Both the position numbers and the translations under genes were made by a program. A model generated the notes under the pieces. It worked only from the letters and a program-made list of their open reading frames with translations. It was not told the origin of the DNA and searched no databases. Of a stretch of 64,000 bases of DNA, positions 1 through 64,000 are shown in pieces. Every line of letters begins with the position of its first letter. Within the stretch, counting starts at the first letter, position 1. Where the stretch lies: the NCBI RefSeq assembly GCF_001583495.1, contig NZ_LQAQ01000073.1, positions 1-64,000 of the forward strand, given 5' to 3'. Origin of the DNA: Flammeovirga sp. SJP92. GTDB taxonomy: Bacteria > Bacteroidota > Bacteroidia > Cytophagales > Flammeovirgaceae.

Positions 1-222
1 TGATTTTAAACTCGCTTTGCTCAAACAAGAAAATCATTTTTAACGGCTCAATTCATGAAATTCTTAACGCTTTTCCCTTCAAGGCCGGGGAGCACTACTA
101 CCAAACTATAATGGAAGAAAGCTCAATGGCACGAATGTTAAGCGTTAGCATCATTCGTGTCCTTCCGATCATCAGAAATCTCCTGATTTCTAAACACTAT
201 AAATAACGAAAACTTAGTTTGC
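1..222 (+). repeat. Dispersed intergenic repeat, copy A
   Basis: No gene is visible here. The segment is the longest copy of a non-coding repeat seen four times in the window (A here, D at 1351-1396, B at 4553-4660, C at 41795-41930). It contains an 8-bp inverted repeat CACGAATG/CATTCGTG, a 7-bp stem AGAAATC-tcct-GATTTCT, and ends with GAAAACTTAGTTTGC at 208-222. The copies are diverged but clearly related. Function unknown; it could be a structured RNA, a processed terminator or a MITE-like element. Confidence 0.6.
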
Positions 223-256
223 AGTGTATTTAGGCCTTTTATGTGTATTGATAGAT

Positions 257-640
257 TTACTGCTGTTTGAAATTAATTTCTATAACTTCACATTTACCAA
301 TAGGCTTCCCTTCATTAAATGTACCTTTTATACCAACATGAATTTTTTCTTTGTGAAAATTAATTTTGCTTTTCCTGAAGATAAACATTCTAGCAATTCC
401 AGTTGGAGGAATTGGTTTTTCATTGGATAGTATGTTACCATCACCATCTTCAAACTCAGGATAAATCATAAAAAGTTGGTTGGACTTTATTGCTTCATGT
501 TGATATCCAAAATCCCACTTAATACCTTGAAAAGCTGGAGATACACGACCACCTTGTTCGGGGTTAAGCAATTCGTATTTTACCTTGAAATCATAATCTC
601 GGCCAAAGGTAATGCTATAAGGCTCTAAATAGTTTGTCAT
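257..640 (-). CDS. Small protein resembling EF-Tu domain 3 (beta-barrel)
   Basis: This 127-residue protein is not a GTPase but looks like a free-standing copy of the C-terminal barrel of elongation factor Tu. The segment around residues 16-45, with the GGRVSPAFQG motif, lines up with the GGR..PFF.GYRPQF stretch of EF-Tu. Residues about 100-123 line up with the GLRFAIREGGRTVGAGVV stretch. No signal peptide or membrane segment is seen. The ATG start is 6 bp downstream of the DinB-like gene's stop, so the two are probably co-transcribed. Function unknown; the similarity was judged by eye. Confidence 0.55.
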   Translation of the reverse strand: MTNYLEPYSITFGRDYDFKVKYELLNPEQGGRVSPAFQGIKWDFGYQHEAIKSNQLFMIYPEFEDGDGNILSNEKPIPPTGIARMFIFRKSKINFHKEKIHVGIKGTFNEGKPIGKCEVIEINFKQQ

Positions 641-646
641 CTGAAA

Positions 647-1213
647 TTATTGATGCTGTTTATATTCCTCTTTATTCTCTTGCATTTGTTGTATGTGTCT
701 TTCAGCATGTTTACTTAAAAAGTAGATATACTCATAGACATTGATTTTACCAAGTTCATTGACGCTCATGGTGGTTTTATAGAGTAACCCTTCTCCGTTT
801 TTGAGCTTTTCTAATTGATTTAAACAGGTGTTGATTTGACTAATCATTTCATCTTTGATTTCCCATTCACTTTTTTCACCCTTTGGTTCCATATGTTTGG
901 GCCTTATCCAATCAAAAGATTTATGGATTCCAATTTCATTAATATTATCAAGGTCACCGTCAAAAGTATTTACAGATTCTTCAAGTGATAAATTTTTGAT
1001 ATTTCGTAATGCTTTATCCGTTCCTTTATCAATGAGAATCATTAGGAAGTGGCTCGTTAAAGCTATATGCTCTAAGATTTCAGCAATAGTCCAGCCATTA
1101 TCAATCGGTTTGTAATGCTTTATTTCTTCTTTTTCTTCAAACCAATCAAGAATATTAGAATGAGTACTCAAGAGGTGAATTTGTATTTTTTGTATATAAT
1201 TTCTTAAGGTCAT
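647..1213 (-). CDS. DinB-like superfamily protein
   Basis: A 188-residue cytoplasmic protein of the DinB/YfiT-like four-helix metal-binding superfamily. The visible evidence is the spaced histidines typical of the family: His49 in EILEHIAL and His169/His173 in the HAERH motif near the C-terminus. It also has the usual pattern of an N-terminal helix, a GWTIAEILEH motif and a final H..RH helix. Members are often bacillithiol- or mycothiol-dependent transferases or damage-inducible proteins of unknown substrate; nothing here fixes the substrate. It lies upstream of the EF-Tu-domain-like gene in a probable two-gene unit. Confidence 0.75.
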   Translation of the reverse strand: MTLRNYIQKIQIHLLSTHSNILDWFEEKEEIKHYKPIDNGWTIAEILEHIALTSHFLMILIDKGTDKALRNIKNLSLEESVNTFDGDLDNINEIGIHKSFDWIRPKHMEPKGEKSEWEIKDEMISQINTCLNQLEKLKNGEGLLYKTTMSVNELGKINVYEYIYFLSKHAERHIQQMQENKEEYKQHQ

Positions 1214-1684
1214 TGAATTGTTGATAAGATGCTTGCTTTTTAAAATGTGTAAGTTAAGTACTATTTGCCTTTTTAAAAACTGTTACTGTAGAGCGACACT
1301 CTTTAACCACCATAATAATCATATATCATTATTGGAGGAATTTTTTAAAATGAGCCAGTTAAAATGATTTTTATGTTTGAGTAAAGCGAGTTTAAAGTCG
1401 TTGAAGTGAAAGGACGGAAATCTAGTTGACATTGTACTTTTTTGAAGTCTTAATTGTTGTTTTTACGTTTTATCCCCCTTTTTATAAACCATTCGCCTAC
1501 CTCGACATTGAAAGGCCATTGAAAGCAAAGTTATTGTAATGCGATCTGATGAGACTTGCTAAGTTTTTGTAAAGCTTTAAACATTGGAATAGGATGATAT
1601 AAAGATAAAATTGTCAGCCGTAATTTCATCATGAGAAACAAAGAGAAGTTCTCTGAGTTTCTAAAACACTAAAATCCAATAAAC
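1214..1684. other. Intergenic region with repeat copy D
   Basis: 471 bp between the leftward DinB-like gene and the rightward T9SS protein. It holds repeat copy D (1351-1396) and a short perfect palindrome AGAGAA-G-TTCTCT just upstream of the 1685 start. No additional ORF with supportable coding character was seen. Confidence 0.5.
1351..1396 (-). repeat. Dispersed intergenic repeat, copy D (partial)
   Basis: Read on the minus strand, this stretch matches the first ~45 bases of copy A: TTTAAACTCGCTTT, CTCAAAC, AAAATCATTTT and GGCTCA occur in the same order. Only the left part of the element is present. Confidence 0.6.
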
Positions 1685-4546
1685 ATGATTAGATTTTTTA
1701 TTATGGCAGCAATGATGTTCGTTGCTACACAGACTTTTTCTGCCACAGGGTACGGTTATAACAATAATCGTATTGCTGTAAGTGCAGATGGGAACAATCA
1801 AGCTGACCCCAATACATGGGGAGGTACCGTGACAGCAACAGCTCCTTCTGCTGATGCAGGCAAAACTTTTACTTACAATGCTAACTGGCAAAGAGGAGAT
1901 GAAGATGATTGGAGTGCTACTCCCGCTGCTTTAGCCATGCTAGCCAATGCTGGATTGGAAGGTAAACTTGTGCATTATTCTTATAATAATTTTATAGGTT
2001 CACCGTCACACACTTCTGCAGTCAATGTAATGAAAGAAGGAGTAGAAGGAGCACTTCAACGTTTTACAAACTTCAACGCTTCTGTTTTTTATGATGTATC
2101 TGCAAATAACACAGCGGCAATCAATCATCTAGCTGAACAAATCAAAATTTCAACGGCAAGCGATCCTCTGTATTTTGTTTCTATGGGGCCCACGGAATTC
2201 CTTTATCGAGCATTAGAAAAGGTAAAAGCCGATGGTAAAGCTTCAGCAATTAATCACCTGTATATTGTTTCTCATAGTAACTATAATGACAACAATATCC
2301 GAAGAGCAAATCACAGAAGAATTGAACATGTATTGCAGGATTTTCCTGTTACAGAAGGAACCAACTTTTTACGAATCAAAGATCAAAATCAGTCTTCAAA
2401 CCTTACGCAAGGTTGGAGTACCAACAATGTCAACGGTGTAAATGATTATACACAATGGACTTGGATGAGAGACCATGTAGACGCTGATGTGAATTTTTTA
2501 TGGGATAGAATGAACATCAACAGCCACAGTAAAGCAGATATTTCAGATGCGGGAATGATCTGGTTTTTATTGTATGGTGATCAAAATGGTAATCCAAGTA
2601 AATTGAAAACGCAGTTTGTCAATGGAGTGGTGGAAAGTGAAGCGCCTGATAGTGATTATTGCCCTGCAATTGAATCGTATGAGACGGGTGGTGTGATGGT
2701 TTTTGAGGCAGAAAGAATTCCTTTAAGAGGAGACTGGAAATTGGGAACTGACAGTGAATATGCTTCTGGAGGAAAATACATTTACTATGATGGACCTAAT
2801 AATTATAATGCTCAGAATCCTGCCAATACTTTGACTTACAGTTTCAAAATCAATACGCCTGGTACTTATACTTTTAAGTGGTTTGTACGTCAAAATGAAG
2901 AAGAAAGAGGAAAAGTAGATGGACAACAAGGGACTGATTTAAGTAATGATGCTTGGTTGAGGTTTTTAGGAGGTGTAGCGTATGTTGGTGGAACACAGAC
3001 ATCGGAATTCTTTAAGTTTTATGGTCGTAGTGATCCAGGTTTCTGGCTTCATGGTGTAGCCGAATTTGATCATGATCACAATTGGGTAAACGTAAAATTT
3101 CCTTCTGCAGGAACGTATACTATGGAAATTTGTGGCCGTTCGCATGGTTATCAAATTGATAAAATTGTAATGGCTCAAAGTTCAGTAGTTAACTTAGGAA
3201 GTTACCAGAAAAAAACAGAGGCTCAAGCTCAAAAATATTGGTCAGAAACAGGAACACCAGACCCTAATTGCGGTAATGATAGTGGCACGGATAATACTGT
3301 GGCATTTGTCAATAAACCAACTTCAGTAGTGATAGGAGAAAGTTTTGATGTTACACTTGCCTACAGTTCATCGACTCAAAACGATGTTATGGCCATTGTA
3401 AATGGCCCTGATGGTACTTGGTTGGCCAATGCGATTCAAACTGTGCAGGCGGGATCAGGAAATGTAACTTTGACTATCGACCAAACAACTGCTTGGGCTG
3501 AAGAAGCGGATTATAATTTAAAAATAGCCATTCGTCCAGTAGGAGGAGCTTGGGATACGAATCTAGATGAAAAAGATGCAAAATTTGACGTCACTTCAGC
3601 TTTATCCAATACGGTGAGTTTAGTGAACTGCCCTGCTCCAGTGGCTACTGGCGAAGGATTGAATGTTTCCATCAATTATTCTTCCGCTACAGCAAATGAT
3701 GTAATGGCTATTGTCCATGATCCAAGCGGTGTATGGTTGGCCAATGCGATTCAAACGGTTCAGGCGGGTACAGGTACTTTGAATCTAAAGGTAAATCAAG
3801 AAACCGAATGGCCTGAAGGTGCAAATTATCAGTTGAAAGTAGCTATTCGTCCAGTAGGAGGAGCGTGGGATACGAACTTCAATGAGGACAACTGTACGTT
3901 TGATGTGATTCCGTCTTCTCAGATCGTTTCTATTCAAAATCAAGGAAGCTTTAGCTATATCAGTGCATCTGATGAAGACAAACTTGCTGTAGTCGCAACG
4001 GTTGGAGTTGCTGAGCAATTTGAATTGATTGAAAACAGTGACGGTACTTTTTCATTCAAAGGCAGTAATGGTAATTATGTAAGTTCTGAAAACGGCAACA
4101 AGGAAATGACTTGTACTAGAACTGAAATTGGAGCTTGGGAAAAATTTACTTTGGAAGATTATGGTAATGATATTTACGCTATAAAAGGCAATAATGGTAT
4201 GTATCTCCGTAACAATATGTTATGTACAAGCGAAGGCGTTTCTGAATGGCAGCAATTTAAGATTCAGTCGCCATCAAGTGCAGCTAGAAAAGCTGGTGGT
4301 GAAGTATCACTTTCTAATAATTTGAATATTAAAATCTATCCTAACCCAAGTGAAGGTGTTGTACAAATTGATTGGGGTAATGCTTCAGCAGCTGGAGTTG
4401 TTGAAATATTTAACCTTCAAGGACAAAAGGTTTATCAGTCTTCTGCAAGTTCTCAAATTGATTTAAGCCAACAAGAAGCTGGTATTTATATTATTCACTT
4501 ATTGGTAGATGGAGTGAATACAACAGAGAAATTACTGATACGTTAG
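1685..4546 (+). CDS. T9SS-secreted multidomain protein, nucleoside-hydrolase-like/CBM
   Basis: A 953-residue secreted protein. Domains in order: signal peptide (1-20). A region of about 25-320 with RIAVSADGN, DEDDWSATPAALAML and PLYFVSMGPTEFLYRAL, resembling the nucleoside-hydrolase-like/DUF1593 fold of polysaccharide loci. A jelly-roll-like carbohydrate-binding domain (about 334-500, opening VMVFEAERIPL). Two near-identical ~100-residue repeats (537-637, 641-741), each with ANAIQTVQAG and IRPVGGAWDTN. A fascin-like beta-trefoil (about 747-861). A C-terminal type A sorting domain (879-953; IKIYPNPS, GIYIIHLL, KLLIR). The sorting domain implies export through T9SS and surface anchoring or release. 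Probably part of algal polysaccharide use; catalytic activity not established. Confidence 0.7.
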   Translation: MIRFFIMAAMMFVATQTFSATGYGYNNNRIAVSADGNNQADPNTWGGTVTATAPSADAGKTFTYNANWQRGDEDDWSATPAALAMLANAGLEGKLVHYSYNNFIGSPSHTSAVNVMKEGVEGALQRFTNFNASVFYDVSANNTAAINHLAEQIKISTASDPLYFVSMGPTEFLYRALEKVKADGKASAINHLYIVSHSNYNDNNIRRANHRRIEHVLQDFPVTEGTNFLRIKDQNQSSNLTQGWSTNNVNGVNDYTQWTWMRDHVDADVNFLWDRMNINSHSKADISDAGMIWFLLYGDQNGNPSKLKTQFVNGVVESEAPDSDYCPAIESYETGGVMVFEAERIPLRGDWKLGTDSEYASGGKYIYYDGPNNYNAQNPANTLTYSFKINTPGTYTFKWFVRQNEEERGKVDGQQGTDLSNDAWLRFLGGVAYVGGTQTSEFFKFYGRSDPGFWLHGVAEFDHDHNWVNVKFPSAGTYTMEICGRSHGYQIDKIVMAQSSVVNLGSYQKKTEAQAQKYWSETGTPDPNCGNDSGTDNTVAFVNKPTSVVIGESFDVTLAYSSSTQNDVMAIVNGPDGTWLANAIQTVQAGSGNVTLTIDQTTAWAEEADYNLKIAIRPVGGAWDTNLDEKDAKFDVTSALSNTVSLVNCPAPVATGEGLNVSINYSSATANDVMAIVHDPSGVWLANAIQTVQAGTGTLNLKVNQETEWPEGANYQLKVAIRPVGGAWDTNFNEDNCTFDVIPSSQIVSIQNQGSFSYISASDEDKLAVVATVGVAEQFELIENSDGTFSFKGSNGNYVSSENGNKEMTCTRTEIGAWEKFTLEDYGNDIYAIKGNNGMYLRNNMLCTSEGVSEWQQFKIQSPSSAARKAGGEVSLSNNLNIKIYPNPSEGVVQIDWGNASAAGVVEIFNLQGQKVYQSSASSQIDLSQQEAGIYIIHLLVDGVNTTEKLLIR

Positions 4547-4552
4547 TATATC

Positions 4553-4660
4553 GTAAACTAAGTTTTCGGCTACTTGTGGTTTTTGGAAATCAGGAGATTT
4601 TTGATGATCTGTAGGACACGAATGACACTATCGTTTAACATTAGTGCCAGTGGGTCAACC
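4553..4660 (-). repeat. Dispersed intergenic repeat, copy B
   Basis: Read on the minus strand this matches the right half of copy A: the CATTCGTGTCC block, the ATCTCCTGATTT stem and the GAAAACTTAGTTTAC end (4553-4567). It sits 6 bp after the stop of the 1685-4546 gene. The stem has G:U-compatible changes relative to copy A. Confidence 0.6.
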
Positions 4661-4770
4661 TTGTTTTCATCATAAGAGAAATGAAGAAGAAGGAAGTTTG
4701 AAAGCAGATCCTATAAATGCTTGCAGAAAAGTCGATTCTAACTTGATGAAAATTTAGTTTACAAAAAATA

Positions 4771-4811
4771 ACCACTCGATCATCTTAAAACTGATCGAGT
4801 GGTTTTATTTT
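4771..4811. terminator. Bidirectional intrinsic terminator
   Basis: A perfect 12-bp stem ACCACTCGATCA/TGATCGAGTGGT with a 9-nt loop is flanked by an A-rich run on the left and a T-rich run on the right. It lies between convergent genes ending at 4546 (+) and 4834 (-), and so can serve both. Confidence 0.85.
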
Positions 4812-4833
4812 AAATGCGGTATTTCATTCCTGA

Positions 4834-6642
4834 TTATTCAATCAAAACTTTCTTTTCCTTAGGATATTTTACTGCATATTTAATAATCAGATCTTTATTT
4901 TCATTAGGCTTTAAATCTACTTTCCATTCTATTTTCCCAGTCAGTTTATCTACTTTGCCATTAGAAACTTCTAACATTTCTACTTGTATTCCTTTTATAG
5001 TAGAAACTGGAATTTGGTCATAGACCATAGTTGAAACTGGATAGTTTTTATTATTTCTCAGAGAAAGTTTAAATGCAATAGTCTCTCTTCGATTGCTCCC
5101 TATAAACTGATTGGCAGAAAACTCTGACAGCTTTTCACGTTTGATACTGATATTATTATCGATACCAAAAGAAATATCTAGAGTATCTTTGAACTGTTCT
5201 GTATTGATATTGGACTTCCCAACGTAGGAGTTCTCAAGATACACATTTACTTCTCCATCAATTAATTCTGCTTTATACCAATCACTTATTTTACCAATCA
5301 AGAATACATTTTCAGACATTTTTGGAATAGATTGGTATTCAAATTCGGCATCAAGGTTTGATGCTCTGAAGCTCATTGTTGTGGTTTTATTATTTGAAAG
5401 AATAGTTTGTGAAGCATCTACAGTATATTCATTGGAAGTTACCCTTTTGTAAGTGATGCCTGCAGGTACTGAAGAGGGACCTTTTCCTGACTTTGTGGTA
5501 ATAACGATGACTCCGTTTGAAGCCCTAGAACCATAGATTGCAGATGAAGCCGCATCTTTTAGCACATCAATACTTTCAATTTCATCAGGATCAATGGAAG
5601 GATTTTGGGTATAAGTGACTCCATCTACAACATATAAGGGTTCTGGCGCCCCAGAAGATGAACTTACTCCTCTAATTCGAATGTTGGACTGAGCACCTGG
5701 CGCCCCAGATTTAACTCCAGCAACTTGCCCTTGCAAAGCTGAACCTAAATCAGCATTTAAAGCATTCGATAAATCAGGATAATAAAACTGTAAATAGAAT
5801 GGAGATAATAAAGGTATTGAAGCTGAAATATTCGTTTTGGCTGTTGAAAGAACCAAGTCAACATCATTCCAATCTACACCGGTATTCTGTCTCACATTTC
5901 CTTTGTACGTTACATTTAGAGGCTTGTCCACTCCTAAGAATCGAATATCATAGGAAGGATACCAAGCGGCGTTATCCACTAAATAATTTAAAGAGATTTT
6001 AGAATTTGTGAATTGATTGGCTTCAACTGTTACAAGAAGGGTTCCTGAAGGCAGGTCAGATTTATTATTAAGTGAAGTCAATTGATTATCTAGCTTATCA
6101 ACTTGCTTATTATAATCCAATATTATTCTCTTGCGACGAAGTAAATCAAGATTTAACGTTTCCACATTATCATTATAGATTGTATTAAAAGTCTGAAATG
6201 TTTCTGGGGTAACATTGCTGTCTTGTCCTGTTATTTTTTTATTGGAATATAAGAACTCAATCTTATCCATGATGATCTTGACCCAGGTTTCCTCTTCTTC
6301 AATCTTGAATTTCAGCTCCTCAATCTGATTTTTTAATTCCTTGATTTCTTTTCTTTTTTCCAATTCATTTAAATAATCATTTTGATGCTGTACCGTTAAA
6401 ATGGTGTATGATCCATCTCCATCCACTCTTATACTCCCTTTTTTGATATAAGGCGATAACCCTGTGAATTTTAAAATCATCTGACCCTTTTGCAGATCAA
6501 TAGATGCTTCTCTTTCAATCTGAGCTCCTTTTTTGAAAACAGTAACCTTATTGATCTCTGTTTTGAACTCTTTTTCTGTTTGCCCAAAAGCATAGTTGTA
6601 AAAACAAATAGCCAATGCTATTAGTGTCAGTTGTTTGTTCAT
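4834..6642 (-). CDS. MuiA-family (DUF4139) protein with inserted TonB-plug domain
   Basis: 602 residues with a signal peptide (1-20, cleaved near FGQ). Residues 25-80 match the N-terminal DUF4140 segment of mucoidy-inhibitor A proteins, and 85-195 form a charged coiled coil. The DUF4139 beta-rich part starts near 200 ([18 protein letters not shown]). At about 295-386 this domain is interrupted by a module typical of SusC/RagA TonB-dependent receptor plugs: [38 protein letters not shown] and [12 protein letters not shown]. The DUF4139 sequence resumes at about 395 and runs to the C-terminus (YPKEKKV). Secreted or periplasmic. No TonB receptor barrel follows, so the plug probably acts as a protein-interaction or ligand module; function is inferred only. 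Confidence 0.8.
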
Positions 6643-6702
6643 CGTTTACAATTTTGTTGAATTCTTAAATGTTGTGTCACTTTTAAGTATATAAGTATAG
6701 TT

Positions 6703-7296
6703 TTATGATTCACTTCCCATTTTTATATAATAATTTGTCTTTTGTTCAGCTCTGAAATCCTCAGTTTCAACACAATCAATTCCATTAATAAAAATAAAGT
6801 TTAAAAGAGCAGAATCACCACTGCAACTTAAAATATGGAAAAAGCTGAGGAAGAGAATCAATCTGTAATGAGAGAAATCTAAAATCAGATATAATAGTAG
6901 GCCAAGACTTATCACCACAAAAGGTAATAGAATGATAAATAAAAACTTTCTTCCACCAATTCTTTCTCTATCACTACCAGCATAAAACATGAATTTCTTT
7001 AACTCCATTCCAAAATAAACTGATTTTGCACCTACTATTTTATAGCCTAAACCATGTAAAAGTTCATGTATTATGATTAAAAGGGGGATAAGTGGTATTA
7101 CAAATAAGAAAGAAATCAAGTGCTCATTCTCATTAGTCCTAAAAAGTTGTATAAAATCATACACTACTTGTGCTATAAATAGAATAGAAATGATGATTTG
7201 TAGTGCACTATACAGTCTTATAAGTAATGATTTATTTTTCAGTTGTTCTATGAGAAAATGTTTAAAATCCTCATGTTTTATAGTAATCGTTCTCAT
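6703..7296 (-). CDS. DUF3267-family membrane zinc metalloprotease-like protein
   Basis: The reading frame can be extended to a TTG at 7347, but the ATG at 7296 is the better start and gives 197 residues. Several hydrophobic segments surround an HExxH motif within IIIHELLHGLG, followed by a conserved-looking ELKKFMFY segment. This is the pattern of DUF3267 putative membrane metalloproteases related to site-2-type peptidases. Substrate unknown. It follows the MuiA-like gene in orientation (same strand, 60 bp upstream of it), but a shared transcript is not certain. Confidence 0.7.
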   Translation of the reverse strand: MRTITIKHEDFKHFLIEQLKNKSLLIRLYSALQIIISILFIAQVVYDFIQLFRTNENEHLISFLFVIPLIPLLIIIHELLHGLGYKIVGAKSVYFGMELKKFMFYAGSDRERIGGRKFLFIILLPFVVISLGLLLYLILDFSHYRLILFLSFFHILSCSGDSALLNFIFINGIDCVETEDFRAEQKTNYYIKMGSES

Positions 7297-7510
7297 TTCA
7301 AACAGATGAGTAATAGAAGTGTCTTTAATGTTTATAAAAAATCTCAACCTTAATCATTGAGTGGAAATTCAGTATTAAAAATTTTACAGCCTTTGTTTAT
7401 TTTATGAAAGTCTTGAATCCTTTACAATGTTGCTTTCCATATGAACTTATATCTGAAAAAGGCAAGATAAAATAGAGTATCAAAAACCGAAAATTTTCTT
7501 TGATTGTTTT

Positions 7511-7536
7511 AGAGCATGTTTCAAACATGCTCTTAG
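7511..7536. repeat. Perfect palindromic repeat downstream of 7539 gene
   Basis: AGAGCATGTTT-C-AAACATGCTCT is a perfect inverted repeat immediately after the stop of the flavin-reductase-like gene. It may act as a hairpin terminator, but there is no clear T-run on the minus strand. A near-identical copy lies at 19450-19474, so this is a small dispersed palindromic element. Confidence 0.6.
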
Positions 7537-7538
7537 AA

Positions 7539-8084
7539 TTAATCCTCAAAAATTTTGGTCTCAAATCCATCGATACTTTTTGAATTTTTATCTTTCCAAT
7601 AGTTCTCAATTCTATCCTTTCCTTGTTTTTCTGCCCAGTCATTTAATATGGAACGGTCCTCTTTATAATCCATGAATGGAACCCCGAAACCACATGAAGT
7701 TTGAACCAAGTCAATCTCCATTTCAATAATCTGTCTAGCCCCAATATTTTCGGGGAATAAATCAGCGTATTGATGGAATTGTTTATCTCTTTGATGATAA
7801 ATAGTTGCTGTTCCATAAAGTCTCAAAATTAATGGTTTTCCATCAAAAGCACAGAACATAATTGTCATTCTATTATTGATTAATAGATGTGCCGCAGTTT
7901 CATTTCCACTTCCCGTTAGGTTCAGCCAAACTATTTTATTTTGGTCCATCACTCTAAATGAATCAGTACCTTTTGGAGAAATATTTACTCTGCCTTCATC
8001 AGCCGCCGTTCCCACAAAAAAGATCTTCTGATCTTCAATAAAACTTTTTAGTTCTGGCGTAATAAAATCTAATTTCTTTCCCAT
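7539..8084 (-). CDS. Pyridoxamine 5'-phosphate oxidase-family flavoprotein
   Basis: 181 residues of the split-barrel PNPOx-like family. Visible features are the N-terminal helix LKSFIEDQKIFFVGTAA, the GRVNISPKG strand-turn typical of FMN-binding members, the W-x-N-x-x-G-S-G-N-E segment (WLNLTGSGNETAAHL) and PLILRLYGTATI. Such proteins bind FMN, F420 or heme and reduce small molecules; the true substrate cannot be read from sequence. Monocistronic, with a palindromic repeat right after the stop. Confidence 0.8.
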   Translation of the reverse strand: MGKKLDFITPELKSFIEDQKIFFVGTAADEGRVNISPKGTDSFRVMDQNKIVWLNLTGSGNETAAHLLINNRMTIMFCAFDGKPLILRLYGTATIYHQRDKQFHQYADLFPENIGARQIIEMEIDLVQTSCGFGVPFMDYKEDRSILNDWAEKQGKDRIENYWKDKNSKSIDGFETKIFED

Positions 8085-8340
8085 TTTTAATTCATGAATT
8101 TAGTAACAATGCAATTGCCAAGCTGAATGAATTGATGCTTATAAACACACCACTCATTATTTTAAATTTAGCTTAATAAGAGTTCGTGTGCAAGAAACCT
8201 TGGAGATCGCAATGTAAATTTAAAGAATAGGCGAGTTCAACTTAATATTGATATAGAATGCTTTTCAATAATTAGTTTGAAGATGGCAATTTCGCTTTCT
8301 GTCCTAATATTTAGAAATAAAATGATAAGAGCGAAAGGAG

Positions 8341-9018
8341 TTATGTTATTGCTTTAAGTTTTTTTCTTTGAGTAATATTGGGGTCTGTTTTTCTAACTAA
8401 TTCTTCTAAAATATCTTTTTTAGTCACTAATTCTCTACCAATAATTTCTGCTCTCTTAACATTCCAGAATTTTGGTATTTGCAATTTTCCTTTACTGAAT
8501 GAATATAAATAAGATAGTTCAAAAAATTGTATTATAGAATTCAAAGTCCAGAATAAAGAAGCTCTACTGATTTTAAAACCGAGTCTCTCGGCTGTTCTTT
8601 TGTTAAAAAAATAACTGTTGCCAACTATTTTTACATCGGGTGATAGTTCATTATTTTCAATCCTATTAATGATTGTAATTAGAGCCTTAAAATAGTGGTG
8701 AAGCATCGTTTTTTGTACATAACTTCCGCGGTCAGACCATTTGAAGTTTACAAAATAATCAAAGGTGGTGATGTTATGCAGGTCATATTTTTTATCGGTT
8801 TGAACCGTAGAAATAACATAGGGGTTTAAATATTTATAGTACCCCATTAATTTGAATAGAGGAACACTACTAAAATTGATAATTGGTGTTAAAAATGGAA
8901 AAAATAGAAGACCAAATGAATTTTGTAAAAGTGGTAAAACAATCTTAAAACCTGTAGTAATTAAAATAATTGCAATGATCCATTGCACAAGCTTTGGAAG
9001 TTCATAATATCTTTTCAT
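8341..9018 (-). CDS. Unknown membrane-associated protein
   Basis: A 225-residue protein not recognised. The N-terminus carries one or two hydrophobic segments (about 12-33 and 35-55). The remainder is soluble and basic, ending in a lysine/arginine-rich tail. No catalytic motif seen. ATG start at 9018. It stands alone: 256 bp separate it from the gene at 7539-8084 and about 210 bp from 9227-9541, and neither gap shows an obvious gene. The fragment AAATTTAGTTTAC at 9163-9175 is related to the end of the dispersed repeat. Confidence 0.55.
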   Translation of the reverse strand: MKRYYELPKLVQWIIAIILITTGFKIVLPLLQNSFGLLFFPFLTPIINFSSVPLFKLMGYYKYLNPYVISTVQTDKKYDLHNITTFDYFVNFKWSDRGSYVQKTMLHHYFKALITIINRIENNELSPDVKIVGNSYFFNKRTAERLGFKISRASLFWTLNSIIQFFELSYLYSFSKGKLQIPKFWNVKRAEIIGRELVTKKDILEELVRKTDPNITQRKKLKAIT

Positions 9019-9226
9019 TCAAGTAATTGTTAGTTTATTCTTTTCTGAGAATTGTTTATAAAGAGCTTTAAGCTGATTCAATATTATGCTACTGAAATCA
9101 TAATTCAAAGTTAATAGGAAAGCTAAACATTACTTGTGAATTACATTATTTAATGTGTTATAAATTTAGTTTACAGTTCATAAGAGGCTTTTAATTAGTA
9201 TCGTAAAATAAATACATCTCTTCTTT

Positions 9227-9541
9227 TTATAAGAAATAGAAATCCAAAACTAAGCTTATAATCGTAATATCAAGAAAGAGGATAACATAATCTATCCATG
9301 TTCCTTTTCCTTTGATAATCGTTGTCATCAACAGTCCAAAACCTCCCAATGCAGGAAAAAGAAGTGCAGGCCATTTTGCCCAAACAAAACTTTGCCAAAG
9401 AAGAAGGACAATCAATGCGTTGATAAAAACAAAAGCTAAAACACCCGTTGAATTGGGTGCTTCGACTTTTTTTAATTTTTGAAAAGAGATAATATGTGCG
9501 GTTGCATTGGCAATGAACAATGCGATGATTGTAGTTGACAT
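9227..9541 (-). CDS. Small four-helix membrane protein, last gene of aldehyde operon
   Basis: 104 residues forming about four hydrophobic helices (AIIALFIANATAH-like start, LAFVFINALIVLLLW, ALLFPALGGFGLLM, YVILFLDITIISLVL). No family recognised. It starts 2 bp after the SDR stop, so it is the last gene of the operon that begins with the aldehyde dehydrogenase at 13350. A role as an accessory transporter or membrane partner is only inferred from position. Confidence 0.65.
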   Translation of the reverse strand: MSTTIIALFIANATAHIISFQKLKKVEAPNSTGVLAFVFINALIVLLLWQSFVWAKWPALLFPALGGFGLLMTTIIKGKGTWIDYVILFLDITIISLVLDFYFL

Positions 9542-9543
9542 TC

Positions 9544-10365
9544 TTATAATCCTATTTGTTGTTTCATCATTTCCATATAAGCATCATCATCCAATTGTTT
9601 ACGGGCGGCGATGATTTGTTCCGCATCAGGACCGGCTATATATCTTAATTGTTTTTTACCGTCAGTCGCCGCTTCGTAAATTTTTTCAGCCACTATTATT
9701 GGTTCAGAGTTGACACTTCCTGCTTTCTGCATACCTGCCATAACTTTCTCTAAGAATGGGCCATATTCGGTCTGAGCAGGATCAACATTCATGCTTTTTG
9801 ACACAGTTGCCTCAAAGTTGGTGTTGATCATGCCAGGTTCAATCATTTTCACCTGTAAACCAATTGCTTCTAATTCAAATGACAGTGCTTCACTCATTCC
9901 TTCTACAGCGAATTTAGAACCATGATAAAGGGTACCCAATGGAAAAGAAATCTTACCGCCCATTGAGGAAATGTTGATGATAGTTCCTGTTCCCGCTTTA
10001 CGCATGTAAGGCAGTACGTTTTTAGTCACTAACAACGTTCCGATTACATTGACATCAAACTGCATTCGTATGGCCTTTTCAGGAGTGGCTTCCAGAATGC
10101 CGTAAGATCCATACCCTGCATTGTTCAATAGTACATCAATTTTCCCAAAACGTTCTACTGTTTTTGCTATGGCCTCTTTGATGGTATCTTCTTTTGTAAC
10201 ATCCAATGTGACCACCAACACATTTTCTAATGCATTTAATTCAGTGTCCTGTTCAGGATTAGAACGAACCGTTGCGGCAACATTCCATCCCTTTTCTTGA
10301 AAATGTTTTGCAGTCATTCTTCCAATACCTGTACTGCATCCTGTGATTAATATTGTCTTGCTCAT
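9544..10365 (-). CDS. Short-chain dehydrogenase/reductase (SDR)
   Basis: A 273-residue classical SDR oxidoreductase. The Rossmann cofactor motif is GCSTGIG near the N-terminus and the structural motif is NNAG. The catalytic Ser is in INISSMGG and the Tyr/Lys pair in YHGSK. An arginine in AATVRS after beta2 suggests a preference for NADP(H). Substrate unknown. It is the fourth gene of a tightly packed operon (gaps of 2-8 bp) with an aldehyde dehydrogenase, so it may act on an alcohol/ketone of the same route. Confidence 0.9.
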   Translation of the reverse strand: MSKTILITGCSTGIGRMTAKHFQEKGWNVAATVRSNPEQDTELNALENVLVVTLDVTKEDTIKEAIAKTVERFGKIDVLLNNAGYGSYGILEATPEKAIRMQFDVNVIGTLLVTKNVLPYMRKAGTGTIINISSMGGKISFPLGTLYHGSKFAVEGMSEALSFELEAIGLQVKMIEPGMINTNFEATVSKSMNVDPAQTEYGPFLEKVMAGMQKAGSVNSEPIIVAEKIYEAATDGKKQLRYIAGPDAEQIIAARKQLDDDAYMEMMKQQIGL

Positions 10366-10372
10366 GGCTGTA

Positions 10373-11389
10373 TTATTGTTGGTGGTCTAATTTGATGTTT
10401 TCATAACCGTAATGATTATAATTAATCATTTGTGTCTGCACATTGGTAGAGCCTACACCTAAATTGTGCAATCGTGTGAGATGGGCGTATTTCTCTAGGT
10501 TAGAAACTGCCCTCGAAGTTTCCCACCATGCAGGTCCTGTAGCAAGAAAACTCGCACCCAATGCTTCTAATAGAAGTGTTTCGCCTTCATATGTATTTGC
10601 AATAATTTTAGAATTCATCCGCATAGAGCCATCAGGCATTACTCTCAAGTAATTAACTCCGCTAATCATTCCGTTGATATTCCCATTTGTAGGGCCTGAA
10701 AAATAGCCATTAAGTCGCATGCCCTCCTCTGGGATGGGAACTTGTCCAGTAAATACTTTATTGACGTCAGCACCAAAAGATTCTACAGTATTCAAGTGGC
10801 CATTGCCTGTATAAATTACTGTAGCATTTTCATCAGCTTCAAAATCTTCTAAGGTGAAAGGAAAGTTTTGATAATCGACTTTGCTCACATCGGGATCTTT
10901 CCATGCAAGTGTTGTTTCTAATGGGTTTTCATCAAATGCATAAATAGTAAGTGCTGTTTTTTGGGAAGTAGCATTCGTATTTCCTTTAGCGAAAAGATAC
11001 TTTTCATTTACCCATTGGTAAGCCTCTCCATTATGACGTAATTGAATTTGATAGTTCACCTGACCATCAGCATCAGTTTCTCCTATTACTTTGACTGCTA
11101 TTCTTTGTCTGTCTTTTGTCACTATGATGCCATGTGTGTTTGTAATACTACCAGTAGTTTGGGTAGTTAAGAAATCACGACCATTCATTACTCCATCAAT
11201 TTGACCTGTAATATTTCCAAAAAGACTAAGAATGATACGAGTACCACCTTGAGCCTGACCGTTCATTATATCATTAGGATTTAATCCCATTCCTTCCATT
11301 CCAACGACTCCATAATTAAGTGATCCAAATTCTGAAGCACCAGAATGTTGTTCTAAGGTTTCGAAAAATAATTTTAGGGTTTGATTCAT
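10373..11389 (-). CDS. Protein with two DUF3237-like barrels
   Basis: 338 residues, no signal peptide. Both halves show the same pattern: a D/DG-containing strand, then T.GIIVTKD or IIANTYEG, then a Y..(V/L)N.KYLFAKG- or Y.HLTRLHNLGVG-like segment, then a closing aromatic strand (LTIYAFDEN or MINYNHYGYE). This resembles DUF3237 beta-barrels duplicated in tandem, an assignment by eye. It is co-transcribed with ALDH and SDR (1 bp from the preceding gene, 7 bp to the SDR). DUF3237 proteins often accompany catabolic oxidoreductases; the role here is unknown. Confidence 0.5.
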   Translation of the reverse strand: MNQTLKLFFETLEQHSGASEFGSLNYGVVGMEGMGLNPNDIMNGQAQGGTRIILSLFGNITGQIDGVMNGRDFLTTQTTGSITNTHGIIVTKDRQRIAVKVIGETDADGQVNYQIQLRHNGEAYQWVNEKYLFAKGNTNATSQKTALTIYAFDENPLETTLAWKDPDVSKVDYQNFPFTLEDFEADENATVIYTGNGHLNTVESFGADVNKVFTGQVPIPEEGMRLNGYFSGPTNGNINGMISGVNYLRVMPDGSMRMNSKIIANTYEGETLLLEALGASFLATGPAWWETSRAVSNLEKYAHLTRLHNLGVGSTNVQTQMINYNHYGYENIKLDHQQ

Positions 11390-11390
11390 G

Positions 11391-11744
11391 TTATTCGTTT
11401 TTAAGGGTGTAAGCAGTCCATAGTGCAGTAATTAAATCGACCACTCCAATCAATATGATATTCCATGGTGCAACATCAAAGACAGCAAGCATTGAAGAGG
11501 CTGAGAAAAACCAAATTCTACCTTTCCATGAAATATCAAAGAAGTGTTTGTCCCCTGCTTTAGCAGAAGAAATATAGTAGTAAGCAATCCCCAATGTAAG
11601 AATTGCCACTATTCTAATCCAATGTTCAGAGGTTGCTTCAAAGCCGAATAAATTCAAGCAGAAATTGGGCATAAAAAGGAATCCCAATCCTGCACCAATG
11701 GCATAAATACCATAGGCCATAATTGTTTTTGCCGTTTTACTCAT
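11391..11744 (-). CDS. Small membrane protein in aldehyde operon
   Basis: 117 residues with four predicted hydrophobic helices (AYGIYAIGAGLGFLF, RIVAILTLGIAYYYI, IWFFSASSMLAVFDV, NIILIGVVDLITALW). No family recognised. It sits between the ALDH and DUF3237-like genes with 7-bp and 1-bp gaps, so it is surely in the same transcript. Size and topology resemble the operon's last gene, although the two are not obviously homologous. Confidence 0.65.
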   Translation of the reverse strand: MSKTAKTIMAYGIYAIGAGLGFLFMPNFCLNLFGFEATSEHWIRIVAILTLGIAYYYISSAKAGDKHFFDISWKGRIWFFSASSMLAVFDVAPWNIILIGVVDLITALWTAYTLKNE

Positions 11745-11751
11745 ACCACTT

Positions 11752-13350
11752 TTAGTTGAAATCTTTCTTCTTAAAGTTATCCATCACCATCTGCCCTGCA
11801 AGTTTGGCAAAATGTCCCCAACTCTGATCGATGGAGAAGTAAGAAGCATTTTCAAGTAAGTGCTCTACTCTTTTTCTATTTGTCAGTTCAAAACTGGTGG
11901 AATTAAAATCGTTGAGAATGACAGATTTTTTGATATTGTCAAAATTCAAGGCATTACCAAAATTGCCGACTCCCGAGACAAAATCTTCGGTTGTTTCTCC
12001 ACATCCACCCCAAGTGAGGTAAGCATTTAACCATATATTAGGAGGGACATCATTGACAGCGATTCCACCATAATTTAATTCTCTTACAGCACGATGAACT
12101 CTAGATTCATTGGCTTTCATAGTGTCATTATCCACTAACAGCATGCAACCCAATGACCCTAAAAGTTTATTATTACAGAAATCTGTCGCTTTTGTTAAAA
12201 ACTCATCCGTGTCGGTTGAGACATCCAATGGAATTTCACTGTAAATCTGACAAAAGGCTTCATTTGTAACGGCAAAATCATCTTCTGTAATACTTGGAAT
12301 TAAAACAAAGTCACTCTTGCTATGTTTTCCATGTTCAGGCTTTAATATCTCTGCAGAAGTTTGGTTTTCTAGAAATGCCTCTTTGGTTTTATCCACTCCT
12401 GGGTAATGTGAACTACAGGCAAAGGTTTCTTCCATTAGTGCTTTGCGAAGTGCATTGAGGAACGCTTCTCTCTGATCCCAGTTTTTGGAAGTGATGATCG
12501 TCTGAGGTCTTCCGCAAACCGCACCGCCGTTTAGTTTTCCAACAGAAGCTAATTGTATTGCCTGACGTTTTATATCTTTATCTGACCATTTTCCGGGTAC
12601 AATAATACAAGGGTTATTTCCACCGCATTCTGAAACTAAAGGCGCTTTCGCTGCATTTTGAATCGCATGAGCCACTCCAGTAGAACCGGTAAAATAAATA
12701 GAATGAAGTCCTTCTAATGCAGCCATTTCTCTTCCCTGATCTGCATCACAAAAAGCAACAGCTTGAACTTCAATCATTGGAGCAAATATCTTCTCCCATA
12801 TTGCGTCTGTGGCTTCATTGAGTTGGTGGGGTTTATGCAAAGTAACTTTATTTTCTAGAAATAAAGCCATGGCCATTTCAATAGAGGAACTATAATTCCC
12901 TGCTCCAGAGACAGCAATTACACCTGCCGGCTTATCCATTGGATTTGTTTGAGTTGGTGTACCTTCTATATGGAGATACCCTTTTTGTTGTGCTGCTGCA
13001 AGTTTATCTTTTGAAAAAATTGGAAAAACTTCAACCTCAAATAAGTTAGTGTCTATTTCATTAATGGAAAGAGGCTTTTGAATATTCCCTGTAGCTAAGG
13101 ATTCATAGAGTTTATGAATTCCCATTAAGGTGTTGGCCATTGGCATCACGGTTGTTCCCATTCCTTCAGCCGTACTAGTGATATTCTCACCTATGAGGTC
13201 ATTTTTCATTTTAGCATCAACTTCACCAAGCTCTACAGCATACTTCTTCAAATTATGCTGTACTTGTTCAAGTAATGCCAATCTTTCAAAAATTGAAGTG
13301 TCTTTCCATCTTTGTGGATCTAAGCTATTATACGCTTCCTGTGCTGTCAT
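11752..13350 (-). CDS. Aldehyde dehydrogenase-family protein
   Basis: 532 residues. It oxidises an aldehyde with NAD(P) to the acid, by family. The catalytic cysteine is Cys279 in NGGAVCGRPQ, and Glu241 in VSECGGNNPC is the general base. The IYFTGSTGVAHAI cofactor loop is also present. It is somewhat longer than typical ~480-residue ALDHs and diverged from the common FGXXGQ-C contexts, so the substrate is not predictable. First gene of a five-gene operon. The 103-bp leader upstream carries direct repeats that could be AraC-type operators. Confidence 0.85.
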   Translation of the reverse strand: MTAQEAYNSLDPQRWKDTSIFERLALLEQVQHNLKKYAVELGEVDAKMKNDLIGENITSTAEGMGTTVMPMANTLMGIHKLYESLATGNIQKPLSINEIDTNLFEVEVFPIFSKDKLAAAQQKGYLHIEGTPTQTNPMDKPAGVIAVSGAGNYSSSIEMAMALFLENKVTLHKPHQLNEATDAIWEKIFAPMIEVQAVAFCDADQGREMAALEGLHSIYFTGSTGVAHAIQNAAKAPLVSECGGNNPCIIVPGKWSDKDIKRQAIQLASVGKLNGGAVCGRPQTIITSKNWDQREAFLNALRKALMEETFACSSHYPGVDKTKEAFLENQTSAEILKPEHGKHSKSDFVLIPSITEDDFAVTNEAFCQIYSEIPLDVSTDTDEFLTKATDFCNNKLLGSLGCMLLVDNDTMKANESRVHRAVRELNYGGIAVNDVPPNIWLNAYLTWGGCGETTEDFVSGVGNFGNALNFDNIKKSVILNDFNSTSFELTNRKRVEHLLENASYFSIDQSWGHFAKLAGQMVMDNFKKKDFN

Positions 13351-13378
13351 AGTATTGGGATTTTATTCTGTTACAGTT

Positions 13379-13451
13379 ACTTGAACACAATTTCGTGAAG
13401 TAACAATCTACAGACTTACACAAAACGCAGGAAGCTTAACACAAAGCGCAG
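13379..13451. promoter_or_regulatory. Direct repeats, candidate AraC-family operators
   Basis: The gap between the regulator stop (13454) and the ALDH start (13350) contains CTTACACAAAACGCAG (13415-13430) and CTTAACACAAAGCGCAG (13435-13451), about two helical turns apart. A weaker copy, CTTGAACACAATTTCG, starts near 13380. Direct repeats at this spacing are typical of AraC-family binding sites; binding is inferred. Confidence 0.55.
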
Positions 13452-13453
13452 TT

Positions 13454-14356
13454 TCAACTTATATTACGGTATTCGATGGGAGTTTGACCTGTTTTTGACT
13501 TAAATAATCGCGTAAAATAATGTGGATACTTAAAACCTAAATCATAAGCAATCTCACTAACAGACTGTTCTGTCCCTACCAACATGTTCTTTGCTTCTTC
13601 AATGATAAAATGATTGATATGTTCTTTCGGTTTTCTTCCAGTTTCTTTTTTAATCAAATCACTAAAATAATGCTGTGACAGATGAGCAATTGTTGCAAAA
13701 TGTTCTACACTAGGTAATCCGGATTCTAAATGTCTTTCTGCCTCGAAATACTTTTTAATCTCTTTTTCAAATTGAGAAATCACGCCCTTACACTGCACAG
13801 AACGTGTTTTGAACTGTCTTTCGTAAAAACGAGAACAATAGGTTAACAGTAATTCCAAGTTAGAGACAATCACTCGCTGACTATGGTTATCATCAGGTTG
13901 TGAACACTCGGATACAATGTTATTTACAGCAGTCTGAATAATATTTTCCTCACTTTCAGACAAATGCAGTGCTTCAACAATATCATAATTGAAAAAAGAA
14001 AATTCACTCATAATTTCACCTAGGTGGGTATTTCTAATCAGGTCCTTATGAAAATAAAGCATCCACCCTTGTATATCTCCTTTTTGAACAGGTTTTGTAG
14101 GTGTATACACTTGGCCTGGAGAAGAAAAAACCATCAATCCCTCTTTAAAATCAAAGGAATGTCTTCCATATTCCACTCCACAGCTTTTATCTTTCAAAGA
14201 GATCATATAGAAATCACAAATGACTTTAGCCCCCACATTTTCTTCTGATATAAAAATTTCTGAAGCATCTAGCAATGAAATTAAAGGATGCTTGGGTTTT
14301 GGAATACCAAACATATAATGAAGGTCACTGATTGATTTGATATTATAGGTTGTCAT
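13454..14356 (-). CDS. AraC-family transcriptional regulator
   Basis: 300 residues. The C-terminal ~100 residues form the double helix-turn-helix of AraC/XylS proteins (FATIAHLSQHYFSDLIKKE, then SVSEIAYDLGFKYPHYFTRLFK, ending GQTPIEYRN). The N-terminal ~190 residues would be the ligand-sensing part with a cupin-like segment (EGLMVFSSPGQVYTP). It is immediately upstream of, and on the same strand as, the ALDH-SDR operon, so it is the likely regulator of that operon. Inducer unknown, plausibly an aldehyde or alcohol. Confidence 0.9.
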   Translation of the reverse strand: MTTYNIKSISDLHYMFGIPKPKHPLISLLDASEIFISEENVGAKVICDFYMISLKDKSCGVEYGRHSFDFKEGLMVFSSPGQVYTPTKPVQKGDIQGWMLYFHKDLIRNTHLGEIMSEFSFFNYDIVEALHLSESEENIIQTAVNNIVSECSQPDDNHSQRVIVSNLELLLTYCSRFYERQFKTRSVQCKGVISQFEKEIKKYFEAERHLESGLPSVEHFATIAHLSQHYFSDLIKKETGRKPKEHINHFIIEEAKNMLVGTEQSVSEIAYDLGFKYPHYFTRLFKSKTGQTPIEYRNIS

Positions 14357-14630
14357 CTAAATAAGAATATTTTATGAGCATATTTAAGACTGAAATAAAC
14401 TGAGTTATGCAACTTTTAGTTACTGAAGGTTGGAGTTCTAGATTGAGTTCAATACACAAGAAAATAGCATTTTGTTACAGGTTTAAAATAATAATAGGAC
14501 GACTATTTAATATAACTATTTGAGCTTGGATAGTGATTGAGATCCAGTATTATTACAGCTTAATCACAATTTTTTACAAGAAAATTTATAAGGTAATGCT
14601 TTGGTATTTTTTCAATGGTTGAATTCCTTT

Positions 14631-14734
14631 TTATTCTATTTCTGCTTTCCCATTTATAATTTTTACCCGGAATGGATTTCCAACTTTTGAAGGTGTCCAG
14701 CCAATTTCTAAAGCTTGTTGAATCCCGTTAGTTT
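14631..14734 (-). pseudogene. C-terminal remnant of a toxin-like protein
   Basis: Reading the minus strand gives an open run of about 33 codons, preceded in frame by a stop. It encodes ALEIGWTPSKVGNPFRVKII followed by NGKAEIE and a stop. The GWTP..VG..(F/W)RV pattern resembles the end of some polymorphic-toxin or effector modules. With an immunity-like gene just upstream, it is best read as a decayed toxin tip. Low certainty. Confidence 0.3.
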
Positions 14735-14789
14735 TCTACAAGACCGGGAGAGTACTCCCCTATGAGTAGAGTAGAAATCGGTTATTTCA

Positions 14790-14894
14790 TCACCCTTATA
14801 ATGTCGCATACTTCACCCTTAGTAGGTAAGCCTGTCTTCCCTGTATAGGGTGCGGTCCGTTCCCTTATAAGGGTGAGGTGTTCACCCTTATAAG
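14790..14894. repeat. Cluster of CACCCTTATAA half-sites
   Basis: Within about 105 bp downstream of the 14920-15585 gene there are several copies of the same unit: CACCCTTATAA at 14791, TCACCCTTA at 14813, TATAGGGTG at 14844, the palindrome CCCTTATAAGGG at 14862, and CACCCTTATAAG at 14883. They occur in both orientations. This may be a regulator-binding array or a mobile-element end. Confidence 0.5.
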
Positions 14895-14919
14895 TATTGT
14901 GTAATTAACCTGTTGGTAT

Positions 14920-15585
14920 TCACGATCTAGCATAAAATTGTTCAAATTTGGTTTCCTCATCAAATCCGAGTAAGTTCTGTATCATCTTTGAAAATGTTTC
15001 CCCTTTTAATTGATACAGTTCTAGACTAACAATATCATCTAATTGATAATAATTTTTTTCATCATCAACATACAGCACAGCATTGTAGTCATCAATATAA
15101 GCAAAGCAGACTAGTTCCTTATTTATCCCATACTCCGCACCATTTTTTATTCGTTCTATTGTTTCAGGAAATACGATATTTCTTGGAGTCCAGTAGTCAG
15201 GTGATGAGGTTCTTATTAACTCTAGTCCACCAAATTCTAAAATTATATCCCAAGCATGTTTTAGTTCAGGTTTCAAATTTGTTGTATCTATATTCTGTTG
15301 CGATTTTCTGCCTTTGAACCAACCTGCCTGCTTCAAACTTATTTGATAGTTGAAATTTTTCAATTCTTCCACATCAATATATTTTCCTAGCAATGCCAAT
15401 TTAGTTTCATACACACAATCTTGATTGTTAAAGTCTATATTGATTAAGTCAAAAAAGCAGTCTGAACCAAGTCTAGATTCAAGGTCACAGTTATTATATA
15501 ACCAAGATTCAAATTCTTTTACTGCAATATTACCTGATAGGAAGTCTAAAATTTTTCTTTTGGCATTATCTTCCATAATCTCCAT
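14920..15585 (-). CDS. Putative immunity-type protein
   Basis: 221 residues, cytoplasmic, no signal peptide. The first ~90 residues (KILDFLSGNIAVKEFESWLY, then CFFDLINIDF and KLALLGKYI) resemble the small helical module that begins many bacterial immunity proteins, with the context of a short acidic alpha/beta second half (about 100-221). No catalytic motif. Its neighbours are a toxin-like remnant downstream and a truncated small gene upstream, which suggests an orphan toxin-immunity cassette. The family name is not certain. Confidence 0.5.
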   Translation of the reverse strand: MEIMEDNAKRKILDFLSGNIAVKEFESWLYNNCDLESRLGSDCFFDLINIDFNNQDCVYETKLALLGKYIDVEELKNFNYQISLKQAGWFKGRKSQQNIDTTNLKPELKHAWDIILEFGGLELIRTSSPDYWTPRNIVFPETIERIKNGAEYGINKELVCFAYIDDYNAVLYVDDEKNYYQLDDIVSLELYQLKGETFSKMIQNLLGFDEETKFEQFYARS

Positions 15586-15664
15586 CTTTTTTATTACCTG
15601 TTGTTGCTATAGACGGGTGATTAAAAATCAATAAAAATATTGAGCTAAGAATTATTGTTTTCAT
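15566..15664 (-). other. Short signal-peptide-like ORF, possible gene remnant
   Basis: An ATG at 15664 opens 32 codons beginning MKTIILSSIFLLIFNHPSIA, a convincing Sec signal peptide. It then overlaps the start of the 14920-15585 gene out of frame and stops. It is either the surviving 5' end of a secreted protein gene or a chance ORF. Confidence 0.25.
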
Positions 15665-15822
15665 GATTGTTTCTCTTTTAAGTTTGCTTGTTTTACTTAA
15701 ATGATGCGAATGTTGAGCTATGGTTACATTCGTGTTTTATGAATGATAGAAACCTTTTGCTTTCAAAAAGCAATTAATATTCAAAAACTTAATACTCAGT
15801 TGTAGTTATGCAATTATCAATT

Positions 15823-16140
15823 CTAAATTATCGAATATAGTATTTTATAAAAAAGATGGTTTTCATAAATTTCATTTTCAACTTTCTTTTCTATCCGTAC
15901 ATCATAGCTGGATAGTTTCTTAGTCCAAGAGATGTAGCCAAAACCATTATCATTATAGCTATTGTATTCATTTTTCATTTCAATAAATCCATTTCGGGTG
16001 GCAACAAATGATAATGTATCCTCTTTGTAGACTTCAGTAAACTTTAAATAGTTGTTTGCTAATTCTTTAATCTCTAAATCAGTTATGATCCTATGATCCG
16101 TAAAATGATATACATCACCAATGCGGTAGAAGGTTTTCAT
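15823..16140 (-). pseudogene. Small gene with 5' end replaced by IS256 fragment
   Basis: An open frame of about 105 codons with no recognised family; it is rich in Y, E and K (TEVYKEDTLSFVATRNGF, GFGYISWTKKLSSYDV). Its first ~20 residues are the reverse complement of transposase-coding DNA that begins near 16084 on the plus strand, so the native start is missing. The remaining part is probably the 3' portion of a small secreted or immunity-like protein gene. Confidence 0.4.
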
Positions 16141-16302
16141 CGGCAAATTCGCAAGATCACCAAAAATAAAAGTGTATTCCCTAATAATATGTCAGTACTT
16201 AAATTGATCTATTTAACACTGAATAATATCAGTAAAAAATGGACAATGCCTGTCAGAAATTGGGCAATGAACGGTACAGCAATTAAGGATCAAATTCGGT
16301 GA
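16084..16302 (+). pseudogene. IS256-family transposase, C-terminal fragment
   Basis: About 70 codons match the end of IS256 transposases: IRKMIYITNAVEGFHRQIRK (family IRK.IYTTNAIE..NR..RK), then FPN and LKLIYL, then NISKKWTMPVRNW. The N-terminal three quarters are absent and no second inverted repeat was recognised. From 16303 to about 16560 no gene is visible. Confidence 0.8.
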
Positions 16303-16561
16303 CAGAATGCCGATCGATCTTTAATCATAAAGTTGATCTTCTCGAAAAAAGAAATTTAATTGAGAGATAAGAAGTTCAGAAGAAAAACGAGACAGCGTTC
16401 AACTGACACTCAAGATAAAGAAATGCTAGGACTAAACTAGCCCTAGCTTTTACAACTACTTATTAAACTATTTTTGTCTTTAATGTTTTGAAGTGTTTTA
16501 TATATCGAAGTATATGTATTTAAGATTTCGTTAGGGTATACTTACTAAGTTGCTCTAGCGA

Positions 16562-16606
16562 AATAATATCATTACCCAATTTCGTTTACTGGGCAATGAT
16601 ATTATT
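16562..16606. terminator. Long hairpin downstream of GH86 gene
   Basis: 17-nt arms AATAATATCATTACCCA and TGGGCAATGATATTATT pair with one mismatch around an 11-nt loop, about 90 bp after the GH86 stop. No strong T-run follows on the minus strand, so termination strength is uncertain. Confidence 0.55.
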
Positions 16607-16694
16607 GATAATTTATCTGCTTCACCGTTTTATTACGTTTCAGAAGATTATTTTTATAGCGATTGTATTACCCCTCATTTTTTATTGTAATGCT

Positions 16695-18545
16695 TTATAA
16701 TTTGGGACGCCCAGCGTAGATTTTTTCATTGTTTGACACTTCCAAAATCATAGAACTGATGCTTCCGCCATCATCAGGGAAAGTGGCTTCAATAGTATTT
16801 GAATCTTTTAATAAAGACATCTTGACAGGTATTTCAATAACCCCAAAGAAGTCTTTTCTGTTGGCTTGATCCAATCCTTTCCAATTGTCTGGTACAGTAA
16901 CAGTGGTGCCATTTACTTTGATAACAGGCTTTTTAGAACGGTCATGCTTTCTACTGATCCCCATCAGTAAAGTAGCTGAACCTTCTTTGACGTCCACATC
17001 AGAGAAGCTGAAAGCTATACTGTTATTTGCTTTGATGGGTTGTAAATAAGTCGTAGAGTAATATTTTGATTCTTTGATAGCACTTGTCTGTTGGATCTCT
17101 TCTGCATATTTATATTCTAAAACCACTGTTTCACCAGGAATAACTTTTAAAGAAGCGGGAGCAGTTTTCGATTTTTCAATTGACATTACTGGTTCCACAT
17201 CATCATATATTTTTAATGATTTAGTGATCACTTTTGTAAGTTTACCAACGGATTCTTCAAAGTTTAAATCCACATTATGTTCTTTGTCATCTAGATTATT
17301 CAGTGCAATAAAAAGTTTATTTCCTTTTACAAAACCTTGAATTTGAATATCAGGATTACTTGTTTCTACTTTAACTCTTTTGCCTTCAACTTCTTTCCAT
17401 AATTCATAGAAATGGATTCTTGGAGAAAATCTCCATCCTTTTACTTTAGGTTCCCCAAGATTAGTAGGAACCATTAAACAAGCACTGTAAGGTTGATAAT
17501 CGTAAGCCTTTGTTAAATGCCAAGGTGATTTATCTGTGATAAATGGAATAGAAATGTCCATTACGTTCTCACGATCCAGAAAGTTGAAAATCATATGATT
17601 AATACTTCTGATGGACTGAATGCTTTCAACATCAGTAAAATGATCTTCAAAACCTTTTGTAATTCCTCCATACTCTGTAATTGCATGCGGTTTAATTCTT
17701 CCCCACTTGATAAAACTATACGTTTCAATGATATCTAGAATAGCTTCAGCATTACTTCCTGATCTTAAGTTATTTTGCCCTTCTACATTGACACCGTCAT
17801 AAAGGTGTGTTGAAAAGGCATCCATATCTGCACCGGCGATGTCCATGAATAGTTTCATGTTTTCTTCCCAATGCGAAAAATCTTTCAATTCCATAGAAGG
17901 CCATGCGGCCGAATACCCCACTACTTTCATCTTAGCAAGGCTTGGTTCTGCATGAATTTTTTTACCTACAGCGGCAAACAACTCTGACATCTGTTTCTTG
18001 ATACGTATTTCTTCATCGTTGTTCCATCCTCCTTCGTAAAAATCTTTAGCATGAACAAAAGGTTCATTCATAGGCTCAAAAAACACTGGTCTTCCTTTAT
18101 CAGTCGTGTTATTTTTAAAATATTCAACAGCCCAATCACCTGCTTTTTCCACATCCATACCATCCTTGAAAACACTTTTAGGATGTTCAGTTCCTACATA
18201 GCGAGAAACATTTTTCACATCAGTAGTTCCAGGTTTTGAGTTAGGATAATTTCCCACTTCATGACCTTCACTCTTCGACTGAGAGTAGGGACCCCAGAAC
18301 CCTCTGCTTGGGAAAGCATTATAATTTTTATAGAATTTTATTATGTCTGCATCTTTAGCACCTCCGTGTAAATTGAAATATTTATTTCGCTCTAGTTCTG
18401 AAACATTTCCAATAAAACGCTGTACTTTCGGATTGATATTGACGGTTGTTTGACCATTTGATTTTTGAACAAAAGCAACGCCCAGCATGCATAGAAGAAG
18501 AGCAGACATTACCTGTTTGTTCCAATAGGTAAATATTTGATTCAT
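16695..18545 (-). CDS. GH86 beta-agarase/beta-porphyranase
   Basis: A 616-residue secreted endo-hydrolase of red-algal galactans (agarose or porphyran; the specificity cannot be settled by eye). Signal peptide 1-31 (ends near SNGQ). The (beta/alpha)8 catalytic domain covers about 33-400, with the acid/base Glu161 in EPMNEPF and the nucleophile Glu291 in ITEYGG, then RFSPRIHFYELW. Two beta-sandwich regions follow (about 410-490 and 500-610), the usual GH86 C-terminal layout. There is no T9SS sorting domain, so a periplasmic or otherwise Sec-exported location is expected. It stands alone on the minus strand, separate from the GH2/GH3/sulfatase operon 24 kb away. Confidence 0.85.
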   Translation of the reverse strand: MNQIFTYWNKQVMSALLLCMLGVAFVQKSNGQTTVNINPKVQRFIGNVSELERNKYFNLHGGAKDADIIKFYKNYNAFPSRGFWGPYSQSKSEGHEVGNYPNSKPGTTDVKNVSRYVGTEHPKSVFKDGMDVEKAGDWAVEYFKNNTTDKGRPVFFEPMNEPFVHAKDFYEGGWNNDEEIRIKKQMSELFAAVGKKIHAEPSLAKMKVVGYSAAWPSMELKDFSHWEENMKLFMDIAGADMDAFSTHLYDGVNVEGQNNLRSGSNAEAILDIIETYSFIKWGRIKPHAITEYGGITKGFEDHFTDVESIQSIRSINHMIFNFLDRENVMDISIPFITDKSPWHLTKAYDYQPYSACLMVPTNLGEPKVKGWRFSPRIHFYELWKEVEGKRVKVETSNPDIQIQGFVKGNKLFIALNNLDDKEHNVDLNFEESVGKLTKVITKSLKIYDDVEPVMSIEKSKTAPASLKVIPGETVVLEYKYAEEIQQTSAIKESKYYSTTYLQPIKANNSIAFSFSDVDVKEGSATLLMGISRKHDRSKKPVIKVNGTTVTVPDNWKGLDQANRKDFFGVIEIPVKMSLLKDSNTIEATFPDDGGSISSMILEVSNNEKIYAGRPKL

Positions 18546-18755
18546 AAAAAACGTAGATTGTTATTAGTAATAATTCTAGCACAAGCTACTTCTCATTTTA
18601 TGAAGACGAGTTGAAATTATAGGTTGAATAGGGGATAAAAATTTTTTAAGGGTGGGATTGGAATGATATTGAGGTCGGTAAAAGGTGATGAATGTAGGAA
18701 TCGGAAATAGTATTTCGAGGCTTTCTAGAAGTTAAAAACACCTCTTAATTAGTAC

Positions 18756-19382
18756 TTAATCCACCTTAAAGCGCAATACAGTTTTCAGCTTCTCAACTGG
18801 CACTTTACGAAAGTCTGAGAGATAAATTTCTCTATGGATTTTAGACTTCCTAGTTAAGTTAGTTTCTTGAACAAACTCTTCCATTTTGGCAAAACTTTCA
18901 GGTTCATCATCATAACTACCTACGTGAAGCATTTGAACACATTGACCATCTGTAATTTTTTCAAACCTGATCTTATCCAATAACATATTTGGTTTCTTCT
19001 TTTTAGTCATTTCTAAAACCTCATCAAAGAAAGCTTGATTTACAAACTCAGGCTGCCTGATCATAATGTCATACACTAACTCATCTTTGTCAAGCTCTCC
19101 AGAATAATTCGCTTTAGCTTTTTCAGATATATCCCAAACACCTTCCAACGGATAGACGGTCCAATCTTGGTAGCCTTGAGGGGGCTGTCCACTTTTTTTG
19201 AGATTCATTTTAATCCCATAAGCCATACTGTAAAGTGCACCGATACTTTCCTCAAATTGTTCACTGTTTGGATTACCTTCTCCGCTCAACACAATGTAAT
19301 TGTATTCCGGTACATCGATAATTTCAGGTTTAGCTTTAGGCAAGTAGGTCGCCTTTTCTTTTTTTCTCCACTCGTGTTTCAT
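18756..19382 (-). CDS. GyrI-like small-molecule-binding protein
   Basis: The frame extends to a GTG at 19466, but the upstream part overlaps a dispersed palindromic repeat, and the ATG at 19382 gives the natural family start (MKHEWRKKEKATYLP). The protein then has 208 residues. Motifs of the SOUL/GyrI superfamily: PEYNYIVLSGEGNPNSEQF, the W-x-V-Y-P-L-E-G-V-W segment and QCVQMLHVGSYDDEP. Cytoplasmic; such proteins bind or hydrolyse small lipophilic compounds. No operon partner is evident. Confidence 0.8.
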   Translation of the reverse strand: MKHEWRKKEKATYLPKAKPEIIDVPEYNYIVLSGEGNPNSEQFEESIGALYSMAYGIKMNLKKSGQPPQGYQDWTVYPLEGVWDISEKAKANYSGELDKDELVYDIMIRQPEFVNQAFFDEVLEMTKKKKPNMLLDKIRFEKITDGQCVQMLHVGSYDDEPESFAKMEEFVQETNLTRKSKIHREIYLSDFRKVPVEKLKTVLRFKVD

Positions 19383-19449
19383 TGTCTTTTTGTTTTGAAT
19401 AGTAAATACATCGTAAACTAAATCATCTTCAACTTTTATCCGAAAACTT

Positions 19450-19474
19450 AGAGATGTTTCAAACACGCTCTTAG
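19450..19474. repeat. Copy of the 7511 palindromic repeat
   Basis: AGAG-ATGTTTCAAACACGCTCTTAG differs from the copy at 7511-7536 by one deletion and one substitution, so it is no longer a perfect palindrome. It lies just upstream of the GyrI-like gene's probable ATG. Confidence 0.55.
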
Positions 19475-19640
19475 TATTTAAAATTTTTAAGCTCGCTTAT
19501 AAAGTTATCATCCTTTACATTTTCATCCAAGTAAATATTAATGTAATACAGTGAGAGTTCCGTAATGTGGATTGAGGGTGGCTAACAACACTTAACTAGT
19601 GTGCTACCAGATTGTAATTTAAAGTTAGCTTTGTTTTAAT

Positions 19641-19681
19641 AAGGTCAATTTTTGATGTTGTGTTTATCAAAAATTGACCTT
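19641..19681. terminator. Strong hairpin terminator after Rhs operon
   Basis: A perfect 16-bp inverted repeat (AAGGTCAATTTTTGAT and its complement) with a 9-nt loop. The flanks are A-rich to the left and T-rich to the right. It lies about 100 bp after the stop of the immunity-like lipoprotein gene at 19786. The rest of the 19467-19785 gap shows no gene. Confidence 0.75.
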
Positions 19682-19785
19682 TTTAATTTTACTTTTCTCT
19701 CTCTAATCATTAGAGTAATATGTTGTTAAACTATTCAATAGGTTTGCTCTATATAACTCTTTCACTTAATAATTAGACTTTGAAA

Positions 19786-20400
19786 TCAAAGGCTTTCTTT
19801 TTTTGAGAAAAAAATATTTTCTTTTCCATTTATACCTATATCGTAATAAGTTACACTAACATTAAAAAGATATTCCATGTCATAATCAAAATCAGTAAAC
19901 TTAAATTCTTTATCAATAACATAAAAATTATTCTCACCGTGTAAAGAATCAATAGTACCTGCTGAAAGTAATGATATATCTGTTTCATTATTAATATAAT
20001 AAGAAACCCTAGACACTCGTGTTCTAGGTATATTAACAAGTTTTGAATACAATTTAAATCCATTCTTTTCTTTTATAACTGAAAAATCTAAGAATGGTGT
20101 ACCCTTATATGTTGATATCAAATCCGTAGAATCATAACTTACCATTAGAATTTCTTCTCTTTTTGAAAAGTATTTAAAAGTTTTGAAGGGATGCCCTACT
20201 ATATGTCCTTCATTATCTCTTATATAGTATTCCTCATAAAAATGTAAATATATCGAATCAAGATAACCATCTTTTTTAAAAGCATATAAAAGAGTTAAAC
20301 CGTTATCATCTCTTTCAAGTACCAGATCATTTTTTGGTGAACTCTTAGTACAAGAGTTGAGAATAAAAACTAAAAATAAAAATTTAAAAAAATCTTTCAT
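19786..20400 (-). CDS. Lipoprotein, likely immunity protein for Rhs toxin
   Basis: The frame opens earlier with a GTG, but the ATG at 20400 starts a lipoprotein signal peptide (FLFLVFILNSC, lipobox Cys). It begins 1 bp after the Rhs gene's stop. About 204 residues follow, mostly beta-rich, with no known domain. Location inferred to be the periplasmic face of a membrane. In Rhs systems the gene directly after the toxin tip usually encodes the cognate immunity protein, and a lipoprotein would protect against a toxin acting in the periplasm or at a membrane. This is an inference from position; no family match is claimed. Confidence 0.6.
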   Translation of the reverse strand: MKDFFKFLFLVFILNSCTKSSPKNDLVLERDDNGLTLLYAFKKDGYLDSIYLHFYEEYYIRDNEGHIVGHPFKTFKYFSKREEILMVSYDSTDLISTYKGTPFLDFSVIKEKNGFKLYSKLVNIPRTRVSRVSYYINNETDISLLSAGTIDSLHGENNFYVIDKEFKFTDFDYDMEYLFNVSVTYYDIGINGKENIFFSKKESL

Positions 20401-20401
20401 A

Positions 20402-23400
20402 TTACTTCTTCTTACTAGGCATATAAACACCGGTACGTACTTCTTTATAATAAATAGTATCCCCAGGTTTTATGTTTTCTGCACTATGCCAATCTTTTAA
20501 AATTTGATATTGCATTTTTTTATCCTCAGGTGGTTTATTGAAATTAAGCCAACCGACCTCTACCAATGTAGATAGAAGTTCAGCTATTCCAGGTGAGGAA
20601 TTTTTATCATCAATGACTTCGGTGTTCCCTGCTCTTGTATTACTATTTCCATATCCCGGTGAATTTTTTGTTAGGAAGCCACCTGGTTGTTCTTCAATAG
20701 TTTCAATAAAATCTTTTTTATCATATAGTGTATATGAAGTGTATTCACCATTATCTTCTAACTTGTAACCAGAAATTTTAACATTTACATAATTCATTGT
20801 AGCTTCTCCAGAAGTTTTATATGAAACAACACTTCCGTCTGAACTAGACATTTTCTCTTTTGCTATTCTTTCACTGTCTTCTTGAGTTCCCGGTCCATTT
20901 AGACCTGCTTCAGAAAAACCTTTCCCTTCAAAATCGTTAATGTAATTTAATATTTCATTTATATTTGCACCTGATAAGATATAATCATTCAACTGCTCAG
21001 ACCTTGTTGCACTATGAATTGTAATTTCTATATTTTTTGGTAGTTTAGGTCTATTATTTATTTGAATCTCAACATTATTACCACCATACATATTTTGCAT
21101 AGATTCAATGCTCATCCCATAGACATCTTTCCCATCAGGATCAATAAAATAAATTGGATTATCTAATGCATAAGTATATGGTGAAATATTTAAATAATTT
21201 TCTGCATGAGGATCAATAGCAAACCATCTACCTAAACTTACCTCATAGTGTCTAGCACCATAGTCATAGAATCCAATATCAGCCATTTTCTCTTTACCAT
21301 TATACTGAAATTTATGATCAGGTGTTCCTTTCTTCTCTAATCCTGTCATACCCATACCAAATGGATAATAATGGTTTTCTTGTACAATGTAATCATCAAA
21401 AGTCAAGGTGAAGTCATCAAAATAGACTGGAACGTCAATTGACTCATTGATTAATTGAGCTTTAACAAAGGCTGCTTCTGAAGGTACTACTAATGATAAT
21501 AATAGTTCTTCATGTGAACCTCCTACTGCTACTTCTTGTGTTGAAGTGCTATTAGCTATGATTGATTTATCTTCTTTTAAAAAGTAAACTTTTAAGTATG
21601 CATTAGGATCTTCTGTACTTTGCGTACCAAAAGTAGCAATAGGTGCAGACATATTGATAGGTGAGGTCGTAGAAGTTGAAGAACCCTCATCTCCATTACT
21701 TACCACACCGCCTTCAGTAGTATTGTAGGTGGTACTTTGTTGAGCAGTTTGTTGTGAAGAAGTAGAGTAAAAAGATTGTACACTAACAAATAACTTTTCC
21801 CCTTCAGTTACTTCCACTTCAATAGATGCTCCTTCTGCCACTCCTGATGAACTAGCAATTAATTTTTGTGATTTTGAACCATTCACGCCATACCCAAAAT
21901 TATCGATGGTATTTGTTTCAAAATCAAAGTGAGTTGTAGCATCCTCAAAATCCTCTTTTAGTACTTCATCTAAACGAATGGAGGCACGTAAATTTCCTAA
22001 GTGATCTTTATAATGATACTCGTAATAAAAATCTTTTTCCTCTACTCTAGACTTTACACCAGAGGCTTTTGTTAAGATTCTTCCTTCAGCATTATTAATA
22101 TATTGTAGAACATTATTTTCGTAAACGAAACCACCTACATAATCAGTTACTTTCGTTTCACCATCTACCTTATCTATTTGTTGTAGTTTTATACCACTAG
22201 CATCATAAATATATTCTATTTCTCCTCTATCAAAAGTTATCTTAGTAGGTAGCTTTAAGAAGTTATATTCAATAGAAGTTATTTTTTTATTTTTATCTTC
22301 TATTAATGCACCTTCATTATCATATATATAATCTGCTCCTGAAGTGTTACCATCATAAAAACTATGATCATCTTTAAATGAAGAAGGCTTAAATGTTGCT
22401 AAATCACGAACTGCTGTCAGCTGATTTCCTAACCCCGATTTGTTGTAGGTATACTCAAGTTCATCGATAATACCATATTCTTTTTTATCAAGATCAGTAA
22501 TACCAAACCTCTTCAGGTTTAAAATATTTCCATTTAAGTCGTAAGTTATTCCTTCAGATGGATCAGAACCTGTAACGGAATAGTTTTCATCTCCAACCCC
22601 TTCATAAATGGCTTCTTTCAACCTATTTTGTTCATCATATCTATATTCATAATTTCTATTACCTGGAGAATTAAAAGTCTGCCATGATTGTTTAGCGACA
22701 TTACCATTATATTGTCCCTCTACAGATAATGTATTTACACCGTTTACGATATCATTATTATATCTTAACTGGAAACTAAACGGATGTGCCTTATCAATAT
22801 TTACATCTTGATTTATACCTGTCAACCAACCTCTAATGTTGTAATCATAATCATGAATTAAAGGTTGCTCTTCTGTACCAGTCGTTTTTCTTATTAGTTC
22901 TCCTAATTCATTGTATTCATTAGTCACAAGAACTCTTGAAGGCTCATCATTAACAGTTTGTACTACAGACTCAATTCTACCTAATTCATCATAGATGTTT
23001 TCTTCCTTAATATTTACAGTAGTCATATTATTATCGACATCTATTTTGGTATGTTCAATGTAGCTTTTAATCACCTCACCCGTAAAACGATATTGTTGCG
23101 TTAGCCTATCTGTTCCTCCTCCTAACGATTCTGTAACTGTTTGTATAGCTCTATATTTATCATCAAAGAATACCTTTGTTTTCAGTTCTTCTTCTTTTCC
23201 TAGAACTTTTGTAATGGACCCAGTTACTAACCCTTTTGTTACTTCACCTTTTGTTGGTTTTACAATACCCTTTGCTGTATCATTTTCAAATAAGGCATCC
23301 TTTGGTTCAAAGACAATATCAGTGTCCCAATCATAATGATCATAATAAGTAACTGATAATAACTCAACACCATCCAATAAATCACTGGAATTTGTTTTTA

Positions 23401-26400
23401 ATAATTTAGGCATTGACCTATCTGTATATCCTTTAACCTTAGGGTCATTTAGGTTCGGATCATTAAGAGATGGGTTATTATCATCTGCTAAAGGATATTT
23501 ATCAAAACGTACTAGTGTTGCATCATCATAGTCACTTACAAGGTCTTCGTATGATTTTCCTGTCAAGATGATCTTACCTGAAATAATTGGTCGATTATAA
23601 TAATCATACTTTGTAAAAAGCCACTTATCGTTATGCTCAGACCTTAAAGCTCCGTCTTGAGATAAAACCAATCGATCCCAGTGGTCATACACCATGTATT
23701 GCCATTCTTTTCCAGGAATTTTTTTAGCTATCTGTCTATTTCTGTAATCATACTTGTACTGATAGCACAGTTCTTCAATTACATCATTAGAAATTTCACT
23801 ACTAGCTTGAAGGTTTGCAACAGCTTTAGGAGATAAAACCAATATTAAATTACCAAAATCATCATAGACATAATAAGTATCACTATATGTTACAACACCA
23901 TTGTTATCTACTCCATTCTGAATTCTTTTTACAATTAATTGATCAAACTTATTTTTTACTTCTGCTGTGATAAATTTATGTTCATCTTTTGTTTCTGTAA
24001 TCAATAACTCACCACTTTCATAAAATCCATCAGAATCTCCTACACCATTATTATTAATGTAGGCAGAAAAAGTTCCATTCGTTCCATTTGCTGTAAAGCC
24101 ATCCGTTAGAGCAATACTTTCCTGTGCAACATGTGTCTCACTTGTAGTTACTGTATTATTCAGAGTAATGGTTCTGACTATAGCCTCACCATCATAATTA
24201 AACTTAATGATCTTATCTTCATAAATATTTGGTCTTGTATTGGTCTCAACAGAGTGATCCTCATTAGTTACACCCATTTTACCAGCCCAATCGTCTCCAA
24301 AACTTGAAATAGCTTGCATCTCATTCAAAGGAGAATCATCATATTTAGTTATAGTAAAAGCATTAGACGTTTGTTCTCCATCAGTTCTATCATTAAAATA
24401 GGTAGCTTGTGCTGAAACTGCATTACTAATTAAGGCTCCATCAGAAGACTCTTTGGAAACATAAGAAAGGTATTCTTTAGAATTTCGTCCCAATTTATCA
24501 TAGGCCATTGGTGTTACCAAATCCCTTAATCCTTGTTCCGTTTTAGCCCCTTGTTTAACCACATTTTGGATCGGTTTGCCAAAACCATCAAAAAATTCAT
24601 TTACCGTAACAACTCCATCTGTTAAAGCCTTATTTTTAAAAGTACTAACATCGCTACTTTCAAAAGGGATTTGAGGTGAATATATGGTGGTTTTATTAGT
24701 ATTATTTTCGGTGAGATTTTGAGTAATCATATCGGGATTATAATACTCACTGCTTACCTCATAACTAATTGCATTGGGTAGAAATATACCTGAAGCTTTG
24801 TGTCTTGCTTTTAGATAATGAATACCATTTGAAGGATTATTAATACTTACTGCATTATTTGCAGTTGATTCCCCATTTTCTTCTGTCTGCCAATAAAAGT
24901 CAAAGTCATCACTTATATTATTTTTATAGAGTTTTCTTTCACCATTTTTCGTTGAGAAATAAATTGGTTTATAAACATCCTTATTAATGACAACAACCTC
25001 AACTGGGTTCGATTCCTTAGAAGGGCAATCTACAATATATGCCTTTAAGAATTTATTTTCAGATGGTATAAAACTATAAGAAGTTCCAAAAGTATTAGGT
25101 ATTACTGTCCAATTATTTCCGTCCGTAGAATGTTTCCAACCAATTTTACCTTCATAATCCGATACATTTGCGATAAACTCCCCACCTTCAATTATATATC
25201 TTCCATTAGGTTGTGTTAAAGTATTAGATATTCGATAGTTTTCAACTTCAACAGCATAGTTTGCAAAATTACTTGCTGTTCCACAACTGTTACTCCAAGA
25301 TGCTTTCACCCAATAATCTCCTTCATGTAAAACAGTTACAGCAACAGTACTTCCTGTACCAGATATCTTATCAAAATCATCTGTGGTATATTGACTAGTC
25401 TGACTATTTCTGTAAAGTGTATAAGTTTTACCCTCTTCTGTTGGAAAAATAATTTCAGCTCTTGTACTAGTACAATTTTCAAGGATGTTTAATGAGGGGT
25501 TAAAGGTAGATGCTGTAAAACTAGGATCAATTATTATTTCAGCATGTGCTGAAGTTGATGAACTATAACAATTATTATTTGAATAAGTGTTCGCAAATGT
25601 AAGTGTTCCTATTACGGTATAACGACCTGGAGTAGGGAAATTATAATTTACCAAATCATCTGAATCAACTTCTACAGGAGTTGCTAAAGTTTGTCTATTA
25701 AAAATAGTCCAAACTATATTCTGAATATTACCAGAGTAGTTATTCTTCTCATTTATACTGAAAGTTGGACTACTACTATTTTCACAAAAAGAACTACCAT
25801 TATCAATATTCAAAGTAATAGTTGGTATCGTTTCACTTTGAGCTGTTACTTCAATCTCTGGACTTTCCATGGTAGTTGAACAACCATCTGGAATACCTTG
25901 TATTTGATATGTTCCAGGCTGTGCATTTTCGACAGTTAGAATTGATTTACCATTAGGTATTTGTACCAAATCAGAACTGTAATAACCTCTAATAAAGGTG
26001 TCATCTCTATAAACATTTAATGTTCTTATTGAAAAATCAGAAGCATTGGAAATAATAAAACCGATATCATCTCCTCCTCTTACACAAACCTCTTTCATAT
26101 ATGTTGGTAACTCTACGGTTGATAAATCTCCTTTTTCTCTTACAGTAAAATGAAGTGTTTTATTTTGAGAAGAATTACAATTGTTAGTAGCGGTTAAAGT
26201 GTAATCTCCAATAGATAAATTGGAAAAAGTAAGATTACTTGTGATACTAGCCGTTTTAACACTTGTATCACTTGATTGACCATCTTTTCTTAATTTATAA
26301 ACCACACCTTTTACTATATCACCAATAGTAACATTAAGATTGTTTCCATTACAAACTGCAAGTGAGGTTGTTACCAATGTTGGAGTTTTAGGAAGAGGTG

Positions 26401-27070
26401 TTGGGTTCACTGTAGCAATTGTTTTGTTGAAAGTTTCTGCAGAACAATAACTATTGCCAGATGGTTTTGTAACATAAACTTTATACGTTCCTGTACCTGT
26501 TAAGGTAACCGTTTTACTATTACCATCACCTGTGAATGATTCTCCACTACTACCCAATTTTCTCACTTCATAGGCTAAACCAGTAATCGTATTATTCACT
26601 GTAATCGAAATGCTTAAATTACATTGATTAATACTATATGACGTTGAAATCGTCGGAGCAGTTGGTGGTTTATATACCGTAACAGATTTAGAAGATGTAG
26701 AAATAGTTTGTCTACTATAATTCTGAATATAATAACTTCCTGAAGATGTTATTGGTATTTCATTGGAAACTCCATTAGTTCCTGTTGAAAAAGAAATATT
26801 TCCTGGTTGAATATAACCACCATAAGAACATCCATTTCTACCATAAACTATTACATAAGTTGTTCCACATGTATATCTTGAGATTTGTAGAGGTCCTATT
26901 TTATCCGAACAACCTGGGTCTACACCATCACCTGGACCTTCAGGAGGTTCAATTCTCATTAGAGAAGGTGCTACATTTTTATTTATTGAAGACGAATCTC
27001 CACTAGTTTGAGCATATAATGTCGTAGACATATATAATAAAAATATGCCTATATAGATTGAAAATTTCAT
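20402..27070 (-). CDS. Secreted Rhs/YD-repeat protein (DUF6443) with unknown C-terminal toxin tip
   Basis: 2222 residues. Signal peptide 1-20. About 20-760 are Ig/SprB-like beta-sandwich repeats. A DUF6443 segment lies at about 785-930 (VNEFFDGFGKPIQNVVKQGA, YDKLGR). YD repeats run from about 1080 to 1690 (YDEQNRL, YDYRNRQI, YDHWDRLVL). The Rhs core then follows: GNLRASIRL near 1692, YYPFGMGMTG near 1907, YNGKEK, then GARHYEVSLGRWFAIDP and DPDGK ending at about 1981. After the core come 241 residues with no recognised domain, the place where polymorphic toxins carry their variable tip. It is coupled to the upstream YD protein (17-bp gap) and the downstream lipoprotein. Confidence 0.8.
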   Translation of the reverse strand: MKFSIYIGIFLLYMSTTLYAQTSGDSSSINKNVAPSLMRIEPPEGPGDGVDPGCSDKIGPLQISRYTCGTTYVIVYGRNGCSYGGYIQPGNISFSTGTNGVSNEIPITSSGSYYIQNYSRQTISTSSKSVTVYKPPTAPTISTSYSINQCNLSISITVNNTITGLAYEVRKLGSSGESFTGDGNSKTVTLTGTGTYKVYVTKPSGNSYCSAETFNKTIATVNPTPLPKTPTLVTTSLAVCNGNNLNVTIGDIVKGVVYKLRKDGQSSDTSVKTASITSNLTFSNLSIGDYTLTATNNCNSSQNKTLHFTVREKGDLSTVELPTYMKEVCVRGGDDIGFIISNASDFSIRTLNVYRDDTFIRGYYSSDLVQIPNGKSILTVENAQPGTYQIQGIPDGCSTTMESPEIEVTAQSETIPTITLNIDNGSSFCENSSSPTFSINEKNNYSGNIQNIVWTIFNRQTLATPVEVDSDDLVNYNFPTPGRYTVIGTLTFANTYSNNNCYSSSTSAHAEIIIDPSFTASTFNPSLNILENCTSTRAEIIFPTEEGKTYTLYRNSQTSQYTTDDFDKISGTGSTVAVTVLHEGDYWVKASWSNSCGTASNFANYAVEVENYRISNTLTQPNGRYIIEGGEFIANVSDYEGKIGWKHSTDGNNWTVIPNTFGTSYSFIPSENKFLKAYIVDCPSKESNPVEVVVINKDVYKPIYFSTKNGERKLYKNNISDDFDFYWQTEENGESTANNAVSINNPSNGIHYLKARHKASGIFLPNAISYEVSSEYYNPDMITQNLTENNTNKTTIYSPQIPFESSDVSTFKNKALTDGVVTVNEFFDGFGKPIQNVVKQGAKTEQGLRDLVTPMAYDKLGRNSKEYLSYVSKESSDGALISNAVSAQATYFNDRTDGEQTSNAFTITKYDDSPLNEMQAISSFGDDWAGKMGVTNEDHSVETNTRPNIYEDKIIKFNYDGEAIVRTITLNNTVTTSETHVAQESIALTDGFTANGTNGTFSAYINNNGVGDSDGFYESGELLITETKDEHKFITAEVKNKFDQLIVKRIQNGVDNNGVVTYSDTYYVYDDFGNLILVLSPKAVANLQASSEISNDVIEELCYQYKYDYRNRQIAKKIPGKEWQYMVYDHWDRLVLSQDGALRSEHNDKWLFTKYDYYNRPIISGKIILTGKSYEDLVSDYDDATLVRFDKYPLADDNNPSLNDPNLNDPKVKGYTDRSMPKLLKTNSSDLLDGVELLSVTYYDHYDWDTDIVFEPKDALFENDTAKGIVKPTKGEVTKGLVTGSITKVLGKEEELKTKVFFDDKYRAIQTVTESLGGGTDRLTQQYRFTGEVIKSYIEHTKIDVDNNMTTVNIKEENIYDELGRIESVVQTVNDEPSRVLVTNEYNELGELIRKTTGTEEQPLIHDYDYNIRGWLTGINQDVNIDKAHPFSFQLRYNNDIVNGVNTLSVEGQYNGNVAKQSWQTFNSPGNRNYEYRYDEQNRLKEAIYEGVGDENYSVTGSDPSEGITYDLNGNILNLKRFGITDLDKKEYGIIDELEYTYNKSGLGNQLTAVRDLATFKPSSFKDDHSFYDGNTSGADYIYDNEGALIEDKNKKITSIEYNFLKLPTKITFDRGEIEYIYDASGIKLQQIDKVDGETKVTDYVGGFVYENNVLQYINNAEGRILTKASGVKSRVEEKDFYYEYHYKDHLGNLRASIRLDEVLKEDFEDATTHFDFETNTIDNFGYGVNGSKSQKLIASSSGVAEGASIEVEVTEGEKLFVSVQSFYSTSSQQTAQQSTTYNTTEGGVVSNGDEGSSTSTTSPINMSAPIATFGTQSTEDPNAYLKVYFLKEDKSIIANSTSTQEVAVGGSHEELLLSLVVPSEAAFVKAQLINESIDVPVYFDDFTLTFDDYIVQENHYYPFGMGMTGLEKKGTPDHKFQYNGKEKMADIGFYDYGARHYEVSLGRWFAIDPHAENYLNISPYTYALDNPIYFIDPDGKDVYGMSIESMQNMYGGNNVEIQINNRPKLPKNIEITIHSATRSEQLNDYILSGANINEILNYINDFEGKGFSEAGLNGPGTQEDSERIAKEKMSSSDGSVVSYKTSGEATMNYVNVKISGYKLEDNGEYTSYTLYDKKDFIETIEEQPGGFLTKNSPGYGNSNTRAGNTEVIDDKNSSPGIAELLSTLVEVGWLNFNKPPEDKKMQYQILKDWHSAENIKPGDTIYYKEVRTGVYMPSKKK

Positions 27071-27087
27071 TGTTTGCTTTTTAATAA

Positions 27088-30000
27088 TTAGTTATTAGTA
27101 GAGTTAGCATATTTATATTCAAAGGCACTAATTACCTTTAAGTCTTTGTCATAGATTGCTCTGACCCTATTTTGACCATCATATTGGTACTTTTTAGATT
27201 GGAAATTTTGATCATAATAATATTCCAAACCTATTAATGGTTTTAACCTATAGGTCTCAATAAAACAAGTACCTAAATTTTCATAAATAATACCTAAATT
27301 TGCTTCAGTTGGATTTGACTTTATTGTACTTATCTCAGAAGAAGTAAGAATTTGATTTTCATTAATTTCACTAATTATTTGATTAGATTCGTATTTTGCT
27401 CCTTTTATTAAAGCTACAATGTTGTTATAATTATCTCTTAAAATAACCGTTTTTATTCCATCACTGCCAGTATACGATAAAAGCTGACTTTTTACATCGT
27501 ATGTATCAAAAATTATTTTATCATTATACTTATATGGATGATTTTCTCTTAGTCTTACTTTACTTAATAAGACATTATCATACAAGATTTTATATTCATT
27601 ATCTCTTGACTCAATAAGATTATTATCTTTATAATAATCCTGACGAACTACTTCGTTAAAAATATTCTCAGTAGCAAATTTAACTTTTATATCGTTTGGT
27701 TCTGTATAGTCAAAAGTATAGCTATAAACTACTTCTATTTCATCATTTAATTTGACACTTCTTATTTTATCGTAAGTATCTTCATATGTATATTCCTTCA
27801 AATTGGAATAATTTGATCCATTTTTATAATAAACCTCTTTTTCACTTACTAACTGTGTTACAGGGTAATATAATGGATAATAGCCTAAAACAATATCAAA
27901 TGATTGATTAATAATTGAATATTTCCCCTCAAGAAATGTTATAAATCCAGACAAGCCATATGGCACTCTCTTAACTCCATAATAAAACCTATCCTCATCA
28001 AACTCCTTATTACTATATGTTAGTATTTTCTCCTTAAGTAAATCATTATTGTTATTAAAAACTTTTTCTGAAAGTAAACTGCCATTTTTAGGTTTGGTAT
28101 ATCCTAAATAAGAAGCAAATGAAAATAAGGTATTAGAACTAGCATATTTCGTTTCTAATTCATTCGTATAATAATATTCTGTATAACCATTTAATAATGT
28201 ATTATCATTAGATTTCTTTCTAACAATTACTTTATCATAACCGATGATACTATTACCGCTGACAGGAGAAGAAGTATTGTTATTTGTTGATGAAACTTTT
28301 ATACCTGAATAGTTATAATTATAAAATTGACCAGATATTTTATTTGTATATGAATCTATAATCTCTGAAAGGTATTTAATACCTGAACTCAACTTTCCTC
28401 CTTCATATTGATAAGTATATTCTAAAAAATCGTTATCATTAAAATAAATTTTTTGTTTTTTCACTCTCAATCCTCCTCCAATTGACTCTGAAAGGTTTGA
28501 ATTATAAGAGTCTTGGTTTTGATTAGGAATTTTGATATTAAACAGATTAGAAGAAAAAATATGTGGTTCATATTCAAATTCAATTTTCCCTGATGTTGGA
28601 AAGGTAATTGATTTTAAAGAAGCGGCAGTGATATAATCTGCATTTGTACTCTTATTATTTCCTATATTAATATCCTCACTTGTTAATTCCTGTAAATTTT
28701 CAAATTTGGAATTCGGGTAAAACCTATAAGGGTTTGGAACTAAAGACGTATTATTTTGGCCATTGTAATAACCAAAAACATCTGTTTTAAATGAATTCTT
28801 GGGTGGTAAATTTATTGAGAAGTAATCAAACTCATACTTCCCTTCATCTAAAAATGATATATTTTCAAGTTTTAAACGATTATTATTTCTTGTATTAGAA
28901 AAAGAATTATCTGCTACATATACAGTTGTACTTGGAGAAGAAATAAAATAACCATATCCAAAGCTGACTTCTTGGACAAGTCCCCCTTTATAATTTCTTA
29001 CTGCAATAGAATTTAATTGTTTAGCGTTTCCATAATCTTGAGTATCTCTATCTGATAAAGTAAAAGTTACCTCTCCTAAATTGATAGACGACCCAGGTGT
29101 CTTAAAAGTTATAGAGCTTAAATACGATTTACTAGTTTCTGTGGTTGTTATATTTTTTATACTTGTTCTAAAGTATGTTGCTTCATTTCCTGTAGAAACT
29201 CCAGGTCTTAATAACGTAGGAGAACTAAATTTCTCAATATTAATATTATGTCCTAAAGGACTAGAAGTCCCTTTAAATAATTCATAAGCATGCTCCTCTG
29301 AATAATCATTCAAAATAATTTTATCCGTATAATTAAAAGAAACTTCAAAACCTTTACTATCAACAATTTTAGTTGGACGCCAAACATAGGTTATAAAGGG
29401 ATTATTAACATTTGATATTGAGTTTCCAAATTCTATAAATTTATGATCTCCTTGATTAATAGCATAGGAAGAATTAGATTCTACTTCCGTGATCTCATTA
29501 AAGTAGTAAGTAATACCATTAGGATCAGTTATTTCCCAACGATGATTCCCTTCACTTCCTACTAATATTACTTTATAACCATTTTTATCTAAAACAACTG
29601 GTTGATTTCCTCTCTTTTTGTTTAATAAGATATTTATAGAATGTCCAAAAAAGTTAGCTTTGAAAATATCTGGTTCTGTATCATAAGTTTGAGCTGATGA
29701 TATTGGTTCTGAATATACTCTTTTTTCAACAAAATTTTTATTAAAGGGTACATAATGGTTTTTGAACCTATATAAACTATGATAAGGTGAATTAATTTTA
29801 TTCCCATTTACTAAATTACTTTCAAGGAAAAGTTTAACTCTTGACTCACCTGATGCAAAAAAATCAGGTAGTTCATGATTCTTCACAATTGAACGAAGGT
29901 CATTTTTTCCTTGTACAACTTGTGTTATTGATCCAAATTCTAGGTCCCAGTTTAATCCAACCCAACCTGCCTCATCTGTAACCTTAACCCCTCTAGAATT

Positions 30001-30264
30001 GTACTGCAATGAAATGGGTACACTAATGTCTCCATTTTTAATAGTGTAAATTGGTACAGATATATTTGCTGTTCCTGTATAATTACTAACAGGTATTTCA
30101 TCATATTTTAAAAATTTCCAAACTTCAGGAGTTACTGGATTTAAGTTTGGTAAAAATTGATCATCTGAATACTTCTCTTGAGAATAAATCTTTGATGACA
30201 AAAATGTTATCATTAATAGAGTAATTATTATACTCAAGGAATTATTTGTTAGTTTTATTTTCAT
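27088..30264 (-). CDS. Secreted Rhs-like/YD-repeat companion protein
   Basis: 1058 residues with a signal peptide (1-28, ends KIYSQ). Residues 68-108 (ISVPIYTIKNGDISVPISLQ, SRGVKVTDEAGWVGLNWDL) are the hallmark of the Bacteroidota proteins that sit directly before DUF6443 Rhs genes. Tyrosine-rich YD-like repeats continue to the end. There is no Rhs core (no DPDG tip), so it is probably not itself a toxin. 17 bp upstream of the Rhs gene, it is likely co-expressed and perhaps part of the shell or delivery unit; the delivery route is unknown. Confidence 0.75.
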   Translation of the reverse strand: MKIKLTNNSLSIIITLLMITFLSSKIYSQEKYSDDQFLPNLNPVTPEVWKFLKYDEIPVSNYTGTANISVPIYTIKNGDISVPISLQYNSRGVKVTDEAGWVGLNWDLEFGSITQVVQGKNDLRSIVKNHELPDFFASGESRVKLFLESNLVNGNKINSPYHSLYRFKNHYVPFNKNFVEKRVYSEPISSAQTYDTEPDIFKANFFGHSINILLNKKRGNQPVVLDKNGYKVILVGSEGNHRWEITDPNGITYYFNEITEVESNSSYAINQGDHKFIEFGNSISNVNNPFITYVWRPTKIVDSKGFEVSFNYTDKIILNDYSEEHAYELFKGTSSPLGHNINIEKFSSPTLLRPGVSTGNEATYFRTSIKNITTTETSKSYLSSITFKTPGSSINLGEVTFTLSDRDTQDYGNAKQLNSIAVRNYKGGLVQEVSFGYGYFISSPSTTVYVADNSFSNTRNNNRLKLENISFLDEGKYEFDYFSINLPPKNSFKTDVFGYYNGQNNTSLVPNPYRFYPNSKFENLQELTSEDINIGNNKSTNADYITAASLKSITFPTSGKIEFEYEPHIFSSNLFNIKIPNQNQDSYNSNLSESIGGGLRVKKQKIYFNDNDFLEYTYQYEGGKLSSGIKYLSEIIDSYTNKISGQFYNYNYSGIKVSSTNNNTSSPVSGNSIIGYDKVIVRKKSNDNTLLNGYTEYYYTNELETKYASSNTLFSFASYLGYTKPKNGSLLSEKVFNNNNDLLKEKILTYSNKEFDEDRFYYGVKRVPYGLSGFITFLEGKYSIINQSFDIVLGYYPLYYPVTQLVSEKEVYYKNGSNYSNLKEYTYEDTYDKIRSVKLNDEIEVVYSYTFDYTEPNDIKVKFATENIFNEVVRQDYYKDNNLIESRDNEYKILYDNVLLSKVRLRENHPYKYNDKIIFDTYDVKSQLLSYTGSDGIKTVILRDNYNNIVALIKGAKYESNQIISEINENQILTSSEISTIKSNPTEANLGIIYENLGTCFIETYRLKPLIGLEYYYDQNFQSKKYQYDGQNRVRAIYDKDLKVISAFEYKYANSTNN

Positions 30265-30575
30265 TATTATGAGATTTATTAATTTCTATTTTTTTTATAC
30301 TTTGGTTTTGCTCCATTAAATACAAAGCCAATTCCTCAATTTTCCTAAGTAGCATCGCTTCTGTCTCACCAACATTAACACCTTTCTCTTCTACCTCTTT
30401 AGCACTTGGTACATCTGGTAAATGCTTATGTTCCTTGATGTGTTTCTCTACCTCTTCTAACGATTTTAGTTTATAGTATAGCCTTCTTCGAAAACGTAAT
30501 CTGCCCAATTCGTGTATACCTTTACTTCTTCTGATCGGATTCTGCCTGCTACTGATAACTTAGTTAATCATTAGT
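30242..30575 (-). pseudogene. Frameshifted remnant of tail-fibre-like (S74-type) protein
   Basis: Two minus-strand frames join across an indel near 30477. The upstream part reads KLSVAGRIRSEEVKVY then WADYVFEEGY. The downstream part continues YKLKSLEEVEKHIKEHKHLP, then DVPSAKEVEEKGVNVGE, and ends in a helix MEQNQSIKK. This is the typical C-terminal end of Bacteroidota tail-fibre/S74-like proteins. An in-frame stop lies upstream and the N-terminal bulk is missing. Its 3' end overlaps the start of the 27088-30264 gene by about 20 bp. Confidence 0.7.
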
Positions 30576-30937
30576 GTTTTTGTTCCAATCCCTAAATCAC
30601 ATAAAAAAATGAAATATCTTTTTGAATTTGAAACAATGGCTCAAGTTCTATATAATCAACTTCAGAATTACTGTCATTCCAATCATAATTTTAATTGTAA
30701 TGCAGAAAAAAACATCGTTATTTGTAAAATTCGGAAGATCTATATATTTATTGTTAATCTATAAATCAAAAGAAGGTGACTGAGTAATTAGTTGATTACA
30801 AGACAATAAAAGAAAGATAGCAAATACTTTATTTTCCATAGTTTGTGTTAGCTTTAAATAACAGTATACCTTAGTTTTTTCAAAATTAGATAAAAAATAA
30901 TAATAATCCATGATATATCTTAATTATTTAAGCTTAT
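30576..30937. other. AT-rich intergenic region, nothing recognised
   Basis: About 360 bp of very AT-rich sequence between the tail-fibre remnant and the IS4-type element. No ORF, strong hairpin or RNA gene could be supported. It probably contains the promoter for the Rhs operon or remains of the upstream gene. Confidence 0.4.
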
Positions 30938-30946
30938 ATATTGCTA

Positions 30947-32113
30947 TACTCTACCCGATGATAATTGTATAACTTTCTAAAAAGGAAGAAAAGTTGTTAT
31001 TTTAAATTTTCTACAAAATAAAACAAACAACTTTTCATGAGCCTTAACGCTGTAGCAAATCTATGAAAAACATTCGATGAAATTAACGTCGTTCAAAACA
31101 GTTCGCGAAAAGATCGATTAACAGAGCTTATTTTAGGTATAATAGATAGTAAATCTGTTCAATTTTATGAAATAGCTTCAAAAATCAATTGTCAGGCCAG
31201 TACCGATTCAATTAATAGAAATATTGAAGACTTTTTTCAGAAAACAGACTTTCAGTATCTTGAAATATTTTCCTGGTTAATTCAATTTATTCCTCATGAA
31301 AAAGTGGTTTTGAGTATTGATAGAACAGAGTGGGATTATTGAAAAACTCAAATAAATATACTATCTGTAATTGCCCATGTAGGAAAATGGGAGTACCTCT
31401 TCACTTTGAAATGTTAGATAACAACAATGAAAATAGCAACTGGGAAGATAGGATAAAATTGTTTTCAAAAGTTATAAAAACCCTTGGTTATCATAGAATT
31501 GACTATATCGTCATGGATAGAGAATTCATTGGTTATAAATGGCTGAGATGGTTGAAATCTTTAAAAATTGACTTTTGTGTTCGAGTTCCAAAACATCATA
31601 AAATATTAAGTCCTGAAGGTGATCGTTTTTCTGCTGAAGATGTATTGAAATTAGGTAATAGGAAAGTTTATCTACTCCCCAACCATGTGGTTGATACAGT
31701 CTCTTTGAACGTTTCAATATCTTATGATGATGATGAATTATTGTATTTAGTAGGTACTATTGCTTCTAATAAATTGAAAAAGGCGTACAAAAAAAGATGG
31801 TCAATAGAAGTGTTTTTCCAGGCACTAAAAGGCAGAGGTTTTAATATGGAAAAGTCATGTATTCGAAAGCTTGATAGATATAAGAAATTATTTGCAGTGG
31901 TAAGCATGAGCTACACTATTTGTTGGGGTATGGGTATTTATATATCGAAGAAAAATCCTGTTGGATTAAAAAAACATGGCTATCCTCAGTTTAGTGTATT
32001 CAGAAGAGGACTTAATAAAGTGAGAGAGATGATTAAAAGTATTGATTTCAAAGACTTTACAAATATGATTTCTCATTTTAGGATGAACTATCTAAAAATC
32101 ATCGGGTAGAGTA
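30947..32113 (+). mobile_element. IS4-family insertion sequence with intact ends and 9-bp TSD
   Basis: A complete 1167-bp element. Its terminal inverted repeats are perfect over 16 bp (TACTCTACCCGATGAT at 30947, complement ending at 32113). It is bordered by identical 9-bp direct repeats ATATTGCTA at 30938-30946 and 32114-32122. The 9-bp duplication fits the IS4 family, as does the transposase YREK signature. The single transposase gene is inactivated. Confidence 0.9.
31037..32109 (+). pseudogene. IS4-family DDE transposase, inactivated
   Basis: From the ATG at 31037 one frame reads MSLNAVANL, then a TGA (31064), then KTFDEINVVQNSSRKDRLTE onward through VVLSIDRTEWDY. A second in-frame TGA follows at 31340. 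Near 31386 one A is missing from the GGAAAATGG stretch, and the sequence continues in another frame from KMGVPLHFEMLDNN. The remaining part keeps the catalytic context YIVMDREF and a perfect YREK motif (Y-x2-R-x3-E-x6-K in YKKRWSIEVFFQALK). Two stops and one frameshift make a functional product very unlikely. Confidence 0.85.
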
Positions 32114-32214
32114 ATATTGCTAATAACTATATCTCATTTATTTGTCAAATAAAAAATGGATTAAAGTTCTCAAAATCATATTTCCACATACTTACACAAA
32201 ATTGATACTAAAAA

Positions 32215-32246
32215 AGTTCAACCCTAAAATAGGGAAGGGTTGAACT
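32215..32246 (-). terminator. Hairpin with minus-strand T-run
   Basis: Perfect 11-bp arms AGTTCAACCCT/AGGGTTGAACT with a 10-nt loop. On the minus strand the hairpin is followed by TTTTTAG. No intact minus-strand gene lies directly upstream of it, so it may be left over from a lost gene or belong to the IS3 remnant. Confidence 0.5.
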
Positions 32247-32461
32247 GCTTAACGATTCATATTCTATATTATAATACAAATTGCAATCTTCGAAATTGTG
32301 CAGTATGTTATTTTAGAGCTATCGAAAAAGCAATCTCAATTTTTATTACTAGAAACAATCTCAAACTTCCACTTTTTCTTACCAAAAACCACCTCCTTTC
32401 CCAATAGGAAATAATTTCAACAGGAGCCAAAACACTATATTCAATATGAGCGGTCTTAGTC

Positions 32462-33125
32462 GAACCCCATAGAATTGTAAGATCTATGAATTCTTCATTA
32501 AAAGCGAAAGGTATCCAGACTTCTCGAAATCGTGTTGCTAGAATAAAGAAAACATAAAAACTGTATTTGTAAAAGTTACAAGCCACAAACCATACAATCC
32601 AACCATGGAAAGAAGGTAGCTCCTAATATAATGAACCGTAATTTTAAAACAGATGCACCAGCAAAAGCATGGGTATCTGACCTCACTTATATTTCAACAG
32701 ATCAAGGCTGGTTATATTTAACAACCATCTTAGACCTATTTGACCATTCTATTGTAGAATGGTCAATGTTTGAGGATATGAAAGTTGAAAATACAGTCTT
32801 AAAGTCTTGGAAGATGGCTAAAAGAAATCGTAAACCTGAAAAGGGTATGATCTTCCATTCTGATCAGGGAGTTCAATATATCGCAGAGAATTTTCAAAAA
32901 GGTTTAACAAAAAATCATGTTACTCAAAGTATGAGTCGTAAAGGTAACTACTGGGATAACGTAGTAGCTGAAAACTTCTTTAAAATTCTAAAATCAGAAA
33001 TGGTTGATCATAAGTATTATTATTCTTTCACACAGGCTAGAAATGACATCTTTGAATTTATCGAGGTTTGGTATAATAGAAAGAGAATTCACTCTGTTTT
33101 GGGCTATAAACCCCAGAACAATTAA
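32462..33125 (+). pseudogene. IS3-family OrfB transposase fragment
   Basis: The plus strand first shows HRIVRSMNSSLKAKGIQTSR then NRVARIKKT and a stop near 32550, matching the YG..RI...L...GI..SRNRVARIMK stretch of IS3 OrfB. In another frame it continues YKPQTIQSNHGKKVAPNIMN and then into the open rve integrase core from 32631: VWVSDLTYI-like AWVSDLTYI, FHSDQGVQY, SMSRKGNYWDN and AENFF, ending YNRKRIHSVLGYKP. The N-terminal part and OrfA are absent. The catalytic D, D and E are retained in the fragment, but the gene is broken. Confidence 0.85.
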
Positions 33126-33230
33126 TGAAATTATTTAATTAGAAGATGACTTAACTTTTTATCCGAAAAAACTTTGTAAATCCAGATAAAACATAGCAAG
33201 TTCTCATCCGATTTAATTACCGAATCATCA

Positions 33231-33956
33231 TTATTTTTCGAAAATAATATTTCTTTGTGAATCCTTCTTATATATATTCTTTGCCTTGAGTGCCCCTTTC
33301 TTATGACTTGGGCGATAGTGATTATTATCTGGATCAAGAATACATTTGACTTGATATTCAATCATTTTCTCAAATGGAAGAAGGAAATCCTTAGTGTCAC
33401 TTTGCTCTAGTTCTCCTTTTTTGAGCAAATTAATGACAGTATATACTGATTCAATCGTACTAAGGCAAAGCGACTCAGGCTGCTGTTTGAGGATGAATTT
33501 TGATTTTATAGTATTATCAAAACTTACTCTTGGTAGTGCTTGTAAATTTGTACTCAATCGAAGCATTTTACGAGCACAAGGCCATGTCCCATCAAGAATA
33601 AAAAGATATGGATTCTTTCCTAAAAAGGTGTTTATTTCTGTACCGTTTCGTTCCGATAAATTGAAATTTTCTTTTCCAGGGTAAAGTAAGAAAGATCTAT
33701 TTTCTTTATCGTTTAGTATTTCGTTGACACGTTTATTGTTTGTGAAATCAACATCAACAATAACTTCTGAATTTTCTAGTTGAAGGTTTGTCATCAACCC
33801 CGTTCCGTTTTTTTCTTTCTTATACTCCATAGGGTGCATAAGAATCACAAAACGAGTATTTGTTTGTATAGGATTTGTGTATTGACAACTACATGAGATG
33901 ATTGGTCGCATGCATTTGTAACATTTTTTTCTAGGATTTTCTATGTCTACTCGCAA
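33231..33956 (-). CDS. DTW-domain tRNA-uridine aminocarboxypropyltransferase-like protein
   Basis: 241 residues. By family it transfers an aminocarboxypropyl group from SAM to tRNA uridine (acp3U). Seen are an N-terminal Cys motif (CYKCMRP...CSCQY), the MHPMEYKK segment, the DTW-type core FILDGTWPCARKML, and LPRVSF with the S-T-I-E helix LCLSTIESVYTVINLL. The start is probably TTG at 33956: the in-frame region above it is closed by a stop, and the next ATG (residue 17) would remove the conserved CxxC. Monocistronic. Confidence 0.85.
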   Translation of the reverse strand: MRVDIENPRKKCYKCMRPIISCSCQYTNPIQTNTRFVILMHPMEYKKEKNGTGLMTNLQLENSEVIVDVDFTNNKRVNEILNDKENRSFLLYPGKENFNLSERNGTEINTFLGKNPYLFILDGTWPCARKMLRLSTNLQALPRVSFDNTIKSKFILKQQPESLCLSTIESVYTVINLLKKGELEQSDTKDFLLPFEKMIEYQVKCILDPDNNHYRPSHKKGALKAKNIYKKDSQRNIIFEK

Positions 33957-34140
33957 AGTAAATTTCTTTATTTTCTAATTGACTACACCCTAATTGTAAA
34001 AATTATATATAGTATAGTCTTCTACAGTCCCACAAGCCATCGCTTGAATTAAGGCTGCTAACTTAATTATTTTCAAAATTGTAGCAAAAGCTTTATTTGA
34101 AATATTTGTTTATTGATGATTTTCAGTTTAAAAAATCTAA

Positions 34141-34269
34141 TTATTTAATATCCAAGCTAGCTTCATCATAAATATGGATATATGCCAGGAAAAAAAGAAA
34201 AAGGATTGTCAGTAAGCTAAAGCTAAATATGAATAAAAGTATCGAGTATTTTTTTAGTTTAGTTTTCAT
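34141..34269 (-). CDS. Small single-span membrane protein (42 aa)
   Basis: ATG at 34269, stop at 34141. The sequence is a basic start (MKTKLKKYS), one long hydrophobic helix (ILLFIFSFSLLTILFLFFLA) and a short polar tail ending EASLDIK. It begins 45 bp after the stop of the 34315-34836 hydrolase gene, so the two may share a transcript. It could be a genuine small membrane protein or the surviving N-terminus of a longer, lost secreted protein. The 33957-34140 stretch beyond it shows no gene. Confidence 0.4.
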   Translation of the reverse strand: MKTKLKKYSILLFIFSFSLLTILFLFFLAYIHIYDEASLDIK

Positions 34270-34314
34270 ATGAATCTTGTCTGCAAAAAAACGAGCAAAT
34301 AATTGATGCATTGC

Positions 34315-34836
34315 CTACATCAAAATTAAGGAATTACTTACAACTTTTGCAAATTGTTCTTCTCTGTACATTTCATGACTTTTACCCTTTAAGATTTGCG
34401 AGGGAACACCCATTTTGTGGAGCCAATCAGGAGCAGGAATATGAAGGTCTTCTTGGCCAAAATAAAGATGGATTTTACCTTGAGGTTTTTGAGATTCTTT
34501 CCTAAGTCTAGAGGAGGAGATACAAGTTAGGGATTTTAGGTTGTGTGTTTGCAAGCCGTACTTCCATGCTATCACTCCGCCGATGCTAAACGCCAAAACC
34601 TTTACGGGCTTCTTTTCTAATCCAATTAAGTTGTCAACTGCTTTGTCAATCCCGCCATTGAGAAACTGTAGGTGAAGTGCTTCTTGTTCGTAATTTGTTT
34701 TGTCAATTTCTCCTAAGTCACCACTGTCGTAGAAGGTGATATCAAACTTTGTTTCTAAGATTTTAGTATAGTAGATAAACCAATCTGCTTTTTCTTTTCC
34801 CCAAAGATCAGAAAGTATTATTAGCCGTTCTTTCAT
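34315..34836 (-). CDS. Small alpha/beta-hydrolase-fold protein
   Basis: 173 residues, cytoplasmic. The nucleophile elbow is FSIGG inside VKVLAFSIGGVIAWKYG (Ser in G/F-x-S-x-G context). Aspartate and histidine candidates are in LYFGQEDLHIP and GKSHEMYR, giving a plausible Ser-Asp-His triad in the expected order. The N-terminal LIILSDLWG segment is the first strand. Substrate unknown. It is short for the superfamily but has all core elements. Confidence 0.75.
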   Translation of the reverse strand: MKERLIILSDLWGKEKADWFIYYTKILETKFDITFYDSGDLGEIDKTNYEQEALHLQFLNGGIDKAVDNLIGLEKKPVKVLAFSIGGVIAWKYGLQTHNLKSLTCISSSRLRKESQKPQGKIHLYFGQEDLHIPAPDWLHKMGVPSQILKGKSHEMYREEQFAKVVSNSLILM

Positions 34837-35013
34837 TGGGTAAAGGTCCGGAAAATTAAAGTGATTTTTATACAGTAAACTAAACTTTTCTTTTGATGTG
34901 CCATCAGACCATCATGATGCAACAGCATCTTCGGCCCTGAAAGGGGGAGACGGAAAGCTTATAGAAATATCTGAAATATAGTTGATGATAGGTTATTTTT
35001 TTGAATAAAAGGA

Positions 35014-35044
35014 CATAAAAAAACCGGAATTAAAATAATTCCGG
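35014..35044 (-). terminator. Intrinsic terminator of the giant surface protein gene
   Basis: An 8-bp perfect stem CCGGAATT/AATTCCGG with a 5-nt loop, followed on the minus strand by a run of seven T. It lies 55 bp after the stop at 35099. A classic Rho-independent terminator. Confidence 0.9.
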
Positions 35045-35098
35045 CTTAATCCTAAACTAAGTTGTGATTCAAGTCTACATGAAATCACGATAACAATA

Positions 35099-38000
35099 TT
35101 ATTCTTTGATCAACTTCACGCTTTGAAGCGTGTTGCTTGTTTTTACCTGAATAATGTAAATACCTGTTTTATATGTTGAAATATCTAAAGTATGTTTACC
35201 TGTTCTTAACTCTTGTGTGAAGACAGTTGCACCTGCTAAGTTTAAGATAGAGATCTCCGCGTTCTCTACTAACTCGATCGTTGCTTGATCAGTTGCAGGG
35301 TTAGGATAAAGGCTCACTACTATTCTTGCATCTTCAATTGATGTAGGAATCTCTTCAGGAGCATTGACTGTAATGTCTACTTCGTCAAGAACAACTACAT
35401 CACCAAGTGACACTTTCAATACAAAAGTGAAGGTAGTTTCAACCGTTACCTCTGGAGCAGTAAATGTAGGGTTGCTTACTGTAGCATCTGACAGTTCAAT
35501 ACCTTCTGGTGCCATCCACTCAAACGTTACTGTTTCAGGAGTAGAAGCTGAAGCGTCTAGTGTTACAACATCACCGATTTCTACCACTTGATCTTCACCA
35601 GCATTGGCAACAGGAACCTCATTAGGACTAATTGTCACTACTACTTCATCTGTAGATGTCATTTCTTTATAAGAAGCCGACAATGTAAATGTATACGAAG
35701 TTTCCTCGCTTACTTCAGGAGCAGTAAATGTAGGTTTCACTGCATTAGCGTCTGAAAGTGTAATTCCTTCAGGAGCTGTCCAAGTTACAGTTGCGTTGGC
35801 TGGCACTGTTGCTGAAGCATCTAGAGTAATGATCTCATTGACAAATGATGCAATGTCAGCACCTGCATTAGCTACTAATTGAGGGTAAACCATTACGCTC
35901 ACTTCATCAGTGGCCTCAGCACCTAAATAAGAAGCTTTCAGTGTGAAAGTGTAAGTAGTTTCAGCCGTAACAGCTGGAGCAGTGAATGTTGGCATTGAAG
36001 CATTAGCATCCGAAAGTGTAATTCCTTCAGGGGCTGTCCAAGTAAGCGTTGCCTCAGCAGGAGTAGTGTTAGAGCCGTCTAATGTTACTGTAGCACCTGA
36101 CATTGCTTCTTGGTCATCACCTGCATTTACTTTGACCTCTGGAGTTACCGTTATGATTACTTTATCTGTTGCAGAGAACATTTCGTTTTGTGCTGTTAAA
36201 GTAATAGTATATTCTTTCGCTGACGTTAACTCTTCAGTAGCTGTTGCAGTAGTGGTCATACCGTCTGTTGTAGAAAGTGTAATTCCTTCCGGAGCCGACC
36301 ATGTATAGGTAAACTCTTCTGATGAATTTTGAGTAGCTGTAAGTTCAACTGAGCCACCTTGCTGAATTGTTACATCATCGCCTGCATTCAATTCAAATGC
36401 AATGTTGTTTTCTACTAAGCTGATGTCATCAAAATAAACAGAAATGTTAGCTTTATCAGGACTTTGCATATAAAGTCTTGAAGAAACAATATCACCTTCA
36501 TTTACATCTTCGGCAGTAAAGTCTGCATCAATCAAGATGTCTTTTTCAAAGTAAATCCATTCTCCAATGATTGCTTGATAATCAGTCCATGTAATACCTA
36601 CTTTACCAAATGAAATCTTGTAGTTATCTTTTCCTACAGCAGGCCAGCCATCAAATGGCATGATTCTGAAATTGATTACTTCAGCATCCATTTTGTCTAA
36701 CTTAAATCTTCCGCTTAAAGTATATGTTTTACCAATCATCAAATCAAAATAGCTATCGTTTTTAGTACGCACGCCATCAATTTGATTGTCTTCATTGATC
36801 AATAAACTGTTTGTTCCTTTACTGTCAGTACTTACCACATCAGAACGAGTATAGTTGTCAACACCCGTCCATCCAACAGTCAATTCTTCTTCAAAACCGC
36901 CATTTACGATTAATTCTTTACCTCTTAATTTAGAGTTTTTCACTGTGATTGTTACAGTAACTTCTGGAGAAGTATTGTCACCGTCACTTACTGTTAATTT
37001 GAAAGTGAAGTCTGTTGGTTCCTCTACTTCAGGAGCAGTGAACGTAGGCATTACTGCATTGGCATCTGAAAGTGTAATTCCTTCAGGTGCAGTCCAGCTG
37101 TATGTTAAAGGATTTTCAGTTTGACTGACAGATCCAGAAGCATCCAATGTTACCACATTCCCTACATAAGCGACTCTGTTTTCTCCAGCATCTGCTACAG
37201 GGATAACACTTGGGTTTACAGTGATCACTACTTCATCAGAAGCCGTATTTTCGCCTGAAGTGGCTGTAGCTGTCAATGTGAAATTCGTTGCTTCAGTAAC
37301 AATTGGGGCCGTAAATGTTGGTGTTTTTGCATTCACATCCGAAAGTGTAATTCCTTCAGGAGCCGTCCATGTGATGGTTGCTTGCTCAAGGTTTGAAGAA
37401 GCACTTAATGTCACAAGGTCACCTGCATCTACGTTTTGATCTTCACCAGCGTTTACTGTAAGGCTTGGCAATACTGTCACCTTCACTTCATCACTGATAT
37501 CTACTCCATTGATAGACGCTGTAAATGTTACAGTGTAAGTAGTAGTTTCAGTAAGATCTGCAGGAGCAGTAAATGAAGTCGACATTTGATCAGTGCTTGA
37601 AAGTGTAATTCCCGCAGGAGCTTCCCAAGTGTAATCAAACATTGAAGAAGAGTTATGCATACCTTTCAGCATTACTTCATCTCCACCAAGGACAGTGATA
37701 TCTTCACCTGCTGAAAGCTTGAAGTCGATACTTTTTTCTACTAAGCTGATATCATCAAAATAAACAATCGCATTTGCACCGTCAGGAGTTTGGAAGTAAA
37801 GTTTTGAGTTGATCACATCACCTGCAACTCCACCCATAGATTCATTGATTGTAATTTCTTTAGCAAAATCAATCCATTCTCCAGTCACAGCAACAGCATC
37901 ACCCCAGCTAATACCTTCTCTTGTGATATTCATCTTGTTTTCGTTGTTCCACCCATCAGAAGGCATCAAACGAAGTGTAATGGCATCCACATTTAACTGG

Positions 38001-41000
38001 TCAACTCTTACTTTGCCACTCAACTTATAAGTTGTACCAATTTTAAGGTCAAAGAAAGCATCACTTGAAGTTTGGAGAAAATCAATCTTTGCGTCATTAT
38101 TGATAAATAAACTCTTAGTTCCTTTGGCATTGTCCGCTACTACATCAGATTGAGTATACTCACTTACACCACCCCAGCCTACAGTAAGTTCTTCTTCAAA
38201 ACTACCATTGGTGATTAATTCTAAACCATAGATACCAGAACTTTTCACTGTAACAGATACCATTACTTCTGGCGAAATATTGTCACCATCAGTTACTGTT
38301 AATTTGAAAACCAATACTTCTTCTGTATCTACTGCAGGTGCTGTGAAAGTAGGCATTACCGCATTAGCATCAGATAGTGTGATTCCTTCAGGAGCCACCC
38401 AGTTGTAAGTCAATGGATTTTCAGTTTGGCTTTCAGAAAGTGAAGCGTCCAATGTTACCACAGTGCCTGTAAATACCGTTTGGTTTTCACCCGCATTTGC
38501 AATTGGAATAACACTTGGGTTGACTGTAATTACGACCTCATCAGATGCTTCTCTTTCTCCAACTTTTGCTGTTAAAGTAAATGTCAGTGTTGTCACTTCT
38601 TCTACAATTGGTGCAGTGAAGGTTGGCATTTTTTCCGTTAAACTTGACAATTCAATACCTTCAGGTGCTGTCCAAGTAAGCATTGCAGATTCAGGAGCAG
38701 TGGCAGAGGCATCTAACGTCACAAGGTCTCCTGCGTCTACCGATTGATCAGTACCTGCTGAAGCGGTGATATTAGCTAAAACAGTAACTTTTACTGATGA
38801 TTGGTAAGAAAGATTTCCAGAAGTTGCCGTTACTGTGAAATCATAAGCAGTTATTTCAGTAATATCTGCTGGGGCAGTGAATGAAGTAGCTTTTTGATCT
38901 GTTGAAGTTAAAGTGATACCTTCTGGAGCACTCCAAGTATAAGTGAAGTCATTGGTTGAATTATGAGAAGCCATTAATTCAACTACCGTTCCTGGTAAAA
39001 CTTCTTGATCTTCACCCGCTGTCAATGTCATTTCAGCATCTGCTATTGCAAGGCTTAAATCATCTAAGTATAATAATTCATCTATTGTCCCACTAGAGCT
39101 TTGGATATTTAACCTTGAGCTTACTTTATCACCAACAACAGCACCTGCTTTGAATGTTTCATCAATTACTAAAATTTTACTAAATGAAACCCATTCGTTT
39201 AATGTAGGGCTCATATCTCCCCAGCTTAAATCGCCTCTTGTGATGGCAAGTTTAGCATTGTCTGAGTCATACCAGTCATTGGCTGGCATTAACCTTAGGT
39301 TGTAAACACTTGTCGTCATTTTGTCTACTCTAATCTTGCCGGTAAATTTGTACGACTTACCTACTTCTAAATCAAAGAAGTTTTCAGGATTTGTTTGAAT
39401 CAAATTCAACTGAGTAGTACTCTCTAGTTTCAAACTATTGGTTCCTTTTGCATCGTCAGCTACTATTTCTGAACGTGTGAAGCTGTCCAATCCTTCCCAA
39501 CCAACATTCAGTTCTTCTTCAAAGCCACCGTTGGTCAATAAGTTCGGTCCGTGTAGGATTGTATTTTTAGCTGTAAATGTAACAGTGGCAGGGTCCGAGT
39601 CATTTTCACCGTCATTGACTACCAAAGTGAAAGCTAGAGGAGTGTCAGACTCCACATTAGGTACTGTAAAAGTAGTAATTCCACTCGTTGGACTTGCCAA
39701 TGTGATACCCTCAGGAGCAGTCCATAAGTAAGTTAGAGGATCTTCATTTTCATCATAAGATTTCAAACCATATAAAGTAACTACTTCGCCTGATTCAACA
39801 GATCTGCCGTAGTTGACTACTGCCACAGGCTTTTTGTTGTCAATAGTTAGCGTTACTTCTTGGTTAATGTCTTGGTTCACTACCACTTGATCCGTAGTCT
39901 CAAGATGTAACTCCTTGTTGATGCTGTATTGATACGTTGCACCTACCAATAAATCGAACATTACCTGACCGTTTTCATCTGTAGTTTCCGTCTGATCATA
40001 TCCATCAGCAATGTATAATCTGAATGTAGCTCCCTCAACAACTTCACTTTTATTATTTTTTACTGTAAATGTAGCAGAATAAGTAGTCACACCATCGGCT
40101 ACCATTGTAATTGTACTAGTTTGAGTTTCCTCGTTAATGACAAATGAATCGGAATACTCTTGATAGCCGTCAGCAGTAATTGTATAGTTATAAGTTCCAT
40201 CTTCTAAAATTGCAGTTACTTTACCTTCCGCGTTTGTTGTATAGTTTACGGATTCGATAGTTACTGTTGCTCCTTCAATCGGATTTACTCCATCTGATGT
40301 AACAATTAAAGGTACTCCAGGGTACTGTTTGATAGAAGAAAATGCTTCAGCAGCAAATCCCTTTAAAACAGGGTAAGAGTTTTCTCTCATCTCCCATGCA
40401 CCGCTTTCAGAAAAGTCAAGATTAGGGAAGTTGCTTTGGTCTGTCATCTCTAATGAAGTAAGTACACTTACGTTCGTGTTCGTGTTGAAATCACCAGACG
40501 TTTTCAAAGCATATAAGCCTGTGTAATTAATATTTTCAGCGGAGCTCATATTGGCATCAGGGATTAATGCTCTTTGATCACCAAGGTTGATGTTTTGACT
40601 TAAAATTGAGTTAGCGTACATATTACTGATATCACCCGCAATACCTGCATCGGAACCCCAATTGTTAGTGATTAAGGTCACATCAGTAATACAGTTGGTC
40701 ACTTGATTTCCATTAATCTGTCCAACAATACCAGCAACATGTCCATTACCTCTCATCGTTCCGCCCAATACAAAACATCTGTCAACAACAGTAGTATTTA
40801 TTGCTAAACCAATAATACCGCCCACCCTTGCTTTTGACTTGTCGGGAGTACTTACATTGATCAAGCCAAGGTTTTTGACAGTGGCATTGTTAGCGTGGCC
40901 CACAAAACCTAAACCAATAGTAGTTTGCTCAGGATTTGCTGTAATGATAAGGTTAGATATCGTGTGGAAATTACCATCAAATGTACCCGAGAAAGATTTA

Positions 41001-41263
41001 TATACACTTCCAGGTAACTCGTAACCGATAGGATAGAACGTTTCACCATCCATATCCAAATCTGCTTCTAATCTATAATGCAGGTCCCATGATTCGTAAG
41101 AAGCTGTAAGTTTGATTAAGTCAGCGTTGGTTTCAATGAGAAAAGGGTCTTCGGCGGTACCACTGCCGGTCCCTGTAAAAGTTTGTGCGTGTGTGTTGCT
41201 CAGAAAGCATAGAAACAACACACTCCAACACATTAATGTGTGTAGACTGTAAAAGTATTTCAT
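35099..41263 (-). CDS. Giant T9SS surface protein with Ig-like and carbohydrate-binding repeats
   Basis: 2054 residues. Signal peptide 1-27. A GLUG-like beta-helix region (about 100-230; GGIIGLAINTT, HVAGIVGQINGN). Two carboxypeptidase-regulatory-like domains (about 320-390 and 395-470). Then many K319L/PKD-type beta-sandwich repeats, each built on NAGEDQ...VTLDAS and TWTAPEGITLS...PTFTAP. Among these are three CBM4/9-like modules of about 160 residues beginning LLTNGGFEEEL (about 571), LITNGSFEEEL (about 1013) and LIVNGGFEEEL (about 1449). The C-terminus (about 1985-2054) is a T9SS type A sorting domain (VSLYPNPATDQ, GIYIIQVKTSN). No catalytic domain. It probably binds algal polysaccharide at the cell surface. 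Own terminator; possible operator upstream at 41374. Confidence 0.8.
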   Translation of the reverse strand: MKYFYSLHTLMCWSVLFLCFLSNTHAQTFTGTGSGTAEDPFLIETNADLIKLTASYESWDLHYRLEADLDMDGETFYPIGYELPGSVYKSFSGTFDGNFHTISNLIITANPEQTTIGLGFVGHANNATVKNLGLINVSTPDKSKARVGGIIGLAINTTVVDRCFVLGGTMRGNGHVAGIVGQINGNQVTNCITDVTLITNNWGSDAGIAGDISNMYANSILSQNINLGDQRALIPDANMSSAENINYTGLYALKTSGDFNTNTNVSVLTSLEMTDQSNFPNLDFSESGAWEMRENSYPVLKGFAAEAFSSIKQYPGVPLIVTSDGVNPIEGATVTIESVNYTTNAEGKVTAILEDGTYNYTITADGYQEYSDSFVINEETQTSTITMVADGVTTYSATFTVKNNKSEVVEGATFRLYIADGYDQTETTDENGQVMFDLLVGATYQYSINKELHLETTDQVVVNQDINQEVTLTIDNKKPVAVVNYGRSVESGEVVTLYGLKSYDENEDPLTYLWTAPEGITLASPTSGITTFTVPNVESDTPLAFTLVVNDGENDSDPATVTFTAKNTILHGPNLLTNGGFEEELNVGWEGLDSFTRSEIVADDAKGTNSLKLESTTQLNLIQTNPENFFDLEVGKSYKFTGKIRVDKMTTSVYNLRLMPANDWYDSDNAKLAITRGDLSWGDMSPTLNEWVSFSKILVIDETFKAGAVVGDKVSSRLNIQSSSGTIDELLYLDDLSLAIADAEMTLTAGEDQEVLPGTVVELMASHNSTNDFTYTWSAPEGITLTSTDQKATSFTAPADITEITAYDFTVTATSGNLSYQSSVKVTVLANITASAGTDQSVDAGDLVTLDASATAPESAMLTWTAPEGIELSSLTEKMPTFTAPIVEEVTTLTFTLTAKVGEREASDEVVITVNPSVIPIANAGENQTVFTGTVVTLDASLSESQTENPLTYNWVAPEGITLSDANAVMPTFTAPAVDTEEVLVFKLTVTDGDNISPEVMVSVTVKSSGIYGLELITNGSFEEELTVGWGGVSEYTQSDVVADNAKGTKSLFINNDAKIDFLQTSSDAFFDLKIGTTYKLSGKVRVDQLNVDAITLRLMPSDGWNNENKMNITREGISWGDAVAVTGEWIDFAKEITINESMGGVAGDVINSKLYFQTPDGANAIVYFDDISLVEKSIDFKLSAGEDITVLGGDEVMLKGMHNSSSMFDYTWEAPAGITLSSTDQMSTSFTAPADLTETTTYTVTFTASINGVDISDEVKVTVLPSLTVNAGEDQNVDAGDLVTLSASSNLEQATITWTAPEGITLSDVNAKTPTFTAPIVTEATNFTLTATATSGENTASDEVVITVNPSVIPVADAGENRVAYVGNVVTLDASGSVSQTENPLTYSWTAPEGITLSDANAVMPTFTAPEVEEPTDFTFKLTVSDGDNTSPEVTVTITVKNSKLRGKELIVNGGFEEELTVGWTGVDNYTRSDVVSTDSKGTNSLLINEDNQIDGVRTKNDSYFDLMIGKTYTLSGRFKLDKMDAEVINFRIMPFDGWPAVGKDNYKISFGKVGITWTDYQAIIGEWIYFEKDILIDADFTAEDVNEGDIVSSRLYMQSPDKANISVYFDDISLVENNIAFELNAGDDVTIQQGGSVELTATQNSSEEFTYTWSAPEGITLSTTDGMTTTATATEELTSAKEYTITLTAQNEMFSATDKVIITVTPEVKVNAGDDQEAMSGATVTLDGSNTTPAEATLTWTAPEGITLSDANASMPTFTAPAVTAETTYTFTLKASYLGAEATDEVSVMVYPQLVANAGADIASFVNEIITLDASATVPANATVTWTAPEGITLSDANAVKPTFTAPEVSEETSYTFTLSASYKEMTSTDEVVVTISPNEVPVANAGEDQVVEIGDVVTLDASASTPETVTFEWMAPEGIELSDATVSNPTFTAPEVTVETTFTFVLKVSLGDVVVLDEVDITVNAPEEIPTSIEDARIVVSLYPNPATDQATIELVENAEISILNLAGATVFTQELRTGKHTLDISTYKTGIYIIQVKTSNTLQSVKLIKE

Positions 41264-41373
41264 TACGTACTAAATAATAGTTGGTTCAAAAAGTGTTTTA
41301 GTTTTTCTGATCAGTACTTAACGATAGAGGAGTATTATTGACCGATCAGAAATGTTACTCAAAGATGTAAATC

Positions 41374-41396
41374 TTACACTAAAAAATAGGGTGTAA
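41374..41396. promoter_or_regulatory. Inverted repeat TTACAC-N11-GTGTAA, candidate operator
   Basis: A spaced inverted repeat about 110 bp upstream of the giant surface protein start. A closely related sequence (GTGTA-N5-TACAC beside a G-run) lies upstream of the GH3 operon at 50133, suggesting a shared regulator. No regulator gene for it is in the window. Confidence 0.45.
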
Positions 41397-41794
41397 AATA
41401 AAAGGCAATAACGGGGGTATATTTTTAATGGTTTGTTCCCTTTTGGTGATTGAAAGGTTGAAATCAGGGTTTTAGGAAGATTTATCTCAAAAATCTGTAG
41501 GTAAAGTTTATTTTTTTTGAAGGATGTAGGGTGTAAAATTTCAATGTGAATTTTGTTGAGGATGGAAAATGAGAATCTGCTTTTTTTAAGAAAAATTAGG
41601 TAATATCCCGTAGTTGGTACACTTTATATTGTTGTGTGGGTAGTTATAAAGTTTTTAGAAATGGAGGTTTTAGTACTAAATTATCATCCATTTTCAATTG
41701 AGATTCTAGCCATTGTTTGATGTTTCCCTTTTAATCTTCCTTCTTCTTCTTTTTTATTACTATTTAATGTTGCATTTTAGTTTAGAATCTAAGA

Positions 41795-41930
41795 AACAAG
41801 AAAATCATTTTAACTGGTTCATTTCATGAAATTCTTCACGCTTTTTCCTTCAAGACTAATTGGGTAGAAAGCCATTGCTAAGAATGATAAGCTCAACACC
41901 ATTTCTTACAGATCATTAGGAATCTCCTGA
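41795..41930 (+). repeat. Dispersed intergenic repeat, copy C
   Basis: Matches copy A from AACAAGAAAATCATTTT through CATGAAATTCTT and CTTCAAG to GATCATTAGGAATCTCCTGA. The last part of the family consensus is missing, replaced by the sulfatase-operon terminator. Confidence 0.65.
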
Positions 41931-41961
41931 AAAAAAAAGGGAGACCATGACGGTCTCCCTT
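41928..41961 (-). terminator. Intrinsic terminator of the GH3-sulfatase-GH2-sulfatase operon
   Basis: A 10-bp stem AAGGGAGACC/GGTCTCCCTT with a 5-nt loop, followed on the minus strand by a run of T. It lies about 50 bp after the stop at 42009. Confidence 0.92.
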
Positions 41962-42008
41962 ACAAACAATTCAAAATATAAATATGTACTAAAGTGCTTA
42001 AAGCAGTA

Positions 42009-43559
42009 CTACATCAATTCTAATTTTTTTGTTTTGCCAAACCCGTCACCTCTTAGCTTTGTGAATTCCTCTAACAATTGTTTTGTCAGCTCAGGTTTTT
42101 CTTTTGCTAAATTGTGTGTTTGAGCACGGTCATTTTTCAAGTTGTACAATTGGATTTCGTTGGCATTACCCAATTCAATGTTCACTTGTTTGTTCAACTT
42201 TTTACCCTTGTAAGGAGGGATTAAAACATAGTCTCCTTTTCTATAAGAAGTTCTTGTAGTTGCTTCTAAGATCAATGAAGTTCTACCTTCTTCATTAGCA
42301 TCTAAGAATGCTCCCAATACATCTTTAGAATCATTGCTTCTAATATCACTGCCCACTAATGATGCTAATGAGTTTAACATATCCATTTGACAAACTAAAG
42401 CATTTGACTTACCAGGCTTGATTTTTCCTTTCCAGTACGTAATAAATGGAACGTGTGCACCAGCATCAAATAAAGAGTATTTACCACCTCTTAAGCCACC
42501 TTTAGGATCATGATTTCCAATCAATTCTACAGCGTCATCATAGTAACCATCATTTAATACCGGACCATTGTCAGAAGAGAAGATAATCATTGTGTTTTCT
42601 TCAATACCAGCTTCTCTGATGGTTTTCATCAACTCCCCAATACACCAATCAGCTTCCATGATTACATCACCTCTTGGTCCCATGCCTGACTTACCTTCAA
42701 AACGAGGGTGAGGTGTTCTTGGAACGTGAGGCTGTTGCATTGTATACGCTAAGAAGAAAGGCTTCTCTGTTTTTGCTTGTGTTTTGATATAGTTTTTCAC
42801 TTTTCCTAAGAAGTGATCCGCCATATCTACATCGCTCCATAAAGCCGACTTGCCACCTTTCATAAATCCAATTCTTGGAATACCATTCACGATAGTATTG
42901 TTATGTCCGTGGTGCCACTTCATAGTGATCAGCTCAGGGTTGTCTTTACCTGTCGGTTGTCCTTCAAAGTTCTTTTTGTAATCAATTTCGATAGGGTCAT
43001 TTTTATCCAAACCTACCACATCACCGTCTTCAATATAAACAGTAGGTACACGGTCTTGCGTTGCCGCCATGATGTAAGAGTGGCCAAACCCTACTTCATT
43101 TGGACCTGGAGAGATATGCTCATTCCAATCTTTGTCATGCGTACCCAAACCTAAGTGCCACTTACCAATAATGGCTGTTTCATAACCAGCTCCTTGAAGC
43201 ATTTTAGGAACTGTCATTTGCTCTGTACTGATCAGCATTGGTGCCGAACCTGGTAAGATTTGAGCATTTTTTCTCCAAGGATATTCTCCCGTAAATGCAG
43301 CATATCTTGATGGTGTACAAGTAGCCGAAGAGGCATATCCATTGCTGAAGTTAATACCACCATTGGCCAACGCATCCATATTTGGCGTGTTGATGGTAGA
43401 TGCACCATTGGCACTGATGTCACCATACCCTAAATCATCCATATAGACAAAGATGATGTTGGGTTTAGTGGATGCTACTTCTTCAGTGGAGGTAGTGTTT
43501 TTTTGGCACCCCAACGCCAGCAGTGACAGAGGGATAAGCCAGAACTTGTTAATCTTCAT
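42009..43559 (-). CDS. Arylsulfatase (S1 family), lipoprotein
   Basis: 516 residues. It hydrolyses sulfate esters, most likely on an algal galactan oligosaccharide. A lipobox (LSLLALGC, Cys18) points to a membrane-anchored lipoprotein. The metal-binding start is NIIFVYMDDLGYGD. The formylglycine site is Cys81 in CTPSRYAAFTG (C-x-P-S-R), and GKWHLG, FFLAYTMQQPHVP and FSSDNGPV supply other active-site residues. It is the last gene of the leftward operon, 10 bp after the GH2 gene. Activation needs a formylglycine-generating or anaerobic sulfatase-maturing enzyme, not seen in the window. Confidence 0.9.
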   Translation of the reverse strand: MKINKFWLIPLSLLALGCQKNTTSTEEVASTKPNIIFVYMDDLGYGDISANGASTINTPNMDALANGGINFSNGYASSATCTPSRYAAFTGEYPWRKNAQILPGSAPMLISTEQMTVPKMLQGAGYETAIIGKWHLGLGTHDKDWNEHISPGPNEVGFGHSYIMAATQDRVPTVYIEDGDVVGLDKNDPIEIDYKKNFEGQPTGKDNPELITMKWHHGHNNTIVNGIPRIGFMKGGKSALWSDVDMADHFLGKVKNYIKTQAKTEKPFFLAYTMQQPHVPRTPHPRFEGKSGMGPRGDVIMEADWCIGELMKTIREAGIEENTMIIFSSDNGPVLNDGYYDDAVELIGNHDPKGGLRGGKYSLFDAGAHVPFITYWKGKIKPGKSNALVCQMDMLNSLASLVGSDIRSNDSKDVLGAFLDANEEGRTSLILEATTRTSYRKGDYVLIPPYKGKKLNKQVNIELGNANEIQLYNLKNDRAQTHNLAKEKPELTKQLLEEFTKLRGDGFGKTKKLELM

Positions 43560-43569
43560 TTGTTAATTA

Positions 43570-46068
43570 TTATAATGATGGTTGAAAAGATATTTTAATT
43601 ATCGCTTCCTGAAGCCCCTCTGACTTTGCCGTTAGAGTGATAGGCGTTTCAGGATTTTTTGCTCCTTGAACAATCGCAAGAGCTAAACCGTTAAACACTT
43701 CCATTTTGTTGCCTTGTAGTGAAGTCAATGAAGCAGCGTCACCATTACCAACACCCGCTAATTTGCCATCACCACTGATTTCAAATTGAATGTTGTTGGA
43801 TGCAGTAGCACAGAAGTTGCCTTTCTCGTCCACCACTTTCACAGTGATATAAGAAAGATCTTTACCATCTGATGCAATCAAACTGCGGTCGGCTTCCAAC
43901 TCAATATGATGCGGTTTGCCTGCTGTTTTGATGGCTTTTCTTGCTACTTCTTTGCCTTTAGTGTAGGCCACTACTTCAATACTGCCCGGAGTATAAGGTA
44001 CTTCCCAGCTTAATCTATATTTTGACATCAACGGACCTTCTTCTTTCCAGTCGCGGTGTGTCATTTTAATTGGCGTAAGGTCTACGCCCTTCACTTTTTT
44101 ACCCATTGATTTTCCATTTACAAAAAGCTCCACTTCTTCAGCGTTTGTAAATGCATGTACTGGAATAATTTCGCCTTCATGACCTTCCCAATTCCAGTGG
44201 GGAAGTACGTGAACCATTGGTTTATCCGTCCACTGACTTTGGTATAAATAGTATCTGTCTTTCGGGAAACCGCATAAATCAGCCGCTCCAAAATAAGAGG
44301 AGTGACTTGGCCAGTCTCCGTTCCAATATCCGTTAGTAGAGTTGTCTTTTCCTCCGTAAGGAGTAGGCTCGCCAAGGTAGTCAAAACCTGTCCACATAAA
44401 TTCACCCAAGATTCTTGGGCTTTTAGCCAGCATATCAAACTCTAAATCTGGAGGATACGCCCAAGGTGGTCCTACCAAGTCATAACTTGTTACTTGATTA
44501 ACTCCTTTAGTGAATGTAGGCTCCACTGGTCTTTCATAATAACCTCTTGAACTCGTACAAGATGAAGTCTCAGAACCATAAACTACCCATTCAGGGTATT
44601 CCTCAAGAATTTTCTCATAACGCATAGGGAAATAATTGAAACCTACCACGTCAATCTCATGTGCCAGTTTATTAACAATAGAGGCAGGGTGATAGTTGAA
44701 ACCTGCTGTTACAGGACGTGACGTATCTTCTGACTTTGTGATTTTAGCCAATCTTCGTGTTTCTTTCCATCCGTCTTTTCTGCCTTGCTCCAAAATTTCA
44801 TTTCCAATACTCCACATAATGATAGACGGGTGATTGCGGTCTCTGCGAATCAAATCACGCAAATCTTGCTCGCTCCATTCCTCCCAGACAGTGTTGTATC
44901 CGTTTTCAACTTTACCGATTTTCCAGTTGTCAAATGCTTCATCAATCACTACCAATCCCATCTCATCACAAAGTTCCAAAAGTACTTTGGCAGGAGGGTT
45001 GTGGCTTGTACGAATGGCGTTGACCCCCATATCTTTCATGATTTGCAACTGTCTTTCTTTTGCTCTTTTATTGACCGCAGTACCTAAAGGACCTTGATCA
45101 TGATGTAGACAAACGCCTTGCAGTTGAATTCTTTTTCCATTTAAAAGGAAACCTTCTTTGGCTAAAAACTCAATCGTTCTAACTCCAAAAGTAGACTCGT
45201 ATTTATCCAGTATTTCATCACCACTTTTAAGTACAGTGATGGCTTTGTAAAGATGAGGGTTTTCCATTGACCATAATACGGGGTTGGAAAGCTTCACATT
45301 TTGGCGGAATGTTTTTTCAGAAGAGGCTTCAATTTTATCTTTTGAAGTAACATCACTTACTTTTTCTCCTTTACTATTGTGGATGGTCGTTTCAATCGTG
45401 ATCAAACTGTTTTTTTCTGACGCATTGACCAAGTCAACATCAATTTCAACACGTGCCGATTTTTCAGTGATGAGTGGTGTTTTGATAAACGTACCATCAA
45501 AAGCAATGTGCACTGGATTTTTGTATTCAATCCAAACATCACGGTAAATACCCGCACCAGGATACCATCTAGAACTTAGATCTACTGGAGCACATTTGAC
45601 AGCAATTGTATTTTCCTCTCCAAATTTAAGATAAGGTGTCATGTCTAGTTCAAAACCGATGTAACCATAAGGTCTTTCACCAATTTTTTGACCGTTGACA
45701 TAGACCTCAGCATTATTCATCACCCCTTCAAAGTGAACAAATACTTTTTGCCCTTCCATTTTAGAAGGAACATCAAAGTCTTTTCTGTACCACGCTTCTC
45801 CATGGAACGGAAGTCCACCACAGCGGGCATTGTAAGCCTTGTCAAAATCACCTTCAATGGCCCAATCGTGAGGCAAGTCCAACGCTCTCCAACTGTCATC
45901 ATTCAGGTCCAGTGCCATTCCATTTTTTAACTCTCCCTTAGAAAACTTCCAGTTGTCGTTAAAACTTATTTCCTCAAGACTGTTGAAGTCCTGCTGAGGG
46001 AGTTGTTGTGAACAGGACATGAGTCCGCACAAAACTCCTATACCTAGATTCTTAAATTTATTCATCAT
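43570..46068 (-). CDS. GH2 beta-galactosidase-family enzyme, lipoprotein
   Basis: 832 residues. Exo-acting glycosidase, likely a beta-galactosidase on galactan oligosaccharides. Lipobox around GLMSCSQ. Sugar-binding domain about 35-190 (DLPHDWAIEG, AWYRKDFDVP, NNAEVYVNGQ), an Ig-like linker domain, then the TIM barrel with RTSHNPP, the acid/base Glu424 in MWSIGNEI and the nucleophile Glu500 in VYGSETSS. C-terminal DUF4982-like (about 610-690, EVELFVNGKSMG) and invasin/Ig-like domains follow. It lies between two sulfatases in one operon, 22 bp after 46091. Confidence 0.9.
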   Translation of the reverse strand: MMNKFKNLGIGVLCGLMSCSQQLPQQDFNSLEEISFNDNWKFSKGELKNGMALDLNDDSWRALDLPHDWAIEGDFDKAYNARCGGLPFHGEAWYRKDFDVPSKMEGQKVFVHFEGVMNNAEVYVNGQKIGERPYGYIGFELDMTPYLKFGEENTIAVKCAPVDLSSRWYPGAGIYRDVWIEYKNPVHIAFDGTFIKTPLITEKSARVEIDVDLVNASEKNSLITIETTIHNSKGEKVSDVTSKDKIEASSEKTFRQNVKLSNPVLWSMENPHLYKAITVLKSGDEILDKYESTFGVRTIEFLAKEGFLLNGKRIQLQGVCLHHDQGPLGTAVNKRAKERQLQIMKDMGVNAIRTSHNPPAKVLLELCDEMGLVVIDEAFDNWKIGKVENGYNTVWEEWSEQDLRDLIRRDRNHPSIIMWSIGNEILEQGRKDGWKETRRLAKITKSEDTSRPVTAGFNYHPASIVNKLAHEIDVVGFNYFPMRYEKILEEYPEWVVYGSETSSCTSSRGYYERPVEPTFTKGVNQVTSYDLVGPPWAYPPDLEFDMLAKSPRILGEFMWTGFDYLGEPTPYGGKDNSTNGYWNGDWPSHSSYFGAADLCGFPKDRYYLYQSQWTDKPMVHVLPHWNWEGHEGEIIPVHAFTNAEEVELFVNGKSMGKKVKGVDLTPIKMTHRDWKEEGPLMSKYRLSWEVPYTPGSIEVVAYTKGKEVARKAIKTAGKPHHIELEADRSLIASDGKDLSYITVKVVDEKGNFCATASNNIQFEISGDGKLAGVGNGDAASLTSLQGNKMEVFNGLALAIVQGAKNPETPITLTAKSEGLQEAIIKISFQPSL

Positions 46069-46090
46069 TCATTCCGTTAATTTCAATTTT

Positions 46091-47779
46091 CTAATCATGT
46101 ACAATAGGCTTGTGTTTCTGCTTGAATTCAAAAGCAGATTCTTTGGTGAAACGTTCTACCAACGGCTGTCCTTCACCTCTTGCCTCTTTTATTTCTTTTG
46201 CCCACACCTTTCTTAATTCTTCAAGTTTTTGTTGGTATTGGCCGTCTTTTGCTAAGTTTTGTAATTCGTTAGGATCATCTGCTAAATGATATAATTCCTC
46301 ATATACAGGCTCTTCACCATTTAGAGGACTTTCAGCATAACTTCTGTATACTGGAATTTCTTTATCGTTCATGCCATAGAGTACGCTGTTGACATTCAAA
46401 CCCAATGCTTTGGCGTATTCAATTCTTTTATTGGCAGAGAAGTTGTCGTTTTTATAATATCTAATATATTTCCACTCTTGATTTTGTACCGCCTCACATC
46501 TTGGGTTCCCAAAGTGCGTAGACCAAAGATTTTCAGTGTATACATAAGGTCTTACAGATGCATTTTCGTCAGTCAATAAAGCAGAAACATCTTTTCCTTG
46601 ATATACCGTTGGAATTTCGATGCCCGCTTTGGCCAACATTGTAGGAGCAATATCAATACTTTGTACTAGGTTGTCATTTCTATGTACTCTTTTCTTTTTG
46701 GGAAGGCGTGGATCATAAATGATTGTAGAAACCTTTGTGCAGTACTCATACAAAAGTGCTTTTCCGCCTAAGCCATACTGTCCCATCAAAAGACCGTGGT
46801 CTGATGAGAAAACAATTATGGTGTTTTTATCTAATTTTAATTCCTTTAGTTTTTCAGTAAGGTTACCCACCAAACGGTCAATTCCTACCATTGCTTGATA
46901 CTGACGCGTGAGCCTTTCTCTTGTTCCTTCAGGTGTGTCTACATGACTGTAGATGGTTTGACGGTCTTCTGCATGAAGTAAATCTGCAGGAAGTTTTGGT
47001 GTTTTAATGTCTTTTTTAGCAATGTAGTTTTCTGGTAGAGGCAGTGTTTGATCTCTGAATAAGGTTCTGTAAATCTCATCATCCGTCTCCTTTTGTTTCA
47101 TGGTAGAAGTACTTGCACCATGAGGCAGGTTGAAGCAGATGTTTAGAAGGAAAGGTTGATCTTGTGGTCGGCCTTCCATCACTTTGATGGCTTCCTTAAT
47201 TCTGAATTCGTTATTGTCCAATACATCAAAAGAAGCTTCTTCTAAGATTTCAATTTGAGTATCATTTTCAGCTCCTCTAAAGATTTTGTGGCGGTCTTTA
47301 GGATAAAAACCTAAATGCCTGTGCCCAGCATAAAAATAATCGAAGGCATGTTCCATCACTTTAGAATCATAGCCGTTTTTACCAAGTGGCGTATGGTTCT
47401 TACCGATATACGCAGTAAAGTAACCCGCTTCTTTCATCACAACAGGGTAAGCATTTTTCCAAGCTTCCTCTGATAAGGCAGTTCCAGAATTGAAGTTGAC
47501 GCCGTGTTTTCTTTCATATTGCGACATAAACATAGAAACCCTACTTGGCATACAAATCGGGCTTGTGATATGAGCGTTGGTAAACAAGGTGCCTTGATTG
47601 GCCAACTGATCAATATGAGGTGTTTTGACCACTTTATTACCTGTCACACTTAGGTAATCATAAGGCTGGTCGTCCGTCAAGATAAAGATGATGTTAGGAC
47701 GGCTTTCCTTTGTTTTCTTTTGAGCGTTTGTACTCAAAATAGGTAGTGTAATAAATAAAAATAGTAATAAGTTTTTCAT
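46091..47779 (-). CDS. Secreted S1-family sulfatase
   Basis: 562 residues. Sec signal peptide 1-19. Metal-site start NIIFILTDDQPYDY. Formylglycine Cys76 in ICMPSRVSMF (C-x-P-S-R). GKNHTPLG, FSSDHGLLMGQYG and a C-terminal EELYHLADDPNEL signature complete a typical type I sulfatase. The C-terminal half differs clearly from the operon's other sulfatase, so the two probably remove sulfate from different positions. A short hairpin lies in the gap before this gene. Confidence 0.9.
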   Translation of the reverse strand: MKNLLLFLFITLPILSTNAQKKTKESRPNIIFILTDDQPYDYLSVTGNKVVKTPHIDQLANQGTLFTNAHITSPICMPSRVSMFMSQYERKHGVNFNSGTALSEEAWKNAYPVVMKEAGYFTAYIGKNHTPLGKNGYDSKVMEHAFDYFYAGHRHLGFYPKDRHKIFRGAENDTQIEILEEASFDVLDNNEFRIKEAIKVMEGRPQDQPFLLNICFNLPHGASTSTMKQKETDDEIYRTLFRDQTLPLPENYIAKKDIKTPKLPADLLHAEDRQTIYSHVDTPEGTRERLTRQYQAMVGIDRLVGNLTEKLKELKLDKNTIIVFSSDHGLLMGQYGLGGKALLYEYCTKVSTIIYDPRLPKKKRVHRNDNLVQSIDIAPTMLAKAGIEIPTVYQGKDVSALLTDENASVRPYVYTENLWSTHFGNPRCEAVQNQEWKYIRYYKNDNFSANKRIEYAKALGLNVNSVLYGMNDKEIPVYRSYAESPLNGEEPVYEELYHLADDPNELQNLAKDGQYQQKLEELRKVWAKEIKEARGEGQPLVERFTKESAFEFKQKHKPIVHD

Positions 47780-47815
47780 TCTTTTTTAGTTTGTGCTCGC
47801 ACATCAAATGAAATA

Positions 47816-47840
47816 ATAGGAGGCATAATACACCTCCTAT
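47816..47840 (-). terminator. Intra-operon hairpin between GH3 and sulfatase genes
   Basis: A perfect 8-bp stem ATAGGAGG/CCTCCTAT with a 9-nt loop lies between the GH3 stop and the sulfatase start. The minus strand after it is only mildly T-rich (TATTTCATTTG), so it may be an attenuator or mRNA processing site that sets unequal expression. The stem also contains an AGGAGG sequence. Confidence 0.5.
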
Positions 47841-47871
47841 ATCCTTTACTCTCATTGTACTGTGCTTGCAG

Positions 47872-50064
47872 TTACAGTATAGTCACACTTGCTGTTTGGA
47901 ATTTTGCACCCAACTCAACACTTCTTTGCATTGGTGAGGCATTTCCGATTGTTATTTTTAATTTCCCTTTCGGGTCGATTGCTTTTCCTTTATCGTCAAA
48001 AATTTGTCTCTCTTCCTGTGAAATTTTGAAAGTCACTTCTTTCGATTCTCCCGGCTTCAAGCGTACTCTCTCAAATCCTTTCAATGAAGAGTTTGGTGCA
48101 TTAAACTTCACTTTGTAATCTGATAAGTAAAGCTGTACTACTTCTTCTGCTTCAAATTCTCCAGCATTGGTGATGGTCACTTTTGCTACTACTTCTTCTT
48201 TCGCTTTCAACTTTTCTTTAGAAAAAGAAATAGGACTGTAGTTGAATTCAGAATATGACATTCCATAACCAAATGGGTACATAGGGTCCGCATCCATATA
48301 TCTATAAGTTCTTCCTTCCATTGTGTAGTCTTCATAAGGAGGAAGTTGGTCCACTGACTTAGGGAACGTAATAGGAAGTTTTCCTGAAGGAGAAGCATTG
48401 CCAAAAATGATATCTCCAATAGCGTCACCACCCTCTTGTCCAGGATACCAAGCAAACAGAATTACGTCTGCAATTTCAGCAATCTCTGTCAAGTTCACTG
48501 GGCTTCCCGCAGTCAAAATCACGATCAAAGGATTTTTAGATTTAGAGCGGATTTTCTTCAAGTAAGCAATTTGGTTGGCAGGTAAATTCAAATCGTTTTT
48601 ATCTCCTTTAGACGCTGAAGCAATGGCCTCGCCTTCTTCACCTTCAATCAAACCTGAAATTCCCATCACAGCAATACAAGCATCTGCTGCGGCGGCTTCA
48701 CCCGTTGACCAGTCAATAGGGTTGCGGTTTTCACGGTCCAACATAATACCTTGTTTGTAATTGATACTTGTACCCAAGCTCACTTTACTTACAATTCCTT
48801 CTAAAATATTGGTCATATGACCACTCACTCCAAAGTAGTTGCCTAAAAGCACTTCACTGTTATTGGCATTAGGTCCCACTACATAAAGTGTTCTGATATC
48901 TTTCTTTAATGGAAGTACATTGTTGTCGTTTTTTAATAAAACGACTGATTTTAATGCGGCATCATAAGCCAATTTTCTGTGAGAAGCACACTCCACCGTA
49001 TCACCACTCACTTTGTTGAATGGGTTAATTTCAGCAGGGTCTAGAAGTCCCAATTTGATACGAGTTTCCAATAAATTTCTTAAACGAGCATCGACTTCCT
49101 TTTCAGTAATTAAACCTTGCTCTACCGCCGCTACGATACTTCCTTTATACACCTTGCCACAGTTTAAATCTGTTCCTGCTTTAATAGCTGCTGCCGTAGC
49201 TGCTTCAGGTGTCGGGTAAACTTTGTGGTGTGCATAAAAGTCTTGAATTGCTCCACAGTCTGAAACCACATGACCATCAAATCCCCATTCTTTTCTTAGA
49301 ATCTCTTCAAGTAGTAAATCACTGCCACAAGCAGGTTCACCAAACACTCTGTTGTAAGCGCCCATCACTGCTTCCACTTTACCTTCCTTCACCAATGTTT
49401 TGAAAGCAGGAAGATATGTTTCTCTAAAATCCCTCATGCTCGGAACAGCATCAAAAACGTGTCTGTCTTCCTCCGGACCAGAGTGTACAGCGTAGTGCTT
49501 AGCACATGCCGCGGCTTGAATATATTTTTCATGATCACCTTGCAATCCCTTTACAAAGTGCAAGCCCATTTGTCCAGATAAATAAGGATCCTCACCGTAC
49601 GTCTCTTGACCACGTCCCCAACGAGGGTCACGGAAAATATTGACATTTGGAGACCAGAAAGTAAGTCCTGCATATCGAGAACTATTATTCATTTCTTGAG
49701 CCACTAGAAACTTCGCTCTAGCTTCTGCACCAATGGCAGTGGCAATATCTTGAATTAATGCTTTGTCGAAACTGGCAGCCATACCAATTGCTTGAGGAAA
49801 AACGGTAGCTCTACCATTTCTTGCCACACCATGTAATGCTTCATTCCACCAGCTGTATTTTGGAATTTGCAGACGAGGGATTCCCTCACTGATATCCACC
49901 ATTTGAGAGGCTTTTTCCTCCAAAGTCATGGCCTTTAAAAGTGCATCAATTCTTTCGTCAGTATCTCTATAAGGATCTAACCAAATAAATTCTTCCTGTG
50001 CGATAGTTTGTTGAGCAGGCACTAAAAAAAACAAGCACCCCAATGCATATAAGTATCTAATCAT
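47872..50064 (-). CDS. GH3 beta-glycosidase
   Basis: 730 residues. Signal peptide 1-22. The TIM-barrel domain starts at about 28 with the EEKASQMVD segment, the catalytic pocket is CAKHYAVHSGPEEDR, and the nucleophile is Asp269 in VVSDCGAI. The (alpha/beta)6 sandwich follows (LLKNDNNVLPLKKD, GSPVNLTE, FAWYPGQEGG), with a C-terminal fibronectin-like domain (EEVVQLYLSD, LKGFERVRLKPGESK). The architecture fits beta-xylosidase/beta-glucosidase-type GH3; beta-galactosidase-like use in an algal galactan pathway is possible. First gene of the four-gene operon. Confidence 0.92.
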   Translation of the reverse strand: MIRYLYALGCLFFLVPAQQTIAQEEFIWLDPYRDTDERIDALLKAMTLEEKASQMVDISEGIPRLQIPKYSWWNEALHGVARNGRATVFPQAIGMAASFDKALIQDIATAIGAEARAKFLVAQEMNNSSRYAGLTFWSPNVNIFRDPRWGRGQETYGEDPYLSGQMGLHFVKGLQGDHEKYIQAAACAKHYAVHSGPEEDRHVFDAVPSMRDFRETYLPAFKTLVKEGKVEAVMGAYNRVFGEPACGSDLLLEEILRKEWGFDGHVVSDCGAIQDFYAHHKVYPTPEAATAAAIKAGTDLNCGKVYKGSIVAAVEQGLITEKEVDARLRNLLETRIKLGLLDPAEINPFNKVSGDTVECASHRKLAYDAALKSVVLLKNDNNVLPLKKDIRTLYVVGPNANNSEVLLGNYFGVSGHMTNILEGIVSKVSLGTSINYKQGIMLDRENRNPIDWSTGEAAAADACIAVMGISGLIEGEEGEAIASASKGDKNDLNLPANQIAYLKKIRSKSKNPLIVILTAGSPVNLTEIAEIADVILFAWYPGQEGGDAIGDIIFGNASPSGKLPITFPKSVDQLPPYEDYTMEGRTYRYMDADPMYPFGYGMSYSEFNYSPISFSKEKLKAKEEVVAKVTITNAGEFEAEEVVQLYLSDYKVKFNAPNSSLKGFERVRLKPGESKEVTFKISQEERQIFDDKGKAIDPKGKLKITIGNASPMQRSVELGAKFQTASVTIL

Positions 50065-50600
50065 TTCATTACCATTTAAAAAATTTGCTGCCGTTATGGT
50101 TTCAAAAATACTAGATTGGGGGTGCTGGCGGGGTGTATATTTTACACAAATAGAGGGGGGAGATTTGTTGTTCAGTAAAAGTCCATTGTTATGAGTTGAA
50201 AAAGATGCAACTCGAAAGGGGGATTTTGTCTTAGAATGCTATGTGATGTGTTTGTTTGGAAGGTATAGGGGAGCTGAGGGAAGAAATCGAATATTACTTT
50301 TTGGAGAGCTTGGGGGTTGAATGCTACAAATAAAAATAGCTGAATACGCAGTGAACGAAATTATTGTTGGTTATTAAAAGAGAAGTGTTTTGTCATAACC
50401 TATTAAGAGCAATGCTGTAGGGATGTTGCATTACATTGCCCTCATGAACTGCAATACATAACTATTTATTCTTCAAAAGAAGAACTCAATTTAAGGAATG
50501 AAAACTTAGTTTACAATCTACTTTACTTCACTCTTAGAAGATAAAAATTGAATGGAAATGCTCTCTTTAGATTAATAAAATATTGGGGCTATTAAATGTG
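50065..50600. other. Promoter region of GH3 operon and spacer before the CRISPR array
   Basis: 536 bp with no supportable ORF. It holds the candidate operator at 50133 beside G-runs, a stray copy of GAAAACTTAGTTTAC (50500-50514) related to the end of the dispersed repeat, and the trailer side of the CRISPR array. Confidence 0.5.
50133..50147. promoter_or_regulatory. Palindrome GTGTA-N5-TACAC upstream of GH3 operon
   Basis: About 70 bp upstream of the GH3 ATG, between a GGGG run and a GGGGGG run. It resembles the TTACAC/GTGTAA repeat upstream of the giant surface protein at 41374, so the two units may share a regulator. Confidence 0.45.
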
Positions 50601-53600
50601 TTTTGAATCCTTCTTTTCTTGGATCTAGGTCTTCGATAATGAGTGAACAAATTTCACATCAGATAAAAGAGCTGTCGTTATCCTTATTTTTCTGGATATT
50701 AGGTCTTCGATACATTAAGTGCACTTGGTTTAAAAACTTCAGATCCGTCGCCATCCTTGTTTTCTTGGATCTAGGTCTTCGACAGGCATTTGGAAACTAA
50801 GAAATAAATATAAGAAGAAGTCGCAATCCTTATTTTTTTGGATATAGATCTTTGACTTGGAAAGATTCAAAAGGTAAACGAGTAAATTAAACGTCTCAAT
50901 CCTTCTTTTCATGGATATAGTTCTTCGATAACGAAAGAATTGTATTAATTAAAAAGGAATTTGAAGTCGCCATCCTTCTTTTTTTGGATATCGGGCTTCG
51001 ACGAAATGGGAATATCAAATGCTGTACCTTCAGAGTTGTCGCCATCCTTGTTTTCTTGGATCTAGTTCTTCGGTCATTCGAGCCAACATGTCCTCGAGGA
51101 TTCCAGATGCTGTCGTCATCCTTCTTTTTTTGGATCTAGTTCTTCGACTGGTCTAAAGGTCATGCTTCAGTACAAATGGAAACGTCTCAATCCTTCTTTT
51201 TTTGGATCTAGTTATTGGACAGGAAGATCCAAAAACCAAAGTTAAGACTCCTATATCGTCATCCTTCTTTTACTGAATATATTTCTTCGATTTCCCTAAG
51301 CCAGCACACTGTGCTGGGGCAACTATGTCTCAATCCTTCTTTTCTTGGATCTAGTTCTTCGACTATTCAAACGTAATTATGACACAGTTGAGAAGATCAA
51401 GTCGCAATCCTTATTTTTTTGGATATAGGTCTTTGACATCAGGTAGTGAATTCCCTAAACCTGCTCATATGGCGTTGCCATCCTTCTTTTTTTGGATCTA
51501 GATCTTCGACATTGTTGACACTGAGCTTGAGAGTCACACTGTAAAGTCGCCATCCTTCTTTTTATGGATCTAGGTCTTCGATTCTATAAATCAAAACTAT
51601 AGAATCTAAAACAGTATAGGTCGTAATCCTTATTTTTTTGGATATATTTCTTCGACATGGGCTACTCTATCGCAGGATTTTCTCCTTGCGTGTCGCCATC
51701 CTTCTTTTTTTGGATATAGGTCTTCGACGAAATGGGAATATCAAATGCTGTACCTTCAGAGTTGTCGCCATCCTTCTTTTCTTGGATCTAGTTCTTCGGT
51801 CATTCGAGCCAACATGTCCTCGAGGATTCCAGATGCTGTCGTCATCCTTCTTTTTTTGGATATAGGTCTTCGACATAACTATGAATAAGTCAAACATATA
51901 CCAACAAAATGCGTCGCAATCCTTATTTTTTTGGATATAGGTCTTCGACATTATGAAACGAGAAGATTACGTAGCACCTACAGGGTCGCAATCCTTATTT
52001 TTTTGGATATAGGTCTTCGACAACAGTTATTGATGTAAGAGATTGTATTGACAACTAGTCGCAATCCTTATTTTTTTGGATATAGGTCTTCGACGATACA
52101 AATAACCATCCCTTATGAGAGTTACATTCACGTCGCAATCCTTATTTTTTTGGATATAGGTCTTCGACGCATGTTAAGGTGTATAAATATTCATGTAAAT
52201 AGTTGTCGCAATCCTTATTTTTTTGGATATAGGTCTTCGACAAAAAAGGGATAGAGAGTGATGCTCTCTATCCTTCTTGGTCGCAATCCTTATTTTTTTG
52301 GATATAGGTCTTCGACTCGAGGTTAGCAAGGTTATCGTAGGTAACATTGTCGTCGCAATCCTTATTTTTTTGGATATAGGTCTTCGACGAAACAGATCCA
52401 GTTCGTCGAATGATACCATCTAAAGTCGCAATCCTTATTTTTTTGGATATAGGTCTTCGACATACACTTGTACACGAGAAGGAAAGCCTACAAAACTGTC
52501 GCAATCCTTATTTTTTTGGATATAGGTCTTCGACTTTTCAACATATTAAGCTAAAGATATGAAGAAAATAAAGTCGCAATCCTTATTTTTTTGGATATAG
52601 GTCTTCGACATTAAAGAAGAACATCGCAACAAGTTTAGTGATGAAAGTCGCAATCCTTATTTTTTTGGATATAGGTCTTCGACAATTGAAATAATTGAGG
52701 TGAATGACACTCAAAAAGGTCGCAATCCTTATTTTTTTGGATATAGGTCTTCGACAGAAAAGGAACTAGAAGTCAGAAATGGTTTATATAGAAGTCGCAA
52801 TCCTTATTTTTTTGGATATAGGTCTTCGACAAAAGAGCTAGAAATCCGTAATGGTTTATATAGAAGTCGCAATCCTTATTTTTTTGGATATAGGTCTTCG
52901 ACAAATAATTTCATATATGAAAACTGAATTAGAATATAGTCGCAATCCTTATTTTTTTGGATATAGGTCTTCGACTTGAGCTTCGCGTACTGCAAGATGG
53001 GAAGATAGTCTGTCGCAATCCTTATTTTTTTGGATATAGGTCTTCGACAGTTACGATCAGCCATCGCAGTTCTATATAAACCGGTCGCAATCCTTATTTT
53101 TTTGGATATAGGTCTTCGACTAGAAGGTTACGAGGGATGCGTAATCAAGAGCATGTCGCAATCCTTATTTTTTTGGATATAGGTCTTCGACATGCTATTA
53201 TTAAGTCAATGGTTATCAAAAAGCAGTCGCAATCCTTATTTTTTTGGATATAGGTCTTCGACCCATTACAAAACCTTTACCACTATGGTGAAGGATCGTC
53301 GCAATCCTTATTTTTTTGGATATAGGTCTTCGACAAATTCAAATAATTGAGGTGAATGACACTCAAAAGGGTCGCAATCCTTATTTTTTTGGATATAGGT
53401 CTTCGACAAGTTAGAAAAGTACCAGTAGGCATAATCGAAATGAGTCGCAATCCTTATTTTTTTGGATATAGGTCTTCGACAAGTAATAGGATTTACTGTA
53501 TACTTTACAGGAGAGGTGGTCGCAATCCTTATTTTTTTGGATATAGGTCTTCGACACAAGAGGTCGTTAATTCATATTACAATTTTAAGAGGTCGCAATC

Positions 53601-53997
53601 CTTATTTTTTTGGATATAGGTCTTCGACAGCAACTGCTAAACTTGGTAAGCGTCATGCTGATGCGTCGCAATCCTTATTTTTTTGGATATAGGTCTTCGA
53701 CAAGAATTGAAATTGAAATCGTAGAGACAACAGATAGCCAGTCGCAATCCTTATTTTTTTGGATATAGGTCTTCGACACAAGAATTAAAAAACATCAAAA
53801 ACTCATTTAATAAGTCGCAATCCTTATTTTTTTGGATATAGGTCTTCGACGTTACAAGTTTGGATTTCATAATGTCTAGTGTGTTGTTGTCGCAATCCTT
53901 ATTTTTTTGGATATAGGTCTTCGACCATATAGATTGTAACCTACTAAGTTCTCGTAAGAAGTCGCAATCCTTATTTTTTTGGATATAGGTCTTCGAC
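50601..53997 (-). CRISPR. Type III-A CRISPR array, 47 repeats / 46 spacers
   Basis: Repeats are 37 bp at a 71-76-bp period, with spacers of about 34-39 bp. Repeats 19-47 (51913 to 53997) match the consensus, which begins GTCGCAATCC, has a T7 run and GGATATAGGTC, and ends TTCGAC. Repeats 1-18 (50601-51874) are degenerate, with recurring changes such as TCTCAATCCTTC and GGATCTAGTTC. Decay at the left end means the trailer is left and the leader right, next to cas2. On the minus strand the repeat ends GGATTGCGAC, giving an ATTGCGAC 5' handle like the type III ATTGAAA(C/G) handle. An ATCC/GGAT stem lies inside the repeat and GTCG/CGAC at its ends. Transcription is therefore inferred to be leftward. 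Confidence 0.97.
52242..52273 (-). terminator. Intrinsic-terminator-like spacer 23
   Basis: The spacer between repeats 23 and 24 (52242-52279) contains a perfect 10-bp stem GGATAGAGAG/CTCTCTATCC with a 5-nt loop. On the minus strand it is followed by C and six T directly before repeat 23. It therefore looks like an intrinsic terminator in the inferred pre-crRNA direction. Confidence 0.75.
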
Positions 53998-54236
53998 AGC
54001 TTCTTTGCAATAAATTGAAAATCAATGAGTAAAAATGTTAAAATAGGAATAATGAAAATTTATCTTAGAATAAATCATAAATTATTCTAAGATAAAATAG
54101 TATTTAACTTAGTGTGTTTTTACTCATTTTCTATACTGTCAAAAATTTCGACATAGAAAAAAGAGATTCAATACGTCAAAAATCGTATAAATCTTAGTAG
54201 ATTTCATCTAAAGGTCTTGTTTTTCAATAAAAAAAT
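53998..54236. promoter_or_regulatory. Putative CRISPR leader with nested inverted repeats
   Basis: 239 AT-rich bp between the last repeat and cas2. The inner hairpin has 15-bp perfect arms TTTATCTTAGAATAA (54059-54073) and its complement (54082-54096). An outer pair AATGAGTAAAAA (54024-54035) and TTTTTACTCATT (54117-54128) encloses it. On the minus strand the inner hairpin is followed by TTTTCATTATT, so it can also end the cas2 transcript. No convincing Bacteroidota promoter (TTTG / TAnnTTTG) was recognised between it and the array. Confidence 0.6.
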
Positions 54237-54539
54237 CTAAAAGTACTTCGTTAAATTATGTGAATATATTTTTTGAATAGCGTTCTCATTTCCAATAAAT
54301 TGACTGGATTGTAATTGTTTACTATCCATTGGGAAGAAGAATAGACTGTCTTCAGTATCTCCTTTTTCTTCTAGGAGTGCTCTTAATTCATCATACATTA
54401 GATGAAAGCCTTTCTTTTTGAGTGGCAGTGAAATAAATACTGATTTCTGAATCCGATCACAACCATGCTTTAGAATAGTTTTCATCACTGAAGTTCTCAG
54501 TTTGTTATCACTAATATCATAGCAAATTAAATATCTCAT
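54237..54539 (-). CDS. cas2: CRISPR-associated endonuclease Cas2
   Basis: 100 residues. Forms the Cas1-Cas2 integrase that inserts new spacers. The start RYLICYDISDNKLRTSVMKT carries the beta1 D of Cas2 (YDIS); the middle has CDRIQKSVFIS and DSLFFFPM, matching the family's RIQ.SVF and D.(I)..(P) strands. Normal length. It is the last gene of a three-gene operon, starting 2 bp after the membrane-protein gene, and adjoins the leader side of the array. Confidence 0.92.
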   Translation of the reverse strand: MRYLICYDISDNKLRTSVMKTILKHGCDRIQKSVFISLPLKKKGFHLMYDELRALLEEKGDTEDSLFFFPMDSKQLQSSQFIGNENAIQKIYSHNLTKYF

Positions 54540-54541
54540 CG

Positions 54542-55084
54542 CTATTTTGTTAGAAATAATACTTTAGTCACATACATCACCGTAATACAAATTATCAAAG
54601 AAATGATCATTACATAGAATAAGTTCTTTTCATAAAAAGGTGTTCTCGTTCCATGTTTCACTTCTTTCTCCATTCTACCTGCTAATTGTTCAAGTTCTTC
54701 TTCCGAAAGAGGTTCGGGGTGTTCAATATGTCTTTCTGTAGGAAATAAAGTCTCATTATTATTGTCTTGATAAATCCAAAACCTCACTCCCCCAAATCCT
54801 GAACACGCACCTCTACCTTTTTTCTCTTGTTTTGAACCGTCCATACATATACACCCAATTCTTTTCCCTATGGGTTTATACCTCTGTTGATAGTTTCCAT
54901 GAGTAGATTTTTCACCTTCAATATCAGAAGTCCGTAATATTTCTTCCAGTTCCTCGACGCTGATACCATCTTCATAAATCGTAGAATCTGTATCAATAGG
55001 AGGGTAGGGCATACTCACTTGTCCGAACACCAATACCAAATGAAAAAATAGAAGAATGGTAATAATTATAGCATGCTTATTCAT
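54542..55084 (-). CDS. Exported membrane-anchored protein between cas1 and cas2 (DUF3761-like motif)
   Basis: 180 residues: signal peptide 1-21 (ends VFGQ), an acidic stretch (residues 34-60), a motif region at 76-103 (CICMDG, GRGACSGFGGVRFW), a charged linker and a C-terminal transmembrane helix at about 155-177 with a short KVLFLTK tail. The C-x-DG...G.CSG.GGV..W pattern resembles DUF3761, a small exported domain of unknown function. It overlaps the cas1 stop by 8 bp and ends 2 bp before the cas2 ATG, so it is translationally coupled to both. I know no adaptation protein with this layout. It would face the periplasm, while Cas1-Cas2 are cytoplasmic. Confidence 0.75.
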   Translation of the reverse strand: MNKHAIIITILLFFHLVLVFGQVSMPYPPIDTDSTIYEDGISVEELEEILRTSDIEGEKSTHGNYQQRYKPIGKRIGCICMDGSKQEKKGRGACSGFGGVRFWIYQDNNNETLFPTERHIEHPEPLSEEELEQLAGRMEKEVKHGTRTPFYEKNLFYVMIISLIICITVMYVTKVLFLTK

Positions 55085-56063
55085 GATTGTATTTTTTTAA
55101 AATTGTAGCCAATGCAAAACTGTCTAGATCGATTTGTGTGGTACGTTTGTGTTTTTCCTTTTTACCTCTTACCGGAGCTTCTAAAAATTTAGAGAAATAC
55201 TGAATCACAATCGGTTTTCCAGAATTTCCTAACCACATTCCACCACCATCTAATCGTTGGAAGTCTTGTTCACTTAAAAGTTCATGTTGTGCCAAAGCAA
55301 TACAAGCTTCATCAACATATATTCTATAACATTCTATGATGTCAAATACCATTGCTGGTTTTCTATGCTGGTCAGCATGTAAAACGCCAACATAAGGGTC
55401 AACACCTGCTTTCATAAGTGAGAGTTCAACAAAAGAATAAAGCATTCCATACATATAGTTGAGGATGCAATTGAACATGTCTTTTGCAGGTCTAGTAGAT
55501 CGTGTAGGAAATTGCCAGTTTTTGGGCAGTACAAAATTAAGGGCTTTAAAATAACACTTGCCGCTAAATCCTTCCAAGCCTCTTAGTGTAGCTTTAATCT
55601 CACTTTTAGGAAGCGTAAAATCAATGACTTTTCTTCTTAATTTTTCGTATTCAATTTCAAGGTCCAAAAGATAGGGGTTGATGGATTTTTGTTCTTTTTC
55701 ATAATACTTCAGCAATTGAATTTGATTCAAGACTTTTGCTTCAATAATTTTCTTGATCCAATCAATGCCTTTATTGCTTTCTGCAAAAAAAGCTTGATTT
55801 CTCCGGATTGTGGCAATACTACCAAACTGTCCACTCCATACCTGACCAATGGGCTTACCGATAGCATCAAGCAGCAGCATTGGAATACTGTTTTCAATGG
55901 CCATTCGCATAGCATTAGTACTTACACTCACACCTCTAGTAAGAAAAATGCATTTTACTTTAGGAACTGCCACCAACTGTGGTGTACTATGTTGAGGTTT
56001 TACCCAAAACATTTCATCTTTTACTCCTAGGTAAGCCCCATAAGAGTCAATAAAAAGTTGCAT
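55077..56063 (-). CDS. cas1: CRISPR-associated integrase Cas1
   Basis: The frame extends to a GTG at 56102, but the ATG at 56063 gives the natural start (MQLFIDSYGAYLGVKDEMFW) and 328 residues. Metal-binding residues are in the E-G-x-(S/A)-(G/A) segment (LRGLEGFSGKCYF), the H of VGVLHADQHRKPAMVFDIIE and the downstream D/E. VSVSTNAMRMAIENSIPML is the N-terminal beta-to-helical transition. First gene of the leftward cas1-membrane protein-cas2 operon. Confidence 0.95.
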   Translation of the reverse strand: MQLFIDSYGAYLGVKDEMFWVKPQHSTPQLVAVPKVKCIFLTRGVSVSTNAMRMAIENSIPMLLLDAIGKPIGQVWSGQFGSIATIRRNQAFFAESNKGIDWIKKIIEAKVLNQIQLLKYYEKEQKSINPYLLDLEIEYEKLRRKVIDFTLPKSEIKATLRGLEGFSGKCYFKALNFVLPKNWQFPTRSTRPAKDMFNCILNYMYGMLYSFVELSLMKAGVDPYVGVLHADQHRKPAMVFDIIECYRIYVDEACIALAQHELLSEQDFQRLDGGGMWLGNSGKPIVIQYFSKFLEAPVRGKKEKHKRTTQIDLDSFALATILKKYNHE

Positions 56064-56152
56064 AGATTTTAAAGTAAAGTTTACTGTGCAGATAGGTTGC
56101 ACGGAACTGAATTATACTTGTGGTGTGTTTGATTCTAATTTTAAATAAAACT

Positions 56153-56590
56153 ATGAAAAAATATATTATATTACAAATTATAATTTTATGTTTTTCTTCG
56201 CTAGTATCAGCCCAGAATGTGTTTTACGATCAACTTTATCGTGCAGATTACTCATGGGTATACCAACGTCAATCTGATGGATCTTATAAAGAAATCAATG
56301 AGATCAATTGGAGGTTGAATATTCGTTTTACAGAAACACATGTCAGAGTGGATGATTCTGCAGATCAGAAGAAGTTTGTGTATAAAATTGATGAAATAAA
56401 GACGGAAAACAACGGTCAGAAGATTGTGGTTCAGGCTAATAACTATGGCAGTAAGTTTATACTGTACTGGGGAGAGAGTCGAGCGGGAGAGAAGGGTTGG
56501 TTTCTCACATGGTATTGGGGAGAATACGAACACTCCAATCACTTTAAATACAAGCAGGAGATGAGTATACTGAGAAAAGTATATTATTAA
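56153..56590 (+). CDS. Small secreted protein inside the CRISPR-Cas locus
   Basis: The frame opens earlier at a GTG, but the ATG at 56153 begins a clear signal peptide (MKKYIILQIIILCFSSLVSA). The mature protein has about 125 residues, aromatic and beta-rich (RADYSWVYQRQSDGSYKEIN, KGWFLTWYWGEYEH). No family recognised. It is divergent from cas1 (about 90 bp apart) and upstream of cas6 on the same strand, with 173 bp between. It is the second exported protein in this locus; a link to the cas1-cas2 membrane protein is only a positional inference. Confidence 0.6.
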   Translation: MKKYIILQIIILCFSSLVSAQNVFYDQLYRADYSWVYQRQSDGSYKEINEINWRLNIRFTETHVRVDDSADQKKFVYKIDEIKTENNGQKIVVQANNYGSKFILYWGESRAGEKGWFLTWYWGEYEHSNHFKYKQEMSILRKVYY

Positions 56591-56677
56591 AATAGAAGTA
56601 TACAATGATTGTAATAAATGTTAATAATGTGAAAATTTGTTTAGTGTATTGTTATATTCACTTGTAACTTTTTAAGT

Positions 56678-56696
56678 GTTGCATTAATAATGCAAC
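56678..56696. promoter_or_regulatory. Perfect 19-nt palindrome upstream of cas6
   Basis: GTTGCATTA-A-TAATGCAAC lies 67 bp before the cas6 ATG, in the 173-bp gap after the secreted-protein gene. It is a candidate operator of the effector operon, or a hairpin ending the upstream gene (a T-run follows about 10 bp later). Which one cannot be decided from sequence. Confidence 0.5.
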
Positions 56697-56763
56697 TAAA
56701 TGCTACAGATTTTTTAAACAATTTTTTTGCTAAACTTCTACCTAAAACTAATACACATGTATT

Positions 56764-57435
56764 ATGCAAAAGCTGAAAATATTAAAAGTGCAATTTGATG
56801 CACAGATAGCTCCATATGAAGTGCCAGCTTTCAGAGGGGCAATAGCCGCTAAAGTTCCTAGAGATTCAGTCTTATACCATAATCATGACGGAGAAAAATT
56901 ACGTTATGGTTATCCACTAATTCAATACAAACGTATTGGACGCAATCCTACTATTGTCTGTGTAGGCGAGGGTGTAGATGAAATCCATAAGTTTTTTGAA
57001 AATAAGGATTGGGGTGTGGAGATTTCTGGGAGGAGGTTGGAGATGAAAATCAAAGACCTTGATGTAAAGCACCTAACGATGCAGGTCTGGGACCAAGACT
57101 TCTATTACAGAATTACAAACTGGCTTCCTCTAGGTGCTGAGGCGTTCAGAGAATATCTTGGTATGTCCACTCAAGAGGAACAGATTCGATTTCTTGAAAC
57201 AAAGTTGATTGGCAACATCATTTCAATGGCAAAGGGTATCAATTGGACAATTGATAAACAAATTCGAGTAAAAATTAAAGAAATTGAAAGTATAAAATCA
57301 ATAAAATTTAAGCAAACAAAACTGTTGTCTTTCAGCTTAAACTTTTCTACCAATGTTTTTATACCTCATCATTTAGGGTTGGGTAGAAAGGCAGGCTTTG
57401 GACATGGCATTATTAGAAAGCAAAACAATAATTAA
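56764..57435 (+). CDS. cas6: CRISPR RNA endonuclease Cas6
   Basis: 223 residues. It cuts pre-crRNA within repeats to release crRNAs with an 8-nt 5' handle. The N-terminal ferredoxin-like half has FRGAIAAKV and the YGYPLIQYKRIGRNP strand. The C-terminal glycine-rich RNA-binding loop is HLGLGRKAGFGHGIIRK (about 203-219). His-containing segments near YHNHDGEK are possible catalytic positions. It starts the rightward effector operon, 3 bp before cas10. Confidence 0.88.
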   Translation: MQKLKILKVQFDAQIAPYEVPAFRGAIAAKVPRDSVLYHNHDGEKLRYGYPLIQYKRIGRNPTIVCVGEGVDEIHKFFENKDWGVEISGRRLEMKIKDLDVKHLTMQVWDQDFYYRITNWLPLGAEAFREYLGMSTQEEQIRFLETKLIGNIISMAKGINWTIDKQIRVKIKEIESIKSIKFKQTKLLSFSLNFSTNVFIPHHLGLGRKAGFGHGIIRKQNNN

Positions 57436-57438
57436 TAT

Positions 57439-59994
57439 ATGATACAATCAGAAAGTAGCGAATTGTATTTATATAGTTTATGGAAGGGAATCAAGTCTAG
57501 AGATAGTGAATGTGCAAAATTGATAGAAACAAAATGTAGGCATTCAAATCTTAAGCTTGATGAAGACCGTGAATTATCAATCATTTACAATGAAGCTACA
57601 AGAATGGCTTATGGGAAAAGTAAGTCTAACTCTTCACAGCAAAAAGTGAGAAATATTTTTGACAATATTCATGTTAAAAATAAGCAAAGCTTATATGAAA
57701 ACTATTATAATTTTGAATCTCTAAATTTCACATCTTTATCAGAAGACAATAAAAGTATTTTTCCTAACCAAGTAAAAAAGGAAAGCAGCGATAAAGAAGT
57801 CTGGAAAAACTTTAGAGAAGAAGGAATAGATAGAATAGAAAATGGAAGCAAACCAAGGGTAGTTGCTGAAATTATTCAGCATTTATCAAAAAAATACACT
57901 TGGTGTTTACCTGCTTATTCTACTTCTGCTGCAATGAGTTTTTATGAGTACGAAAAGTCAAAAACAGCATTCTTCTTATCTCTTTATAAATACCTCAATG
58001 AGAAAAATTTAAAGTTTGAAGATTTAAGTGAGTCAGAAGAACCATACTTAATGCTGTGTGGAGATGTTTCTGGAATTCAGAAGTTTATCTATAATATTTA
58101 TTCAAGAAAAGCATCTAAAAGTTTAAAAGGGCGTTCTTTTTATCTTCACCTTTTAGTAGAAACCATAATCGATCATATTTTATCGGATGTTGCTATTGAC
58201 CTGCATTTACCAAATATTATTTATGCATCTGGAGGAAAGTTTTATTTACTATTACCCAATTTACCAAAAGTAAAAGAAGCTTTAGGTAGAATTGAGAAGG
58301 AAATTGTAACACGAATTTTCAATAAGCATAAAACGGATTTATATGTATGCTTAGGTTATGTATCTTTTGGTATTAATAAAGATGCTGAGGTCTTTTCGTC
58401 TTACCAAGATAGCTTAAGAAAGGTAAATTCTTTTTCTACTTTATGGGGTGCGACCTCAAATGAAGCGGCAAAGAAGAAAAGTAAACGCTTTGAACATTTA
58501 TTTACTAATGCTGAACCTATAATAGATAATGGTCAAGATAAAGTGGTAGGTGGTTTTGATGCTTTTTTTGGAAAAAATGGAATTGCCACCAGTGATGCAA
58601 TAAATGATGGTTCAACAACAACTCGTTGTGTAGTAACAGGTGACCCCGTACCCAGAAAGAAAGAATATGAATTAGATAAGTTTGATGAGAAGAGTTCCGA
58701 AAAACTTTATGCGACTAAAGCTGTTTTAGAACAAATTCAGTTAGGAAGTACACTCCAAGAATCTCAGTTTATATTAAGTGGCGAGTCGAAGGAGTCAACT
58801 TCAATAAAAAATGCCATTGATCCTTTAGGGATTGGCGAAATGTTACAAGTATTTAATAAAGAGAAGCAACTATTTGCATCTATAGATCCTGATTATGACG
58901 GAATCATTAGGCTGAAATCAATTAATGATATCCTATTTCTTTCCAAAATGAAAGGAGGAGATCAAATGATTAAAAATCTTTCAAGAGGATTTACCTTATA
59001 TGGAGGTAATAAACAAGCCCAAACAATCAATGGAAAAGGGAAAACTAGACCCAAAACATTTGATGAATTGGCAGGCAGTGAGGTAGATGATTTCGATGTT
59101 CAGCATATCGGTTACAAGAGATTGGGTGTCTTAAGAATGGATGTAGATAACCTAGGGCAAATTTTTATTAAAGGTTTGCAAAATGAAGATCAATCTTTTG
59201 CTTCTTATTCTTTCTTGTCAGGCCAGTTAGATTTGTTCTTTAGTGGCTATCTTAATGCGATTAGAGATAGTGGTATTACCAATCAAGGAGAGCGATATGA
59301 AGACTGGGTAAATATCATTTATTCGGGTGGTGACGATGTGTTTGCTGTGGGTAGATGGGATATGTTATTATCGTTTGCAAAGAGAGTAAGAAGTGATTTT
59401 AGGAAATTTGTTGGAGGAAGAGAAGACATATCCCTATCTGCGGGAGTTGCTGCAGTAGGTGGTAAATTCCCAATAAGTAAAGCTGCAGATATGGCAGGTG
59501 ATGCTGAAAGCAAGGCAAAGAAATTCAATAGTGAAGCTAAAAATGCTTTCTCTTTAATGATACATGGTATTGCTGAAGATAACTCTCTAAATGAAATAGT
59601 TAAAGATCATATTTCGGGTGATACTTTTAGCTGGGATAAAGAATATGACTTTGTAGAAGTACTTGCTGAAGATTTAGAAGAACGTCTACAATCTGGTTTG
59701 GCAAAGGGACTTTTAGGTAAACTTACTTATTACAGGATTCTCAAAAACGAGAACAAGCTAGATTGGTGGTGGCTTTCTGCTTATCACTTTTCGCAATTAG
59801 AAAAGAAAGCATCAAATGCTGAAGCGACTTTACTTGAAGCTCTTAAAAAAGCATTAGTAACAGGGAAATTTGAAATGAACTCTATTTCCAATGAAAATAT
59901 TAATATCAATTACCAAGCATCAACAAAAGAAAGAATGCTTGATTTGATAAATGCTTCTTTACGTATTGCAGATTTGAAGAATAGAAATAATTAA
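57439..59994 (+). CDS. cas10: Cas10/Csm1, HD nuclease lost, cyclase GGDD intact
   Basis: 851 residues; large subunit of the type III-A complex and, by family, the synthase of cyclic oligoadenylates on target-RNA binding. Palm-1 signature CGDVSGIQKFIYNIYSRKAS near 207, then linker. The catalytic palm has LRMDVDNLGQ at about 567-573 and GGDD at residues 630-633 in YSGGDDVFAVG. SAGVAAVGGKFPISKAADMA is the usual following helix. The N-terminal HD motif is absent: the expected LHD position reads LYLYSLWKGIKSR, and the later Y.H....A helix has Y-E-Y-E. Only one Cys (TTRCVVTGDP) remains of the zinc ribbon. ssDNase activity is therefore probably lost. Confidence 0.92.
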   Translation: MIQSESSELYLYSLWKGIKSRDSECAKLIETKCRHSNLKLDEDRELSIIYNEATRMAYGKSKSNSSQQKVRNIFDNIHVKNKQSLYENYYNFESLNFTSLSEDNKSIFPNQVKKESSDKEVWKNFREEGIDRIENGSKPRVVAEIIQHLSKKYTWCLPAYSTSAAMSFYEYEKSKTAFFLSLYKYLNEKNLKFEDLSESEEPYLMLCGDVSGIQKFIYNIYSRKASKSLKGRSFYLHLLVETIIDHILSDVAIDLHLPNIIYASGGKFYLLLPNLPKVKEALGRIEKEIVTRIFNKHKTDLYVCLGYVSFGINKDAEVFSSYQDSLRKVNSFSTLWGATSNEAAKKKSKRFEHLFTNAEPIIDNGQDKVVGGFDAFFGKNGIATSDAINDGSTTTRCVVTGDPVPRKKEYELDKFDEKSSEKLYATKAVLEQIQLGSTLQESQFILSGESKESTSIKNAIDPLGIGEMLQVFNKEKQLFASIDPDYDGIIRLKSINDILFLSKMKGGDQMIKNLSRGFTLYGGNKQAQTINGKGKTRPKTFDELAGSEVDDFDVQHIGYKRLGVLRMDVDNLGQIFIKGLQNEDQSFASYSFLSGQLDLFFSGYLNAIRDSGITNQGERYEDWVNIIYSGGDDVFAVGRWDMLLSFAKRVRSDFRKFVGGREDISLSAGVAAVGGKFPISKAADMAGDAESKAKKFNSEAKNAFSLMIHGIAEDNSLNEIVKDHISGDTFSWDKEYDFVEVLAEDLEERLQSGLAKGLLGKLTYYRILKNENKLDWWWLSAYHFSQLEKKASNAEATLLEALKKALVTGKFEMNSISNENININYQASTKERMLDLINASLRIADLKNRNN

Positions 59995-60004
59995 AAAATA
60001 TATC

Positions 60005-60412
60005 ATGTCTAATATTAATGAAATAAAATCCTCATGGATTAAAGAAGGAATGGACCGTGAAGCGGTAAAATTTGCCGAAACTTTAGCTAAAGAACTTGTA
60101 GATCTAAATGATCGAGGTTTTACAGGTAGAAATGCAATGACAACATCACAAGTCAGAAATTTTTTTGGGGAAGTTAGGAGAATACAAATGAAAGGTTCTA
60201 ATCAGAACCAAAGTGATTTTTATATGTTACAACCAAAACTAGCTTACGCTGTTGCTCGTGTAGGTAATAGAAATGCAAAGATTAATAAGTTTCAAGAAGT
60301 AACCAATCAACTCCTAAATTTTGTAGATCCTAAAAATGTAGCTGAGTATGATAATTTGGTTTCGTTTTTAGAAGCTGTGGTAGCTTATCATAAAGCAAAT
60401 AACGGTAAATAA
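60005..60412 (+). CDS. csm2: Csm2, small subunit of type III-A complex
   Basis: 135 residues. All-helical Csm2 with the family core MTTSQVRNFFGEVRRIQ and the LQPKLAYAVARVG helix, ending in an FLEAVVAYHK helix. It lies 10 bp after cas10. Together with Csm3-Csm5 it identifies the system as subtype III-A rather than III-B or III-D. Confidence 0.9.
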   Translation: MSNINEIKSSWIKEGMDREAVKFAETLAKELVDLNDRGFTGRNAMTTSQVRNFFGEVRRIQMKGSNQNQSDFYMLQPKLAYAVARVGNRNAKINKFQEVTNQLLNFVDPKNVAEYDNLVSFLEAVVAYHKANNGK

Positions 60413-60438
60413 CTCAACAAAAAATATTTATACAAAAG

Positions 60439-61188
60439 ATGGCAAAGAAATTAGTTAAAAAGATTATCATCAAAGGTAATATTGAAGCAAAAACAGGTCT
60501 ACATATTGGAGGTTCTAATTTAAACTTACAAATCGGTGGTGTTGACTCAGCAATTGTGAAAAACCCGCTAACCGATAAACCTTATATTCCAGGAAGCTCA
60601 TTAAAAGGAAAAATCCGTTCACTACTAGAACAAACGAATGGTTTGATTGGAGGAGCACAGGGCAAACAAATACAACATGGTCCAAGTAAAAAAGGTAAAG
60701 TAGCTGAAGTTTTTGGAAGAACAGATAATGAAGGGAATTCAGGTAATATTCCTTCGAGAGTTATTTTTAGAGATTGCGAGCTAATTGATGAAGAGGAAGT
60801 TCTAAAAAACAATAAAAATACAGATTTACCATATACTGAGGTAAAGACTGAAATTGTGATGGATAGAATTACAGCAGCGGCTACACCTAGACAGTTAGAA
60901 CGTGTGCCTGCTGGGACTACTTTTGATCTTGAATTAGTCATAAATATTTATGAAGGTCATGAAGTTTATTCAGAAAGATCAGAAGAGGAAACTGTTCAAC
61001 TAATCTTTGGAGGATTACAACTTTTACAAGATGACTATATTGGAGGAAGTGGTTCAAGAGGAAGTGGTCAAATCAAATTCAATATAGAACAAGTTTTGGA
61101 AAGAGATATTGAAACTTATTATGGAAAAGCAGATGCTTCAGATGTTGATTATACAACAGTAGCATTACCAGATAGTTTAAAAGCATAA
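60439..61188 (+). CDS. csm3: Csm3, backbone RNase subunit
   Basis: 249 residues, RAMP fold. Lines the crRNA and cuts the bound target RNA at 6-nt intervals. LHIGGSNLNLQIGGVDSAIV contains the catalytic Asp36 in the conserved GG-(A/V)-D-x-x-(V/I) position, followed by PYIPGSSLKGKIRSLLE. The thumb-like insertion has PSRVIFRDCEL and EIVMDRITAAATPRQLE. The glycine-rich GGSGSRGSG loop is near the C-terminus. All expected motifs are present. Confidence 0.95.
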   Translation: MAKKLVKKIIIKGNIEAKTGLHIGGSNLNLQIGGVDSAIVKNPLTDKPYIPGSSLKGKIRSLLEQTNGLIGGAQGKQIQHGPSKKGKVAEVFGRTDNEGNSGNIPSRVIFRDCELIDEEEVLKNNKNTDLPYTEVKTEIVMDRITAAATPRQLERVPAGTTFDLELVINIYEGHEVYSERSEEETVQLIFGGLQLLQDDYIGGSGSRGSGQIKFNIEQVLERDIETYYGKADASDVDYTTVALPDSLKA

Positions 61189-61247
61189 TTACCAATAATC
61201 AATAGAGGTTTATACTCTATTGGTTATTCTTTAGAATAAAAACAGGT

Positions 61248-62345
61248 ATGTTAAGAGTCTATAAATTACATTTTTCAACTCCTTTACATTTATCGGATGA
61301 ATCAGAAGGATATGATAAATCTCAAAGTTTGCTTCATTCTGATACTTTGCACGCCGCAATTATGAGTACTTATGCTCTATTAGGTAAAACAGAAGCTATC
61401 CCTCATGATGGAGTTCCTCCCTTTACAATAAGTTCTTTATTTCCTTTTGCTCAAGCTGAAGAAAATAAAGAAACAACATATTTTTTACCAAAACCATTTA
61501 AACCTTTCAACCCGAATAAACTATCAGAAGAAGAAGCAAAAAAGATAAAAAAGATAGAGTGGATTGAATTATCCTTGTTCAAACAACTGATAGGTGAGAA
61601 AGGATTGGCAATCGAGAAAGATTATATCCATAAAGGAAAATTCCTAGCCAAATGTAAAATAGGAAAAGTGATGGATACAGAAATGTCTCAAAGAGTTGTT
61701 ATACGAAGAGATCGAACAGCTACAGGTATAGATAATGTTTCTCAGGTGTTTGGAGGGTTTAGTGTACCGGAAAAAGTAGCACCTGATCAAGAAACAACAC
61801 CTTTTTATATTGAAAAACTAAGATTTTCAAAAGGTAGTGGGTTGTACTTTATTTATGAAGGAGATGAAAAGAATAGTTCACTATTTGAAACTGCTCTTCA
61901 ATTATTAGGAGATGAAGGCATAGGAACAGATCGAAATGTAGGAATGGGTAAATTTTCATTTGAGAAAGTCGATTTGAAGAGTGAGAAGGTTTGGGATCAT
62001 TGGGACACTATGTGCCAATTGAAGTCAGATTATTCAGTGACATTATCCTTATACTGTCCGAAAGATGAAGAGGAATTATCCAAAGCACTTGAGGGAGCGA
62101 AATACAACTTAATAAAAAGAGGGGGATATATAACCACGGAGCCTTTTAATGCCTTACGAAAAAGAGAAGTTTACATGTTTGCTGAAGGCAGTGTTTTTAG
62201 ATTTACTCCAAATGAAGTAAGAGGGAAATCTGTAAATCTTCAACCTGATATTACAAAGCTTGAAGAATATACCAATACTACAGCACACCCAATATGGCGT
62301 GTTGGCAAAGCAATGTTATTACCAATAGTCCCTGAAGTAAGATGA
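61248..62345 (+). CDS. csm4: Csm4, 5'-handle-binding RAMP subunit
   Basis: 365 residues. Caps the crRNA 5' end and contacts Cas10. N-terminal strand YKLHFSTPLHLSDE with the S-(D)-T-L-H-A-A-I motif (LLHSDTLHAAIMSTY). Central MSQRVVIRRDRTATGI and the glycine-rich EGIGTDRNVGMGKFSF, then an ITTEPFNALRKREVYMFAEG C-terminal domain. It ends overlapping the csm5 start by 4 bp (ATGA). Confidence 0.93.
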   Translation: MLRVYKLHFSTPLHLSDESEGYDKSQSLLHSDTLHAAIMSTYALLGKTEAIPHDGVPPFTISSLFPFAQAEENKETTYFLPKPFKPFNPNKLSEEEAKKIKKIEWIELSLFKQLIGEKGLAIEKDYIHKGKFLAKCKIGKVMDTEMSQRVVIRRDRTATGIDNVSQVFGGFSVPEKVAPDQETTPFYIEKLRFSKGSGLYFIYEGDEKNSSLFETALQLLGDEGIGTDRNVGMGKFSFEKVDLKSEKVWDHWDTMCQLKSDYSVTLSLYCPKDEEELSKALEGAKYNLIKRGGYITTEPFNALRKREVYMFAEGSVFRFTPNEVRGKSVNLQPDITKLEEYTNTTAHPIWRVGKAMLLPIVPEVR

Positions 62346-63964
62346 ATACAGAATACAATCAAAATTATCAACTAGATATTGAAGCTGTTACTCCTGTTTA
62401 CGTTGGAGCAGGGAAGGAAAAAGATTGGATGAAAGATTATGAATTCATCTATGATGATGGGTTTGTGTATGTTCTTGATCTTGAAAAGCTTTACAGTATT
62501 ACATCGGATCTTAAAGAAATTCAAAGGATTAGTTCTCTAATTGTTGATAAAAAATTGACTTCTTATTTAAAACAACAAAGCATTGATTTAAATAGTATTT
62601 CAAAATATGTATTTGAATTAGAGACGGGTTTACCTAGTAAAGAAATAAAAACATTTATTAGAAATGGAATGGGTAAAACTTATTTACCAGGATCTTCAAT
62701 AAAAGGAGCTGTTAAAAGTGTCTTGTTTAATGAACTGTATAAAAAATATAGTCAAAATGGACAAAATACAGTAAAGGTTTCTACAGATATGTTTCTCAAG
62801 AATAAAAGAGAAAAAGCATGGAGAGAAATTGAAGAAAATACTTTTGGTAAAATCAATACTAGTCTTGGGAGATTATTAAGAATAACTGATGGCGAATTTA
62901 ATCATACCAAATTAATGCCCTCAAAGATTAACAATAGATATGGTGATGATTTAGATCAAGGTTGGAAACATGCTTTAGATGAAAATGGAGAGTATTTTGA
63001 CCCTGTAAAGTTTGTGACAATTCAAGAGGTAATGCCAATTGGTGAGAAAAGTAGTGTGCGATTTTCATTCGCTGAAAAACTACTATCCAATTTTGAATAT
63101 TACGCGCCAAATAACTCGACTACTTATAAAAAACAAAGATATCTTTTTCCTAATTCAAAAGATAAGTTAGCCAGCTTATTCAAAATTATCAATAGGTATA
63201 CTAAAGAATTTATTTTAAAGGAAATTGACTATTTTGAAGATGAAAGTACTGATTATCATAATAAAGAGACAAGTCAGCTTATTGAATCTTTCAGATTGAT
63301 TTTAAAGAAAATACCCAATGATAATTCATATGCTATTTTAAGGATGTCGGCAGGAAGTTCTTTTCATGGAATGACCGGAGACTGGAGGTTTAATAGCCAT
63401 TTAGAAACCTTAGAACAAGGGAAAGAAGATCATCTTAATTTAGTTTATAATGTTCATAGTAGAACCAAAGAAAAAGCATTATATAAATCAAGAAAATTCA
63501 TTTTCAGTGAAGGAACTTTAGATGAATATGAATTTTATCCTCCGGGTTTTATAAAGCTATCTTCTCCTGACTTAACAATAACAAAAGAGACAGAACAAGT
63601 AATTGAAAAACAGGAAGAGAACTTTATTGAAGCAACAAAAAAAGTAGATGAAATAGAAAAAGAAGAACCTGTTATAAAAGAAGCAATAGTAGTAGAAGAA
63701 GATAAAAAAACGGTTGTAAATATACCTTCTCTGGGGCAAGAACTAGCTTCAAATATACAGGTCAAAGTTTCAATTAAAAAAGTTGGGACACCGCATTCGG
63801 AAGTATGTTTAATGATTGATGGTGAAGTACATCAGTTTAAAATGTCAGGCACAAAGAAAATGAAAAAAGAAAAGTCTGACATAGCTGAAGGTGATGAAGT
63901 ACTTGTAGAATTAACTGTTAAAGAAGGTAGTATTCGGATGTCTAAATATATAGGGTTAAAATAA
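62342..63964 (+). CDS. csm5: Csm5 with C-terminal linker and extra small domain
   Basis: 540 residues, well above the usual ~350-400 for this RAMP subunit, which binds the crRNA 3' end. The RAMP core covers about 1-400: LDIEAVTPVYVGAGKEKDW, KTYLPGSSIKGAVKSVLFNE, PIGEKSSVRFSFAEKL, and the AGSSFHGMTGDWR segment. After PPGFIKL (about 400) comes an acidic linker (405-460, rich in E and K). A domain of about 75 residues follows (465-540) with alternating strands (QVKVSIKKVGTP, EVCLMIDGEVHQF, GDEVLVELTVKEG), reminiscent of OB-fold/S1-like barrels, but the fold is uncertain. Downstream gene starts 1 bp after the stop. Confidence 0.9.
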   Translation: MNTEYNQNYQLDIEAVTPVYVGAGKEKDWMKDYEFIYDDGFVYVLDLEKLYSITSDLKEIQRISSLIVDKKLTSYLKQQSIDLNSISKYVFELETGLPSKEIKTFIRNGMGKTYLPGSSIKGAVKSVLFNELYKKYSQNGQNTVKVSTDMFLKNKREKAWREIEENTFGKINTSLGRLLRITDGEFNHTKLMPSKINNRYGDDLDQGWKHALDENGEYFDPVKFVTIQEVMPIGEKSSVRFSFAEKLLSNFEYYAPNNSTTYKKQRYLFPNSKDKLASLFKIINRYTKEFILKEIDYFEDESTDYHNKETSQLIESFRLILKKIPNDNSYAILRMSAGSSFHGMTGDWRFNSHLETLEQGKEDHLNLVYNVHSRTKEKALYKSRKFIFSEGTLDEYEFYPPGFIKLSSPDLTITKETEQVIEKQEENFIEATKKVDEIEKEEPVIKEAIVVEEDKKTVVNIPSLGQELASNIQVKVSIKKVGTPHSEVCLMIDGEVHQFKMSGTKKMKKEKSDIAEGDEVLVELTVKEGSIRMSKYIGLK

Positions 63965-63965
63965 T

Positions 63966-64000
63966 ATGCTAAAAAAAATTCTAATCAGTAATATAGGCAA
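63966..64000 (+). CDS. 5' end of next gene, possibly a CARF-domain effector
   Basis: ATG at 63966 gives MLKKILISNIG before the window ends. It follows the csm5 stop by 1 bp, so it is in the same operon. The start KILIS.(I/L)G is typical of CARF-domain proteins (Csx1/Csm6-type), which would supply the missing cOA effector of an HD-less Cas10. Eleven residues are too few for a family call. Confidence 0.35.
   Translation, partial: MLKKILISNIG

Follow-up and report, generated by a model that had tools for sequence, protein, structure and literature searches.

A putative intrinsic terminator, probably captured from an invader, as a spacer of a type III-A CRISPR array whose older variant repeats are probably not its consequence

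Can a CRISPR array take up, as one of its own spacers, a signal that restricts the expression of that array, and are the worn repeats that lie beyond such a spacer its effect? The question is raised by a locus in Flammeovirga sp. SJP92 (NCBI RefSeq assembly GCF_001583495.1, contig NZ_LQAQ01000073.1), of which we analysed the stretch from position 1 to 64,000, referred to here as the 64-kb window. The array consists of 47 repeats (R1 to R47), each of 37 nt, at 50601-53997, and it is adjoined by cas2, an ORF of 180 amino acids and cas1 on the minus strand and by cas6, cas10/csm1 and csm2 to csm5 on the plus strand (Table 1). This gene content, cas10/csm1 and csm2-csm5 together with cas6, cas1 and cas2, is that of a type III-A CRISPR-Cas locus. 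Two ORFs amid the cas genes, one between cas1 and cas2 (54542-55084, 180 aa) and one ahead of cas6 (56120-56590, 156 aa), had no match in Pfam, PADLOC or NCBIfam at an E value of 0.001, and a search of 50000-57000 against Rfam gave no match. Within the presumed leader are two perfect inverted repeats, one nested in the other, of 12 bp (54024-54035/54117-54128) and 15 bp (54059-54073/54082-54096).

Table 1. Features of the CRISPR array and the adjoining cas genes, in window coordinates.
Feature	Coordinates	Strand	Remark
Variant (old) repeats R1-R18 with their spacers	50601..51874	-	S6-S7 recur as S16-S17
Repeats R19-R23, beyond the hairpin	51913..52241	-	Identical to the consensus
R23	52205-52241		
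Spacer 23, terminator-type spacer	52242..52279	-	Leftward, the presumed crRNA strand
TTTTTT	52242..52247	-	Leftward, one C (52248) past the stem; abuts R23
Perfect 10-bp stem	52249..52273	-	Arms 52249-52258 and 52264-52273; 5-nt loop 52259-52263
R24	52280-52316		
Leader-side repeats R24-R47	52280..53997	-	Identical
Presumed leader	53998..54236	-	Between the array and cas2
cas2	54237..54539	-	
cas1	55077..56102	-	
cas6	56764..57435	+	Cas6b type
Type III-A effector genes	57439..63964	+	cas10/csm1, csm2, csm3, csm4, csm5

Read leftward, spacer 23 runs CAAGAA-GGATAGAGAG-CATCA-CTCTCTATCC-C-TTTTTT and then enters R23. The initial annotation had described a perfect 10-bp stem with a 5-nt loop, followed in the leftward direction by C and TTTTTT directly before repeat 23, and the coordinates bear out each part of that description. 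It had also proposed RNA folding as a check: in RNAfold, the minus strand of 52220-52285 reached −23.7 kcal/mol, far more stable than its shuffles (mean, −8.39 kcal/mol; z = −6.41; 0 of 200 as good). The bare hairpin has an energy of −14.6 kcal/mol, and the T-run contains 7 T in 8 at the best offset, leftward. Spacer 23 thus has both the stable stem-loop and the U-run directly after the stem that mark an intrinsic (Rho-independent) terminator, a type of signal that has been annotated in Bacteroides thetaiotaomicron (PMC7366714).

A lenient scan of 50400-54700 returned three terminator-like sites compared with 2.6 in shuffles, which is the level of chance, so that only the combination of the long stem and the T-run distinguishes spacer 23. 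Under a strict test (a perfect stem of at least 7 bp, at least 4 core G-C pairs and at least 6 T in 8), the thresholds of which were fixed after a list of hairpin spacers was in view, the two strands of the window contain three sites, spacer 23 among them. The other two lie 48 and 55 nt past same-strand stop codons, and the energy of the spacer 23 hairpin falls between theirs (−17.3 and −9.7 kcal/mol). Given this likeness to the gene-end terminators of the host, we infer that the hairpin is a real terminator-type signal. A second hairpin, in spacer 10 (CCAGCAC/GTGCTGG, loop of 3), has no T-run, and that spacer reads as coding.

Leftward transcription of the array is likely, with support from a presumed leader on the cas side, a repeat motif and the codon-strand bias of the spacers. 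Both cas2 and cas1 are on the minus strand to the right of the array, and the minus-strand repeat ends in GGATTGCGAC, as do the repeat ends of related arrays. We extracted arrays from 160 cas-locus regions and the window (99 of these 161 hold arrays, 122 in total, three of which were judged false). With the window set aside, 61 arrays were compared under a repeat-end rule: the end predicted to be distal was the more mutated one in 43, the two ends tied in 17, and the leader end had more mutations in 1. Because the mismatch list was already known when the rule was drawn up, and because the rule was amended once (42 distal, 17 tied and 3 leader among 62 arrays before; 44, 17 and 1 afterward, window included), these counts are support rather than proof and are not fully independent. 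As an independent line of evidence, a codon model trained on the genes of the window favoured the plus strand for 31 of the 44 unique spacers (p = 0.0096; the control gave 1692 of 2000); for spacers 1 to 22 alone the figure was 13 of 20, which is not significant. If the plus strand is the coding one, minus-strand crRNAs would be antisense to mRNA, which is what a type III system needs. Sigma-70-type and Bacteroides-type scans of the leader stayed at chance and revealed no recognizable promoter.

In our judgment it is probable that spacer 23 is an intrinsic terminator, likely of invader origin, which the type III-A array took up like any ordinary spacer and which acts there as a partial terminator, and that the variant repeats R1-R18 did not result from it. 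Most likely, polymerase would enter at the right-hand leader and read leftward through the 23 newer spacers before it reaches spacer 23, where the hairpin and U-run would release a fraction of the transcripts right before R23. The crRNAs of spacers 1 to 22 would be lowered and probably not abolished. The variants of R1-R18 would already have been present when R19-R23, and later spacer 23, were added. The initial annotation had spoken of leftward transcription being cut ahead of repeats 1 to 23; its signal and its likely direction both stand, and since leftward transcription is likely, partial termination at this point is plausible, the effect on transcription being itself a prediction.

R19 to R47 are all identical, and R1 to R18 all depart from it, with between 1 and 12 bases changed (the highest count, 12 in R2, is a shift caused by an indel), in agreement with the pattern of degenerate repeats 1-18 and still-matching repeats 19-23 first noticed in this array. 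The change falls between R18 and R19, five repeats beyond the hairpin; with one variant or nonvariant call per repeat, a change point after R18 beats one after R23 by 12 log units. Since R19-R23 are perfect though they too lie beyond the hairpin, where wear would also be expected, silencing is a poor cause of the change. With R2 left out, derived bases common to the variant repeats gave 224 pairwise sharings, compared with a random mean of 28.8 and a maximum of 51 in 2,000 trials. Likewise without R2, the ATCC/GGAT stem of the repeat had 1 change in 136 bases versus 82 in 493 elsewhere (column permutation, 0.0076, for stem columns picked from the pattern across arrays; the pairing that RNAfold gives for the consensus repeat is somewhat different). 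Spacers S6-S7 (50966-51148) recur as the identical S16-S17 (51692-51874), with flanking repeats that differ at 2, 1 and 2 positions, and the junction repeats resemble variant/consensus hybrids, R16 and R18 each consisting of a variant left part and a consensus right part. The shared derived bases and the kept stem suggest that R1-R18 represent older versions of the repeat that recombination among repeats has reshuffled, rather than products of decay. Age and shuffling explain the worn repeats past the hairpin better than the terminator does; the ageing of the old block may have preceded or followed the arrival of the hairpin. A search for the window's repeat in eight other genomes of the genus gave no match.

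Variant repeats at the distal end are common. Of the 57 oriented arrays with 10 or more repeats, 44 had a variant among the last 10 repeats, and 10 (the window included) had five or more; no other array of those ten holds a strict sense terminator. Sharp blocks of variants without a strict terminator were present in L051 (from R17), L098 and L074. The L074 array (L074:13324-20000), which continues up to the limit of the sequence retrieved, switches abruptly to another version of its repeat at R76, the 16 repeats from there on having one base change in common. Looser sense hairpins were found past the block boundary in two of these arrays, at spacer 85 of L074 (5 T in 8; boundary at R76) and, with two G-C pairs, at spacer 18 of L051, two repeats past its boundary. 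Strict or terminator-type sense spacers also occur in type I loci. In L076, which has Cas3, Cas1 and Cas4, the sense terminator is spacer 34 of 38 when numbering starts at the distal end, and all 34 repeats beyond it are identical; the terminator may be a recent gain. The type I-B array L040 carries the same sense terminator-type spacer twice in tandem, as spacers 16 and 17 of 23 (L040:13476-13656), and two of the seven repeats beyond it, R21 and R24, are variant. A search of genome_contigs for Cas1 relatives yielded none that could be confirmed.

The strict test was passed by 7 of 3,160 unique spacers, on eight strands (three sense and five antisense), versus 0.43 strict strands in dinucleotide shuffles of the same 3,160 spacers (maximum, 3 in 60 rounds). 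The sampled regions, 59 chosen by Cas6b and 101 by Cas1, are a subset of the places listed; three false arrays were set aside, along with 51 spacers that were duplicates or of odd length, and an array interrupted by the end of a region entered the count as separate pieces. At all 12 thresholds used, terminators were more numerous than in shuffles, and sense and antisense ones were about equally frequent (for example, 3:5, 7:7 and 11:12). There was no visible purge of the sense orientation among the sampled terminator spacers (3:5, sense to antisense). All seven strict spacers were in arrays with Cas6-type repeats (7 of 2,015 versus 0 of 1,145 others; Fisher, 0.054). As backgrounds we used 36-mers from four annotated phages (55 of 199,856 strict), from 71 viral loci (426 of 702,031) and from the cas-locus contigs (242 of 452,470), leaving out L213 (by annotation a near twin of L209), L224 and L274. 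These backgrounds suggest a 3.6- to 8-fold excess of terminators among spacers. The excess may only mirror which phages were met, because one 12-kb stretch of a 274-kb viral contig (L010:1-12171), with 55 strict sites among 12,135 36-mers, alone has twice the spacer rate and is unusually rich in strict terminators when set against the 71 other viral loci. In five stretches gathered as an independent test set, a quick look found no array.

A phage origin of spacer 23, which the initial annotation had suggested, found no backing: no full protospacer match appeared in viral_contigs, phage records, genome_contigs or the organism's own genome. Up to 2 mismatches, the genome held no copy beyond the array; the best phage record matched at most 17 of 38 bases; and pattern scans gave stem-only matches, one in viral_contigs and 10 in genome_contigs. 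The viral match, in L010, has the identical stem with another loop, 13 nt past a stop codon of the 274-kb viral contig, and a T-rich tract comes after it. Among the 11 stem matches (this one and ten genome stretches), nine fall outside any ORF of 90 aa or more, and two, in L202 and L205, fall inside one. We rejected them as the source of spacer 23, as their differing loops indicate convergence on a stem.

When spacers 19 to 46 were compared with phage records, only one weak match of 29 bases appeared, to the RNA ligase gene of T4-like phages (E = 0.2). The match belongs to spacer 35 (53121-53154), the plus strand of which reads EGYEGCVIKS and matches RB43-like phage RNA ligase genes at 27 of 29 bases. 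The array also contains near-twin spacers with closely similar plus-strand peptides: spacers 29 and 38 (52684-52718 and 53335-53370; IEIIEVNDTQK and IQIIEVNDTQK), spacers 30 and 31 (52756-52793 and 52831-52865; ELEVRNGLYR and ELEIRNGLYR) and spacers 10 and 12 (51292-51326 and 51438-51473; FPKPAH). They look as if the same sites of related invaders had been captured more than once.

The terminator in spacer 23 might be inert: antitermination, or the combination of a short U-run with a moderate 10-bp stem, could let polymerase pass, and spacers 1 to 22 would then be expressed normally. Stringer et al. are said to have described antitermination of bacterial CRISPR arrays in 2020, and sense counts that roughly equal antisense counts at all 12 thresholds are what would be expected if sense copies cost little. 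The same equality may also mean that silencing old spacers costs little, however, and a count of 7:7 excludes only a sense share outside 0.23-0.77; moreover, the signal of spacer 23 matches that of the strict gene-end terminators in the same window. We consider an inert terminator unlikely. It is very unlikely, in our estimation, that the inverted repeat is part of a coding sequence and no more than resembles a terminator. The plus strand of spacer 23 does have one open frame, which the codon model slightly favours (dLL, 0.32 per codon), but a coding origin sits poorly with a perfect 10-bp stem joined to a T-run, with eight strict strands where shuffling of the sampled spacers leaves fewer than one on average, and with the position of the identical stem just past a viral stop codon.

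The model first put forward for this array was that a captured terminator silenced repeats 1 to 23 and that relaxed selection then let R1-R18 decay. All of the variant repeats are indeed on the far side of the hairpin, as that model would have it. Yet the perfect repeats R19-R23, the change at R18/R19, the shared derived bases and the kept stem all argue against it, as do the identical repeats beyond the sense terminator of L076, the sharp variant blocks of L051, L074 and L098, the frequency of worn distal ends (44 of 57 oriented arrays) and the nine other heavily worn arrays that have no strict sense terminator. We regard it as highly improbable.

If the hairpin of spacer 23 works as the captured partial terminator that we favour, the extent of array expression would be set by a single acquired spacer, and truncation by stored memories could befall any CRISPR array. 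The 7 strict spacers in 3,160 are a first count of terminator spacers in Bacteroidota-type arrays, and the lack of a visible purge of the harmful orientation makes the question testable in named arrays such as L076 and L040. A caution is also in order: worn repeats past a hairpin need not be its effect. We are doubtful of a broader generalization, which appears improbable to us, in which spacer-borne terminators would be a recurrent natural limiter, taken up beyond their share in phages and unpurged when in the sense orientation, so that arrays would often shut off their own older spacers and one hairpin would set the depth of working memory.

In the literature searched, which was covered in part, we found no bacterial case of a spacer acting as a terminator. 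A close parallel is archaeal. PMC4390879 describes promoter and terminator motifs on spacers of the Sulfolobales and a protein that damps them, and it proposes selection against spacers that bear such motifs. As is proposed for the array described here, spacers from A+T-rich invaders can bring in promoter or terminator motifs that disturb array transcription; the archaeal case involves archaeal signals and a repeat-binding protein, whereas ours involves a bacterial stem-loop terminator in a Bacteroidota-type III-A array. For type II-C systems, PMC12080349 reports Rho-independent terminators upstream of the arrays and more mutations in the extra repeat there. In both systems an intrinsic terminator would shape which part of the array is transcribed, but the type II-C terminator is external to the array and protects it from transcription entering from outside, while here the terminator is an acquired spacer. 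The variant block, for its part, resembles the usual leader-distal degeneration in that older repeats at the far end depart from the consensus, and it differs in being unusually long (18 repeats) and in containing two repeat versions and a duplicated two-spacer segment.
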